Origin: Deroplatys truncata
Lineage: Eukaryota; Arthropoda; Insecta; Mantodea; Mantidae
Assembly: GCA_030765065.1 (NCBI GenBank)
Contig: CM060979.1
Location: 104,892,350-104,956,349, forward strand
Direction of reading: 5' to 3'
DNA length: 64,000 nucleotides
In this document: positions 1 through 64,000 of the stretch, one piece after another
Numbering within the stretch: position 1 is the first letter of the stretch
How the letters are laid out: every line of letters starts with the position of its first letter
Program-made: the position numbers and the translations under genes
Notes under the pieces: model-generated
Seen by the model: only the letters and a program-made list of their open reading frames with translations
Databases searched by the model: none
What the model was told of the DNA's origin: nothing

Positions 1-620
1 ATCTGTCTGTCTGTGAACAACATGATTAAAAAATGGAACGCTGTATAAATACCAAACTTGGTATTTAAGTTCAGCATTTCCAAAGATTGCGATACAAATG
101 TTTTCAAGAAAATCCCCGCATCCCAAACTACACTTTACATGGAACATTTTTCTCAAAAATGGTTCTAATGATTTTGATTAAAATACCATATGTTTAAGAT
201 ATCTACATGATAAATAAAATGCATATCTTGAATTTTCTGAAATAGCCTATGAAGTACTCTTCAATCTGAAATACTTTTGTATGATTCGTAAACTGTAATA
301 AATAAAATTTTACTTCACAAAAAAATGTAGATCTTGACAGTTTATGTCAAATAAATTTTTTTGTGACATTAATTGTTTTCGAGATATTCTTTGTTATTTA
401 TTTGAATCTCAAAGACTAGTTTTTTTCAAATGATAAAGTTGCTCTTCATTTTTACTCATGGTTATGCAAAGAGCATGGAATTTCAAAGCTATCACATAGT
501 GATCCCCTTGTTACGAATCTGAATAGTGTTTTAGCCTACTATATTGTTCTTATACCTACAATAAAATCTGTAAATGTGTAATGACATTTATCTTGATTAA
601 CAATAAGTAGACAAAAGAAT
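1..620 (+). repeat. Unclassified AT-rich dispersed repeat, copy A
   Basis: This stretch begins with a short (tctg)n run. It shares long diverged similarity with 63005-63345 in the same orientation and with 20080-20560, 20960-21440 and 22150-22420 in reverse. Landmarks seen in several copies are 'caaacttggtattt', 'ttttcaagaaaatcccc', 'gaattttctgaaatagcctatgaag' (mostly conserved) and 'aaagctatcacatagtgatc'. No coding potential is visible. It is probably a non-autonomous element or the non-coding part of a larger one; the class is unknown. Confidence 0.6.
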
Positions 621-1339
621 AGGTTATAGAAGAGTGAGTAGAGAAAGTAATGTGAGTGCAACACATAAAATATTTTATTCAAGGTGCCTCAAAACATATA
701 TTTCTGGTAAAATCCTGATATTAAATTTTTGTTTGGAATGTAATGCTTCCTCTACATACTAACTACATAGTAGAGATAGTAAAAAATGTGTTTGGAAATT
801 TGGGTAAAATTATGCATAATTAATTATACATGAAACATATAAGCAGAGAACCTAAGTAGCACAATCAAGTCGAGAGTATTATTTATGGGAGCATATTAAC
901 AAGTTTTACTGTAGATATTGGAATTCCATGTACAATCAAGCTCAGTTCACCTTTTTGGTATTCTTCATTCTCCAACTTTTATAGTCTACATGATCTATTA
1001 CTTGTATACTTTTCAATAAAAGACCTATTAAAAGAGAACAGACAAATACACTTACTGTCCTTTCCAAGTCAGGCATTTTTCATCATGAAATGCTGCAATG
1101 AAAGCACTAGTTGATATAATTGCATGACCTTAAAAAAAGCATTTAACTGTTGAAAGAAGCTATTATGGATATATAATTTAAGGTTTAAATTCTGTGTCAG
1201 CGAATGCAAATCTCTAGTTTCATCATATTTCAAAAATCAAAAGATTCAAGAGTCCTATATTTAACAGCAGAAGTTTATAATTTCTTTCTGCTTTGGATGT
1301 TTGTATTCCTCTAAATCATTCTACTGCTCTTACACCTAC
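621..1339. other. Non-coding, intronic to the - strand gene or downstream of it
   Basis: No gene is recognised. A segment near 684-760, starting 'aaggtgcctcaaaacatata', recurs at 22483-22560 in the same orientation, so this is also dispersed repeat. The rest is AT-rich without clear structure. Confidence 0.4.
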
Positions 1340-1479
1340 CTTTTCTCTGGTGCTCCATTCTCTGAAACATCCTTATCATCCTTAAGAACAACCTCTTCAT
1401 GCTTGATTCTTATTTCTTCACTATTTATGTCAGACCAGTCTAAAAGTGGTTCAACAGGTTCTTCTTTTATAGTCACCTG
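1340..1479 (-). CDS. Internal coding exon of an acidic, SUMO-motif-rich protein (likely zinc-finger regulator)
   Basis: On the - strand a pyrimidine tract ending in CAGCAG leads into an open frame of 46 codons plus 2 nt, followed by a good donor (AAAAG|GTAGGT). The peptide is acidic and contains IKEEPVEP and IKHEE, which fit the PsiKxE SUMO-acceptor consensus. It joins in phase 0 to the exon at 9296-9412. Stretches of this kind are common in the linker between the N-terminal domain and the C2H2 fingers of insect zinc-finger proteins; that link is an inference, as no finger is in the window. The CAGCAG acceptor would let a single Gln be kept or skipped (exon start 1479 or 1476). The next exon should lie left of the window or be too small to see. 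Confidence 0.6.
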
Positions 1480-2600
1480 CTGCAGAAAGAAACATATCAC
1501 AGTAATTGAACATCTGTGATAAATAGAGCTTCTTTTAAGTAGATTTTCACCTCACAGTGTGAATGTATACCTCTTTTTTTTTCTTTCTTTCCATTTCATT
1601 CCATATTTAATTTATATCTCTCACACACTTAAAATATTTGAATGAGATGAACACTACTAGGATACCTTTTAATCAGTTTTCACCCATCACAGAACTGAAA
1701 TATTTTTATATTAAGAAATGATGAAAATGAGCTCAAAATTCTTTATGCCTAAAATTACTTGGTATTCACTTATTCAGCAACCTCTCCTGTTCAGTATTCA
1801 AAGATGGACTTGCTACAGAGTCTCCAGGATTAAAAAAAAAACATAGTTCTTATAGGCTTTTACTTCAAATTGCAACACAGTCTAATACAGTGAATAATGA
1901 ATGAATGGTTTATTTCACATTTCATAATTGCATCAAAATTACATTATAATGCATACTACTCTACATGAAGTTGCTTAATCTCAGGACCCTATTCACTTAC
2001 CACTGTGGTTATTTGTATATAGTGGATCCTGCCCTTATCTTTACACAGTGAATATAATGCTAGTGTTATAAGGCATTCCCAAGAACTGGGAAGAACCAAA
2101 CATATTTCTTATGACAACATGGATTTCTCATTCCACAGAATATAAAAGGCCAAAATTGTTTACAATATTTTTGTTTCTAACAGGGGAAAAGTCTGCCTCA
2201 ATAGCAGAACATGCAAGGTACATTGACATTAAAACTAGCTGTGTGCTATTAATTTACAAATTTCTGTTTGTACTGTGTGAGAAGAAAAAAAATATCTCAT
2301 GTATACATTCTTTTACATACTATGTGTTAAGAGTAAGCAAATGTGCAGTTTTCTGACAACCCTACTGCTGTAAGACTAAGTAAGCTTTTCTTAAATGCTA
2401 TACAGATGAGAGACAAGCAATGTACAAAGGTTACAATATACGAGAGCTTAATAAAGTGCAATTTTGTCATTTTTTCATCATTGTGGGATAAGTTAGTTAT
2501 ACTGTCTGTTATGTTGGCACCTTGTTTTTATATTTGCAGGTGTTCAAACCTTGCACACCGAACATTTAATCACCAGCTGCCACACTGATTATAATATTAA
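1480..2600. other. Intron sequence of the - strand gene
   Basis: The stretch is AT-rich and without recognisable genes or elements. Short open frames near 2111-2588 have no codon bias or family resemblance. Confidence 0.4.
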
Positions 2601-4940
2601 TTATATTATATATTACCATTTATATTAGATTAGTTATACAATATATATCTCTCGTACCCCTACATCTTATGTACAATTTGCCTGGTGCTTGTCTTCCTAT
2701 TGAGCCACCTAGATTGCTTGGCTCCCAGGCCTTATCGCTCACTGATATCTTATATGATATCGCTCACTGATATCTTATATGATATCACTCACTGATCACC
2801 ATATTGCTCACTGAGATCACTTATTGCTTCTTTCTTTGCATCTCTTACTTTTCTAGACCATTTTTCCTTTGACTTTTTTAAAAATTCTTCCATGCCCTTG
2901 ATTTTCTTTTCTTCTTTCCCTATAAAAACATCTTTATAGTTACTATTTTTCTATCCATATTTTCCCATTTCTTTTCCCACACTTTCCCTCCAGCTCCTTA
3001 CTTTCTTACATTCTGTCATATAGTGTTCTATACTTTCTCTTCCTCCACACAGCTCGCATATTTCTCTTCCGCGGCCTCTCATCCCTCTAAAATACATTGA
3101 TCCCATACTCATCCATGCTAAACCTTCCCTTTCTTGTCCGTTACAGCAATCAACATACCTCTCTCTCTTCCCCACTTCTTCATCAATTTATAAAACCTTA
3201 GTGATTTTTGTACCTTCAAGGCTTCGCCATATCTCTTATTGTTCTATACCTTATACTCTGTTTCTTACTACTTTCCAAAAATTGCTTGTATTTCTTTCCT
3301 CTAGCCCCATATATCCCTTAATCCAATTAACTCCAGTATTTTTTCAGTTTCTTTCCACCAGCTGTTTTTGCTTATTAGAACCTCTTGCTCAGTCATGCAT
3401 ATCTTTAAGATTTTATCTTCCTCCATTGCCATACATCTAAACCAAAATTTTAAAATTCTTTCTACTACTATACCTTTCCTCGTAGTTCCTCCTAGCTCTA
3501 CTAATGCAACCTTGCCTGTGCTGCTCTTAGTAGTCCAATTAATTCTTTATAAAACATCCTATACATCTGGTCAAAATTCTCCTTCCCACCATATTTCCAC
3601 CACATAGAGCATTTTATATTCCACCAATGCCTTGTACATTCTCCCCAATCATTTTGTTGACATCTCTAATTTATATTTACTTATTCTGTCATAGCTGCCT
3701 TCCCTTTAGCTAACATCTTCCTGCTATGTGCTCCTCATTCCCAGTTATTGCTCAACCTCACTCCTAAATAGTCATATTCTTTGACTACCTCCACTTCTCG
3801 ACCACCTAGAAACCATTTTTCTTCCTTCCACAGTTTATTTCCTTTTTAAAAAACTATCACTTTGGATTTATTTATATTTACCTTAATTCCCCATTTTCAC
3901 AAAATTCTTGAATTTCATTTACTGCTTTTTGTAACCACATTATAGATATAGCACTTACCATAAGGTCGTCTGCATATAATAAACTTGGAATCTCCTTAAT
4001 CCTTATTACTGGACAATGCTAATTTCTTATTTTTACTCCTTGTAATATAACATCTATATTGAATTCAGCTTACATCCCTGTCTTAATCCTATTTTTTGTT
4101 GAATCGTCTCTTTTGTTGAATTGCTTTTTTCACCAAGTATACCAAACTTCACATCTTTATATATTTTCTTAATTTCTCTTATAAACTTGTCAGTACTCCT
4201 TTTTCCCTTAGTTTAAATTCCAGAGCTTCTCTATTTATTTTATCAAAAGCGTTTTCAAAGTCAGCAAAAAACATATTTACGCTTCCTCCTTTCCCACTCA
4301 AACATTTATCTATTATAGTCTTTATTATAAATAAGTTATCTACAGTCTGTCTTCCTTTCCTAAAACCTACCTGGAATTCTGATATCTTTTTCAGTTTCTA
4401 CCCATTCCCTTAGTCTCTCTGCCAAAATTCCTGTATGCCCTTCCCTAGTATAGATAGTAGACTTATTCCTCTATAGTTCTCAGGCATATTTACTCCTCCC
4501 TTCCCTTTATAAATTGGTACATCATACTTGTTTTCCAGCTTTCTGGTATGTCATTTTTTAATTTTATTTTTTTAATAATTCTGTCATTAATTGTAACCCT
4601 CTTTGAGTTTCACCATATTTTTTTCCAAAATTCTCCTGGTACTCCATCTATTCCTATCGCTTTCTCTTTCTTTATATTTCTTAGTTGTTAATATACCTCC
4701 TAGGTTGATGTTTCTCTATCTAATTTTTCGTTTGTTATCACCTCTTGTCCAAACATTCTATGCTCAAACCATACCTCTATCCCTCCCCCAAACAGCTTTT
4801 TAAAATACTTTTTTACCCATTTAGCTGGTGTGATTTTGTTTCTTTCCCCTCCTTTACTGTTCACCCTTTTTACTATTTCCCATATATTTTTACTATCTTT
4901 ATTTTCAATTTCCCCCTTTACTTTATTTTCCATATTTTCT
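2600..4940 (-). mobile_element. Non-LTR retrotransposon (LINE) remnant, 5'-truncated
   Basis: Reading the - strand from 4940 down gives, in order: a linker with WVKKYFKKLF (about 4800), the reverse transcriptase finger segment GFRKGRQTVDN (about 4360), the first catalytic-Asp region FADFENAFDK (about 4260), the palm motif YADD (3965-3976), and a C-terminal zinc-knuckle-like CELCGG...EHYMTEC (about 3000-3060). Many stops and frameshifts interrupt it. The endonuclease and ORF1 are absent, so it is a normal 5' truncation. A tandem 25-bp repeat sits in its presumed 3' region. The clade is not assigned. It lies inside the intron between exons 1340-1479 and 9296-9412. Confidence 0.75.
2736..2815. 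repeat. Tandem repeat, 25-bp unit
   Basis: Two identical units of 'cgctcactgatatcttatat' plus 'gatat' run 2736-2785, followed by partial degenerate units. The unit contains the palindrome-like 'gatatcttatatgatatc'. It sits where the 3' UTR of the flanking LINE should be. Confidence 0.8.
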
Positions 4941-5189
4941 TGCCATTGATTAGGTTATTATTAATTATAAGATCTTACCTTTGCAGTTAACCAGAAATTG
5001 AATTGTTTTTGGAATGTTTCATATAAGCATTGTCTGTTTGTGTGGGGTTTTATTTTTGCACAGAAAAAAAAATCAATACATTTAATTGCTTGATAAGAGG
5101 TTTAACAGTTAAGATGTTCAAACAGAGCAGTAAACTCAAAGAAATAACCTAAAGAACTACGCTTGAGACAATCAGTGACAATAACTCAA

Positions 5190-5690
5190 ATATAAAAAAT
5201 TCACTTATCATCCATGAGCGTTCAGAAAATTTGATAAAATATTCAACAAGTTTGGCATCCGATTAGTTCCTAAAAACAGATACAGCCTGAACAATTTACT
5301 GAACAAATCACTGAAAAACACAATCCCAAATACACTCAAATCAGGAATCTACCAGATCAACTGTGAAGATTGCGAAAAATCCTACATAAGCAAAACCAAG
5401 GGAAATTTAAGCATCAGATTGAGAAATATAAAACAGAAACAGACAAATCCGCTGTATCGCACCACTTTTGTCTGAGAACCACAACATTGGTCAAACCATA
5501 AAATTGTTAAAACCACTTTTCTCATCGCTAGAACTGACTATTTGGGAGAAAACTTTGACTGTCAAAAATGAAGAAAATGTCGTACATTATGAAATCCTGC
5601 CAATGAATAGGTTGTTAGAGCTTCGTTACTCCACCAATAGATGGCAGCAGGAACATGCCCTCAAAAACGCTCCAGATTTATTAACTTAGT
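5190..5690 (+). mobile_element. Penelope-like element (PLE) fragment, endonuclease end
   Basis: With one or two frame changes the + strand encodes the C-terminal part of a PLE protein: KFTYHP near 5205, SGIYQINCEDC (5341-5375; GIY motif plus CX2C), YISKTKGN in place of the usual YIGQT-type motif, and DKSAVSHHF. The tail continues to about 5687. This is the GIY-YIG nuclease that PLEs carry after their reverse transcriptase. The glycine of the YIG half has become serine, so activity is unlikely. The RT part is absent. Similar fragments lie at 6700-7397 and 45195-45900. Confidence 0.75.
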
Positions 5691-6008
5691 AAGTGAAGGT
5701 TTTATGTAAAAATAGTGTAACTCATTCCTAATTCAACTTTAATTGCTTGGTTTATATAAGTAGACTGAAATCATATTAAAATGTAACTATAATTGCTCTT
5801 CATACTATTACAGTGCAGAATTTGCGATGTTTAATAACACATGCAATGTTATATAAATTAAGTTCATAGCATCATTCAGTACTTAATTTAACCTTAAGAT
5901 GCACCCAGGTTATAGGATATAGGCAATCAGCGATTATGGTGGAGAAGGAAGGTGATTAACAAACCTTTGAACTGAAGGAAAGAATATTACAAAGCAGTAT
6001 ATATATAT

Positions 6009-6484
6009 TGTGACGTATGCGCATACGTCTCTTTGGTCACCTAGATTCGAGATGGCGGTTGACGTTTAGGTGGGGGTAGGTTAGTTGGCGTCCCCCACGC
6101 TTTTTGTGGCGTGCTTGGGGCAGAGAGTCAGTTAGTAGCAGTCGACCAGACCAGACCTGCATTCGCCCTCTCCGTGCAGGAATGCATGGCGGCCTCGCCT
6201 GACAGGCATGGAACTAAGTTGTGGTATGTAATAAGTTTTATCCAATAAACGCGGTGCCATCCAGGTCTTTATTGTCTTAATTACGATAGTATAAAGCTCC
6301 TTTTCCCATTTTGAGCCATGTAAGTGTCCTTTTGCCAGTTTTTGATAATATTTCTGCACTTTCACTTTAGCTGCGTCCCTAGTCGTAGCCTCGCCTTATT
6401 TAAATTATTACAATTTGTTAACTACCGGTTACCTCTCTAGCAAGTGCTCTGCCCCTTGAGCGTGTTTGTTTGGAGGCTGCGACA
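6009..6484. mobile_element. Solo LTR with 5-bp target duplication
   Basis: The 476-bp segment starts TGTGACG and ends GCGACA, so it is bounded by TG and CA. It is flanked by TATAT on both sides (6004-6008 and 6485-6489), although the local sequence is a TA run, which weakens the duplication as evidence. It is much more GC-rich than its surroundings and contains a possible poly(A) signal (AATAAA near 6244). An 18-bp perfect palindrome, gacgtatgcgcatacgtc, lies at its left end (about 6011-6028). No internal retrotransposon region adjoins it, as expected after LTR-LTR recombination. Family (Gypsy or BEL) and orientation are not settled. Confidence 0.7.
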
Positions 6485-6699
6485 TATATATAAAATATGA
6501 AAATGGCTCATAATACTACTAGAAGAACGAAACAATCTGTCTCTTATAAATAGATTGTTTGGTAATTTTTCTGGTTATGTGTCTAGTGACTGAAGTTGGA
6601 ACACTAACCATCCTGACATGCAGCACCAGCCATCTTTGTGTTTTAATAACCTGAGTTATGCTGTGTCCCCTATATCAGGATTGTTTTGAACACAGCAGC

Positions 6700-7397
6700 T
6701 CATAATAGCTTCAACTCTAGTTTCACAAACAAAACAGCAAAATTCCAGTGGCAAAAAGCATTCTACCAGATCACAAAATTAAAGAAAAAGAAAATGGCCA
6801 AATTAAAAAGTTCACTTATTACCCTTGGACATACTCTAAATTTAAGAAGACATCAAAGACTAAAACATAAACCTAGCATCACACAATAAGCCAAGCTTAA
6901 TGTAGCTGATGATTTGAGCTCATGCTCATGATACATGTTCAGCAAAATAAATAGGTGTGTGAAGATAATAAGAGTGTTTAGGCTGACTCCACTCAAACAA
7001 TCAGGGATATATCAAACATATTGTTGTGATTGCTGCCAAGTACGTAGGGGAAAAAAAACAAAACCTAGAAGCCAGAGTCAAGGAACATTTTAGAAATATT
7101 AAGTACATTTTTTACCCATAACCATGAAATCAACCCAACTGCAAATCATCTACATAAAATCTGCAACAAATCTCCCATTGGAACTGACAATGTGGGAGAA
7201 AATAAGCATTTTGAAGAACAAGAATTGCATAATGAATTTTGAGGTATTGCTGCAAGACCAACTCAGCAAATTCATCATTCCACTACCTCTACGAGTTACC
7301 AGTTGCCAGATGTCTCCATGTCTACACAAGCATTGCCCTAGCATCTCTCACCAGTCAGACCATCACTGAGGATGGGAACAAATTTTCCCCAAATATA
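6700..7397 (+). mobile_element. Penelope-like element fragment, second copy, with ribozyme-like 3' end
   Basis: Pieces of the PLE endonuclease region are readable on the + strand: a Lys-rich stretch near 6780-6880 aligned by position with the region before the GIY motif, SGIYQTYCCDCC at about 7000-7035, and NFEVLLQDQLSKFI near 7233-7275, matching the NFEILP-type C-terminus of the other copies. Frameshifts separate the pieces. The copy ends in a degenerate hammerhead-like motif (7366-7396). Confidence 0.65.
7366..7396 (+). ncRNA. Decayed hammerhead-ribozyme-like motif of PLE
   Basis: The motif is CTGAGGA (fits CUGANGA), then T, then a GGGAA...TTCCC stem, then CAAAT where GAAAC is expected. 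It sits at the same place relative to the coding end as in the other PLE copies. The missing GAAA core means it should not be catalytic. Confidence 0.4.
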
Positions 7398-7499
7398 ATG
7401 AAGTCGTTTTATGGTGAGGCCACGGATCGTGTGTATGCACACTCCGCACACTATTACACTGGGGATTTTTTGTTCTGTAACTCTATTGCATTACTTACT

Positions 7500-7925
7500 C
7501 ACGAGTGATAGTAAAATCACTACAATGAGTACTAATCTTGTTATAAGTTGTGTTGGAAGTGGTGTACATCTGTGTGAAGACATTCCTGGCATCCTCAGAT
7601 GAAATGCCCATTCATACTTATAAGTTCTTGCATAATGTTCATAATTACTGTTTTTATATTGGCCTTAAGTTCATCTATGGTATGGGGATTGTTCCTATAA
7701 ACTTTATTTTTTTGGGTTCCCCACAAATAGAAGCACCAATTTCATCAATTGTTTCCTCCATTTGAACATCTCATTTTCACTTTTTAGGTTTAGCGATCCC
7801 ATTGTTCTAAACTTATTAACCAGATGTCTAACAGTTTCTCTGCCTGGAACTGAAATACCAGAAAATTCTTCTAAAATTGTTGAGGCAGTATTTTGATGCC
7901 TAAATGATACTAATTATGTTTTATT
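7500..7925 (-). pseudogene. Tc1/mariner-type transposase remnant with the middle deleted
   Basis: On the - strand, an N-terminal helix-turn-helix segment (GISVPGRETVRHLVNKFRT, about 7795-7855) runs with only a short gap into a C-terminal segment (NPHTIDELKANIKTVI, about 7625-7690) and then a Cys/His tail (about 7555-7620). In the wider family these are separated by a catalytic core of roughly 200 residues. The deletion leaves an MITE-like derivative. The family is the arthropod transposase group with a long N-terminal HTH and a DLNPCD-type core, by resemblance of both ends. Terminal repeats were not found. Confidence 0.6.
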
Positions 7926-7929
7926 ATAA

Positions 7930-8515
7930 TTAAATTCAATAACAGCCCACCTTGAAAACAGTATGTATATAATTATTATTTATATTGTATGTAAAGTCAT
8001 TGTAAATACTTATTTTTATTGTAAACGTATTTATTAGTGATATGTAAATGTTTATATACTCTAATAGTGCAAAAACTGTGAGAATAATATGCTTTAGAAT
8101 GTTAATAATGAGGTAATAATGTAATTTTGGTGACAATAATGTGTCTGGAGTTTTAAAAGCACTGGTCATGAAAAGATCGGTAATAACGTAATTTCGCTTA
8201 CAGTTTGGAATTAGCCAATCAAAAGTAAAGAAAGATTTTAGTTTGAATACTTAAATTCTATTGGACTAGAATTAGCCAATAAGAGACTGGCATTACCGAA
8301 GCTATAAGATCTTTACCGTTGGATTTAGTCAGTCGCGGGCAAGATGTAAAGTACGGATGGTAAAAATTGTGTTCTTCGCTAGAATATATATAAAGTGTTT
8401 TTCAAAGTGTTGTGTTTATAAATGTGCAAGTATAAAGAGAAATAAAAAGAAGTGAAATTAAAAAATAAATTCTGTGATGTATTTTAATTCTTGTCTTATC
8501 ACAACCCTACAAGAA
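7930..8515 (+). promoter_or_regulatory. Possible LTR or promoter-like segment
   Basis: Two CCAAT boxes (gccaatcaaaag near 8213 and gccaataagag near 8274), a TATA-like tatatataaag (about 8385) and AATAAA signals (about 8440-8470) follow each other in LTR-like order. No terminal TG/CA pair with a target duplication could be fixed, so this is only a suggestion. Confidence 0.3.
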
Positions 8516-9295
8516 CTCGTGTTTCTATAGTACGACAGAAAGCAGCCGAGGCAAATAACTTTAATAATAGTAGGTAAAACAAGCATCATCTTCACTATAA
8601 AGCTTTGGTGTCCCAAGCATTAAACAACATCAAGGTGTATCTTCATTACGTAAGTTAAATACTTCTTTGTAAGTGATGCACATACACGGGAATTCCTCAC
8701 ATCTCATATCCAGCATTCAGCTAAACAACTTTTTTAAGTTGGCAACAAATACGAGGTTCAATAACATTCTCAAAGTGGCATTCCTCAACGTGGAGCTAAA
8801 TAATTACATAACAGCACACTTTTTTTTAAATATACGTAATAATATTTACGTAAGCTTAAAACCTCCCGCATTGTCTACACATCTGTCTACATGATTCGGT
8901 GTTTACGTATTGTACATAAAAATTTGTTGTGCAAGATGAATTTGTCAGCAGGCATTGCAGTGGACTAATTACAAGACATTAACACTCTTAAGCAAATCAC
9001 ACACAAGTCTTGAATAAACTCCAGCATTTGAGATGCACAATGCACAACTCTCTTTACAGCACAAACACAAAGCAGCACCTGAAGCACAGGTGATAAACAT
9101 AACCTTGAATGCATCATGCATCGACAGTTGCGCATCATTAAAGTACCAAGGTCACTGCAGTACAATGTGCTATGCATATAGCTGGCCTGTGGCCTTACCT
9201 TAAAATGACCGCACTGTATGTTCTAACAACTTAAAGTAAGTAAAGTGTAGTGTTACAACTCCAACTATGAAGTATTCACATAACTCTCTACTTAC
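8516..9295. other. Intron sequence, nothing recognised
   Basis: No gene, repeat or element was recognised. The part next to 9296 is the start of the intron after the - strand exon. Confidence 0.4.
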
Positions 9296-9412
9296 ATCAA
9301 TTTCTTGCTTTACTGTTGTCAATAGTACAGATTCAGGGGGTGGAAGCGACTCTTCCTCTCTTGTTGCATTTGCCATGACCATATCAAGAGCCATTGAATC
9401 CCTTAATGAAGT
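9296..9412 (-). CDS. Coding exon of the - strand gene, with SUMO-type motif
   Basis: The - strand has a pyrimidine-rich acceptor (tattgcag), exactly 39 codons, and a near-perfect donor (GAT|GTAAGT). The peptide begins TSLRDSMALDMVM, has an acidic and proline-rich centre (EEESLPPPES) and ends TVKQEID, which contains the PsiKxE consensus. Phase 0 at both ends fits the exon at 1340-1479, giving KQEID followed by (Q)VTIKEEP. Repeated KxE sites in an acidic context suggest a transcription regulator, but no DNA-binding domain is visible. An upstream exon must exist; the only candidate seen (24341-24389) has the wrong phase to join directly. Confidence 0.65.
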
Positions 9413-9800
9413 CTGCAATACAAAATAAACAATTTTATTAATTTGTGCATTCACTGAACTTCATTTAAAACATAAAGGACAGTAATACAGCAATTAGTGT
9501 AATAAAGTAATATTGTAGCCCCTTGACATCAGAATGCATGCTAAGTTTCTGAAGCTAGCCATGAATGTTTTACTGCATTACAGGAATGACATATCATTTC
9601 ATTTTATTTCCCAAGACAACTCTTTTGTGTATTTGCAATGAAAATGTTACTGTTTAACAAAAGCAAATACAACCGGATTGCACTTGTTTTAACTTTGAAT
9701 GGAAGAAAATAAATTTTTAATTTAAGATACACACTTGACGTAAACAAAGAAATAGGTACAGTAGATACAGAAAGTTCATGTGGTTATGCAAGCTTTATGA
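9413..9800. other. Intron sequence, nothing recognised
   Basis: AT-rich, with no recognisable features. Confidence 0.4.
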
Positions 9801-10085
9801 AGTCATCCTCTGTGGTGTAGTGGTTACCATGCTAGCCAATAGTTCCCGAGGTCACGGGTTCAAACCCAGTGGAGGGCGATGAATGTTTCTGGACGTAAAA
9901 ATCCTTAGTATGGCTTCCTTTGGAAGGGAAGTAAAGCCAGTGGTCCCGTGTTGTAGATTTACTGCACATAAAAGAACCTCAAACCTGATGAGGCCTCTGA
10001 GCAAAATTATGTCTTTTATGCCCAATATAGAATGGGACACTAAGGACCACTGCAGTTAAGGAGCATCCATAAATAAAAAAAAAAG
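9801..10085 (+). mobile_element. tRNA-derived SINE, family 1, copy 1
   Basis: The head has an A-box-like tggtgtagtggtta and a B box ggttcaaaccc, the internal RNA polymerase III promoter of a tRNA. A body with 'gaagggaagtaaagcc' and 'gtagatttactgcacataaaa' follows, and it ends in an A-rich tail. A second copy at 51138-51410 aligns over its length. The tRNA head is too degenerate to name the tRNA. Confidence 0.85.
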
Positions 10086-11386
10086 TATTATGAAAACCAA
10101 TAAAACCAAATATTAAACATTTAATAAATGGACTAACAAATAAACTTAATAAATAGGACTAAAATTGCAAATTTTATCTTCATTTACAGGCATACCAATC
10201 TCATACAACAAATTAAAAGCAATAAACAACACTGTTAATGCTGTGCACAGCAAAATATCACAAACGTGTGAGGTCATCCATCAAGTTACCATTGCAGCTT
10301 CTTAACTCTAAAGTCAATTACAATTTATAGAGAGAAAAATGCTGAATTGTGGCAAAACAAAGTGAAAGTAATAAAAAAGTGTAGATCAGCCGTTGTTTTA
10401 CCAAAGATTTTTATAACAACTTGCATTAAATTGTTCCATATGTTTGTTTCTCCATTTTGTTCAAGAGATCCCAAGTAAGTAGAGCCCCAGGACATTGAAC
10501 ATGTCATACACATCATACATGCGATTTATGTCATGAAAAATGCTACAATTTTTTTTTCCCCCCACTGAAATAAGCATCCAAAGACTAAAATTATGTTATA
10601 ATTATTCATTTGTTTCTACCACTACCTAATCAAAATCTTGCAGTGGGATAGACACCAGCAAAGCTATAACTAAAAGTTTGTGGTTACTGCATCATTACTA
10701 GACCTTGGAGTTTAGGTTTTATGCTTACTTTTTCCTGAAGGAATACATAAAAACCAATTATGTAAGTACACATTTCTAAAACATTAAACCACCTAAAGAT
10801 ACCTATTTTTCCCATTAGTACCTCTTTATAGCCTAAAATTATTTTTTCTCAACACTTGTGGAAAAAAATACGAAATTATGTTGCAATTTCCTATTTTTTT
10901 TTTTTTAATTTATAAGATTAATTTTTTTAAACAAAACCCAACCTCTGGCATAATTAAACTTAGAAGATGCACTTGACAATATTTAAAGTTATGTTAATAC
11001 CTTTAATAACTGTTGACTTTTAATGCTTCCCTACAAATAAAGTATGTCACACTTAGAAATGAAGACATCTGTCTGGGGGAACGTTTTAGTTCTGACTCAT
11101 TGTCAACGATAGTGTATTCTTCCCTTTGACAGGCTGGTGGGTAGCAGCAACTGACTTCCTTTGTTATTTTTCCAACTCAGCCAAGAGGTTTAAAGACAGC
11201 TTAAATTTTTTTAATGAAATGTGTAAACCTTGAAGGACCACTAAAACGTGTCAAATAATACTATGAGATATATATTTATAAACAAGCTTTATGCATTATT
11301 TTTGAAGACCTAAACTGTTATTTCTTGAGGCTATGGGAAAAATCCAGCTACATGTACAAATTAATTTCATGCAAATAAAATCACAG
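10086..11386. other. Intergenic or intronic, nothing recognised
   Basis: No gene or element is recognised. Homopolymer T and A runs occur near 10547 and 10890. Confidence 0.4.
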
Positions 11387-11779
11387 GTGGCGCCGTGGCC
11401 GAGTGGTTAGACCGCTAGCCTCCCACCGAGGCAGCCCGGGTTCAATCCCAGGGACCTGCATATGGGATTTGTGGTGGATGAAGCGGCGTCTGGGCAGGTT
11501 TTCTCCGGGTTCTCCGGTTTCCCCCGCTATTCATTCCACCAACTGCTCCATCATCACCTTTCCTTTCATCCATTTCACCTGCATTTCGTTTCATCTACTT
11601 CCTTCATCCCATACCAGGCATCGGGCTGATCACCCATCCTGGATGTTCTGTCTGATCCATGAGTGTCTGCTCCTCTAACGGGCCTCTGACCCCAGGCCCG
11701 CCTGTAAGTCCTGGGGGGTGTAAGTCCTACATAAGAGGAGGGTAAACAGATAATGAATGAATGAGTGAATGAATGAATG
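11387..11779 (+). mobile_element. tRNA-derived SINE, family 2, with 14-bp target duplication
   Basis: The head reads gtggccgagtggtt (A box) and gggttcaatccc (B box), like a tRNA gene of the Leu/Ser arrangement. A GC-rich body follows with 'ggttttctccgggttctccg', and the copy ends in a (tgaa)n tail. It is flanked by identical 14-bp repeats aaataaaatcacag (11373-11386 and 11780-11793), which shows insertion by target-primed reverse transcription. The intact boxes and duplication suggest a fairly young copy. Confidence 0.92.
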
Positions 11780-12011
11780 AAATAAAATCACAGAAATTGT
11801 TGTAAGACTGGACTGTTCATATTATCCAATCCGAAGCAACTTCTTATAACAATGCCTGTAATATACTCAATTTTTTGTTGATATCAGTCACTATCAAATC
11901 ATTTTGATGTTTTTTTTTTGTTGTTATGTGACTGCCCACTTTGAGTTTGCAAATTTTACAAATAGCTAGCATATAATATATTTATATGTGTTTATATAAA
12001 TATAAACTAAA

Positions 12012-12377
12012 ATGCCAAAGGCTAAATCATCGAAAAGCACACTGGTGGATCAAGCTTATACCAGGACTCTTGTGATGGAAGAGTTATTATTTGTCATATT
12101 GTAATAAACAAGTACCGTAATTTTTACATTATTTTTATTGACCAATTTGAAAAAATCATGCAATGAAATAAAATTTGTTGAACTCAATATAGCCATAAAT
12201 TTTTACCACTGTTTCTGTATGGCCACAAATTTTTACCACTGTTTTCCATATCTTAATGTCTTCTACTCAGGTATCATATGAGAAAAATTCCATAATGGCT
12301 AACATATTAATGCTAGTGGCCATAAATCTAGAGCAGCCCGAGCTACAAAGAAACAGACTTTATTGACAGGGCCATCC
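12012..12377 (+). pseudogene. hAT-type transposase remnant, 5' piece, split by a LINE
   Basis: An ATG at 12012 opens MPKAKSSKSTLVDQAYTRTL, then frame is lost. A short duplication ('aaatttttaccactgttt' twice, about 12198-12245) lies inside. The transposase resumes at 18151 on the other side of the LINE at 12392-18136; the host sequence ttaactgccagtgg is present on both sides. I infer a single hAT copy interrupted by the later insertion. Confidence 0.5.
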
Positions 12378-12391
12378 TTAACTGCCAGTGG
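12378..12391. repeat. Target-site duplication, left copy
   Basis: The 14-bp sequence ttaactgccagtgg is identical to 18137-18150. It marks the left edge of the I-type LINE. Confidence 0.9.
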
Positions 12392-12928
12392 CCCCCCAGG
12401 GACCCTATGGAAGGTATGGGAATGGTGCTCCCGGGGTCCCGAGCCACACTCTTGATTGGGTTCCTCTAAAGGTGAGAGGGATTGTGCTAAACGCCCAATC
12501 AACTGTGGTCCACAAATGTGATCAATTTCTAGTTACCTCCCTGAACACAGTCTGATGGATACCACTGCACAGGGCAGAGGAGGGGAGTCGCAAGGGGTGA
12601 CTGGATAATGCGTAACTCCCAGTATCATGTAGGACTGTGTTCGTATCTGCTGATAAAGGTCAGTCCCGGGAGGGGCCATTACATGAGCTGTTACACTCCT
12701 GAAGGCGATTGGGTCCCTCTATCTATGTATTGGGAGGTGAGACCCTAAGGTGAGCAAGGTCCAGGCCAAGACTCTCACCTAAGCTGGGGTGGCACCCAGG
12801 ATGTGAGCATGCCATCGGAGACATTTGTAATGGTGGAGGCATCACTATGGATCCTAAAAAATCCAAAAAGAAAACCTGAAAGGTTGTGGAAAAGAAGTAG
12901 TCGAGTGTAGTGGTCCTCGTTAGTTATA

Positions 12929-14003
12929 CACAGAATAGAGGAAGGAAGAAAATTTACATCGGTGAACCCTTTTGTAATTCAAAAGGGTCTTGATAAAATA
13001 GCTGGTCCTGTCAAGTCATGCATTAGAAGTCGCAATGGCACTCTCCTGGTTGAAGCAAATTTAGCGTCCCAGGCAGTGATTATCTTAAAAGCAAATATGT
13101 TAGCCAGCTATCCGATCCTTGTCGAAATTCACAAGACCTTCAACTCCTTGCGCGGAGTTGTAAACACCCGTGCATTGGACGGTATGTCCAATGAGGAGAT
13201 TCAAGAGAATCTGGAAGAGCAAGGTGAAACATCAGTGTATCGTGTCCAGCAGAAAGAAGGTGAATTATTGCCTACTCGTACCCTGTTCCTTACCTTTGAT
13301 CGGGTAGACCTCCCTCAAAGGATTAAGGCAGGGTATATACTGAATCCACTGAGATGTTATACGTGTCAGCACTTTGGGCACACCAGTGATTTCTGTAGCA
13401 ATGAATCTACCTGCATTAACTGTGGATATCTCTCTCACGATGGAGCACGCACATCAGCTCTGTGCATTAACTGCAGCAGAGAACATCCATCAAGTTCCAG
13501 AGAATGCCCCTGTTTTACAGAGGAAAGAGCGATTCCAAGAGATCCGGGTTAGGGAGAAGGTGTCCTTCTCGGAAGCCCGGAAACTCTTGCACATCCCTCT
13601 GTCCTGAGGTCCGGTACCTACAGCTCAGTTGCAGCTAAGCCGGTACAGAGTCGGGAACACAGACCAGCAATATAAATGGGGCCACTATCTCAGAAAAAAT
13701 TCTCGTTGCCAGAACACAGCCAAAGCCTTCAAAATCAACACCAATGACAGCATCAACATCTGCCAAGTCCGCTACTGGAAAGATCACACCAGTCAAATCA
13801 CCAGCAAGACCGTTGACCTCAAATAATAAGACCGGCAAGCCTATAGTATATAATGCATCACCAGTAAAATTCAGGACCAGTTATGTGAGAACCAACTTCC
13901 TAAAGGAAAGTGATAAGCCTGCACCCAGTACACCTAAGGATAAAAAAGATCCACGAGTATCTCCTCGGAGATCCTCCTCTGAGGAATCTTCTGGGAAGGA
14001 CTA
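12929..14003 (+). pseudogene. I-type LINE ORF1 (gag-like RNA-binding protein), frameshifted
   Basis: An open frame from about 12962 gives SVNPFVIQKGLDKIAGP, an RNA-binding gag-like region and DLPQRIKAGY. CCHC knuckles follow: CYTCQHFGHTSDFC (about 13358) and a second Cys-rich unit CINCGYLSHDG. A frameshift near 13550 moves the reading to other frames; the Ser/Lys/Pro-rich C-terminal part is readable at 13744-14003. The product would coat LINE RNA. It is not functional as it stands. Confidence 0.8.
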
Positions 14004-14230
14004 AGATCAGCGATCATCATCTTCGCTGATCTCAACTTCAAATTGGTGGAGGAGATGGAGCAGGAGGATTCTGCCCACACTGTCAGAACGACAGTGAAAA
14101 AGAGTCAGGATAAATCCTCCGTTAAAGGTGTTAGCCCGACATCAAAGAAAAAGGGAAAACTGATTCGACCATCGCTTTCCACAACGCAGTAAGCTTCTGC
14201 GATTAAGAACTTATCCCGTTACATTTCTAA

Positions 14231-17200
14231 TGGCTATCCTACAATGGAACATCCGTGGAATTAGAACACATCGATCAGAGCTTGAACTTTGGCTCAACAA
14301 TTATGAGCCTTTGGTCGTGTGTTTACAAGAGACTAAACTCCGTCCGCAAGACAGCTTTCAACCTAGATGATATACCCTAGCGCGATGTGATCCTCACACC
14401 AGAAGAGGGTATTGCTGTGCACGGGGGACTATGATGCTCATCAGAGATGATATATTTGTGGAATCTGTATCCATACAGTCTGACATCCAGTCAGTGGCTG
14501 TAAGGATTAAACTGCCATCCATCCGATTTACCATCTGTAACATTTACCTGCCTCCATCCAATGACCTCTCACTCATGGATTTAGAAGATCTAGTCTCTCA
14601 GTTACCAACGCCTATTCTGTTGGTGGGAGACATTAATGTCCATCACCCTCTTTGGGGCTCACCTCGGGCTTGTGCGAGAGGTAAATTAATTGCCGATTTC
14701 TTTTTTGGACAATAATAACCTACCTCTTCTGAACACCGGAGAGTCCACATTTCTCTCAAACTCCTACAACACTTTTTCACACCTTGATATTGCAGTTTAT
14801 ACACCACAGTTAGCAGTTTCCTTGCAATGGAATGTCATCTCTAATTTACACTCTAGTGACCACTTTCCTTGTCTTATTAGTCTCTTAACACAGGATATAT
14901 GTTCCATGCGCCTACCTAGATGGTGCCTAGATTCAGCCAACTGGAATCTTTAATTCCAGTTGGCTGTGTTTAATTACAATGAGCATGACTGTGTGGATGT
15001 TTTGGTCCAACATCTCACAGAGAAGATTATTTCTGCTGCTGAGCAAGCTATTACTCGGTCGACTGCCAACCCTCATCAATTTGCAGTCCCTTGGTGGATG
15101 GAAGAGTGTTGAAATGCCATTCGTGCTCGCAGGCGTGCTCTTAGGGATTTCCAGCATCGCCCCACACTGGATAACCTAATTGAATACAAGAAAATGCGTG
15201 CCAAGTCTAGATATGTTATAAAGAATAACAAAAAGACATCATGGAGCAAGTTTGCAGCTTCAGTTAATCGACACACACCTTCCTCTGTCGTTTGGGATAA
15301 GTTAAGGCATGTAGCCAGAAAATCGACCCACATGCCAATTGTCGGGCTTAAAACAGTTGCAGGAGCTGTTGTTGATGCATTTGATGTGGTTAACACATTT
15401 GGCTGTGCTTTCGCTCAAGTGTCTAGCTCAGATAACTATTCGCCTGAGTTCCTTCCTGTTAAGACTCAGGTTGAATCTCAAGGTTTCATTTTTCGTTCAG
15501 GAAATCTTGAAGATTACAATTGCCTCTTCACCATGGCAGAGTTAGAACACGCTCTTTCATCTTCACAACTTCAGCACCAGGACTTGATCGCATCCACGTA
15601 CAAATGCTCCGACAGCTCTTCTCCTGAAGGTAAGGCTTTCCTATTTGGGGTCTATAATCGTGTTTGGGTTGATGCCACTTTTCCAGAAAAGTGGCGGGAG
15701 GCCACTGTCATACCCATTTTGAAAGCTGGAAAGAATCGACATTGCCCGTCCAGCTACCATCCTATTTCCCTCACCAGTTGCGTTTGCAAGGTGATGGAAC
15801 GCATGATCAATGGACGGTTGGTATGGTGGTTGGAAACTCACAACCTGCTGAACCAACACCCAGTGCGGTTTTCGGAGGCGCCGTTCAGCAATGGACCACC
15901 TTGTGTCATTGTCGACACAGAACATGAACGGATTCATGAAAAATTGTCAAACCGTTGCGATATTTTTTGACCTCGAGAAGGCTTATGATACGTGTTGGCG
16001 AGCAGGAATACTACGTTCCCTACACGCCTGGAATATACGTGGACACTTACCACTGTTTATTCAGGAGTTTATGAAGGACCGCGTTTTCCAAGTAAGGGTC
16101 GGCTCGGTTTTTTCGAATCTTTTTGTTCAGGAGAACGGAGTACCTCAGGGATCGGTACTTAGCGTTACGCTGTTTGCTATAGCAATTAATTCCATCTCTA
16201 AACGTGTTCCTACAGGGGTATCGTCATGCTTATTCGTAGACGACTTTGCCGTTTATTGTACTTCTCTGCGTACACCGTTTTTGGAATGCCGTATGCAGCA
16301 ATACTTAGATAATCTCCAAGATTGGAGTTCTAAAAACGGCTTTCGTTTCTCAACTGAGAAGTCAAGCTGCGTGAACTTCTGGCGCCGTAGGAGACGATTA
16401 ACCACCTTCGCTCCGATTCGGTCCAGATTTACTACCATTCGCAGATTCGACGAGATTCCTGGAGTTGACGTATGATAGGAAACTTAACTGGTCATCGCAT
16501 ATAGCACAGTTGAAAGCGCGATGTGACCGTTCTCTGAATATCTTGCGGATATTAAATGGCAAAACTTGGTGAGCAGATCGGACTATTTTGCTGCGACTGT
16601 ATCGCGCACTGGTCTGATAAAAAATAGACTATGGCTGTATCATTTATTAGACGCAGTCCATAACCGGGGCATTCGAGTGGCTATTGGTGATTTTCCCACT
16701 AGCCCAGTTATGAGGCTTTACGCCGAATCTGCAGAACCTCCCCTGCGTTTCGGCGTGAAATCCTCTTGGGAAATTATGGCTGTGCGCTTAAATGTATGCG
16801 TCAACATCCAATGTTCACTTCGTTTTTTCACACTGCGCTGGACGAACGTTATAGGAATAGCTCCATTAATCCAAGGCCTGCAGGTGTTCGTTTCCGGGAG
16901 CTTCTAAGAAAGCACGACATTGAAATGCCTAACATGTTTGCTACGAGGGAGAGAGTGTTCCCCACTTGGTTATGTGCGACATCTCACATGGAGTTTGGGA
17001 TGACAGTATACCGGAAGTCTACGATGCTTACGTTTAGTATCCGCACTTGTTTTAGAATTTATGTCTGGTTACAGTGACCGAATTTTGATCTACACCGATG
17101 GATCTAAGAGCACCAACGGTGTTGGATGTGTTTATTTCATGGAACCGAACCCTATACATTCGGTTTTCATAATAGCACATCCATTTATAGTGCAGAGCTG

Positions 17201-17809
17201 TATGCCATATACTGAGCCATTGTACATGTGCGCCGTCGAAAATTGGGTGATTGTCTCATTTTGAGTGATTCCCTAAGTGCACTTCAGAGCCTTCGTGAGC
17301 TGTACAACTACCACTCAATTGTTCAGCGAATCCAGGATGCCCTCCATGTTTTATACGCCTCTGGCGTTAATGTGGAGTGTGCTTGGATACCTGGTCACGT
17401 TGGCTAGCCGGGGAATGAACTTACGGATTTGGCAGCTAATGCGGCAACCACGGAACCCAGTGTTACAATAATACCTCGGGTAACGTCGGAAGGCTTTAGC
17501 CTTGTTGTGCGGAGAGCGATTCTGTCGTGCTGGCGCGAGGAGTGGTTAGCTCTCCACGGAAATAAGCTTAGGGTAGTGAAGGACATTCCAATAAACTGGG
17601 TAACTTCCTCTCATGTATCTCGTCGTGAGGAGGTGATTTTGGCTCGGTTGCGCATTGGTCACCGCAATTTTACGCATAGTTACCTTTTTAAAGGTGACCC
17701 TGCTCCTATTTGTCCGCTTTGTGGCGAAAGTATTTCGGTCCGTCACGTGTTGATAGAGTGTATTGGGACTCTCTGCAACTGCCGGTCAGTCTTGCAGTCA
17801 AGCGGTTGA
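14231..17809 (+). pseudogene. I-type LINE ORF2: endonuclease, reverse transcriptase, RNase H
   Basis: The endonuclease begins AILQWNIRGIRTHRSE (14231), with QETKLRP near 14325 and GDINVHHPLWG near 14630. The RT has ATVIPILKAGK (about 15703), SYHPISLTS, FFDLEKAYDT (about 15964), GVPQGSVLS (about 16138) and FVDDF (about 16233) in place of YADD. RNase H shows YTDGSKS (about 17090), SAELYA (about 17195) and ECAWIPGHVG followed by a TAG stop (about 17404). A C-terminal CPLCGES...RHVLIEC ends it. Stops and frameshifts occur in every domain, for instance after RPQDSFQPR in the endonuclease and within RT near 15870-15970. Confidence 0.85.
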
Positions 17810-17944
17810 TAGGATTTTTTATTTTGTTTCGAAAGTAAATTTCCAAATGCGAATTTAGTCATCTTAATAGATGTTTTATACTGATCGGTTTAGTTTTATA
17901 CATTTATATTTATGTATGACTTGTGCTATATTTCTATATTGATA

Positions 17945-18080
17945 TTTATCTCTGGCTTTTGCTATGATTTTATATTGATATTTATCTCTGGCTTTTGCTT
18001 TGATTTTATTTAGCTTTATCTCTGGCCTTTGCCATGAAATTTTCTACTGATCTTTATCTCTGGGCTTTGCCATGATCTGT
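17945..18080 (+). repeat. Tandem repeats in LINE 3' UTR, about 36-bp unit
   Basis: Four diverged copies of a unit beginning 'tttatctctggcttttgc' lie just before the terminal stem-loop. Confidence 0.85.
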
Positions 18081-18085
18081 TTTAG

Positions 18086-18119
18086 AAGGGCGCTAATGAC
18101 CTAGAAGTTGAGCGCCCTT
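18086..18119 (+). other. Terminal stem-loop of the LINE
   Basis: aagggcgct (18086-18094) pairs perfectly with agcgccctt (18111-18119) around a 16-nt loop. It lies just before the final A/C-rich tail. A conserved 3' hairpin is a likely recognition site for the element's own RT. Confidence 0.75.
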
Positions 18120-18136
18120 AAACAAAACCAAACCAA

Positions 18137-18150
18137 TTAACTGCCAGTGG
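18137..18150. repeat. Target-site duplication, right copy
   Basis: Identical to 12378-12391; it closes the LINE insertion. Confidence 0.9.
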
Positions 18151-19195
18151 GAAGAATTTCAGCATGAATTTATGTAAAGCTCTAGTGGCTGCAAACATTT
18201 CTTTTACCATGCCAAACATAACTTTTAAAGGTTTTTTGCAAAAGTATTGCAAGCAATACTTCGTTTGAAGAAATTTGAGAAAGAACTGCCTTCATTTTGC
18301 ACACGAGTCCACTCTGTAAGCAAGTCAATAAAGCATTTCCTGTATTTGGTTGTGTAGATGAAACCAGTGATGTAATGGGCAGGTATAAGAAATATAATTG
18401 TCAGCAAAATGGATACACATAACCTTTATCCCCTCAACTCCTATGTTCAAAGCAGTTCACTTTTGTTCAACTACAACATCGCACATTTTATGGACAAAAG
18501 TCTACAGCTGCTATTTCCTACTGGCATTAATGAATCTTTAATTGTTCTTGAGAGTAGTAAAGCTGCATCATTTTACCTAAAAGCCTTTTATCCTAATATG
18601 GTATACATAATCTGTTTAGCCCATGCACTACATAGAGTTGCTGAAACCATTAGAAATGATTTCTCTAAAGTTGATAGCCTTGTGTTGAACTTGAAAAGTC
18701 TTGAAATAAGAGCTGAAGCTTTTCTAGCAATCAACATACTCTAAGGGTATGGAAAGTCTTCTGTAAATCCTCTGAGAGTAGCGCTGTGCAACAAATACTT
18801 CCTTCAATTTCTCTTCCTGCAGAACCTGCAATCATTCACTGCACACAGACTGATGCAGAAGCATATTATACTGAACATTACAAAAGAATGCTGATGTGGT
18901 GGATGCATTGCCAGAAAACAATACGGTATGTATGAAAGTAGTGAAGGAACTGAAGAGTGTGACAGAACTGTGCAGTGCTTCTCTGCCACTCCCTATATAA
19001 ACAGCAGACATAAGGGGGCTCTCTTGCACACACTATCACAAGGGCAACATCACGTCAAATATTGCTGGTCTGGCAATAGTCATTGCAACAGCAAGTATCG
19101 CAAGACAGAGATTTTGTACAATGGAAACTTTGCTAAAATTGTCCTCCAACTACTAAAGGTCATCAAACTACTGAAGACACAACTTGCATGATTTC
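18151..19195 (+). pseudogene. hAT-type transposase remnant, 3' piece
   Basis: After the LINE, the + strand resumes with FSMNLCKALVAANISF (about 18157-18204) and FKGFLQKYCKQYF (about 18225). After frameshifts comes KAFYPNMVYIICLAHALHRV (about 18580-18640), the conserved 'CLAH.LHR.A' block also found in the copy at 38066-39210 (LYLTCLAHRLHRIAKEV). Later parts are weaker. Stops and shifts abound. The two copies belong to the same hAT subgroup, with little recent activity. Confidence 0.65.
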
Positions 19196-20079
19196 GCCAC
19201 ATGACTGGGCAAACATATCCTGAGTTGCATAAAAGTGAGATTGCTTCAATTTAAATTCTATTTTAATTACAGTGTTATTTCTTGTAATGAGAGCATATCC
19301 TGAGTTATATACAAGCGAGAATGTTTTAATTTAAATCTTAATTACTGTATTATTTCTTGTAATGAGAGTGGTTTAGTTTTGGTTCAGTTTCATAAAAGTA
19401 ATTTTTCTAAATTCCAAAATTGCAGTTTAATTCTGCTGAAATAAATGTAACTAATGAGTTTACCAAGAGCATAGCACAAGGTCAAATGGGGCAACAGTAA
19501 AATTGAGTGATTTTTTAATTCAATATACATGATTTTGCATTGGGTTCATGAGGGACCGGAATCAATGTTATTAAGATTTATATTACAGCATAATTGTGGT
19601 AGTAATGTACAGGAATTGCAACTTTAACTTTTCTTATTCTACTTTCTATTTTATGGAATGGTGTATAATGCTTTTGTCATTTTCTCTTGTGTCATATTCT
19701 TTTTATTCAACATCTTCAGGTCACTTTAATCTCAGTTTGTAACCAATTAAGTATTTGGAGTAACTAAGAATTCTTAGTTAATTCACATTTTCCACTTATA
19801 TTTCAAATATTATTACTATTAAATTATTCAATATTTGATTCAGTTAAAGATTTAATTGGTAAATTATATTGTATATTATTTCTTTAAATTACAAATTACT
19901 CCCGCAAGATTCTTACTGCACTTCCTATATAAGTCCCACATTACTCACTCCTTAAACACATTTCTTTTACTCCAATGGCCTGTACTTCTAATATTGGGGA
20001 AGGCGTTAAAAAAATCTGATGTGATACATTCACCTGACTTTCTATACCCTCTTTCATTTAGAGGGTATACAAATTATTT
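19196..20079. other. Non-coding, nothing recognised
   Basis: The stretch is AT-rich. A 30-40 bp piece ('gagcatatcctgagttatat', 'tatttcttgtaatgagag') is duplicated between about 19205 and 19370. No gene is seen. Confidence 0.4.
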
Positions 20080-20560
20080 TTACTAAAGCTTATTTTCTCT
20101 ATCTACTTCATTTTAATTGAGATAAACCTTTATAGAAATAGCTACATTACACATTTTGTCATACAAACAAAGGGAATAGTGATAGTCAAATGTTTAAGAA
20201 ATGGGTGCTTTATGCAGGCCTTAAAATTCCATACTCTTTCCAGGTATTGCGAGAACAACTGAATGTTGACAGAACTTTAAAAGAATGAACAATTTAAACC
20301 ATTAATAACAAATATTTTAGAAATCGCTTATGCCACAAAAAAAGTTATTTGAAATAAATTGCATGTTTTAAAGAGCTCTATGTGCAGTCTATTGCTTAAC
20401 AATTACCATTTATACAAGATTATACAAAATTCCTTCCGAATGAAGAGAACTTCATTTGCTATTCTGAGAAAATGCATGTGCACACACACAGATGCACATG
20501 TGTGCATGGGTGTTTTTCCAAAAATGTTATACGTAAAAGAGAAAGTAATAACAACATAAA
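20080..20560 (-). repeat. Unclassified AT-rich repeat, reverse copy
   Basis: This is the reverse complement of parts of 1-620. It aligns with 20960-21440 over landmarks such as 'taaagcttattttctctatctact', 'ttgagataaacct' and 'gaatgaagagaacttcat' (with substitutions). Confidence 0.6.
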
Positions 20561-20959
20561 TAACCCTATAGGTAAGATATAAATAATAACAAAATTAGAA
20601 GTAACAAGTAAGAGATGCCACAAAAGACAGAGATTAAATATCAAACTTTTTCATTTCTGTCACATTGTATAACAAAACTTGAAGCAAAATGGAAATCCCT
20701 TCAGGAACAAGTTTCTTTCCTTAAGGAAGCAGAAACTAAAGTGCAAAATGCAAAAGCAAGGGTTAGTGTCAAGGTAAGTATAAACAGAGTAATGCAGTAA
20801 GAAAAAATTCTGGATAGTGTACATGATGTTATAAATTAGGAGAATGCAGAATAAGTATCACAAATACAACTAAGTTTATATATGGACCTATCATGCCAGT
20901 GTCAATGAAAGATCTTTTTCAAGCTAAATATTATTCTTTCAGATAAAAGATGCAGTAAA
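20561..20959. other. Between repeat copies; short coiled-coil-like open frame
   Basis: Positions 20664-20772 read KLEAKWKSLQEQVSFLKEAE... up to AAG|GTAAGT, which looks like a splice donor, but no convincing acceptor precedes it. It is left as uncharacterised sequence. Confidence 0.25.
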
Positions 20960-21440
20960 ACAATGAAAATACATTTAAAAAAAGCTTATTCTATCTACTT
21001 TAGGTTAATCAAGATAAACCTATTTTGCAGAATGGATTTTATTACATATTCCCTTGCGAGTACAATGGAATAGGGCAATACAGTATGCTTAATTGATAGT
21101 TAAATCTTTTGAAAGCTGGTCACTATGTGATGGCTTTGAAGTTGCATTCTCCTTGCATGACCAGGAGGAAAAAAAAGAACAGCTTCCCATTTGTGAAATA
21201 GTATAAGTATTTGGTATTTGAAAATTCAAACCAATAGAACAAAGAATATCTCAGAAATGGTTAATTCTGCAAAAAATAGATGTATTTGACATAGGCTGTG
21301 TGCTTTAACGAGATCTACATTTTCTGTGTAGTAAAATTTTGTCTATCTCTTATGGTTAACCAGTTATGCATAAATCATTCAGAATGAAGAGGACTTCAGA
21401 AGCTATTCCCAGAAAATTCAAGTTTAATTTGTCATGAAAA
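20960..21440 (-). repeat. Unclassified AT-rich repeat, reverse copy
   Basis: It aligns in reverse with 1-620, including 'gtcactatgtgatggctttgaa', 'gagatctacattttctgtg' and 'gaatgaagaggacttcag', and with the tandem partner at 20080-20560. Confidence 0.6.
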
Positions 21441-22149
21441 GATCTTAAACAGATGGTATATTAAGGCAATGCATTGATGAAACTTGGTAAAATATGTGAA
21501 CATTTTTGAGTTTTTGCTTTTTGCATTTTAATTATACTCTGATGGCACTATTGCCCAAAGTTATTGAGAGGTCGACACTAGGCAGTCAGAGATAAACAAT
21601 GATCAAAGTCACAATACTTACAATTTGTATTTCATGCTACTCAATTGTTCTTTTAATATCAACAACTTTAAAGCTACAAATGGCTATTTTAATTCGTCCT
21701 TTACCATTTAGGTAAAGCACTGCATTGAACCTTAAACTCAATGTTTCTCAATTCCTGCTTTTAAACATTTTTCACTATTCAAAATGCTCTTTGAACCACA
21801 GCTTATAACTTATTAGCTCGAAACTTGCAGGATAGCTTCAGGAATTACAGATTTAAAAAATGGTTGTGTACTTGATAAAAGATATTAAATAGCTCAGTTA
21901 AAATTAATTATTTTTAATAACTCTCACTGAAAACGTTGAAAAATTCAATAACATGTATAGAAAAAAAAATTCTCCTAAACTAATTAAAATTAAGAAATGC
22001 CTGCATAACAATTTCTTTACATCTGTATATTAAAATTGAATTAATAATTTGGGAGTAATAAGATTAACCATAGGGTCCAAGTAGCATATCATATTATCCT
22101 ATCAAACGTAATTAATTATGAATAAAAAAATTAATATCTTGGCAACAGT

Positions 22150-22420
22150 TTGACATAGGTTGTTAAAACTTTGTATGCACTGTATGTTTTATGTTCTGAA
22201 ATATGGTAAAAAGGTCAAAACAATCAGCAGAAAAATGAAGATTATCGGATTTTCACAGAGACACTGCCTAATCAAAATGGTTAGACATTTTTGGAAAAAT
22301 TTTCCAGTAGAAGGTAGTTTGGGGTGGGGAATTTTCTTGAAAATGTTTGTGTCACATCCTTGGAAGAGGCTGAAAACTTAATAACAAGTTTGCTATTTAA
22401 CCAACTTTTCCTTTTTGCAT
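22150..22420 (-). repeat. Unclassified AT-rich repeat, partial reverse copy
   Basis: It contains 'ttttcttgaaaatgtttgtg' and 'aacaagtttgctatttaac', the reverse complement of the 5' part of copies A (1-620) and B (63005-63345). A forward segment at 22483-22560 matches 684-760, so the region is a mosaic. Confidence 0.5.
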
Positions 22421-22560
22421 TATTCTGTTCACAGGCACGCACGTGTGTGCACACTTTTTTTTCCAAAACTGCTTTTTGGGCTTCAAGGTGCCTCAAAACA
22501 TATATTTCCAATGAAATCTTGACATTGAATTTTGAGTGAAATACAATACCTTCCCAGCTT

Positions 22561-24340
22561 ACTATATTTAAAAAATAAAGTAATAATAATTGTGATTTAT
22601 TCCAATATCAACTATGAATAGGGTAGCAACTGGTTAATGAGAGCATCAAAATAATGTAAAGCCATGACAATTTTATTTCGTGGTCAATAAACAGTTACTA
22701 TAGTTAATTAACTTTATTTCTTTTATTAATTTCACAATTCTTCATCCATTTTGCTGTTAATGATGGTGAGATTATGTGGTATTACAATTTTAAAAACCTA
22801 AAATAGTATTTTTAGAACCTATTTTACAGACTAAAAATTTGAGGCCTAAGCATTACATTCTTTCCCTTTCTTTGATATTATTCTTGTATACATGATGAGT
22901 CACCGTTTTACCACCAGCTTAAAGCTGATTTTATGTAAATGCAAATGTGACAATAAATTGAATTGATCCTTGCAAACTTTCATTCTTTTCTGGATAGTAT
23001 ATATTTTCTATTACAGTAATTGGACAACATGTTTCATATTTGGAATTTTTTCTCTCTAAATTTCCTTTACCATTTATAATATGCTGTTTTTAAATAGTAA
23101 ATGCCATGTTAATTGTGAAATCACATGTTAAGATGATTGTGTTACCTAATGTTGCCCAGCATTACTCTGTAGAATTTGATGCAAAAATAAAAAAATAAAT
23201 AAAAATACAAAACAGAATAGTCTTATCTTTGCTATCACTAGCAGAAACAGTTCTACTACAGTATTAGATTATTGGCTGAATTGAGGTGTTTTTCTTAGAA
23301 AATCAGGGTCATTAATAATTCTAAAGTATCAGGGAGGTGCAATTTTGTTAATGATTCATTTTTATTAAAACTATTATTACAAATTGGAAAGACAAACAGA
23401 TTGAAATTAGTGAAATGAGAACTACATGGTCCTATACCATCTCCTCTTCTTTTTACTTCTTACTTTCTGTGCAACCTACCTTAGTAGGTTAAGAGCATTA
23501 TATTCTATCCAAAAATTCAATGTCGAGATTTCAACGCCGAAATTCGCCAAGTAATGTACGTGGTTGTGAAGGTAAATATTATGCATTACAAATGTTAGGT
23601 TAAGTTGGGTCTACAGAAGAAGTGAATAAGCCAAAGATTATATCCACCCTGAAACCTAAAGGAAGGCATCTCTGATGACATAAGTACAATTTATTTAATC
23701 CTTATTCGTGCAAAGGAAATCTCTTAAGAGTTATTTAATAATGGAAACACTGGTAGTTTCCCTACAGCTTTTAAGACGTAAAAACAAGTTCTTGGCCTAA
23801 AAGCAACAACAGCATGAGTACTTTACCTGCACTGCATCGCTATTTCAAATAGAATCCAAGCTTTCTTTTCCAAATAATAGAGCAAACAATCACAAACCTA
23901 GCATACAAACAATGACATAAAACCAAATTTGTATGCTTCTGTGTGGTGGTCATTCTGTTTCGCGGCTGGTTTTTGTCTTTGTAGAATTCACAAAACTTCT
24001 AAAAGATGGCACTTTGATTGTACTGAATTATGGAAAAGTAATGTCGGAATGTAAAAGTGTCTTGACTTGCAGAAAACATTAAAAGGAAGCGATTAAGATC
24101 TTGTATTTTCGAAAATGTTCATTCATTATCGGACTTGAATTGTTATATTTTATAAACTGCATTATCATGTGAATTAGACATGATAAATAAGGTTAGTACC
24201 ATATGAGAAATTACACCGTGAAAGCATTGTGTTTTAATTAGCTTATAAACGTCATGAGATGTGTTTCAGTTAACGTCTATGCATAAAACTTGCTCGTTAT
24301 TAGTTCGTTTCGGGGTTGAAAAAAAAGATCAGTGACTTAC
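22561..24340. other. Non-coding, nothing recognised
   Basis: A long AT-rich stretch without convincing coding or repeat structure. A modest rise in CpG occurs around 23520-24340, next to the candidate first exon. Confidence 0.4.
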
Positions 24341-24389
24341 TGTCATGCGTAGGATCAGCAATCTTACTGCCAACTTCGAGGTTAGACAT
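24341..24389 (-). CDS. Candidate first coding exon (16 codons), unassigned
   Basis: On the - strand an ATG at 24389 opens MSNLEVGSKIADPTHD and is followed by a strong donor (A|GTAAGTCAC). It lies in a slightly CpG-richer patch, as a promoter-proximal exon might. It ends in phase 1, so it cannot join directly to the phase-0 exon at 9296-9412; a small exon of length 3n+2 would be needed between them. I do not recognise the peptide. It may belong to the - strand gene or be chance. Confidence 0.3.
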
Positions 24390-25089
24390 AATTGTCATTT
24401 TGCTACTTAAAAACGATAATACTGATTATTATGAAGAACACTAAGGTAAACACTATGAGTTCGCAGTTTCTGCTTAAGATTTGTTTTTGTTTATTGCGTG
24501 TGGGTAGTGTTACACTAGGAAATGTTTGTAAACTGCTTCTAAAACATATGCGTTGTATTATAGATGCACCTACCCCTTAGCGGTCACAAGATCTGCTCTG
24601 GATTTAAAAGTCAGCTTATCTTGTCTAAAATTTTTTGGTTTTTGCCGAATCATAATAATGGCGATGCAGTTAAGCAAATACTATTTGGGTATTGTTTATT
24701 TTTGTTCATAAGGTGATGCCACAGTTAGCAATGCTTAGGAATATTAAACATATTATTCAGTATTCAATACTGTCACTAAACATGCAGCACTAAACCAACC
24801 CATTAGAGTCCAAATTATTTTTTAATTGAAAGTTTAACTTTTTTTGTTATATTGGTGTTACATGAAGTGAAAAACATTAAAAAAAATTGAAAATTACTTT
24901 TCTGAATGTATAGATTGGCCGTAATATGCAACTACATAATATGTAATACTAGGCACTAAAGGAGCAAAAGTTTTTAACATATAAACAGTTAGCATATTAC
25001 TATAAAACAACAATAGATGAGCGTTTTGGCAATTATCTGGTTGATATCCAAAAAAATTTACACACAGTCCCACAGTTAAAAATTAGGAC
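24390..25089. other. Non-coding, nothing recognised
   Basis: AT-rich, with no recognisable elements. Confidence 0.4.
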
Positions 25090-25580
25090 CCAGCATCCTT
25101 TAACAATGAAGTCAATTAGTTCATCGTAGAGAAAAAGCTTGAATACCTCAATTGCATTTCTTGTTTCACATGGGGTGTTTAGCTGTCAAAATCTTTGGTG
25201 GTAGTTTCAGAATTCTTGTCTATCCATTTTGCAATTTTAGTGAACTGAGTGTATGTCTTGTCCGAAAATCTTTGTTGTGATGAAGAGGCTAGTGCTGCTG
25301 CTGTTGCTTCAATCTGGACATTAGGTGTTTGCATGGTGTGTTAGTCACGTAATAGCCCTCTTTAATCTGTAGTGCATACTTCAGGCTCAGCAAGAAACTG
25401 TTTTCCACGGAGATTATTCAAGGATCTCACCATCTTCATATGCTGAATCCTCATCAGTCAAAATATTGGAACCAGTAGGACCAGTAAAAATATCTTCTGT
25501 GTTGTTATTTTCTTCAAATAGTATGTCAAAAGCTTCCTTGACCAATCCACATTCAAGAATTTAGCAAAGGACCTAAAATG
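25090..25580 (-). pseudogene. piggyBac-type transposase remnant (N-terminal part)
   Basis: The - strand gives an acidic leader ILFEENNNTEDIFTG...LTDEDSAYEDG (about 25430-25530), then, after a frameshift, NNLRGKQFLAEPE (about 25385-25420). Later come FSDKTYTQFTKIAKW (about 25220-25265) and IEVFKLFLYDELIDFIV (about 25100-25155). Order and content match piggyBac-family proteins: an acidic N-terminus with 'DEDSA.ED', then the 'P.E.F..FFDDELIDLIV' entry into the catalytic domain. The catalytic Asp region is absent. Confidence 0.65.
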
Positions 25581-25634
25581 ATAGGAATTAATTTATTCTA
25601 GTAATTATAATGATATCTGAATCATAAACGCACA

Positions 25635-25730
25635 AACCTTCAGAACATTTCTCAGGAGTAGTAGGAATTGAACCCAGGGCTTCCTCATCAGCAGACAGAC
25701 ATATTAACCACAAAATCATGAAAGTGATCT
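25635..25730 (-). mobile_element. tRNA-like sequence, probable SINE head or tRNA pseudogene
   Basis: On the - strand, tggttaatatg resembles an A box and gggttcaattcc is a good B box, about 35 nt apart. The folding arms are poor, so it is not a working tRNA. Confidence 0.4.
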
Positions 25731-26871
25731 AATTTGAAATACTAGCCAGAATAAAATAAGGTCTGTTTTTTTTTAAAAAGGTGTGTAAATAATAAAACAA
25801 TATTTTACCTTCATTACAGCTAAATGTTATTTTTTTCTAACATTGAAATTTATCACTTAACTCATCCATTTTAATAATGGTTGACATACAATTAAAAAAT
25901 AAAAAATAAAATGGATTCTTATTTCATTTTTAAAACTTGTGCAGAAAATGGACTGGATATAATTATGCAATTCCTCCATAGTTAAACTTGCTCTTCTTCC
26001 ATGATGCAAAGAAAATTTCAGTAGTAAGTACTACAATAAAAGTAAAACTCTGATAATATCAACTAATATTAACACTTGCTTAGAAGCAAATGGAAGATTA
26101 GACTTTCTAGAACACCAAAATACATATTTCAAGTTTAAAAATGTCAAAAAATGGACCATGGTAAAGGCAAAAAATGCATGACAGCATTAAATTTATATAT
26201 AAGACTGGTGTTGCATAAAAAAACCTCTCTATTTAATGCATGAAAAATAGTTTACCACCACCAAAAACGTTGAAAAATTGGTATATTTTTTCAAAAAAAT
26301 TGTAAAACTAATAATATGCAAGATACAGAAAGCTGCCAAAACAAGTAAACTGTAATACTATTTATTCTTTCTGTTTATAAAAAATGACAATATCTCCATT
26401 AATTTGACTACTAGAATTTTTAAAACTATACTGTTGGTCGCCTCTAGACATCTGCACTTCATGGACACAAAACAAGTAAACTACACTTGTTTCTAAAAGC
26501 TGTCAGAGATAACACTGGCCTCTCTGTATACTGCTGTTTTCTACGCTAGAGTGAGAATTTAACAGGTGAAGTCATGTGGGGCCCTTATGTGAATTTGGAA
26601 CCAGTTTAACTGAATGGTAACACTCATAGCAAAACCCTTTCTTTTATGTCTGCAAGCTGCTTTTCAGACTGATTCTCCATTGCATGGCGACAATTATAAT
26701 GAAAAGCATAGCTCTATAAGGTTTCTTTTGTTAAAATTACAAATATATTTTATACTACTTTTACATTGTTAGCACTAGTAGCAACAACAGTGTGCTCAGC
26801 ATACCCTTGAGGAAATCACAAAAGCTAGATACCTGTATTTAAAGGAACACTGTTAATAAAGCACTTGAAAC

Positions 26872-26874
<3 letters not shown>
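25731..26874. other. Non-coding, nothing recognised
   Basis: AT-rich, without recognisable genes or repeats. Confidence 0.4.

Positions 26875-26934
<60 letters not shown>
26875..26934. repeat. (AT)n microsatellite, 60 bp
   Basis: An uninterrupted run of AT dinucleotides. It lies 60 bp before a long inverted repeat. Confidence 0.97.
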
Positions 26935-26940
<6 letters not shown>

Positions 26941-26994
26941 CAGTTCATATTTTTAGGACAAATTAAGTGCCAGTACCAGAGGTATAAAATGATT

Positions 26995-27134
26995 TTAAAA
27001 TCACTAATCACAATGAGTTGTATAAACACTTAAATGCTTCACCAATTGTTGATCAAATGCCATGTTCAACTGAATAACAAGAATTAGTGAAACATTTAAA
27101 TGTTTACACAACTCATTGTGATTAGTGATATTAA
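26995..27134. repeat. Inverted repeat, 48-bp arms
   Basis: 26995-27042 and 27087-27134 are reverse complements with 4 mismatches in 48, separated by 44 bp. This resembles a small palindromic MITE or the product of a template switch. No coding content. Confidence 0.8.
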
Positions 27135-27544
27135 TTGTGCTTCACTGTGTGCCACTTCTAGTTCTTTAATGATATTAAAATACTAAACAGTCTATTCATT
27201 ATACCCAATAACCAGGGCCCGGATTCTGATGACATATCATCTGTTAATTGTTGCATCACAGGTATTATTGACATGTGCTTAAATCCTTATCATGACTCAT
27301 AGATTATGAAAATGCATATTTATTAGGTCATTTTTTGGTATTTTACATAATTTTCTGTTTTTAGGACATCTTTTTTTATTTTATGTCATCATTTTGTCAT
27401 TTTCTTATCCTTTGAGTCTTTTTTTAGTCATTTTCTTGCATTTGTATTAAGTATATAAAGAGATTTACGTTATTGACATTTTACATAAGAATAACTTTTT
27501 AAACTTGTCGCGGTATCGTTCGTGTTATCTTATTGCTGAGCACT
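27135..27544. other. Non-coding, nothing recognised
   Basis: T-rich, with no features. Confidence 0.4.
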
Positions 27545-28310
27545 TGTTATTGTTTTATTATTTTGAATTTTGGGTTCTTTGTCCTCCGGCTAGCTATTAT
27601 TACTATTCAGTCGAGCAAATCTCTTGAACAGGGTGTGTAAACGGAAAGGAGTTGTTACTAAAAGATAACACTGATAAAAGAATTTGTTTTTACACTTTTA
27701 TTGCTGTCACACTTCATTAATTTCACAGATTTGCTTTTGATATGTGCCTGACTGAAACTGTTATATTTTTGAATGTAACCATAATCACTTATTTGCCGCA
27801 CATTATTAATTTGCGTATTTCACATCTTTTAACTAACTTTACGACGTGAGAGATTTTGTAGAACTGCGCGACGTTAAACGCGTGAATGATTCTGATGAAC
27901 TGGGCGACGTGTAACTTCTGAATGATTCTGTAGAACTGCGCGACGTTTGCCTTGTGAATTATTCTGTAGAACTGCGCGACGTATAACCCGCGAATGATTC
28001 TGTTGGACTGAGTGTTACCCGTCTCTGGCTTTAGCTTTTTATACTCCCTCACCCCGATATGCCTAAACATTATAACAGAACTGCTATTGGCTAATAAAGT
28101 GCGCCAACATTAGCGTCTATTTTTTTATCCAATCAAAATTACGAACACATATGCTCTAGGGAAAATATTCCCTCCATTTCTAAAGAAAGGCATGCTACTC
28201 TGATGTCATTTGTTTGTCTCTTCTAATTAATAAACAACTCACCCCCTCGCTCATTGTTACCCACTCCTATTGTCAGTTTCAGTGAGGTCGTGTAAACTTA
28301 TTTCCTAACA
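27545..28310 (-). mobile_element. LTR of a retroelement, copy 1 (probably solo)
   Basis: It reads on the - strand from TGTTAGGAAATAAG (start at 28310) to ...AATAACA (end at 27545), so the ends are TGTT/AACA. It aligns along its length with 58877-59621 on the + strand. It carries a TATA box (tataaaaag; + coordinates about 28036-28044) and an AATAAA signal (about 27693). Between these lie tandem ~36-bp units around 'gcgcgacgt' (27853-28010). No primer-binding site follows the 3' end and no target duplication was found, so the exact ends are provisional. Confidence 0.65.
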
Positions 28311-28640
28311 ATGTTTATAATTAACAAACATCTCAAATCATTGCCATACAATAATGCTTATTTACACTACAATCACTCTGGCATTTACAGTGTTGTGATA
28401 TAAAATACTGCCACAAACTTTACTATTCAACTGAGAAATAAAGAAATTTTGTACTCCTGTACTCACATTCTTGGGAAAAGATCACATTCCTATTTAATAG
28501 TTAGTCTGGAAAGCATTACTTGTGAGCAGAGGGATGGCTATTGTCAGTGGAGCAGGTATCATTATAGTTATGAACTCATGTTCCAAAACTGAATGTAACT
28601 TTTCCCTTGTTTGCATTAATGAGTACGAAGTGAGATTCTT
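28311..28640. other. Non-coding, nothing recognised
   Basis: No features recognised. Confidence 0.4.
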
Positions 28641-28700
28641 TAATTTAATTGAATCTTGACTCAGTGGGTACACTAAAACTTCACTTACTTGGAATTAATC

Positions 28701-28738
28701 GAACATGTTTTAAAAGCACCACTTGCTTTCATCTTCAG
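28701..28738 (-). ncRNA. Hammerhead-ribozyme-like motif of PLE, left arm
   Basis: The - strand reads CTGAAGA, T, a GAAAGCA...TGCTTTT stem, then AAAAC and the octamer AACATGTT. CUGANGA is intact. The CGAAAC core has become TAAAAC, as two CpG-type changes would produce, so cleavage is unlikely. Confidence 0.5.
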
Positions 28739-29037
28739 CTTTTTTCCGTCTGAGCATGCCGGGAATTCGGTCTATAGATGTAGGTGGTGTGGAAGTGGTG
28801 TCATCTGGTGTGTCCATGATGAAGCTGTTTAGATTGTTAGTGGCTGGATTTCAAAGTTCATTACCATTTCCATGTTTTAAAACATACACATAATCAAATG
28901 CATGAAAATGGTATGAACTTTGAAATCCTGCCACTCATCAATCTAAGCAGCTTCATCATGGACACATCAGATGACACCACTTCCATGCCACCTACATCTA
29001 TGGACCCAAATTCCCGGCATGCTCAGTCAGAAAAAAG

Positions 29038-29074
29038 CTGAAAATGAAAGCCAGTGGTTCTTTCGAAACATGTT
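29038..29074 (+). ncRNA. Hammerhead-ribozyme-like motif of PLE, right arm
   Basis: The + strand reads CTGAAAA (one change from CUGANGA), T, a GAAAG...CTTTC stem, GAAAC, then the palindromic octamer AACATGTT. The TGA stop of the PLE frame lies inside the first core element. Compared with the left arm, each copy keeps the core half the other has lost. Confidence 0.55.
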
Positions 29075-29129
29075 CGATTAATTTCAAGTAAGTGAAGTTT
29101 TAGTTTATCCTCAAGATTCAATTAAATTA

Positions 29130-30583
29130 TTGTTTTGCTTCACTGTCTCTAACTTCTGAATAACACTTCAGTGACATTCTTATTATCCTTATCCTTTGTT
29201 GTGATATAGGCTATGAAGTCTTTTTCCTTCACTGTGAATGTTGTATAATCTGAGAACCAAAACAGTTAATGCTACAGTTTTGTAAGACTTGCTTCAAAAA
29301 CAATTTTCTTATTTTTTGGGTTTTTTTTAGACTATATATTTAATTTCTAAATTGTCTCATCATTATCCTTATACCCACTTTTTCTGCTTGCATAGCTGTA
29401 ATACACATGTATAAATTAATTCATAACTTTCTGTGCATTAATTTTAATAAGTTAAATAAATCTCAGTTATAGGTAATATTGTTATAATGATATCATTTTT
29501 AAAACTTTAGTCTTTTTATAGGTTATTTTTAAATATGTTTAAGTCATCAAAATCCAGGCCCTGCTAATAATCATACAGTTATATGAATTACAAGTAAAAA
29601 AAGTTAGCAGCATTGTGCTTCACCTCATTAGACAAAACTTATGCCACAGTTTTAGAAACTAAACACTGTATACTTGGAATAGAGCCCTTTGCTCAAACCT
29701 CTCTTGTGTATGAGCTGGCAAGAGCGCCTTCTTCATTGAAGAGCATTACTGCAGCATACAGAAGACATAGAAATTTAAGGAAAGGCATTTGAGATTGTTA
29801 TATAATGTTACAGGTGCCATGATCAGCTGTGCAAATGAATGCAGAGGGGATAGAAGTTCATGGCATACAGTGACTCAACTTTCAAAGCACTGCTTACATT
29901 TCAAACTCTGAATTACCACAAACCAGAAATGGAATGTATATTTGTCGAATGTGATGAAAATTGCAATAGATATTATCCTGTACTACATTGCAAGGTATGA
30001 AATGAATCTATAACAAAATTCTGCTGTATACATTCACTTGAATGTACATTGTACATCATTTTTAACTTCCTATCATGTAAATTGGAGATCACAGTTTATT
30101 TACCGGATCTATAAACTTAGCTTTGTATGCTGTGCTTAGGTGCCAAATTAATACCAGCTTAAAAGTAACTATACAGATCATAATATATACTTTGCCTACT
30201 TTCATTCTAAATTAAAACACAGAATTGAATTTCTCTTCCATGATTTCATTTTCTATTTTCAAACACATTTCATCATAGTGTGCTTATCTTCATCTTCCTA
30301 TATGAGTTGTCTTTGGAAGCAGTTCATATAATGAACTGAACCCTATTCAGCAAGTCCTTCCATGCATTGTGTGCCTTTGTAAGGAAATTGTAGTGCCCTA
30401 GCAAACATGAGCTATTTGTCTTTATGTCCTACTTAAAAATATACATAAACATAAAAGGAGGAAGAAGGAAAAAACTCTTATCAAATTTTTATTCACTTCC
30501 TTTCCATCAAAATTTGTTCCATTCATCCTCATTATATTAACTTTTATTCTTACTTCTAATATGCTGGGTACAAGATACATATG
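29130..30583. other. Non-coding, nothing recognised
   Basis: AT-rich, with no recognisable element. A short frame near 29930-29995 is Cys-containing but has no family resemblance. Confidence 0.4.
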
Positions 30584-31784
30584 AAGGGTGTTCTAAAAGT
30601 TTTGGGCCTGACTCATAGATGTTGTCAAGATGGCTAAATTACTATAATAGTTCTTAATATTATCCTTTTGATTGCTGTAAAGTTTCAGATACAGAAGTAT
30701 AGTCATGTATTGCAGCGATCTTGTAAACAAGCACTGTTAACATTTTATACAAAATGTTTAAAATTGAAATACAGGCTTTGATAAAGTACTTCGTTTTGAA
30801 GAGCTTAACCCAGACAGAAGTACAAAAGGAGTTAGATTCAATGTTAAACAATTCTTCCCCTTTGTTTTCCATGGTTAAAAAGTGGGCTGCTGAATTTAAG
30901 CATGGTGGTACATCCATTCAACTTGATGAGTGCTGAGGGCATCCTAAAACTGCTAGAATTGATGAGATTGTGACAAAATTTCACAATGTTGTACCCATTC
31001 AGTGATTGCCAATTAAAGGTTCACAAGTTGGCTGACTTTGCAGAGACTCAATGGGCCATGTCCACTATGCAAAGTTTTGGTACAAAAAGGCTTTCCGTTG
31101 AAGGTTGCCATGTTTGTTAACAGTGGATCAAAACACAATTATGAATCTATTTCAGAAGAATAGATGAAGCATGGATACATTGTTACACACACTAGAGATG
31201 GAGAAGTCCAAATGTGGGTAGGAACAGGTGAAAAGTACACCAGGAAAGCAAAAACAGTTCCACTGCAGGAAATGTCATGGCTACAATTTGAAATTTTAAT
31301 GGCGAGGTGCTCATAGGCTGCCTACAGGAAGGCAGAATCATCTCTGGGAAGTATTATGACTACTGAGGCAATTGAAGATTCTGTTCAGACTAAATGTCCA
31401 CACCTTGTGAAGAAGAAAGTTCTCTTGCATCATAATAATGTGCCTTTACACACATCTGGATTGTTATAGCAAAACTTCATGAGCTTTGTACCCTAGTGCT
31501 TCCACATCAACATATTTGCCGAATTTGGCTCTCAGTGATTTCTTTTTGTTCCCAAACTTAAAGAAATGGCAGGGTGGACAAAGATTCAGTTCAAATAATG
31601 AGGTTGAAGCTGAGACAGATACTTATTTTGCACAGTTGGACAAATTTTATTTTACTGAGGGTATTAAAAGGATTGAAAGTCATTGGACTAACTGTATTGA
31701 TTTAAAGATGACTATGTTGAAAAAAAAATTATCTTAAACCTTGTGCTTTCTTGGTTAGGCTGAGAACTTTTTAGATTTCCCCTT
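30584..31784 (+). mobile_element. Decayed mariner element
   Basis: Terminal repeats are still visible: agggtgttctaaaagtttt at the left (about 30585) and its diverged complement in 'ctgagaactttttagatttcccc' at the right (about 31760-31782). Inside, the + strand gives the N-terminal HTH region (30754-30933: IKYFVLKSLTQTEVQKEL, VKKWAAEFKHGG). The C-terminus is at 31500-31735 with LALSDFFLFPNLKKW, where the last catalytic Asp block (SPDLAPSD) has decayed. Many stops lie between. Old and inactive. Confidence 0.8.
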
Positions 31785-32029
31785 GAATTTTATTAACACC
31801 ATATATTCAGCTAACAGGTCAAGTGCGAGCAAAAGGCAGTATAGGTTAACATCAGCTGTAAGGAAGTGTCTATGTTTATAGCGAGTTGAACACTATGAAG
31901 TGTTACGTAGGTTATTTATTTAACATTTTACATAAATACCTAGTCTTACCATACATTCTGTGATGGCCTTAAGGAATAATTTCAGGCTTAAATGAAAACA
32001 TTTTTTAAAGTTTTGATATACCATTTAAT

Positions 32030-33125
32030 AGGGCAGGTTATATGAACACTTTGCACTATCATTTTGCTCTAAATGTCCACCTTTAGCCTTCACACAAGCC
32101 TTTAAATGCCTTGGCCAGTCATCTATAGCAACATACATGACATTTATGTCCAAATCCGCCACTGCTCACCTCAGGGATTTTTTTAGACTTTCAAGATTGC
32201 TGTGACTTGAAGAGTTAGTTTTGGTATCCAAAATGTCCCACTGTTTATAATCCAGAGGATTCAGGTCTATACTGGACGATGGCCAATCCAATGGCTGATG
32301 AACTCTGTAATGTTGTCCTTGAGCCACTGCTGAGCCTTCCAAGCTTTACGGGCCGGAGCACTGTCCTGTGCTCCGGCCCGTGGGGAAGATCCACTGACCA
32401 TTTGTGAACATTGTTTGGTTAAGAGGTTTAACAATTTTCTCCAGGACTTCCTCTACACATTGGCATTATTCCTTATCCCCTTTTCATAGAAATGAACATC
32501 AGTAGTCCCTTTGTATGAAACTCCCATCACTGATGCTGGATGATGGCCACAAAGAACCCGAGGAGCAATCTGGTGTATTCTTCACGACTGAGCATACATT
32601 TTGCTGTTCTGCCTTTCAATTTCTGCTCTATTGTGAACATTTTTTATCTGAAAAAAGGATTCTCTGATGTTGATTTTTGGCATGGCATCTAAGGTTATAC
32701 GATCTCTCCAGTCTAATCTTCTTAAGATGGATATTGAGCATGTGTCCTATACATTGGTGGTAAGCCCAAAGTCCTAGGTCTTGGCTTAATAACTTAGAGA
32801 CACACATTCTTGACATTTGAAGGCTACTCCGCCATTACTTTTTGTTTCCTAACAGGATTTCTTCTGACATGTTCTCGAACTTTATCATATCTGGGGTTTG
32901 AACCAATTGCCAGATCTTGGTTTGTCATCAACACTAGAAAGATGGTCAAACCTTTTAATGGTCCAATAAATAAATCTGAGTGAAATTCCTATCAGTTTTA
33001 ACAAACTGAAGATCGCCTTTGGTTCCTTATTACACTTATGTAATGCTATTACAGCTATACAATTTTCTTTCACAGACCATTCCATCTTGAAACAAAGATT
33101 AATGCTGAATGTCAATATGTAATAC
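32030..33125 (-). mobile_element. Decayed maT-like (DD37D-type) Tc1/mariner element
   Basis: The - strand gives an HTH segment with DDKPRSG (about 32905-32925) and KKIRLERS followed by ILFSDKK (about 32640-32740; first catalytic Asp). Then come QDSAPARKAWKAQQWL (about 32310-32360) and SIDLNPLDYKQWDILDT (about 32215-32265). The tail DDWPRHLKACVKAKGGHLE (about 32065-32125) closes it. Spacing between the second and third Asp is close to 37, though a frameshift lies between them. Several stops. A perfect 14-bp inverted repeat disrupts the region before QDSAPA. Confidence 0.75.
32348..32381. repeat. Perfect 14-bp inverted repeat inside the transposase
   Basis: acgggccggagcac (32348-32361) and gtgctccggcccgt (32368-32381) surround a 6-nt spacer. 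One arm encodes the expected APAR residues; the other has no counterpart in the family. Confidence 0.9.
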
Positions 33126-34072
33126 TGCTAAGGAAGGATGTTTATTCAAGATAAAAATTCCAGAAACCTCTGCATAGTTTCATGTGTTAGATAATTATTT
33201 TTCAAGTTAAATAGTGTTAAAAAGGCAGTAAAAGAAATAGCTAAGACTACCTGGGTGCCAGAAAAAGTAGTGTATAGGATAAAAAAGGAACAAATCAAAC
33301 GATAAAAAAGAATGGGGAAACAAAAACATGCTGGTTAACTCAATATAATGGAATAGAGCAAAGTGGAGTGTGGTACATTGTTCATTATATGTTTATAAAC
33401 ATTCCACCCACATGGAATGCAATTTTGTTAAGGGTAAACAATGATAATATCCTACCAAATTATAGCTTTTATCATTTATATCTCCATATTTCTTTGATAA
33501 TATGTACATATTTTTATGCCTGTAAAATATTTCGAAGTACTAAAACTACAAAGAGGTGATATAAAGTAGGTAAAAATTAAATGTCTTACAGTTGCCTTAA
33601 ACAGCAGTGCACATATTTCACTATTTGGTGAAGTATCATTCACAAGATAACATTAAATTGTTAGACCGATCGCAGCTGGGCACCAAAGTTGAGAGCGTAT
33701 TTAGAGTACATATGGCAACTGTGCCCCATTTAACCTGTACTGTCTTTTAAGTGTGAGAGCGATATAGATAAGTATTAGCAAATAGCAAATTTGGGTAGCA
33801 ACAGTGAAACAGGGTCTATGAAGATATAATTTGTATAAATTATTGACAATTAATCTTCACTTATTTGTTTAAGGTAATTAAAAAGAATAAACAGATACCT
33901 TAAAAATAAGTAAAGCATAACTGCCACAAATTTATACAAATTGAACATTTGTAAAACAGGTGTACTCAGCATTCAAGTTCCAGAAGGTGCTTTTGGTGGA
34001 GGGGGATAGGTATATTAGATGTTTTAATTTTATTCATAATGAAAATTTTCATTGCCTTCTTTCTGTTTTCAG
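33126..34072. other. Upstream of UBAP1 exon; promoter or 5' UTR not identified
   Basis: No element is recognised. The 3' end is a clear splice acceptor (ttctttctgttttcag at 34057-34072), so a non-coding first exon must lie upstream. Its position could not be found. Confidence 0.4.
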
Positions 34073-34110
34073 TGTTGGTGATTAACAAAAGAGGCAAATT
34101 ATAAATAATA
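34073..34110 (+). other. UBAP1: UBAP1-like gene, 5' UTR part of the first coding exon
   Basis: This sequence lies between the acceptor at 34072 and the ATG at 34111. The context of the ATG (ataataATGT) is A-rich, as is common at insect start sites. Confidence 0.65.
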
Positions 34111-34144
34111 ATGTCTCGATATGGTCGGGATTCAGAAAAGCAAG
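34111..34144 (+). CDS. UBAP1: UBAP1-like ESCRT-I subunit, coding exon 1 (MSRYGRDSEKQ)
   Basis: An ATG opens 11 codons plus one base (MSRYGRDSEKQ), ending at a donor AAG|GTAAGC. Phase 1 matches the next exon at 49512, whose first two bases complete a Val codon. The short N-terminus before the conserved FSYMDGIP fits the family, where about 14-18 residues precede the UMA domain. Intron 1 is about 15.4 kb and full of transposons. The gene is a subunit of the endosomal ESCRT-I complex that recognises ubiquitinated cargo for sorting into multivesicular bodies. Confidence 0.8.
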
Positions 34145-34500
34145 GTAAGCTTAATGTCCATTACTCTTCCCAAGTACAGTATAACCCTTGTTCATCCAGA
34201 CTAGCTGGGACCAGAATACAACTGGATTAATAAAAGTCTAAACAATCAAATAGGATATAGTTTATACATGGAGCAAATTTGTTAATTCCTTTACTGTACA
34301 ATTACTCTATATAAAAACAAAAAAAAAGTTTTTAATCCCCTTCTGGCTTTTCTTCCAATTAGACTTTGTCTCAACCCCTAACTTTGCAGCACTATGTTGC
34401 AACAGTTCTTTGTCAATTCTATTCTGTGCATTCAACTTTTTATCCATCAACACAACCACTTTCTTCCTCTTTGTTGCCATTTACACATGCACAATCTATC

Positions 34501-34626
34501 CATCCGTCCGCCCGCCCACCCACCCACCCGCCCACCCACCCACCCACCCACCCGCCCACCCACCCGCCCGCCCACCCACCCACCCACTTAGCAATACATA
34601 CAATATATATATATATATATATATAA
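34501..34626 (+). repeat. (CCCA/CCCG)n tract followed by (AT)n
   Basis: About 88 bp of cccacccg-type repeats run to 34588, then an AT microsatellite at 34602-34624. It lies 50 bp before the mariner insertion. Confidence 0.95.
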
Positions 34627-34674
34627 TATTACTTTATAATCTCTTGACCATACAAAGTAAAATCCACAATACTA

Positions 34675-35988
34675 CGAGGGTAATCCCAAAAGTAAGGTCT
34701 CCAAAGCGCTGGAATCGCAGGGAAACTGTTTGTGTGGATGTTGGCCATACTGCTTTTTTCCTTCCTCCCTCCACTCTCTTCAGAAACCACCCCACATCCC
34801 TTAGTGCCCTCAGTCTTGGCTTGGCAACCAGTTATAATGGAGCTCCCGTTAGCTACTACCGCCAGGTGCGAAGTTCGCGCAGTTATTCTCTTTTTGAGTG
34901 CAAAAGGGGTTAATCCTGTCAAAATTCATCAACAGTTGATGGAAGTGTATGGAGAGTCTTGTATGGATGTCAAAAATGTCCGCAAGTGGTGTAGAGAATT
35001 TGCAAATGGTCGCACAGAAATTCATGACAAGAAAAGAAGCAGGAGACCTTCCATTTCTGACGAAACAATCACAAAGATTGAACAAATCATGCTTCAAGAT
35101 CGGCGGATCACTCTCGATGAGCTCTGCATTGTTGTTCCTGAGATTTCTCGAAGCACTATTCATCGGACTTTGATTGAAGAGTTGAAATTTCGGAAGGTGT
35201 ACGCAAGATGGGTCCCAAGAATGCTGACAGAAGATCACAAAAGGCAATACGCTGAAACTTCCCGCCAATTTCTTCAACACTATGGAGATGAAAAGGACAA
35301 CCTTTTGGATTCAATAGTCACGGGTGATGAAACCTGGGCTTTCCACTTCACACCTGAGACCAAACAACAATCACATGAGTGGCGGCATTCCGGTTCACCC
35401 AAGCCGCGAAAATTCAAGAGAACACAGTCTGCCGGTAAAGTCATGGCAACTGGGTTTTGGGATCGAAAGGGGATATTGTTGGTCAACTTTATGGATCCTG
35501 GGACAGGTATTGTCAGACATTAAAAAAAATCAGACGGACAATTCAGAACCGTAGAAGAGGAATGTTGAGCAAGGGCATAAGCCTTCTCCATGAGAATGCT
35601 CGCCCCCACACCGCCCGTCAAATCATGAATCTTCTGCAACAGTTTGGATGGGAAACTATCACCCATCCACCCTATAGTCCGGACTTAGCACCCAGTGACT
35701 ACCACTTGTTTCCCAAGTTGAAAGAACACTTGGCTGGAAGGCGCTTCGGTGACGACGATGAAGTGAAAAATGAGGTCCATCACTTTTTCAAGAGCATGGC
35801 GGCAAGCTGGTATGACATGGGCATACAAAAACTGTCACAGCGTCTACAAAAATGCATCGACCGAAATGGCGATTATGTGGAAAAATAGACAAATGTTAAA
35901 GCTTCAAAACTATGTACCATTTGTTGTCAATAAAAGTTTCTTTGTATTTTAAAAAAAGTTGGAGACCTTACTTTTGGGATTACCCTCG
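34675..35988 (+). mobile_element. Young mariner (DD34D-type) element, copy 1
   Basis: The 1314-bp element has near-perfect terminal inverted repeats of about 28 bp (CGAGGGTAATCCCAAAAGTA... and its complement). It is flanked by TA on both sides (34673-34674, 35989-35990), the mariner target duplication. It is very similar throughout to 61324-62646 in reverse orientation. It sits in UBAP1 intron 1. The close match between the copies and the intact ends imply recent movement. Confidence 0.95.
34837..35888 (+). pseudogene. Mariner transposase with a 16-bp deletion
   Basis: The ATG at 34837 opens MELPLATTARCEVRAVILFL, followed by an HTH DNA-binding region (CMDVKNVRKWCREFANGR, RRPSISDETITKIEQ) and WVPRMLTEDHK. 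The first catalytic block is IVTGDETWAFH. A 16-bp deletion near 35504, relative to the copy at 61324-62646, shifts the frame. The rest is read from about 35505 in another frame: LLHENARPHTARQIMN, then YSPDLAPSDYHLF. The second catalytic position, normally Asp, is Glu (HENARPH), 34 residues before the last Asp. Full length would be about 350 residues, normal for mariner. Confidence 0.9.
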
Positions 35989-35990
35989 TA

Positions 35991-38065
35991 AATACTAGTG
36001 ACTCTTCTCGAGAGTTGCTGAGTAAACAAGTGGCCCATCTGTATTAACTTGTAAAGGATGAACAAAGGATAATTGAGGAGGTGAAAAACAGTGAAAGAAA
36101 AAGCATATCCTTATTTATAGTGCGGGGAGTGTTGCCAGCTCGAGGACAGGTGTTAAAAATACGGTACTCCCAACAAATGGCCAGGGCCAAAGCAGTGGCA
36201 CCCTATGAAATAAATGTAAAATGTGATAAAAGACTCCATTACACACAAAATACTTTGTTTGAAATTCTGGTCACATTTTATTAATGTAGATACCTGATGC
36301 ATTAATTCTGATATAAATAAAGTAAATAATTATGAGCTTTGCACCCCATAATGCACAGAATATAATGCATTCCAGCACTTAAATATTAAACTGTTACAGT
36401 TCAGCTTTTTCCTTTTACAAGCACTTTGATGTAGGGGTGCAACATTGCATTTCGTTACATTTTGTGCTATTTTTGGTACTTTGTTTCAAAAAGTTGCTAT
36501 CATTCATTAGTATTTTCACATCCTCTGCTAACTGCACACACATTCCTCCTCCTGTGTACAAAATTGCTTACTCTCCTATGTACAAGGCTTTCTAGTGCAA
36601 CTACCAGCATCTCTTCTTTCAACATAGAGACTTCCTTCCACTGCCCAGAGATTCATAGGCTGCATCAGTGAATCCTTGATTAGCTCTCTAAGATACTCAC
36701 TGCAGCAACAAGCAGCAGTTAGGTAATCAAATCACAGTTTGAACTTGTAATTGGTACTCAGATGCTGTACTTTGTTAATTCAGGACTGTATTATTTTTAT
36801 TATTATATTAAATGCTTGTGTTAATTATCTTCAGGTAGTGTGTGTTAGAGATATACAGTGCATTTCACAATGCATTTCAAAAGTCTTGCACATGTCATGT
36901 CTCCAACATATCAAACAGTATATTTTAAAAGACGCTTTTTCACAGAAACAAACTGTTCTTAATATCATTGTTGTCAAGTTTTGACATCATCAGAAACGTT
37001 TTTAAATTATTACATTATTATTTTTTTGTATACCATCTCAAAGATTTTATTATTGTGTATGATTGCACAAGCTATCAATTGTTTTATACAACAACATTGC
37101 TATGGTAATCAAATAGTTGAAAGAGAACCTTTATTATATCTACCGAAGAATAACATCAGTAACATTCAAATAAACAACTTAGAAATGCAAATCTTAATGT
37201 TATAAGTAAGGCCAGAAGATAGGTAAATTGCCTTTTCTATTTGGGCTGATATAATAATGAGATAATTAGAGCTAAACGTGTTTCTGTACATTTAGAGATG
37301 ATAGGGTCAGATTTTATTTTGCCTATTTTAAGGTTTAAAGCCCTTTTTTGCCTGTTTTGAATCATTATGGCTTTTTTCAATGATTATTTATTTATTTATT
37401 TATTTTAAAAAGCACATAAAGAAAAGAAATGTTACACAAATAATGAAATGACACATTTATGTCACAAAAATATTTATTGATATTGTTCTCTGTGAATGCA
37501 TTTATTTTCAAGTAGTCGAAAACTTATCTCAAATGATTCAATCAAGCTCTTTAAATAGCAGAAACTATTAAAAGAATGCCAGGTATAATGAATTTAAGAA
37601 AGACATAAGAAAGAGGGGAAGTAGGTCAGGCCCAATGACCTATTGTTCCTCGCATGCTGCTGCTTGTGACACTGACAATACACGATTGTTTTTTTTATCC
37701 TGATTTCAAAGAGATAGAGTATCTAATTCAGAGAAAGGAAGAAAATCAGTTCTCTTAAGAGGTAAAATAATTATACAAATAACCTGTTAGCCTGCTGTTG
37801 AACTTGTTAAAGGCAACTAAAGTGTTTGTACTGACTTATTTATCATGATGAAATTAAGTTCATTGTTGAAAAGTAAATTACATGGCTTTGTTCACGAATT
37901 TGATTCAAATGCACTTTCTACTGATGGAACAATATTCTTTTGCCAAAATTATGAAAAATCTATTAATCATGAAAAAAGTATTTTATAACTCAACATTTTG
38001 TGACAGCAAAACACAAATGTAGGGTTTTTAAAATGGCCAGGCCTAAGACCACTTTAAAATTAACA
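35991..38065. other. UBAP1 intron 1, nothing recognised
   Basis: AT-rich intron sequence without recognisable genes or repeats. Confidence 0.4.
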
Positions 38066-39210
38066 GCAATTCATCATCCAGCAGACAATCTCAGTTTTCC
38101 CTGGATCTATTCAAGGCCTTCATGGGCTTGAGAATTCTGTTCTGGAAACTGGAAAACCAATCCCTCAGGACATTTCTGCAGAAGTACACTAAAGAAAAGC
38201 TTCCATCAGAATCCACACCAAGAAAAACTTACTTGAATGTCTGCTTTGAAGAGACCCTACAAAAGGTTCAAAATGAAGTTGCAGTAAAGAAAATCTGAAC
38301 TTCCATTGATGAAACAACTGATGCAATGGGATGTTACATGGCCAGTGTCGTCATCGGAGCTATGGAAGCAACATAAAGTGACCGTACAGTATTTCTTTTG
38401 ACAATGGAAGAGATTGAGAGAGCAAATAGTTCCACGTAGCACAATTATTTACAAATTCGTTAATGCTACTCTGGCCGCAGGGAATACGCATGATGTCCTA
38501 TTTCACATATGCAGCACCTTACATGAAAAAGCAGCTAAGCCTTGAAAGTTCTCTTCCCAAAAATGCTCTATCTCACATGTCTAGCCCACAGGTTGCACAG
38601 AATTGCCAAAGAAGTAAGAACTTTGTATCCTCTTGTGGATAACATCAAGGAGATCTTCCTTAAATCACCCTCCCAAGTGCAGGTTTTTAAGAATGTAGCA
38701 CCAGAGCTCGCTTTACCTCCATAGCCAGTTCTCACCAGATGGGGAACCTGGATCTCTGGAACCATATATTACAGCAACAGTTTGTGAGGTATTTTTTATG
38801 CTTTATCAGAGGACGAAGCTGTTTCAGTTCATGAGGTAAAGAAGTTGATCAACAAAGAACTCAGTGACAATCTGGCATTTATAGCAGCACATTATAGTGT
38901 GCTACCGGAAGCAATCTTGAAGTTGGAGATAAAAGGTGATACACTAGTGTCATCTATGGTAATCTTTGAAGATGCAATAAATCAGGTGCTGCAAGTACCA
39001 GGGGAGAAAGGAAAAAGTATTAGTGAAAAGTGTAAACATGTAACGAGGGTAATGTGTGACAACATTTGTGATGTCCTGAAAGGTGAAAGTTCTGATGTAA
39101 CTGATATGAGTCCTTCCGAAATAGCTTGTTTTAAATATGCTCCAGTTTCTTCAGTGGAAAAAGAACATGGTTTTTCCACGATGAAAAACGTTCTGACAGG
39201 TAGCTGACTA
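38066..39210 (+). pseudogene. hAT-type transposase remnant, second copy
   Basis: The + strand reads SLRTFLQKYTKEKLPSES (about 38163), SIDETTDAMGCYMASVVIG (about 38298), KMLYLTCLAHRLHRIAKEV (about 38560) and ELALPP-PVLTRWGTWI (about 38705). Then come KKLINKELSDNLAFIAAHY (about 38842) and the C-terminal dimerisation-like tail (YAPVSSVEKEHGFS, about 39135-39180). Stops and shifts separate the blocks. It is the same subgroup as 18151-19195 but keeps more of the C-terminus. Terminal repeats were not identified. Confidence 0.75.
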
Positions 39211-39241
39211 TGACAGTTGATACCTTGAAAAAAGCATCTTG

Positions 39242-39373
39242 TTTAAAATAGAGAGTTGAGGGTTGTTACACTACATCACTATAATATTCTTACTTGAACG
39301 CGTTTCGGGAGACAGCTTCAAGTAAGAATATTATAGTGATGTAGTGTAACAACCCTCAACTTTCTATTTTAAA
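39242..39373. repeat. Long near-perfect hairpin, 57-bp arms, with PLE-like loop
   Basis: 39242-39298 and 39317-39373 are reverse complements with one clear mismatch, around an 18-bp loop. On the - strand the junction reads CCCGAAACGCGTTC, the same CGAAAC-nn-GTTC signature that ends the PLE copies at 29065 and 45874. The octamer AACGCGTT is palindromic. It therefore looks like an inverted duplication of a PLE terminus in which the CUGANGA half was lost. Genesis by template switching is an inference. Confidence 0.8.
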
Positions 39374-40583
39374 TTATGACACATCACTGTTACTAGCTTC
39401 TAAATCTTCAAAATTAGTCAAGCATCTTGTTGCTTGTAATAAAGAAAAGTAAGAGTAAGTACTTTGTATGATAAATAAATTATCTTAGTTATTTGCATTA
39501 ATAAAGAGTGTGATTACTCTCTATTTTCAACATTTTAAGTGCCTTTTTTCCTGCCTATTTTAACCAAAACAAATGCCTGAACTTCCAGGTTCTAGTTATA
39601 AGCATATGTGATTGTCTTTTATTTTGTTTGTGTCTTGTGTATGTTTTCCAAGCATCATTAAAATCTCAATTGTCTCACTTTCACTTAAAACCACTATAAT
39701 TTTGAGTTGATTTCTACAAATAAACTGCATCAATAACAGCAGAAAATTTATTAAAGAAAATGCTTTGTCCTTTTAGCATTCAATTTAATGTTCAGTTTTT
39801 AAATTCTTGTTTAAAACCCTACAGAATTAGCTGTACTGCATGCTGTGCTTAATTTGCAATGTTTAGGTGCAATAATCCAAAAGGTTTTATGCAATGTTAG
39901 TAATACTTTGCTGTGATTTAAAACTTTGAATTAACCTGATTAGTCCAAAATGGATAAAGAAGATCTGTGGTGAATATCAGTGCTCCTTTTTCTGTTTCCC
40001 TTTACAAGAGTTTTGACTAGGATTGCTCTGTTGCATATGATTTCCTGTACATAAAACCAAGGAAGAGTATTTTTATTGAACTTGTATCTGATGTCCAAAA
40101 TTCCATGTCTATGGGAAACTAAAGGAATGGGCAGTTTTTGTACTTTTCATTGTAATGTGTTTCCCACAAAGGAATTATGTCATTTTATGGAGGTCACTGC
40201 TGTCGGCATCCAATTAAAAGTTCAAGTTTATATATTTTGCACTGTAGTAATGTGATCAGAAAATGCTTTGCATATTGTAGTGAGTACATAAAGGGATATT
40301 TGACTTCCCTGTTTTAAATGATTGCATTAGAAACAAAACAGTGGAACACAAATGTTGTAACTCTTTCATATACTCGAGTTGTTTCATTTCACTTCTGTTA
40401 TTTTCATATGACACAACAAAGTAATTCGTCATCATTACCATACAAATGGTTTATTGTTGAGTTTGGTTATTTGTTAATAATTAGTAATATTTCAATTCAA
40501 AATGAAGGATTCTCCATCATATAATAGATATGTTTACTGTAGTATATTGTGTTTGTGTCCTACTTAGAATTTGTGTACACCTT
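39374..40583. other. UBAP1 intron 1, nothing recognised
   Basis: No features recognised. Confidence 0.4.
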
Positions 40584-40730
40584 ACTTGTCCTATTTATGT
40601 ATTCTGGTGAGCCTGCTAGCTCTAGGAAATGTTGACATACTCTAAGGTTTACATATTACTTGTCCTGTTTACATATTCTGGTAAGCCTGCTAGTTGTATG
40701 AAATGTTGACATGACTCTAGGGTTGCCAAC
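40584..40730. repeat. Tandem duplication, 74-bp unit
   Basis: 'acttgtcctatttatgtattctgg' begins at 40584 and a diverged second unit begins at 40658. Both contain 'gcctgctag' and 'gaaatgttgacat'. Confidence 0.85.
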
Positions 40731-41319
40731 CTGCAGTGAATGAAATGAGAGACACACGCATTAAAATAGGAACATTTCACAAAACTAAGAAATGTTTTAA
40801 AAATCTTACACCAATGCATGCTTAACATACTCATGAAATTTACTTTTCTGTTAATATTATGTTTACCTAGTACTATAACTACATATAAAATAGTTAACAC
40901 TAGCTTTTATTAACAGTCTATTAATGTGTGCTGGAGGTAAGTAAACTCAGTTTTTCCAAGTTTTTTCTTCAAATGCTCAACATCTGACTTGATTATAGAA
41001 AGAAATTTTTGCAACCCATGTTCATTGAAAGCAAAGCTCATGTTCCAATCAAAGACAATCTACAGTTATTTTTGTACCAGTTCTCGTTTTATGTTAGTTA
41101 CACCCCAACAAAATAAACTTTGCTTTTAAGAACTGGAAGCGATAGTGGCACAAGAAGAATGATTATGTACTATTAGTTTTAACCAATTAGTAAACAATGC
41201 TATGAAAAGGCTAATAAGATGGATTTCTTGCAAGACAGGATGTTGCAATTATTTTGTGGGACAACCACTAATAATAAAGGTCACATAATCTTAATTTGAA
41301 ATTCAGGCCATCTTGTATA
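40731..41319. other. UBAP1 intron 1, nothing recognised
   Basis: No features recognised. Confidence 0.4.
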
Positions 41320-41715
41320 GCAGACATTCCTAAAGCATGCACTGCAGCACCCAGGGACACCATCAAGCACAAAGAGCATCGCAGCTGTCTTGATACTTTG
41401 TATCACATAATCCCTCATCAATTGACTTACCTGTGTGAATAATTATTTAGCATAAGCTTACAGTGCCTCAACATTGTGAGATCCGGATACAAGGCCCAAG
41501 TCTGTGAGTGGAGTGTGCATGTATGGAGCCACGATACAGTGTGCCTATTTCCTAGAATTTGTTGCTAAACAACAATATCAAATTTTTGTAAAATGCTCTA
41601 CAAGTAGTACCTCTGTATACTTTCATGAGTGTTCGTGTTTCCATATAAAGACGAGCTGGCACATTGAGATGAGTCAGCTTGCAGTTTATGTAACTAGTGC
41701 ATTGTGACATGTTAA

Positions 41716-44700
41716 CATGAAAAGATTTTTAACAACATTGCCAATGAGACAAGAACAAGATGTTGTTGCACCAGGTGAGAAAATGATAGAAGCTGCTTCT
41801 GGATCTCTTAAAACAAAGTATAGAAAATAGACATTATGGTTTTACTTGTGCTGAAGTCAGTGGCAAAATGCACTCTGAATTTGTTCTTTGTATGAAAGTT
41901 TTATCCAGTAAGTCTCCACTCCCTAGTAAACTTAAACAATGCTTGGAAAGTCTTCACTGAAGTGTGATTAGGAAACCAAGGGACTTTTTATCAAGGAAAT
42001 GAATAGCAGTCTGTTGTTTTTTTTCTAAACATTCTCCAGTTAACAGTAATGCACTTTTAGCTCCCTATAAAATGGCTTACTAAGTTGCCCAATGTAAAAA
42101 GCCTCATACAATAGTATACTAATATTTGTGAAAATTGTAACACCGTGAAAGAATGGTCGAATATATCCAAACTCTGTGGATGTGTTTAACAATGTGCCAG
42201 CAATAAGTGATTAGGATTGCAGAGAGATGTGGTACACAAAGGACCAGGAGCTCCCTGTCTTGGTGTCTGACAAGGTCAATGTTTACGCCAAGTTTAGTCA
42301 GTAAAGAGTTATCAAACAAGGTGGAAACATGACAGCAAGTACTAGTATGCCTCGTCGACATCAAAGGGCACAATATCATCATGTGAGTGAGATCAAATGG
42401 GGCAGAATGATTGGTCTTAGGAAGCGGGTGACATTTTGACTCATACAAGGCATGCTGCTACAACAGTGATGCATGTGTGGAAGAAGTGGTTGGTGGATAG
42501 TAGAGGATTGTACACAGTTACAAGTGGGTACTGGATCACACAGTATGATTCACAGCACTGGTTGACCACCATCTTATTATCATGGCCATAATGGACTGTA
42601 CAACTTCGTCCACAGTGTTGGCTTGACTCTGGAGTACTGCAACAGATGTCAACCTGTATGCATCGATGGTTCGATGTGTCTGCTGTGGATTGGATTGGTT
42701 GCAGACATGCCATTGCATTGGCTTCCATTGTCCAGAAACCACAAGTGCCTCTGACTGCAAAGGGCACGTGAGTATACCCCTGGCATGCTGAGTAGCAAAA
42801 GGTAGTGTTTTCAGACGAGTTCTGCTTCAACCTGTCCAGTGATGGCTGCATGTGTGTTCAACTGTACCATGGTGAGTGCAATGTGTAATCCTGCATTGTT
42901 GAGCAACATAACAGACAAACACCAGATGTGATGGTTTGAAATGCCTTTGGTTACAACAACCAATCTCACTGCCTAGGTATTGAGGACAATCTGAACAGCA
43001 ACCAGTACACGAGGAAAGTTTTAGAGCCCAAGGTACTCCCTCTCCTTCAGGCAAATCTACAGTCCACATTTCAGTAGGACAATGCCTGGCCACATATTGC
43101 AAGGAATGTGCAAGCCTTCGAAGAATGGTGGGTACCATTGCTCCCCTGGCTTCCATGTTCGCTTGACATGCCGCCCATCAAACATATCTGCGATATGGTT
43201 GGTAAGCAACTTGTTCATCGCAATCCTCTAGTAACCATTGTTGATGACTTGTGAGCTCACATACAAAATGCATGGAGGGAAATTCTCCAGGAACTTATCC
43301 AGAACCTCTTTGATTCCATACCATGGTGTTTAGTTTCTCTGATTGCAGCGCTTGGAGGCAACACAAAATAATGAATACTCAAGTTCAAAGGTCATGTACA
43401 GATCTGTAAACTTAATCCAGTGTATTGCCATGTACCTAATCCGTGGTACAAAGTTCATTTCAATCACATGTTTCCTTCTTGGTTCAATTTTCATAAACAT
43501 TAGTGTAGAAGAGTTGATGTTGCCTGCTGCTGTTGATATGACTGAAATTATGCTCGGGGAGAATGCTGGTATTCAGCTTCTCAAAGTGCCACTGTTCAAT
43601 AACAATCAGCAGGAGGATGGATGACATAGCTATAGACATTACAGATCTGCTTTTAAATGGCTTGAAAGACAAAAGAGCTTGCAATTCAGATTGATTAGGC
43701 AGTTAGTCAACATGCACATTTAATATACTATGTTAGATTTGTTAGTCAGAAACCGTTAATTGAAGATTTATTGTTCTGCAAAGCGATGGAAGATGGTACA
43801 ACTGGAAAAGACTTGTTTGAGGTTATGGAACACTTTTATGGCAACAACAAAATTAACTGAGAACAGCGTGTTGGAATATGTACATATGGCACATGATTAT
43901 TCACTGGTTTATACCAAAGACTAAAAACTTGCATTCTTTCCAACATACCTTACGCTGTTTGGACTCACTGTGTAATATATAGAGAGGCTTTGGCAGCAGA
44001 AAAATTTAGTAGAGAATTGGACAACACTTTAAAATCCATGATACAAGTAATACACTTTATTAAAAGTAGGTCAAATAAAGCTAGAAGACTCTGCTGAAAT
44101 GTGTAATGACATGGGTGATGAACATTTGTATCTTTGTTTTATAACAGTGCTTGGTGGTTGTCTCTGGGAAAGTCCTTGCTAAGATTGTACAAACTCAGGA
44201 ATGAAATGTACTCATATTTGCATGATGGAAATCATGCCCATGCTGGTATGTTTGTTGACAAAGATTTCTTAATTAATTTCTTCTTGGCCTTTTAACCGAC
44301 CTGTTTGAAAGCTTAAATATTCTGAACAGCTCCTTGCAGGGTAATAATGCAAACATTTCCAGCTCTTCAATAAAGTTGAAGGATTCAAAGAAAAAAGCTT
44401 TCACTTTGAAAGAACAATTTGATAAAAGGTGATTATACAATATTTCCTTTTTTGAATCAGTTACTTCAACAAAATGACTTCATGCTAAAAGATGAACTGA
44501 AAAGTATGTTCATCAACCACTTATCAAAATTGGGACTCCATTTTGAAGAATACCTCCAAAAAGATAAAGTCAAATCATTAATGAGAAGGCACGGAATTTC
44601 ACAAACAAGGAAACGGAACAGCTCATTGACATTTATATGGACTCATCTTTGAAATCGAGGTTTGTGTCTCAGTCTTTGTTTGAATTTTAGTGCAGCATTA

Positions 44701-44830
44701 AAGATGAGTATCCAGTAATGAGCAAGAAAGTGCTTCAAGCTTTAATACTGTTTGCCAGTTCTTACCTTTTTTGAGTGTGGTTTTTCTGGTGTTGCTTTAT
44801 CAAAAATTACACCAAGATACCATGAACTGA
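41716..44830 (+). pseudogene. hAT transposase with BED zinc finger, split by Tc1
   Basis: The ATG at 41716 opens MKRFLTTLPMRQEQ. After a shift the BED finger region reads YGFTCAEVSGKMHS, FVLCMKVLSSKSPLPSKLKQ (about 41843-41950). Just before the Tc1, CKKPHTI (about 42091) is readable, and directly after it EELMLPAAVDMTEIMLGE (43508-43562) continues in the same frame. IDDIAIDIT-like sequence, YAVWTHCVIYREALAAEKF (about 43948) and the C-terminal FECGFSGVALSKI (about 44770) follow. Stops and shifts are frequent. It resembles the ZBED5/SCAND3-related hAT group. Confidence 0.8.
42117..43505 (+). mobile_element. Tc1-type transposon nested in the hAT
   Basis: The 1389-bp element is flanked by TA (42115-42116, 43506-43507). 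Terminal repeats of about 25 bp are visible: TACTAATATTTGTGAAAATTG at the left and the complement of CACTAATGTTTATGAAAATTG at the right. The + strand encodes a decayed Tc1 transposase: MPRRHQRAQYHHVSEIKWGR (42347), VVFSDEFCFNLSSDG (about 42802), DNAWPHIARNVQAFEEW (about 43079) and PPIKHICDMVG (about 43171), where the final Glu of the DD34E triad has become Lys. Removing it leaves one TA and restores the hAT frame. Confidence 0.92.
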
Positions 44831-44849
44831 TCAAAAATAAAATGCACTT

Positions 44850-45190
44850 CCTTTTTATCTTATTTATTTATGTATTAAAGTCGCTTTAACCAGAAATCAT
44901 ATTGGGATTACAACGTATACATAGATTTTATATTATAAACATTCAGTTACAAACAGTTATATAAGCTAACATCTTTCAAAAACTGTAGGATGATACATAA
45001 ATATGGTTCATTAAGAGCCTCATACAGATTGTTAGGAGCACCATTATTAAGTCTCTGAATTACAGGTTGAGAACACTGTAATTAGATGCTGGACCGTGAG
45101 TGTGACTTGACACTGATCACCGTAACTGGAGGATTGTGAATTAGAAGATATGTGTGAGGTAACGTGTGCCTGATGCAGAGTCTGTTGCCA
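44850..45190 (-). mobile_element. 3' end of a LINE (C-terminus and A/T-rich tail)
   Basis: On the - strand the end of a LINE ORF2 is readable (NNGAPNNLYEALNEP, then ILQFLKDVSLYNCL, about 44955-45070). A short 3' UTR and a (aaat)n-type tail at 44850-44885 follow. It probably belongs to the same element as the 5' half at 45905-47990, with a Penelope-like fragment in opposite orientation between them and the reverse transcriptase missing. Confidence 0.6.
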
Positions 45191-45194
45191 TTTT

Positions 45195-45900
45195 TGTAGC
45201 CATCTTAAAAACAGCTAGAAAAAATGGCTACAAAACAGATATGGTGGATAGGTTAATCAAAAAATTCTAGCAACAAAAAATGATAAAAGAAAATACAACC
45301 CTCAAACCACACAAACAAAATCCGACATACAAAAAAGTCACATTTCACCCATGGGCACATAACAAATTCAAGAAAATTTTCAATAATAGCAATGTGGCAC
45401 TCATTCCCGAAAATAAATTCAGCATAAAATTCCTCATAAATGCAAATCAAAAAGAAAAAATGCCAGCTCATAAAAAATCCGGGATTTATAGAATAGATTG
45501 CAAGGATTGTGAATAAATCTATATTGGTCAAACTAAGCGTAACATAGAAACAAGGCTTAAGGAACATTTTCAAAACATCAAATACAGGGAAGAGGAAAAA
45601 TCAGCAGTTGCAGCACATTTTTGGATACAGGGACATGAAATTGAGGACACAGTATCACTTATCAAGCAGGCACAAAAACCTATGGAATTAAACATTAGGG
45701 AGAAAATATTTCTTGGAAATTTCGTCCAAGGTTAATGAATTTCGACATCCCTATGGACAAAAATTTGATTACTAAACTTGTAGAACCACCACTAGAGGGA
45801 CAAAGAAACATCTGTAACCATCAGAGGAAAGCCAACCAGTTGCAATCAGCTGACGATGAGGAAGTGATTCCTCGAAACTAGTTCTAAGGTATTGAACCTA
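45195..45900 (+). mobile_element. Penelope-like element fragment, best-preserved endonuclease
   Basis: The + strand reads KTARKNGYKTDMVDRLIKK, stop, then KKVTFHPWAHNKFKKIF (about 45328) and KSGIYRIDCKDCE (about 45475; GIY plus CX2C). A TAA stop follows, then IYIGQTKRNIETRLKEHF (about 45516) and SAVAAHFWIQGHEI (about 45602). This is a PLE GIY-YIG endonuclease with both GIY and YIG motifs intact. The frame ends QSADDEEVIPRN and a TAG stop at 45878-45880, inside a hammerhead-like motif. The RT is absent. It is inserted between the two halves of a LINE. Confidence 0.85.
45850..45884 (+). ncRNA. Hammerhead-ribozyme-like motif at PLE 3' end (best copy)
   Basis: The sequence is CTGACGA (45850-45856; fits CUGANGA), one extra T, and a 6-bp stem GAGGAA/TTCCTC closed by a GTGA tetraloop. 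Then follow GAAA (45874-45877) and the self-complementary octamer AACTAGTT. All core nucleotides of a type I hammerhead are present, except that the extra T precedes stem II and stem III is too short to fold alone. Small hammerhead variants linked to Penelope-like elements and acting as dimers are known, and this layout fits them. The predicted cut follows GTT at 45881-45883. The TAG stop of the PLE lies in stem III. Confidence 0.7.
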
Positions 45901-45904
45901 TTTT

Positions 45905-47990
45905 AGTGAAATTTTATATTTGCAACCACTTCTATATATTATAGATATGTAAGTGTTTATTGGAATGGTATGTTCAGCAGAAGAAAGGATTGCATTGGTG
46001 AGTAAGGAGATAATGTCATCAATCTGAAGTTGTAAGAAATCATCAGGACTAGGAAGGTTGCCTACTGCATTTTGAAGTGTGCATCTGTAACGACTCCAGT
46101 CAGTTTGGTTGAAATTCCAAGTTGTGTGCCTTGGATGTTCTGTAATCTGATATGCTATAAAGAGAATTATGGGGAAATGATCACTCCCATAAGAGAAGAA
46201 GAAACTGACCAATGAAACATTGGTGCAATATTTGGGGATGATATAGTGAGGTCAGTATTGCTATAGCTATTTCTGAGAGACTTCAAAACATGTAGGAGCT
46301 AGTGAGTTTAGGATTACCTAATCATGAGTTTCTGCAACAGATTCAATTATTTTCCTTCAATAATCAATTGACTTACTGCCCCATAATGTGTTTTGGCTAT
46401 TGAAATTACCCAAGATTACAAAAGGTTGAGGAAGCTAAGCAATAAGATCTGTAAGAGTAGAAATATCAAAATTTGTGCTGTTGGGAAGATATAAGTTGCG
46501 GACACAAATCTATGTAGTGAGAAAAGTAGAGACTGCTACCACTTCCAGTTGAGTTTTGAGTGAAATGTATTTATGAGGGATGCTATCGTTAACATAGATA
46601 GCAACACCTTCATTTGCAGTCTGTTTAATCTGTTCTTGTGATATGCAAAGTATTTCCAAATCTCTCCTACGTAGTTATTTTGAAAGTTAGTCTCTTGCAA
46701 ACGCTCTAGTACAGGATCATGTGTATATAGGAGTAAGTGCAAGTATTCTAAGTGCAGGTATTTATATTCCATGCAATACAGTCAATTCAGCAGCCATAAC
46801 TCATAGAAAATTACTGTTGAACAGAGTCCACTGATGGATCAATATGCAACTCATTACAGCTAATATTTTGGTTAATAGTAGTTTGGAGTTTCTACCTAAT
46901 TCAGGTGACCTGCTTTCTCATACCAGAACTAGGGAGAGAAGAGTTTCCACCAGATCAAAAGGGTTAGATTAGTTTAGTGCAATGTTCAGTATGTTGGACA
47001 AGCCACCAGCATTTTCATAGAAATTGCAGAATTGTATAAAACTGATTCATATTCACCAGAGCCTTTTTCAAAGATTGCTTTAATAGGTAGAAGAGCATCT
47101 TGTATTGTTAAATTTTATTACACTTGGATTTTTTAGATGGAGGCTTAATAAAATCTTGTTCATCATCTTTATCCTCAAATATAACAGTTGCTGTGGAATT
47201 AATTTAATTCAGAGTCAGAATTGAGGTTATGATCATCAGGCTACTCTATTGTGCTGCTAGTTGATGAAATAGGTCTTTTAGTGCGAAAAGAATTTATCAC
47301 TGGAACTTGAGTTGCAGTAAGAGGTGCTTATTATGCTTAATAGGTTTCAGGTATGGCAGAATTGCTTGCCTAATAAAAAAGTATAGGTAGAAAGATCTAA
47401 TTTGCTTGTGTGATGGTCAGAGTCTGAGATTTCAGAGCTAGAATCTGAAGTGTCATATTGGGGTCTGTTGCTGGGTCAGCAACAGCATGTGAATCAAACT
47501 GCTTGTTGTTTAGTGTAGTGAGTTCCATCAAAAGTGGGGGAAACTCGCTGTTTCAGCACCAATTTTGTCAGTATTTTCAATCTGTTTTTGAGGAACAAGA
47601 CTTACACTGACGAGCCAAGTGGCCCTCCATTTTGCACAAAAAGCACATTGGGCTTTCAGAAGACACATATTTCCAATAATTTGTATCATCATAGTAAAGC
47701 TGGAAGCTTTCAAATAGTTTTTCAAAGTCCTCCTGTTTAACATACAGCTGTCTGCAGAGGCTCAATATATGAGAGAATCCTGGAGTGCTTACTCCTGCTC
47801 GTATATGTGTGATAGTAGAGCAAGGAAAAATGTCTAGTTGTGCCAGCTGTTCTTCTAGTGCATGGTTAGGAATTATAGGGCACACATTTGAAGCATGACA
47901 CATTTCTGTTTGGTAATAATAGGGTTGAGGTGTAGGGGCACATTATTGACAACAATCATAGAATGGTTGCTGCGTAGTTTGTCAGCTTTT
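45905..47990 (-). mobile_element. 5' half of a LINE (ORF1 and endonuclease), no reverse transcriptase
   Basis: The - strand carries, from right to left: a gag-like ORF1 with a CCHC knuckle CFLCKMEGHLARQC (about 47595-47650), a low-complexity linker, and an ORF2 endonuclease. The last reads EGVAIYVNDSIPH (about 46565-46605), VILGNFNSQNTLWG (about 46390-46430) and GSDHFPIIL (about 46155-46180). It stops at about 45905, before the RT. LINEs normally lose their 5' end, so loss of the middle points to a later rearrangement or to the PLE insertion. Frameshifts are present throughout. Confidence 0.7.
47540..47903 (-). pseudogene. LINE ORF1 (gag-like, CCHC knuckle)
   Basis: A 108-residue open frame begins MCHASNVCPIIPNHALEE, contains KQEDFEKLFESFQLYYDD, and holds one CCHC zinc knuckle. 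The domain order suits a retrotransposon nucleocapsid-like protein. It is incomplete at both ends. Confidence 0.6.
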
Positions 47991-48021
47991 CTTTTGTTTG
48001 CCAGATACATACTATGTGACC

Positions 48022-48346
48022 ACGAGAAGAAGGCAAGTGAGAGGAATGTGTAACATCAACACTTTCCTGCATCCGTATCATATTTATGCTTGCCGTGTGG
48101 ATATGATAAGCATGTTAGGAGGTTATAAACTACTACACGGTATTGTAACTACTACACAGTGTTGTCAAGTACTCACCCATGGCAAGAGCCAATGCGTTAA
48201 CACCTATTACGGCGGTTGCTGTTCTACTAGTATCAGATCTGGCAGCATGGGTGGTTCATTTGCACACGTAAACACATTTCGTAGTAAACAATCGACAGTA
48301 CGTGAGCAGATAAACAGTTACAGAACCCCGCTTGCCTTCTTCTCGT
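48022..48346. repeat. 325-bp segment with 16-bp terminal inverted repeats
   Basis: acgagaagaaggcaag (48022-48037) and cttgccttcttctcgt (48331-48346) are perfect complements. The inside is GC-richer than its surroundings and has no recognised coding. It is MITE-like in form. No target duplication was identified. Confidence 0.5.
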
Positions 48347-49511
48347 CCAACAGTACATATTCTGTTACTAGAAATTCGTGAAATATAATGTATGTTTGCA
48401 GGGTCATTGAGTTTACCAACTGCAAAAATATAATCTCTCACTGGTGTGCCATCATGGGCATCTATGATTATAGCCGTTCTTTAGTAAGAGCACTTTGTGC
48501 TTTTGCAGTGTAACTGCATGGAGCGTGGTTATGTTATTTACATGGAGAGCAGGACACTGTGTAGCTGTAAATGCTGTGTAGACGTACATTGTTCAGTTGC
48601 ATATCTTTTCTGTAGTGAAGCAGTAGGGTTAGGTTTGGTATCCATCATTGGTAGCATCAAAACATGTGGGCACAAAGGAATTTGTGACCTGTGTCGAGTT
48701 CGCTTGGGCACTACACGCAAACACAATAATTCTTCTTTAAAACACTTGAACTATGTAACAAAATGAAAAAAGAAAAAAAAATTAACATACAACGTAATAT
48801 TATTAAATTGTTATGGAATGTATCCTTAGTATATACTGTTGTTTATAAATCCAAGGCCTCCTCTGAGGTACTTCCTTCTCATTAGAACAGAAAGTTTAAA
48901 ACAATGTTTTATGAAGTTAATGTAAGATGCAGTTTTTAATTTAAATTATAAATATAAAATTTTATAAAACAATAAAAATTCAAGACATATTTAAAATTTA
49001 TTTTAACAATTTTTGGGGCGAATTTAATTGATTTTTAATTGGGGGCACTGCCAAAGATAATTTGCAGATTAAGGGAGTTGTGGCTCTAAAATATTTGGGA
49101 ACCCCACCTGTACAGTATGGCAAAGGAAACAGCCCACATGGTTCCTATTGGCTTTCTTTGAGTTCAAGGAACCCGCAAACAGATCTTGTAACACACAGAG
49201 GTTGCTGGCTTACCTGCAGATGTAAAAAAGACATGTAATAAATAGAATGTGGAGGTGTATCTGTATATATTTATTCTGGACTTGCTACCATTAATCCTTC
49301 TTGATATTTGGTCCTGAATTGTCCATTATCATTTTCAAACCCAGAAACTAATGTTATTACAGTGTTTAACATTGTATTGTGATTGCTGGCAGTTCTAGAA
49401 AAATAAAATTCTTCCACTTGTATTAGAATATGACTTTTTACATTATGTTTTAAATCTATAGCAATTTTATTTGTATAGTTTGGAATAATATAAAATTTGT
49501 TTATGTTTCAG
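48347..49511. other. UBAP1 intron 1 end; possible hAT terminus
   Basis: Nothing coding is recognised. 'ttgggaaccccacctg' near 49097 resembles the complement of a hAT end (CAG..GG..TTCCCAA). The stretch ends in the acceptor 'ttatgtttcag' of UBAP1 exon 2. Confidence 0.35.
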
Positions 49512-49630
49512 TCTTTTCATACATGGATGGCATTCCAGTTAAAATTAGTGAGCAGTATAAACCACCAAGGAAGGTAGTGCTACCAGTAGGCTATCAACAT
49601 AGATTACCTGTTGAAACCATTGCAGAAGAG
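49512..49630 (+). CDS. UBAP1: UBAP1-like ESCRT-I subunit, coding exon 2 (UMA domain)
   Basis: The acceptor is ttatgtttcag and the donor GAG|GTAAAG. The 119 nt give two bases plus 39 codons: VFSYMDGIPVKISEQYKPPR, then KVVLPVGYQHRLPVETIAEE. This matches the UMA (UBAP1-MVB12-associated) domain of UBAP1 in order and spacing (FSYLDDVPF..., ...LPIGF). UMA mediates assembly with the other ESCRT-I subunits. Phase 1 in and phase 0 out fit the flanking exons. No changes suggest a pseudogene. Confidence 0.9.
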
Positions 49631-49929
49631 GTAAAGTTGTGATAGATTGTTTTAAGCTTAAGTGGCAATATGTAATAAATAGGTATATATTCTCTCCAAC
49701 ATAAAAAGAAATCATCGTAAATACACTAATGAAATAAAATAAAACCTGTTGTAAGCAGAAAGCCTAACTGCATTATTTTTAAGGCTGGTTCACAATAACA
49801 AGGAGCAGAAATCAGAACGAGAACAACAAAGTTAAAACACGTGCATACTTCCAACTTTTATGTTTGTCCTTAAAGAGACCTTTTAGCACGTTAACATCAA
49901 AGAGGCATTTTTTCTGCTTCATGGGCGGA

Positions 49930-51125
49930 TTGAAAGTGATTGAAGGTGTTAAAAAAAATAGAAAATTACGGGATTAGAGTGGTAGCAAATAAATGGCTGA
50001 AATCATACCTTAGTAATCATAAGCAATTTGTGGAGATAGCAAGTAGAAACAAAGTAAAATCTACAAATGAAATATTTAATTCTAATATGCGCCCTGTTAG
50101 CATAGGAATCCCTCAAGGTTCAGTCCTATCACCAGTTCTGTTCCTTTTATATATTAACGATTTACCTAATAATATCTCAGTAGGGTACATCACCTTATTT
50201 GCAGTTGATACAAACATATCAGTTTGTAGTGGCAGTACACATGAGGTAGAGCAAAAACTAGCAAAAGTTAATGAAAATATAACAAGATGGTTCTTGCAAA
50301 ATTGTTTGGTAATAAATAAAGAAAAGACACGTGCAATATAATTTAATCACTTAAAAAATAAAAATCAGTATGAATCTCATTTGGTAATAGAAGATAAGCC
50401 AATAAGCTATGTAGAACAGGTTAAATTCTTAGGCACATGGATAGATTCAAATTTAAGATGGGGTGTGCAGGTAGAGAAATTAGCAGAAGGTTGAGCCAGG
50501 TATGTTTTGCAATGACTGTTTTAACGGAAAGAGTTAACCTTGAAGTTTTGAGAAGGTTGTACTTTGCATATTTTCATAATATAATGAAGTATGGGATTAT
50601 ATTTTGGGGGAATAAGGGAGGTATTATTTTAAAAATTCCAAAACATTTATTAGAAATATGTTTGTTTAAAGGCAAAAGAGAATCCTATAAATCACTATTC
50701 CATTTATTAAATATTTTACCCTTTCCATGTATATATATTAGAAATATTATTATACATTAAGAAACATTTAATGGAATTTGAGAAAACCAGGACAAACACA
50801 GATATTGCACAAGAAATGGAGAGCATCTAAGTAATTGTCAACTTAGAATCTCACTATATGAAAAAAGTGTTATGTATAATGGCAGTATACAATAAATTAT
50901 CTCTTGATATCAAGGAAATCTGTTCTTTTGACAAATTCAAAAAAAAAGTGCGGGCATTATTAATAAAAAAAGTTGGTTTTTATTCATTAAAGGAATACCT
51001 AGAGTGTATGTAACAACAGTTATGTGTATGCATGTGCATGCCTGTAATATACTATACTATGTAATATACTATTAAGTGACATGTCCTATATCATTATGTG
51101 ATCAAACAGGATGAATAAAAATCTA
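49930..51125 (+). mobile_element. CR1/Jockey-like RT remnant with mutated catalytic site
   Basis: The + strand has an open frame at 49940-50338 with NKWLKSYLSNHKQFVEI, IPQGSVLSPVLFLLYINDLP (about 50107-50165) and LFAVDTNI (about 50197) where LFADDTN is expected. The centre of the catalytic FADD motif has thus lost an Asp. VKFLGTWIDSNLRWG and a thumb-like C-terminus follow in other frames. The 3' end is a short taatctaatctaa repeat at 51120-51136, as in CR1-like elements. It is 5'-truncated. It lies in UBAP1 intron 2. Confidence 0.8.
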
Positions 51126-51137
51126 ATCTAATTAATC

Positions 51138-51410
51138 GTGTCATCCTCTGTGATCTAGGGGTACCACACTAGCCTCTCCATGGTCGTGGGTTCAAACCTG
51201 GTGGACGTGATGGTTGTTTTTGGGTGTAAAAATCCTTAGCATGCTTCCTTCGGAAGGGAAGTAAAACCGGTGGTCCCATGTTGTAGATTTACAGCACTTA
51301 AAAGAACCTAAGCCTGATAAGAATAAATTTCCAGTCTTTCATGTCCAATATGGAATGGAATGATAAGAACCATGGTAGTTAAAGAGTGTCCATAAATAAC
51401 AAACTTAATT
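51138..51410 (+). mobile_element. tRNA-derived SINE, family 1, copy 2
   Basis: It aligns with 9801-10085: B box gggttcaaacct, 'aaaaatccttagcatg', 'gaagggaagtaaaaccggtgg' with small changes, and 'gtagatttacagcac'. It abuts the 3' tail of the RT remnant. Confidence 0.85.
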
Positions 51411-51647
51411 TGTTCTATGTTTTCATTGCAGACATAACAAAGCATTAAATTCTGTTGCATTATATTGTAACATAAAATTACAGACTGAATGTACCATGCT
51501 AATTGTTTCCTAAATTTACAAAGTGCTATGATAGACCAGAGCTTATGTGTGTGTCTCACCATCACAATCATAATCCTCCTTCACTGGCCTGCAACAGAAT
51601 GCATAGTATGTGAATATAAAATTTGATTGCACCATTAGTGACCTCTA
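51411..51647. other. UBAP1 intron 2, nothing recognised
   Basis: No features recognised. Confidence 0.4.
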
Positions 51648-51649
51648 TA

Positions 51650-52700
51650 TCCCCGCCGCTGTATCTTTGCACTTGACAGTTCGTGTGGCTTCGCGTAAGG
51701 TTGGCTACATTGTGGTTGCAACGTTGCCAGAGTGGCTAGTAAACAACAACAGCTGATTGTTCTCCTTTCTATCGTGTCTAAGCCGCATACAAAAAAGTGT
51801 ACGTAAGTAGCGAACATCATTGAATAATAACTATTTCGTATTATTATTGTTAATTGAAAATAAGTGATATAAGCAGCTTTGGTATGGTCGGATACTCCTT
51901 TCTATGATAATAGGCATAAATGTGTCTACGTATGGCATCTAATTGGAGGGCATCAAGATTTGTGACTGGACGAGGCTGCTTTCTTTTCTTCCCTGGAGTT
52001 GATAGAAATACCTTTTGCGTTCCAGATGGTTCAGGAATTTTGTCCTCTTTCTCTTGGAGTTTCACTCCCTTGTGAATAACAGTTCTCGTGCTTAGTCCAA
52101 CAGCTGCTGCAGTTCGTTGTACAGCTTTATCAGCAGGAATAGAGGGATTGCCATGAACCTTCACGTACTCCTTTTCCTGTTCAAAGAATTCCCGGGTTCT
52201 CCTTAATAGTTCCAATGCCTGACTATTAAGTGGCACACCTCGACGCAAAGGATTTTCACTTCTGAGTCATCACTCAGTGATCGGCGTCGTTTTTCAGACA
52301 TTGTCGCACTTAAGTTTTGTTTAAATAAATAATATGAATGAAATATATGTATATATAAAATAGATAAATATAAATAAATGAAATATATATATGTATAAAC
52401 GAACAATAACAAAACTATCAAACAATAACCACAAATATAAATAACAATGAACAATATGTAACTTGCAAAGAACAACCCGATGCTCATGCTAAAGATTCAC
52501 AAACTTAAGCATTGTAGGGAATAGTTACATCCGGCAACAGAGTCCATTCTAGTTCCGGTTCCACTTTGTCATCGACCATCCAGAAAGCTGCCTTGTGATT
52601 GGCTTAGGAAGTCAAATGGTTGAAGCTTTTCATCTGTTTTTTTTTGCGAGTGTACCAACTTAAACACTAGCTGTCAAGTGCAACATTACAGCGGCGGGGG
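51650..52700 (-). mobile_element. IS630/Tc1-type element with intact ends, coding only an N-terminal half
   Basis: The 1051-bp element is bounded by 29-30 bp inverted repeats (ccccgccgctgta at 51651; its complement tacagcggcgggg ends at 52699) and flanked by TA (51648-51649, 52701-52702). The repeats contain the shared 'cacttgacag'. On the - strand it codes for a helix-turn-helix-type N-terminal region only. No DDE catalytic domain is present, so it would depend on a transposase from elsewhere. Confidence 0.85.
51850..52300 (-). pseudogene. N-terminal part of an IS630/Tc1-type transposase
   Basis: An ATG near 52300 opens MSEKRRRSLSDDSE. A shift near 52250 then leads to SENPLRRGVPLNSQ, ELLRRTREFFEQEKEY and DKAVQRTAAAVGLSTRTV (HTH-like). 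STPGKKRKQPRPVTNLD and AIRRHIYAYYHRKEYPTIPK close it. The order HTH, 'PGKKR', 'AIRR.I..YY.RKE.PT' is typical of a widespread arthropod transposase family. The frame ends at 51850 without the catalytic triad. It could still bind element ends if expressed. Confidence 0.6.
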
Positions 52701-52702
52701 TA

Positions 52703-55191
52703 TGGTAGCTGATAAGCCAGAATATTGAGTAATAAATGACATGAATTGTAAAGGCAATTCCCTCACTTGAATTGTTTATCTTATTTGTGTTATATGGCTG
52801 CACGATATGTTTCCCATTTTTATGACAGTTTTTGTTTATAGTTCATGTTATGAAGCATAAAATATGGACTAAAAATCTATGCTTAGCCTAGGAAGTGGTG
52901 TTCTTTGCTTCAATATATTTTGTAGTGGTGGTATTAAGTGTTATTACTGACTGGTACCTACACACTATACACGTTACAGAAATAAAACAACTATGATGCC
53001 TTTTGACATTTTTGTTTTTCCTTGCCCCAATTTTGAATCTTTTTAATAATTATCTTAGGAAAATATATTTTTGCATGTAACAATATCAAGAACAGCCTTT
53101 AACCTGCACTGCCTCAGTAAAACTTTACTGATTCAAGTACCTAGGGAAATGGGTTATGCTGTGTCCTGTTGGAAAATATTTCACAAGTAGGACAGAAATA
53201 CAGAAAACAGAAAAATATATGTGTTATAAGGTTTTTGTTTATTTCTAGCTACAGTGCAAGATACAGACTTTGATTCTGTTATTGGTATTGTTTTTGGCAT
53301 TAGAGAGGACATTCAGTTTCTTTTTCCAGCCAATTGCAATGAACACTTCAGTGACCATCTTGTGCAGAAAGTACCAAACAATGTTACTTGCTATACTCTG
53401 TAGTCCACCACCTCCTGGCATTGTTTGTATTACTAAAACAAAGGAGAGAGTAGCATTGCAAGTCTGAATTTTCACAATAGCATCATTCCACTCTGTGTAA
53501 AATTATTTCTGAGATAACCTTGCTCTAAAGTGAACTTGCTGTCAGTGTCTATAAATGTGAAAAGTTTAGACTACCATTAGAACAATCATTCTGCTGATAA
53601 AAACCAAACCAATGCAAAATCTGTGAATATGATCCTAAAAACTCAATAATAATTTGTTGTCTCATAGCACAAGAAAGATGGGTAAATATTAGTTTTGTTT
53701 TAATTTTGGCCACATTTAAGGGAAAATGTGTGCCAGAAATCATTGTCTTAGCAAACCACTTATATCTCCCAAGGTTTATAACATATAATTATCAAACTTT
53801 GCACAATAACTTGTAATAATATTGTAGTGATTCACAATTTTTTTTAAATAGTGTTTAAATCACTAGGGACCATTCTACAACTCTGCAATGCCACACAGAT
53901 GTATCTTTTCTGCGAATAGGATTCAATACATCCCTGAAATGTTATCAGCTTATTGTAAGAACATCATCATAAACTCCAGCACAGTAGTTTTTATTTATTC
54001 CTCTCTATCACATTTTAATAAATTTGTAAATTTAGTTATTGAGATAGGGCAAAATGTTTTGCCATTCCAGCAATGTTAAAAGGGAATGAGCAGCTATATA
54101 AAAATTTTGTAACAGCGGAACCTATATCTACTTCTTATACAGAAGGCTCAAAAGGTTTGTGAATTTAACTTACATCATTTCGGAGCAAAGGTATACTAAG
54201 TTTGAAAAATATTTAATTCTGGGAAAATGTGATTACAGTTAAATCCAAAAAGTACTTAGAAAGTGAGTATAGTAATATTTCCTAAATTTACAAAGTATGT
54301 CTCACACAAGGTGCTTCCACCTGCCACATCATTATCCAGGCAAACTGTACCACATCAAATATTATATTAAATTATTATTATTATATTTATATTAAAAACA
54401 TTGCTTGGGAAGATTTATGAGAATTAACAGGCTTTAGTTAAGAAACTAAGCTTTTGTATAAATACTTTGTACAACATTGTAGAACCAAGTAGCTGCAGCT
54501 TCTCAGATGATATATGTATATATTGCTGGGCCTTAGAAAAAGGATCCACAACAGTTGAAGTTATACAAGAATTAAAATGTCCTACTGCTTTGACATACTA
54601 ACTAAATATGTACAATTGTATAAAATTATGAAAGAAACGTTCTCTATCAGAAAAGCCCATATTAATTTGAGATGCATAACAATTTAGTCAAATATCATGC
54701 AGAACAAAAATACAATGATATTTGTAACCTTGCATTTTTAGTCATTTCTGAAAATTTCTTCCACAGAATAAAATCTAGATTTCCAATTAAAATAATTGCA
54801 TTAAAAATAAAAAGTAAGTTTTTTTTTTGTTAAAGTTGATATACATCTCCCTTTAAGACAAATGTTTTAATTAAAAAATTATAATTTTGTACTCAAAACA
54901 CCCTTTTTTCAGAATTTTATTGTCTATAGAGAGAAGACTTTTTAAATCCTTAGGTGCCTTCAATCTGCTCAAAATGGCCTGTCAATATCAGCTAAAGTAC
55001 AGATAATGTTAAGGTTACTGCCACTCAAAGCAAAGAGCACAGAGAAAACTGTTGTTTCCTGATTAGCCATGAGCAAAGTTTGAAATATTAGTAACATCTT
55101 TATGTTTTTTAAAAAAAAACATCACTGTTACTAGCTTCTCAATCTTCAAAATTAATTAACATCTTCATTGTTTCTGTTTGTTTGCCATTAG
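52703..55191. other. UBAP1 intron 2, nothing recognised
   Basis: AT-rich intron. It ends in the acceptor 'tttgccattag' before exon 3. Confidence 0.45.
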
Positions 55192-56562
55192 TATGACTTC
55201 AAATTGGAAGAAAGTGTGCTACAAAAGATGTGTGAATGGCGTTCTCTGCGAAAAACAGCCACAGCTAACAGAAAGGAGAGGATTCAAGCTCAAGAACGAT
55301 CACGGCAACAACAGACATCCAAGGATCACGTTGTGAAGTCATTGGAACCTGTGGCCACCACATCAAATGCAAGAACTGATAGCAGTAACATCACTTATAC
55401 CAACCCTACCGTGAGTCCTGTTCCCACATCCTTTTCTACTTCTAGCTCCACTGCTCAGGTATTAAATGGGGCCTATAGCAGTCCTTCAGCTATGGCCTTC
55501 TGCGAAACCTCCTGCAGCAATCCATATTCACGTCCGTTAACATCAGTGGGTCCTGCTATTTATTCAGTTTGTTCACAGTCATCCCAAAACATGTCATATA
55601 CTACCCCTAGCACATCCTGTCAAATGCCTTACATGGCTACAACTACCACCACACAGCAATACTCACATCCTACCTCTAATATTCTTACACCAGTTCCTAT
55701 CACACCATCTTCTATAGAATCTTCAAACGCAAAATCATCTAGCATTCATTTTAATTTCTCTGACTTCGAAGCAGATACATCGAGTCCATTTGATAACATG
55801 GAACTTAAGACAATAAATGAAATGGAGGAGCTTGCTCATGTACTCCAGCCATTGTCAACGTCCCATAGCGATTCAAAGCAACAAAAGCAGATGGATGCCC
55901 CATCTAATAATCCATATGCTTCTTCTGTTGCTGTTTATAATGTTGATCAGATGACCCTTTGCAATGCTTTTGATTCTAAACTAAAGAAAGGTCCTGAATT
56001 GCTCACTCATATGAATGGTTTGACAGCAGGTTATGGATTTTGTAATACTGTGCCAAGGCTGAAGGATCAGGACAATAGAAATGATGGTTATGTTAACATG
56101 ATAGGTGGTCAAACATATAATTTCCCCTTAAGTGGTACATCCACTCTTAAAAATGAAAGTCCATACTCTTTTTACTCAAATCAGATTTGGACTCCAGTTT
56201 CAAATACCACTGGTCACCTAGAATCAAATTACAATCTAGGTTCAGTTAAAAGAAACTCAAATACAAGTTCTGCAGTAGTGACAGAGACTTCATCAGTACA
56301 CCAGGCTTTAGACAGGCCACAGTATGCAGGAATGAACTTTGGGTCAAACTTTCCGTCCACTAGTAATACGCAAATCTCCTCTAACCAGGACCAACATTCC
56401 AATTCTGGGCGATCCTTATCCAGAAGTGTTCCAGATATTGTTCAAGAGTTGGAGAAGGAGTTGACAAGCAAGAGAGTTGAAGATAAGTGTGCAACAGTAA
56501 GCAGAGCAACTAGCCATACGCCACCTCCAAGACCTAACAGCTTTGGTTCATCGGGTTTAGAG
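55192..56562 (+). CDS. UBAP1: UBAP1-like ESCRT-I subunit, coding exon 3 (linker with FDN-ELKTI motif)
   Basis: Phase 0 from the acceptor at 55191. The exon opens YDFKLEESVLQKMCEWRSLR, completing the UMA domain (family: YDFSLEKK..IEW), followed by a basic, Gln-rich helix. A long linker rich in Ser, Thr, Asn, Tyr and Pro follows. It holds the conserved block FNFSDFEAD...PFDNMELKTINEMEEL (55750-55838), matching the UBAP1 central motif. Near the end are VPDIVQELEKEL and TPPPRPN. The frame meets a TAG at 56572. The likely donor is GAG|GTTGGT at 56562/56563, because the family continues into tandem UBA domains (SOUBA) that are absent here. This is weaker than the other splice sites. 457 codons, about the length of the human linker plus extra low-complexity sequence. 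Confidence 0.88.
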
Positions 56563-57662
56563 GTTGGTAGCTAGTATTTCAGAAAACAGTAATCTTAGAT
56601 AAATAAGGTAATAATTGCCATAGAATAAGTATGTAAAAGAATAGGTATGTCAAATAGCAAACTTTAAACAGCAATTCCACAAATGCTGTTGGTTTTCTGA
56701 TAACTGAATTTAGGCTAATCAATGGTTCTTATAATTATTTAGACATCAAAAGTTGAGATTTAATTATCAAATGTCTAGAAACATAGGTTTTACAGCAAAA
56801 TTAAAGAATTGTAGGTGGAACAGCTTTTGAACTTAATTAAACTTAAGCAGTATTTGAGGTAAGAGTGTACCAGCAATACGTAGTTACGGAAAATTGTGAC
56901 AAAAGTAACCCCTAAAAACCAACAAAGAATAAGACTATAAATGGAATTAGTTTAAGGTGATATGCTAAATTAAAACAGTTGCATGTAGTTAGAAATATTG
57001 TCAGCATAGGATTTGATCATTTGCTATCATACAATAAGTGTCTCATTGCTCAGTTATGCAACTTATGCATTATTAAGCACATTTCATAGGCTGAGAGATT
57101 ATGTGGTGGTGGTATCATAAAAATTATATTTGACATCACACCTTATATAAAAGCACATTTCAGAAGCATTCAATCCTGTCACCAGCTGTTTGTCAACTGG
57201 CATCAGAGAGGGTAGCTATTCTTCTCTGCTTCAACCTTATGGCATGATGATGTTTGTTGACATAAATTCAACATTCCATGGGCATGTGAAACATATTTAA
57301 GCTTTGGCTTATTGTTTAATACAGTAATGTGTAGACTAAAAATGACATGCCATGGTTGATTTTTTTCACTGGGCTTTTTAGCATTTTCAGTGCATTATTT
57401 TTAATTATTTATTATTTAATAAATTCTAGGAAGTGTATTTATTTTTATAAATATTATAATCCTTAAAAATCTTAATTGTATCCACATAGATGAATAGTGA
57501 ACCTGCTACATTCTGTAGTGAGTTGTCACCATTGTTTAGCAATAAGCTCAGCTAAACAAGTGTTGTCAGTGACTCAGTACTATTTTAATAATTAATATGC
57601 TTGATAGCCAGAATCTTCTTGTTATGTTTTTGTGGGAGATCAGCTATGTGGAAATTAGGATA
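56563..57662. other. Presumed UBAP1 intron 3, nothing recognised
   Basis: No UBA-like exon and no element were recognised here or further right to the window end. Confidence 0.4.
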
Positions 57663-58090
57663 TGAGGGCAACATTGAAAAGTTTTAGAAAATCAAATAAG
57701 GATTCATTTTAAAAAAATAAGTGATTTTATTTTGTTTTTCAAAATATTCCCCTTTAACATCACTACATTTTTGCATTTGATGAAACCAGTCCTTAAGGCA
57801 AGGATGTCACTCTTCCTAAGGCACTTCAGAAACCAGGTTTTTATAATGTACCACTGCTTCATCTGATGACAAAAAAGTGATACCACACATTATATCTTTA
57901 ATTTTTGGAAACAAAAAGAAATCACAAGTTGCTAGGTCAGGGCTGTAAGGTGGAGAATCCATGGTGCTGACCTTTAGGGCATCCAGATATTCAGTTATTA
58001 ATTTTGCTGTATGCGATGATGTGTTGTCATATGTAACATTATTTTTCCTTTTGGGCATTTTTCACAAACCTTTTCAAAACTTTGCAGCAA
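57663..58090 (-). mobile_element. Mariner 3' fragment
   Basis: The - strand gives VTYDNTSSHTAKLITEYL (second catalytic Asp region), PPYSPDLATCDFFLFPKIKD (third Asp; APCD changed to ATCD) and HYKNLVSEVP. After a shift the tail KCSDVKGEYFEKQNK follows. A terminal-repeat-like 'gagggcaacattgaaaagtttt' lies at 57665. The 5' two thirds are missing. It is a different mariner subfamily from the 34.7/61.3-kb pair. Confidence 0.75.
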
Positions 58091-58876
58091 AAAAAATTTG
58101 TGTATCAATCAGCAGTAATGGTACATCTATCTTCTAATGCTATAGTACCAACTTAGCTGTTTAAGGGGACACTTTGGTAGCAAATGGACTTTCTCCCTAA
58201 TCAACGAATTTTAATGAAAGTTTTAGGTTCAGTTGTTGGTATAAGTTTCATTAGTTTTGTAATTAAAAAGTATTTATTGTTTTTTTTTCTGGCAAATAAT
58301 TGGATGATGATAATAAAAGGTACACCCTTGGCGATTTAGAATTAAAATATACCTCTGAAATTTGGTATGCTAGTTGTTCTATTCTATACAATAATATATT
58401 GCATTTGTTTTCCAAAATATTAATATTTATTAGAAATGTGAATTTTTTTTTTTGTATTTAGAACAAAATAAAAAAATATTACTAATAATTACAAAGAAAA
58501 AAAAGAAAAAAAGAAAAAAAAAGCATATACTTGTATATATGAGAGTAATCAACAAAGCAATGTACAGTTTTCTTTAACACGTTATATTCTACATGTCCTG
58601 AAAATTGTATCATGATTCATCAATATTTACTGCAAAAAAGTATACCTAAAAAGAACAAACATTGCTATATGGAAAAAAAGCCATTTAAAGTTTGGGAACA
58701 CAGTTGTTGGAGGTATTGCTCTTCCCTTATCAATTTGAATTATTCCAGATGGATTTCAGATGTAATATTTGATGCAGTAATTTGTATCATAAATTATTTA
58801 AATGTAAAGAATGATTATAGTATGAATATGCATTTTTATGTGACATTAATTTGAGATATTTGTTGATTGTAATTAT
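58091..58876. other. Non-coding, nothing recognised
   Basis: A-rich with homopolymer runs near 58440-58520; no gene. Confidence 0.4.
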
Positions 58877-59621
58877 TGTTGAGAAGTGGGTTTATACTGC
58901 CTTACTGAAATTGACAATAATAGCGTGCAATAATGCAGCGAGGGGGTGAGCTGTTTATCATTATTGGAAACGAGGAAGCTACGTAATGTTGGCGTGTTTT
59001 TCTTTAGAATTTGCTGGAACATTTTTCCTAGAGCATATGTATTCATAATTTTCATTGGATATAAAAATAGACGCTAATGTTGGCGCGTTTTATTAGCCAA
59101 TAGCAGCTCGGTTATAATCTTTAGGCATATCGGGGTGTAGGAGTATAAAAAGAGCTAGGTTAGAGGTAAAGTCCGTCAGTTCACCGAAAATATTTGTATG
59201 CTACACGTCGCCTTCAGCCCGTCAGTTCGTCGAAAACATTTGTACGTTACACGTCGCCCTCAGTCCAGCAGAAATATTTGTACGGTATACGTCGGCTATC
59301 GATTCGCAGGTTACGCGTAGCAGAGTTATGAAAAATCTAAAGTGTTGTAAAGTTAATTATACAAAAGCTGAAGTACGCGAATTAAGAATGATCAGTAATG
59401 AAGTTATTATAACAGTTTCAGTTTGGCGAGTGTCAAGATCAATGTGTAAATGTGATAGAGAATGTGTTCGACAATAAAAGTATAAAACAAATTCTTTCAT
59501 CAGTGTTATCTTTGGATAAATGACTCCTTTCCGTTTACACAACCTGTATAAAGAGAAGTGCTCGACCAAAAAGATCATAGCTAGCAGGAGGACAGTGAAC
59601 CAAAATTAAATAAAATAACAG
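58877..59621 (+). mobile_element. LTR of a retroelement, copy 2
   Basis: It starts TGTTGAGAAGTGGG and ends AATAACA, aligning with the reverse complement of 27545-28310. A TATA box (agtataaaaagagct, about 59142), an AATAAA signal (about 59473) and three ~40-bp tandem units around 'tacacgtcg' (59170-59310) occur in the same order as in copy 1. It is followed by a leader with primer-binding-site-like repeats, so it is probably a 5' LTR with only the start of the internal region left. No gag or pol is seen. Confidence 0.65.
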
Positions 59622-59650
59622 TAGCATTCTTTCAAACAAACACTAATACT

Positions 59651-59856
59651 GCCGCAAATTGCTAACACCAGATGGAGCTAACAAACCTAACAAAGAATCA
59701 CGTCACAAAATGGCTTCACCACGTGGAGTAAACACAAATACACAAACATTATAAGTAATACCGTCACAAATTGGCTTCCCAAACGTGGGGCTAACAAAAT
59801 AAATAAACAAAAAATGTAACCACCGCAAATTGGCTCCCAAACGTGGGGCTCAAGAA
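59651..59856 (+). repeat. Four tandem primer-binding-site-like units, 50-60 bp period
   Basis: Units begin near 59651, 59701, 59761 and 59821. Each has a cgcaaat/cacaaa lead and a TGGC...ACGTGG core. The last two are clearest: ttggcttcccaaacgtgggg and ttggctcccaaacgtggggc. The core resembles the complement of the 3' end of tRNA-Lys (TGGCGCCCAACGTGGGG), the primer-binding site of several retroelements, with small insertions. Only one such site is needed, so the array is unusual. Confidence 0.65.
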
Positions 59857-60628
59857 ATTAAATATAACATAAAAAGTATACCACTTCATATTTACTGGTG
59901 TTTTCTAGACATGTTTGAAGATATTGTTCTGTTTCTTTTAAAAAGAGTTTTTTCTAAAAAAATAACATTTTGTGCATTTTGTTATCAGAGTGTCTCCTGA
60001 AGTAATAATACTTCATTATACAGAAGATGATGTTTCTTGATGGCTGCAGACTGTGCCATTTCCAAAATGTTTAACTTGATGGCCTGGGGTGAGGAATCTT
60101 CATGTTCATTAGTTTCACCCCCATTTCATTGAATATTGATACCAGGAGTTTCTGCATTATGTGAAAACTGTGGAACTTTTATGCTCTTAAGGGCCGGTTT
60201 ACAGCCCTTAATTTTTCCTGTTTTTTTGGTTTATGTAAACCCAGATGTATTTTTATCGCTGTAACATATAAACACATTTCACCATGGGGTTGCAAACTCA
60301 GGCAAAGAAATCTTAGTTTTGGTCTTTATGTGCTATACAAGCCAGCAATTTGTCATACATAACAAGCAGAAGCACAGTCAAGTGCTTGTGATTGGTGCCT
60401 TTTCCTGTGCATGTCGAAAATCAAAACTGTGTGCAATTGTTCTATTTTTGAAATTCTGCAGTTTGGAAACCACCCATGTGAATAAAATGGTATCTGAAAT
60501 TTCAGTATGTCACATACAAAATAATTATAATGAAAAATTATAACAATCACACTGAATGTTTCATAAAAACAGTGATATAGAAACCTAGACTGTGAAAAGC
60601 AATAGAGGACATGGAAAATGAAAAGGGT

Positions 60629-60630
<2 letters not shown>
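59857..60630. other. Non-coding, nothing recognised
   Basis: No gag or pol follows the LTR leader; no gene is seen. Confidence 0.4.

Positions 60631-60664
<34 letters not shown>
60631..60664. repeat. Homopolymer of 34 T
   Basis: An uninterrupted T run. It could be the poly(A) tail of a retrotransposed copy on the - strand, but no source sequence is recognisable to its right. Confidence 0.95.
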
Positions 60665-60665
<1 letters not shown>

Positions 60666-60947
60666 GCGTGCATGTGCCACAAACTATGTAGAGAATGAAA
60701 CAATTCAGATGGCAATATACAAACATTTGTGGTATGAAAATGACTGTGAAACGTGTGCCAGGAGTGACAGTACATGATGCAATAGAGATATAGAGGTTAG
60801 GTATGGTAACAAATTCTGCGGTGCACAAATTTTTTAATTTATTAGTGAAATTTCTATTCCTTATGAATTAACTGCTTATGATCTCCTTTTGGTTTACTGG
60901 GAAAAAATGCTAGTCAGTTAGGGAGTTTAATGTTGTGCCAGCATTTT

Positions 60948-61030
60948 GACATGGTAGCTCAGTTGGTTAGAGCAACTACATGGACAGCAGAAGATTTAAT
61001 CCTTGGTTCAGATCCTGGCTATGGTATTGA
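60948..61030 (+). mobile_element. tRNA-like sequence, probable SINE head
   Basis: tggtagctcagttggttaga is a strong A box and ggttcagatcc a B box, 40 nt apart, ending cctggctatggta. The acceptor stem does not pair well, so it is not a functional tRNA gene. The body downstream is not recognised. Confidence 0.6.
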
Positions 61031-61321
61031 ATTCTTTTAGCCTGATTCTACCTTTCCAGCATTTGTTTGCTGTTATTATGCACTGTTAATTTCATGTGTG
61101 ACAGCATCATTCATCTAATACTATGGGCCTGAAGTAGCTGAATTGCTTAATGTTCTCAAAGGTATATAATATATTCCTGTGTGTATTTCTGGAATGCTAG
61201 CACAACACTTAATAGGGAGGATATATTAGGTTTTTCTGTTTTTTAACAACCAGTTAGCCAGAAATGAAGGCATCCGCTGTATTACATAATGTGCTTAAAA
61301 TTAAATACATTTTCTAGAAAG
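61031..61321. other. Non-coding, nothing recognised
   Basis: No features recognised. Confidence 0.4.
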
Positions 61322-61323
61322 TA

Positions 61324-62646
61324 TGAGGGTAATCCCAAAAGTAAGGTCTCCAATTTTTTTTAAAATACAAAGAAACTTTTATTGACAACAAGTGGTACAT
61401 AGTTTTGAAGCTTTAACATTTGTCTATTTTTCCACATAATCGCCATTTCGGTTGATGCATTTTTGTAGACGCTGTGGCAGTTTTTGTATGCCCATGTCAT
61501 ACCAGCTTGCCGCCATGCTCTTGAAAAAGTGATGGACCTCATTTTTCACTTCATCATCGTCACCGAAGCACCTTCCAGCCAAGTGTTCTTTCAACTTGGG
61601 AAACAAGTGGTAGTCACTGGGTGCTAAGTCCGGACTATAGGGTGGATGGGTGATGGTTTCCCATCCAAACTGTTGCAGAAGATTCATGATTTGACGGGCG
61701 GTGTGGGGGCGAGCATTCTCATGGAGAAGGCTTATGCCTTTGCTCAACATTCCTCTTCTACGGTTCTGAATTGTCCGTCTGATTTTTTTTAATGTCTGAC
61801 AATACCTGTTGGCATTTATTGTTGTCCCAGGATCCATAAAGTCGACCAACAATATCCCCTTTCGATCCCAAAACCCAGTTGCCATGACTTTACCGGCAGA
61901 CTGTGTTTTCTTGAATTTTCGCGGCTTGGGTGAACCGGAATGCCGCCACTCACGTGATTGTTGTTTGGTCTCAGGTGTGAAGTGGAAAGCCCAGGTTTCA
62001 TCACCCGTGACTATTGAATCCAAAAGGTTGTCCTGTTCATCTGCATAGCGTTGAAGAAATTGGTGGGAAGTTTCAGTGCGTTGCCTTTTGTGATCTTCTG
62101 TCAGCATTCTTGGGACCCATGTTGCGCACACCTTCCGAAATTTCAACTCTTCAATCAAAGTCCGATGAATAGTGCTTCAAGAAATCTCAGGAACAACAAT
62201 GCAGAGCTCATCGAGAGTGATCCGCCGATCTTGAAGCACGATTTGTTCAACCTTTGTGATTGTTTCATCAGAAATGGACGGTCTTCTTTCCTCATCATGA
62301 ATTTCCGTGCGACCATTTGCAAATTCTCTACACCACTTGCGGACATTTTTGACATCCATACAAGACTCTCCATACACTTCCATCAACTTTTGATGAATTT
62401 CAGCAGGTTTAACCCCTTTTGCACTCAAAAAGAGAATAACTGCGCGAACTTCGCACCTGGCGGTAGTGGCTAGCGGGAGCTCCATTATAACTGGCTGCCA
62501 AGCCAAGACTGAGGGCACTAAGGGATGTGGGGTGGTTTCTGAAGAGAGTGGAGGGAGGAAGGAAAAAAAAGTATGGCCAACATCCACACAAACAGTTTCC
62601 CTGCGATCCCAGCGCTTTGGAGACCTTACTTTTGGGATTACCCTCG
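61324..62646 (-). mobile_element. Young mariner (DD34D-type) element, copy 2
   Basis: The 1323-bp element is the reverse-orientation counterpart of 34675-35988. It has matching terminal repeats (gagggtaatcccaaaagtaa at the left) and TA on both sides (61322-61323, 62647-62648). One end base differs (tgaggg against cgaggg). It lies right of the last seen UBAP1 exon. Confidence 0.95.
61424..62485 (-). pseudogene. Mariner transposase with one nonsense codon
   Basis: The ATG at 62485 and the same domain order as copy 1. The frame is open except for a TGA at 62177-62179, where copy 1 has CGA (Arg); this is a CpG-type C-to-T change. Copy 2 also lacks 6 bp near 62285-62300 (EERRPS against KKRSRRPS). 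The segment deleted in copy 1 is present here (PGTTINANRYCQ). The second catalytic site is again Glu (LLHENARPHTA), so the change predates the split of the copies. Confidence 0.9.
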
Positions 62647-62738
62647 TATAAAGAAATATGGCTCTACAGAGAATTTGAAATTACCAATAAATTATTAATA
62701 TGTGAAAAAGAAGCTAGAAACAGTGATGTGTTTTTAAA

Positions 62739-62840
62739 TTTACTTAAGGTGAATCGGAATTAGTTACACTTACGTCACTTTTAAGTTTACTCACTTAAAA
62801 GTGATGTTAGTGTAACTAATTCCGACTCACCTTAAGTAAA
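62739..62840. repeat. Hairpin, 48-bp arms with 6-bp loop
   Basis: 62739-62786 and 62793-62840 are reverse complements with 3 mismatches. Arm sequence 'cggaattagttacact' has no match to the hairpin at 39242 beyond 'gttacact'. No coding. Confidence 0.85.
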
Positions 62841-63004
62841 CCAACAAATCAATTCATTTTTTCACTGAAGCTATGTTTTTTTCCTGCAGACTTAACAATC
62901 CTTTATACTCTCTCTACCACCTGCCTATAAAAGGTAAGAGGAAGCATTACAAATTTTAGGACCCGCTGAATAATAATAATAGTAGTATTAGTAAAAACAT
63001 AATA

Positions 63005-63345
63005 AAAAGTTTGTTAAATAGCAAACTTGGTATTTCAGCTTGGCATCTTACAAGGCTGAGCCACAAAAATTTTCAAGAAAATCCCCTTCACCTCGTACTA
63101 ACATTTACATGGAAAAGTTTTTGTTACTCTATTTTTTATTTTCTCAAAAACAGCACTAATGACATGGATTAAAGTATCACTTGTTTTATATATTGACATC
63201 AGAAATAAAATGTATATGTTGAATATTCTGTAAATATCCTGTGAAAACTTCCCTTTATTTGACTGAATTTTGTGTAACAGGATAGACAAAAACTTACTGG
63301 AAGAAAACTGGAGTATAGTATAAAAAATTTTCATAGCATTAGCCA
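63005..63345 (+). repeat. Unclassified AT-rich repeat, copy B
   Basis: It aligns with 47-330: 'gcaaacttggtatttcagct', 'ttttcaagaaaatcccc', 'aacatttacatggaa' and 'actaatgacatggattaa' (with substitutions). Same orientation as copy A. Confidence 0.65.
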
Positions 63346-64000
63346 TTTCTGAAATATTTCATGTTGCAAGGTGAGACCTTTCCTAAGCGTCACCTAACAG
63401 ACATACTTGAAGAAATTTTTTAATTCTTTTTTCATCTTTTCTTTTCTTTCCTTTGCAACCTGAGCACATATGGTGCACAGATATCCAAACTGATAATCAG
63501 GAAAATTCTTGTAATAAATTTACGTAAAATAAGATGTACAAATAAAATTCAATTCAAATTCAAAATCTTTGCAAGGGATTGTTATCGCAAATAAACATTT
63601 GAAAGCTGTTTCCTCATGTTGAAAGCTTCTTGCTAAATTTCAAATAATTCCTAAGTAAAAATATATTGTGAGGATAGAAGAATGACGTTTTATATGAATA
63701 GTGGATATATAATGAGTACATGTGAATACCTCATTGGTAAAAAAATTTGTACAAATGCATGATGTCAAATTTTTTAAAATGATGGCGAGTATGTGGCCCA
63801 CTAATCCATTGGTTTGGTGTTTTAACATCTTTGTTTGAAATTAACATCTAGACAATAACACCATCCACTTGTGGATCTTAGCAGTGCATGGTATGGTTAC
63901 ATAATAGTGATATAAACTTGGACATTTTCACAGCACACAACTGACACTGCTGAAATCAGTTGTAATATTTATTTCCATCCTTATTACAATATACAAATAA
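63346..64000. other. Non-coding, nothing recognised
   Basis: AT-rich; no UBAP1 UBA exon is recognised before the window ends. Confidence 0.4.

What the first reader, a model, noticed from the sequence alone, without database searches (positions are those of the whole stretch)
45850..45884. Hammerhead-ribozyme variant overlapping the end of a Penelope-like ORF
The motif has CTGACGA, an extra T, a 6-bp stem with GTGA loop, GAAA, and then the palindrome AACTAGTT. All conserved hammerhead core bases are there, but stem III is too short to form alone, which suits cleavage as a dimer. The PLE stop codon lies inside stem III, so protein end and ribozyme share sequence. PLE-linked small hammerheads acting as dimers are known; the coding overlap and the inserted T are what I would look at.
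Basis: partly seen in the sequence, partly recalled or inferred. Interest (0 to 1): 0.75.

Follow-up and report, generated by a model that had tools for sequence, protein, structure and literature searches.

The report
Decayed Penelope retroelement hammerhead ribozymes
The sequence is a real but probably decayed self-cutting RNA motif (hammerhead ribozyme) at the end of a broken Penelope-like jumping gene, and further copies of the motif sit at the matching place in other broken Penelope-like pieces nearby, woven into the end of the protein-coding sequence.

Summary
The motif at 45850-45884 is real and as described: all hammerhead core bases, one extra T before a perfect 6-bp stem II, GAAA, palindrome AACTAGTT. 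It ends the reading frame of a 5'-truncated, broken Penelope-like element (PLE) with a GIY-YIG domain. Rfam does not call it.

What settles it was not in the finding: a relaxed scan of both strands (at most one core mismatch) gives four sites, 115-134 nt past the same ORF landmark in four of the five PLE tails found here. All four carry the extra T, and stems II and III mostly keep pairing through two-sided changes. So the T is a shared trait. In two families the ribozyme lies in frame in the C-terminal coding end; the stop inside stem III is seen only in this copy.

Minimal, probably dimeric PLE hammerheads are known, and one overlaps its ORF start. I file this as a member with two variant features not found in the held papers; the two key papers are not held. 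Against activity today: weak stem I, competing folds, one intact core of four.

The parts
45184..45881 (+). Copy A: 5'-truncated, broken PLE remnant (linker, GIY-YIG domain, C-terminal tail); the left border is judged by eye
   Evidence: frames; Pfam PF01541 GIY-YIG on 45517-45729, E 6.1e-5, 23.7 bits, cut-off 22.6
45514..45516 (+). in-frame TAA inside the GIY-YIG domain of copy A
45735..45881 (+). C-terminal tail of copy A in the frame that runs into the ribozyme, MNFDIPMD...SADDEEVIPRN*
45850..45884 (+). Copy A hammerhead motif: CTGACGA, extra T 45857, stem II 45858-45863/45868-45873, GAAA 45874-45877, palindromic stem III ACTAGT 45877-45882, H17 T45883
45879..45881 (+). TAG stop codon inside the stem III palindrome (seen in copy A only)
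45837..45852 (+). competing hairpin CAGTTG-CAAT-CAGCTG that takes up C3, U4, G5 of the core in the 67-nt and 131-nt folds
6802..7393 (+). Copy B: decayed PLE remnant with GIY-YIG fragments and tail MNFEVLLQDQLSKFI
7366..7397 (+). Copy B hammerhead: CTGAGGA, T, GGGAA/TTCCC, CAAA (G12 lost)
28901..29129 (+). Copy D+: plus arm of a head-to-head inverted pair of a third PLE tail (208 of 236 aligned positions identical)
29038..29074 (+). Copy D+ hammerhead: CTGAAAA (G8 lost), T, GAAAG/CTTTC, GAAA, palindrome ACATGT, T
28641..28874 (-). Copy D-: minus arm of the inverted pair
28702..28738 (-). Copy D- hammerhead: CTGAAGA, T, GAAAG/CTTTT, AAAA (G12 lost), palindrome ACATGT, T; in the frame RRKKAEDESKWCF*NMFD*
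5191..5745 (+). Copy C: PLE remnant whose tail lacks the motif but keeps a 3' flank resembling that of D (GTAAGTGAAG)

Best explanation
It is the relic of a minimal type I hammerhead ribozyme at the 3' end of endonuclease-bearing Penelope-like elements, of the kind thought to act as a dimer. In living ancestors two ribozyme copies (in a tandem transcript or in two molecules) would pair through the self-complementary stem III and swap stem I strands, cutting after the U that corresponds to 45883 and so releasing element-length RNA, perhaps only with the PLE protein bound. Shown here: core, stem II, palindromic stem III with two-sided changes between families, shared extra U, shared place in PLE tails, and in-frame position in two families. 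Inferred: dimer action, cleavage and its role. Copy A itself is probably weak or inactive today.
For: Four sites with at most one core mismatch and a stem of 5 or more, at 115, 134, 125 and 123 nt after the ATG of the MNF codon, in 4 of the 5 PLE tails found (A, B, C, and the inverted pair D+/D-; counting D once, 3 of 4); no site elsewhere in 850 overlapping tiles, first hit per tile, all but the last 100 bases of each strand; random 300-mers hit 33 times in 20000. With Watson-Crick pairs only: 3 sites observed, 0.1 expected (40 shuffles). Loop-excised alignment of the four copies: 31 of 32 cells paired, 6 of 8 pairs changed on both sides, 0 of 500 shuffles as high on these and the covariation score, and sliding the partner breaks it. 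Palindromes ACTAGT (A) and ACATGT (D) differ by a two-sided change. GIY-YIG domain in copy A. Head-to-head inverted structures are called the most frequent inverted arrangement of Penelope elements (PMC3846280, passage), as in D. Published PLE hammerheads are minimal type I, occur in tandem and may cleave as dimers (passages: PMC7761336, PMC6155905, PMC7229834).
Against: No Rfam hammerhead at gathering; HH10 only at E 3.7. Stem I duplexes are no better than shuffles in any of four copies (0.61, 0.57, 0.70, 0.27 of 1000 shuffles as good), copy B has an A-A mismatch next to the core, and adding stem I to the modelled dimer of A costs energy (-22.6 to -15.2 or -11.2 kcal/mol). C3-U4-G5 of copy A are 0.81-0.91 paired in rival folds. 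Only 1 of 4 copies has an intact core; copy C has no motif. In one search one of five measures, further pair types, was not above shuffles (7 against a mean of 7.3), the rows are four from three families, and B does not keep the outer pair of the palindrome. No PLE relative was found outside the window.
Confidence: 0.88

Rival explanations
1. Chance: a coding tail that happens to look like a hammerhead.
For: The motif is only about 34 nt; with 2 core mismatches allowed there are six further hits in the window (1.98 expected), and the stem-free pattern is at its chance level (5 against 5.7). Rfam does not call it.
Against: Four sites with at most 1 mismatch, all at the matching place in PLE tails and none elsewhere in the tiles scanned; paired changes in both stems. 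As a side check, 0 of 34 viral-contig matches to a stem-free form of the motif have a stem of 4 or more.
Confidence: 0.03
2. What is conserved is the protein tail (A-[DE]-D-E ... R-N); the RNA motif is its by-product.
For: The CTGA-to-GAAA distance is a multiple of 3 in all four copies (24, 24, 27, 27), and the frame carries similar residues (ADDEEVIPRN, TEDGNKFSPN, AENESQWFFRN, AEDESKWCF*N).
Against: Protein similarity does not by itself explain a stem II of different sequence in each family, nor the palindromes CTAG and CATG.
Confidence: 0.06
3. A going further than the main reading: copy A itself still works as a ribozyme today, in a host transcript.
For: Core and stem II of copy A intact; an 8-bp AACUAGUU contact between two molecules is predicted for the longer RNAs.
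Against: Broken, 5'-truncated element; the second ribozyme would have to come in trans; weak stem I and rival folds; the best predicted dimer of the 52-nt core uses another palindrome that hides the core.
Confidence: 0.15

Closest known systems
Minimal type I hammerheads of Penelope-like elements (Cervera and de la Pena 2014; Lunse, Weinberg and Breaker 2017; neither text held, known here from passages in PMC7761336, PMC6155905, PMC7229834 and from reference lists)
   Same: PLE host element, type I order, reduced stem III, dimer action proposed
   Different: Extra U between A9 and stem II in all four copies, and in-frame overlap with the ORF's 3' end; I could not check whether the two unheld papers already describe these
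Hammerhead of Poseidon PAc of Anolis carolinensis (PMC11167929; main text section seen)
   Same: PLE hammerhead sharing sequence with the ORF; cleavage there was seen only with PLE protein
   Different: Overlap there is with the ORF start, here with the ORF end
Terminon 3'-end hammerheads of bdelloid rotifers (PMC6431247, passages)
   Same: PLE-related hammerhead near the 3' terminus
   Different: Those elements attach to telomeres and, as recalled, lack the PLE-type endonuclease domain in the RT ORF; here a GIY-YIG domain is present
Amphibian retrozyme/satellite hammerheads (PMC7229834, passages)
   Same: Short stem III, better cleavage as dimers
   Different: Non-autonomous short repeats

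Membership tests
Hammerhead ribozyme | Core C3 U4 G5 A6 N7 G8 A9 / G12 A13 A14 / A15.1-U16.1 / H17 (list as in a PMC3088659 passage) | tested here: met
   Copy A: all met, with one extra U after A9. B, D+ and D- each lack one core G
Hammerhead ribozyme | Stem II closing on the core | tested here: met
   Copy A 6 bp; the five pairs next to the core stand in all four copies, 4 of 5 with two-sided changes
Hammerhead ribozyme | Stem I | tested here: inconclusive
   First pair G-C possible in A, D+ and D-, A-A mismatch in B; duplex energies no better than shuffles in any copy
Hammerhead ribozyme | Stem III | tested here: inconclusive
   Only possible between two strands: palindromes ACTAGT (A), ACATGT (D+, D-); in B only ATAT
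Hammerhead ribozyme | Match to a curated covariance model | tested here: not met
   No gathering hit; HH10 11.9 bits against a cut-off of 75. Not taken as defining for the minimal PLE form
Hammerhead ribozyme | Self-cleavage after H17 | not testable with these tools
   needs an in vitro assay
PLE minimal hammerhead | Lies in a Penelope-like element with GIY-YIG endonuclease | tested here: met
   Pfam GIY-YIG in copy A; B and C related to A by tblastn; D linked by its MNFEI... tail only (weak: E 0.2 to B)
PLE minimal hammerhead | Present in both pseudo-LTRs (tandem) | tested here: inconclusive
   Copy A is 5'-truncated; no second copy near it in 40000-50000 or as a blastn match in the window
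PLE minimal hammerhead | Cleaves as a dimer | not testable with these tools
   The palindrome suits it; not shown
Penelope-like element | Telomerase-like reverse transcriptase | not testable with these tools
   No RT was seen upstream of the linker of copy A in the frames printed from 45100; read as 5' truncation

The most novel reading that the evidence does not exclude
In these elements the ribozyme is built into the end of the reading frame so that one RNA cannot serve both as message and as cut template: in family D the predicted cut (after 29074) falls inside a sense codon, two codons before the stop, so cleavage would part the message from its own stop codon; in copy A it falls 2 nt behind the stop. 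The shared extra U would then be a compromise that keeps the frame (GAN GAU) while tuning down cleavage until dimers or PLE protein build up.
Probability: 0.12. Interest if true: 0.6.

Novelty: new variant of a known kind. Interest (0 to 1): 0.36.

Why it matters
The role of PLE hammerheads is called a mystery in a review seen in passages (PMC7761336). A ribozyme that shares its bases with the end of the ORF in at least two families would be under a double constraint that can be tested in intact copies, and would let cleavage and translation be set against each other directly. If the two unheld papers already describe the extra U and the overlap, this is an ordinary further example.

Tried and rejected
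Rfam at gathering over the window and at E up to 10 over 45700-46050, 28690-29090 and 45830-45905: no hammerhead call above threshold; the microRNA-family matches (all below their cut-offs) fit the inverted repeat there. Whole-genome search: none held for this window. Relatives elsewhere: the endonuclease piece in viral contigs gave one distant match (L001, 48% over 31 residues, not studied further) and the tail gave none; an A-like DNA pattern gave none; a looser, stem-free pattern gave 34 viral contigs, of which 0 of 34 have a stem of 4 or more at the right place, so chance; the endonuclease piece in bacterial and archaeal genomes gave none. Pfam on the other two pieces of copy A: zinc_ribbon_6 below cut-off (E 0.048) and nothing. 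Six further scan hits with 2 mismatches (+14071, +54417, +62966, -63387, -36993, -22486) were not followed for PLE context. A covariance model was not built, because the alignment of B with D put the gap outside the loop. Stem I by duplex energy: no support. Dimer energies: stems II+III favourable, adding stem I not; the best predicted dimer of the 52-nt core uses another palindrome (TCAGCTGA) that hides the core. Papers: Lunse 2017, Cervera 2014 and the Terminon paper are not held, so 'not found in print' for the extra U and the ORF-end overlap rests only on searches of the held library and on the passages and sections named. PMC10085705 and PMC11722881 were seen in passages.

Full report
The observation. 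The 35 bases at 45850-45884 read CTGACGA-T-GAGGAA-GTGA-TTCCTC-GAAA-CTAGTTC. By the core list in a passage of PMC3088659 (position numbers otherwise recalled), every core base is present, A15.1 and U16.1 lie in the palindrome ACTAGT, H17 is T45883, and one T stands between A9 and stem II. The pattern with a stem of 4 or more occurs once in the window on both strands; 1500 shuffles give 0.089 per window, 0.015 with a stem of 6 or more, and 0.007 for a stem of 4 or more with palindrome and H17. Without the stem and with 2 mismatches the pattern is at chance (5 matches, 5.7 expected). Rfam gives no gathering hit, no hammerhead among 11 matches at E up to 10 in 45700-46050, and only Hammerhead_HH10 at 11.9 bits, E 3.7, in a 76-nt stretch.

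The host element. Upstream lie a linker and the GIY-YIG domain of a PLE (Pfam E 6.1e-5 for 45517-45729). The copy is 5'-truncated, has a TAA at 45514-45516 and a frame change before the tail. The last 61 codons (45699-45881, stop included) are open in the frame that crosses the ribozyme and stops at TAG 45879-45881; 310 of 5000 random positions of that length in the window are also open, so openness alone is weak evidence.

Other copies in the window. tblastn with pieces of copy A found two more PLE remnants, B (6802-7393) and C (5191-5683). A relaxed scan with Watson-Crick stems gave nine hits with up to 2 mismatches: A (0), B at 7366 (1), 29038 (1), and six with 2 (1.98 expected; not followed). 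For 0-1 mismatch, 3 were seen and 0.1 expected (40 shuffles), and each of the three has the extra T. The hit at 29038 sits in one arm of a head-to-head inverted repeat (208 of 236 positions identical, arms 28641-28874 and 28901-29129) whose plus arm encodes a tail starting MNFEILPLINLSSFI, like B's MNFEVLLQDQLSKFI (9 of 16 residues, E about 0.2, so weak by itself); the other arm carries a fourth motif at 28738 on the minus strand. With G-U pairs allowed and at most 1 mismatch, 850 overlapping 300-nt tiles (first hit per tile; all but the last 100 bases of each strand) give just these four sites, 115, 134, 125 and 123 nt after the ATG of the MNF codon of A, B, D+ and D-. The fifth tail, C, has none. 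Random 300-mers of the same dinucleotide make-up hit 33 times in 20000. D+ and D- are one duplication, so the independent count is 3 of 4.

What is shared. In all four motifs the extra T is there, and the CTGA-to-GAAA distance is 24 or 27, a multiple of 3. Copy A has an intact core; B lost G12, D+ lost G8, D- lost G12. Four rows from three families are few, and the tool warns that relatedness can inflate such scores. Still, CTAG in A against CATG in D is a two-sided change that keeps self-complementarity, as a dimer stem III needs.

Coding overlap. Copy A runs MNFDIPMD...SADDEEVIPRN* without break into the motif. In D- the frame from NLNSF runs to RRKKAEDESKWCF*NMFD*, the inner stop lying at the decayed bases around G12; D- has a frame change just after its MNFEI start, and D+ has one between tail and motif, its motif frame reading AENESQWFFRNMFD*. 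In B the motif frame differs from that of the MNF tail, so B gives no support for frame continuity. So the ribozyme lies in frame in the coding end in families A and D (in D pieced together from two broken copies). The stop inside stem III is seen in A only; in D the stop lies beyond the predicted cut.

Will it cut? Stem II is stable (pair probabilities 0.90-1.0). The palindrome gives a predicted 8-bp contact between two molecules for A and D-, not for B or D+. Against activity: stem I is no better than shuffles in any copy, the modelled full dimer of A is less stable than stems II+III alone, and C3-U4-G5 are 0.81-0.91 paired in rival folds: the hairpin 45837-45852 in the 131-nt fold, another pairing in the 251-nt fold. 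ViennaRNA does not score the hammerhead core, so these energies are only a caution. In the best published parallel, Anolis PAc, cleavage was seen only with PLE protein and was not needed for insertion in vitro (PMC11167929).

Known or new. Minimal type I PLE hammerheads that may act as dimers are known (passages), and overlap of one with its ORF start is published. I found no mention of an extra U after A9 or of overlap with the ORF end in the held library (searches; passages and one main-text section only), but the two key papers are not held. I file it as a member of the PLE hammerhead kind with two variant features, and rate the interest moderate to low.

Noticed in passing
window 28641-29129: Head-to-head inverted pair of a 5'-truncated PLE tail, 208 of 236 positions identical; the outer ends of the arms suggest the element's 3' end about 55-61 nt past the predicted cut.
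   Followed up: partly
window 29087-29097 and 5688-5698: After the motif (D), or where it should be (C), stands AGTAAGTGAAG, which looks like a 5' splice site (recalled consensus); a passage says PLE pseudo-LTRs contain introns. Copy A has AAGGTATTG at 45886-45894.
   Followed up: no
window 45846-45853: Second palindrome TCAGCTGA overlapping the core of copy A, used by the best predicted dimer of the 52-nt core.
   Followed up: partly
window 35745 (+) and 61567 (-): Two near-identical stretches LAPSDYHLFPKLKEHLAGR.FGDDDEVKNEVHHFF, recalled as mariner-like transposase (listing).
   Followed up: no
window 49940-50341: Fragment of a non-LTR reverse transcriptase (GIPQGSVLSPVLFLLYINDLP); label recalled (listing).
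   Followed up: no
window +14071, +54417, +62966, -63387, -36993, -22486: Six weaker hammerhead-like hits with 2 core mismatches, about three times the shuffled mean of 1.98.
   Followed up: no
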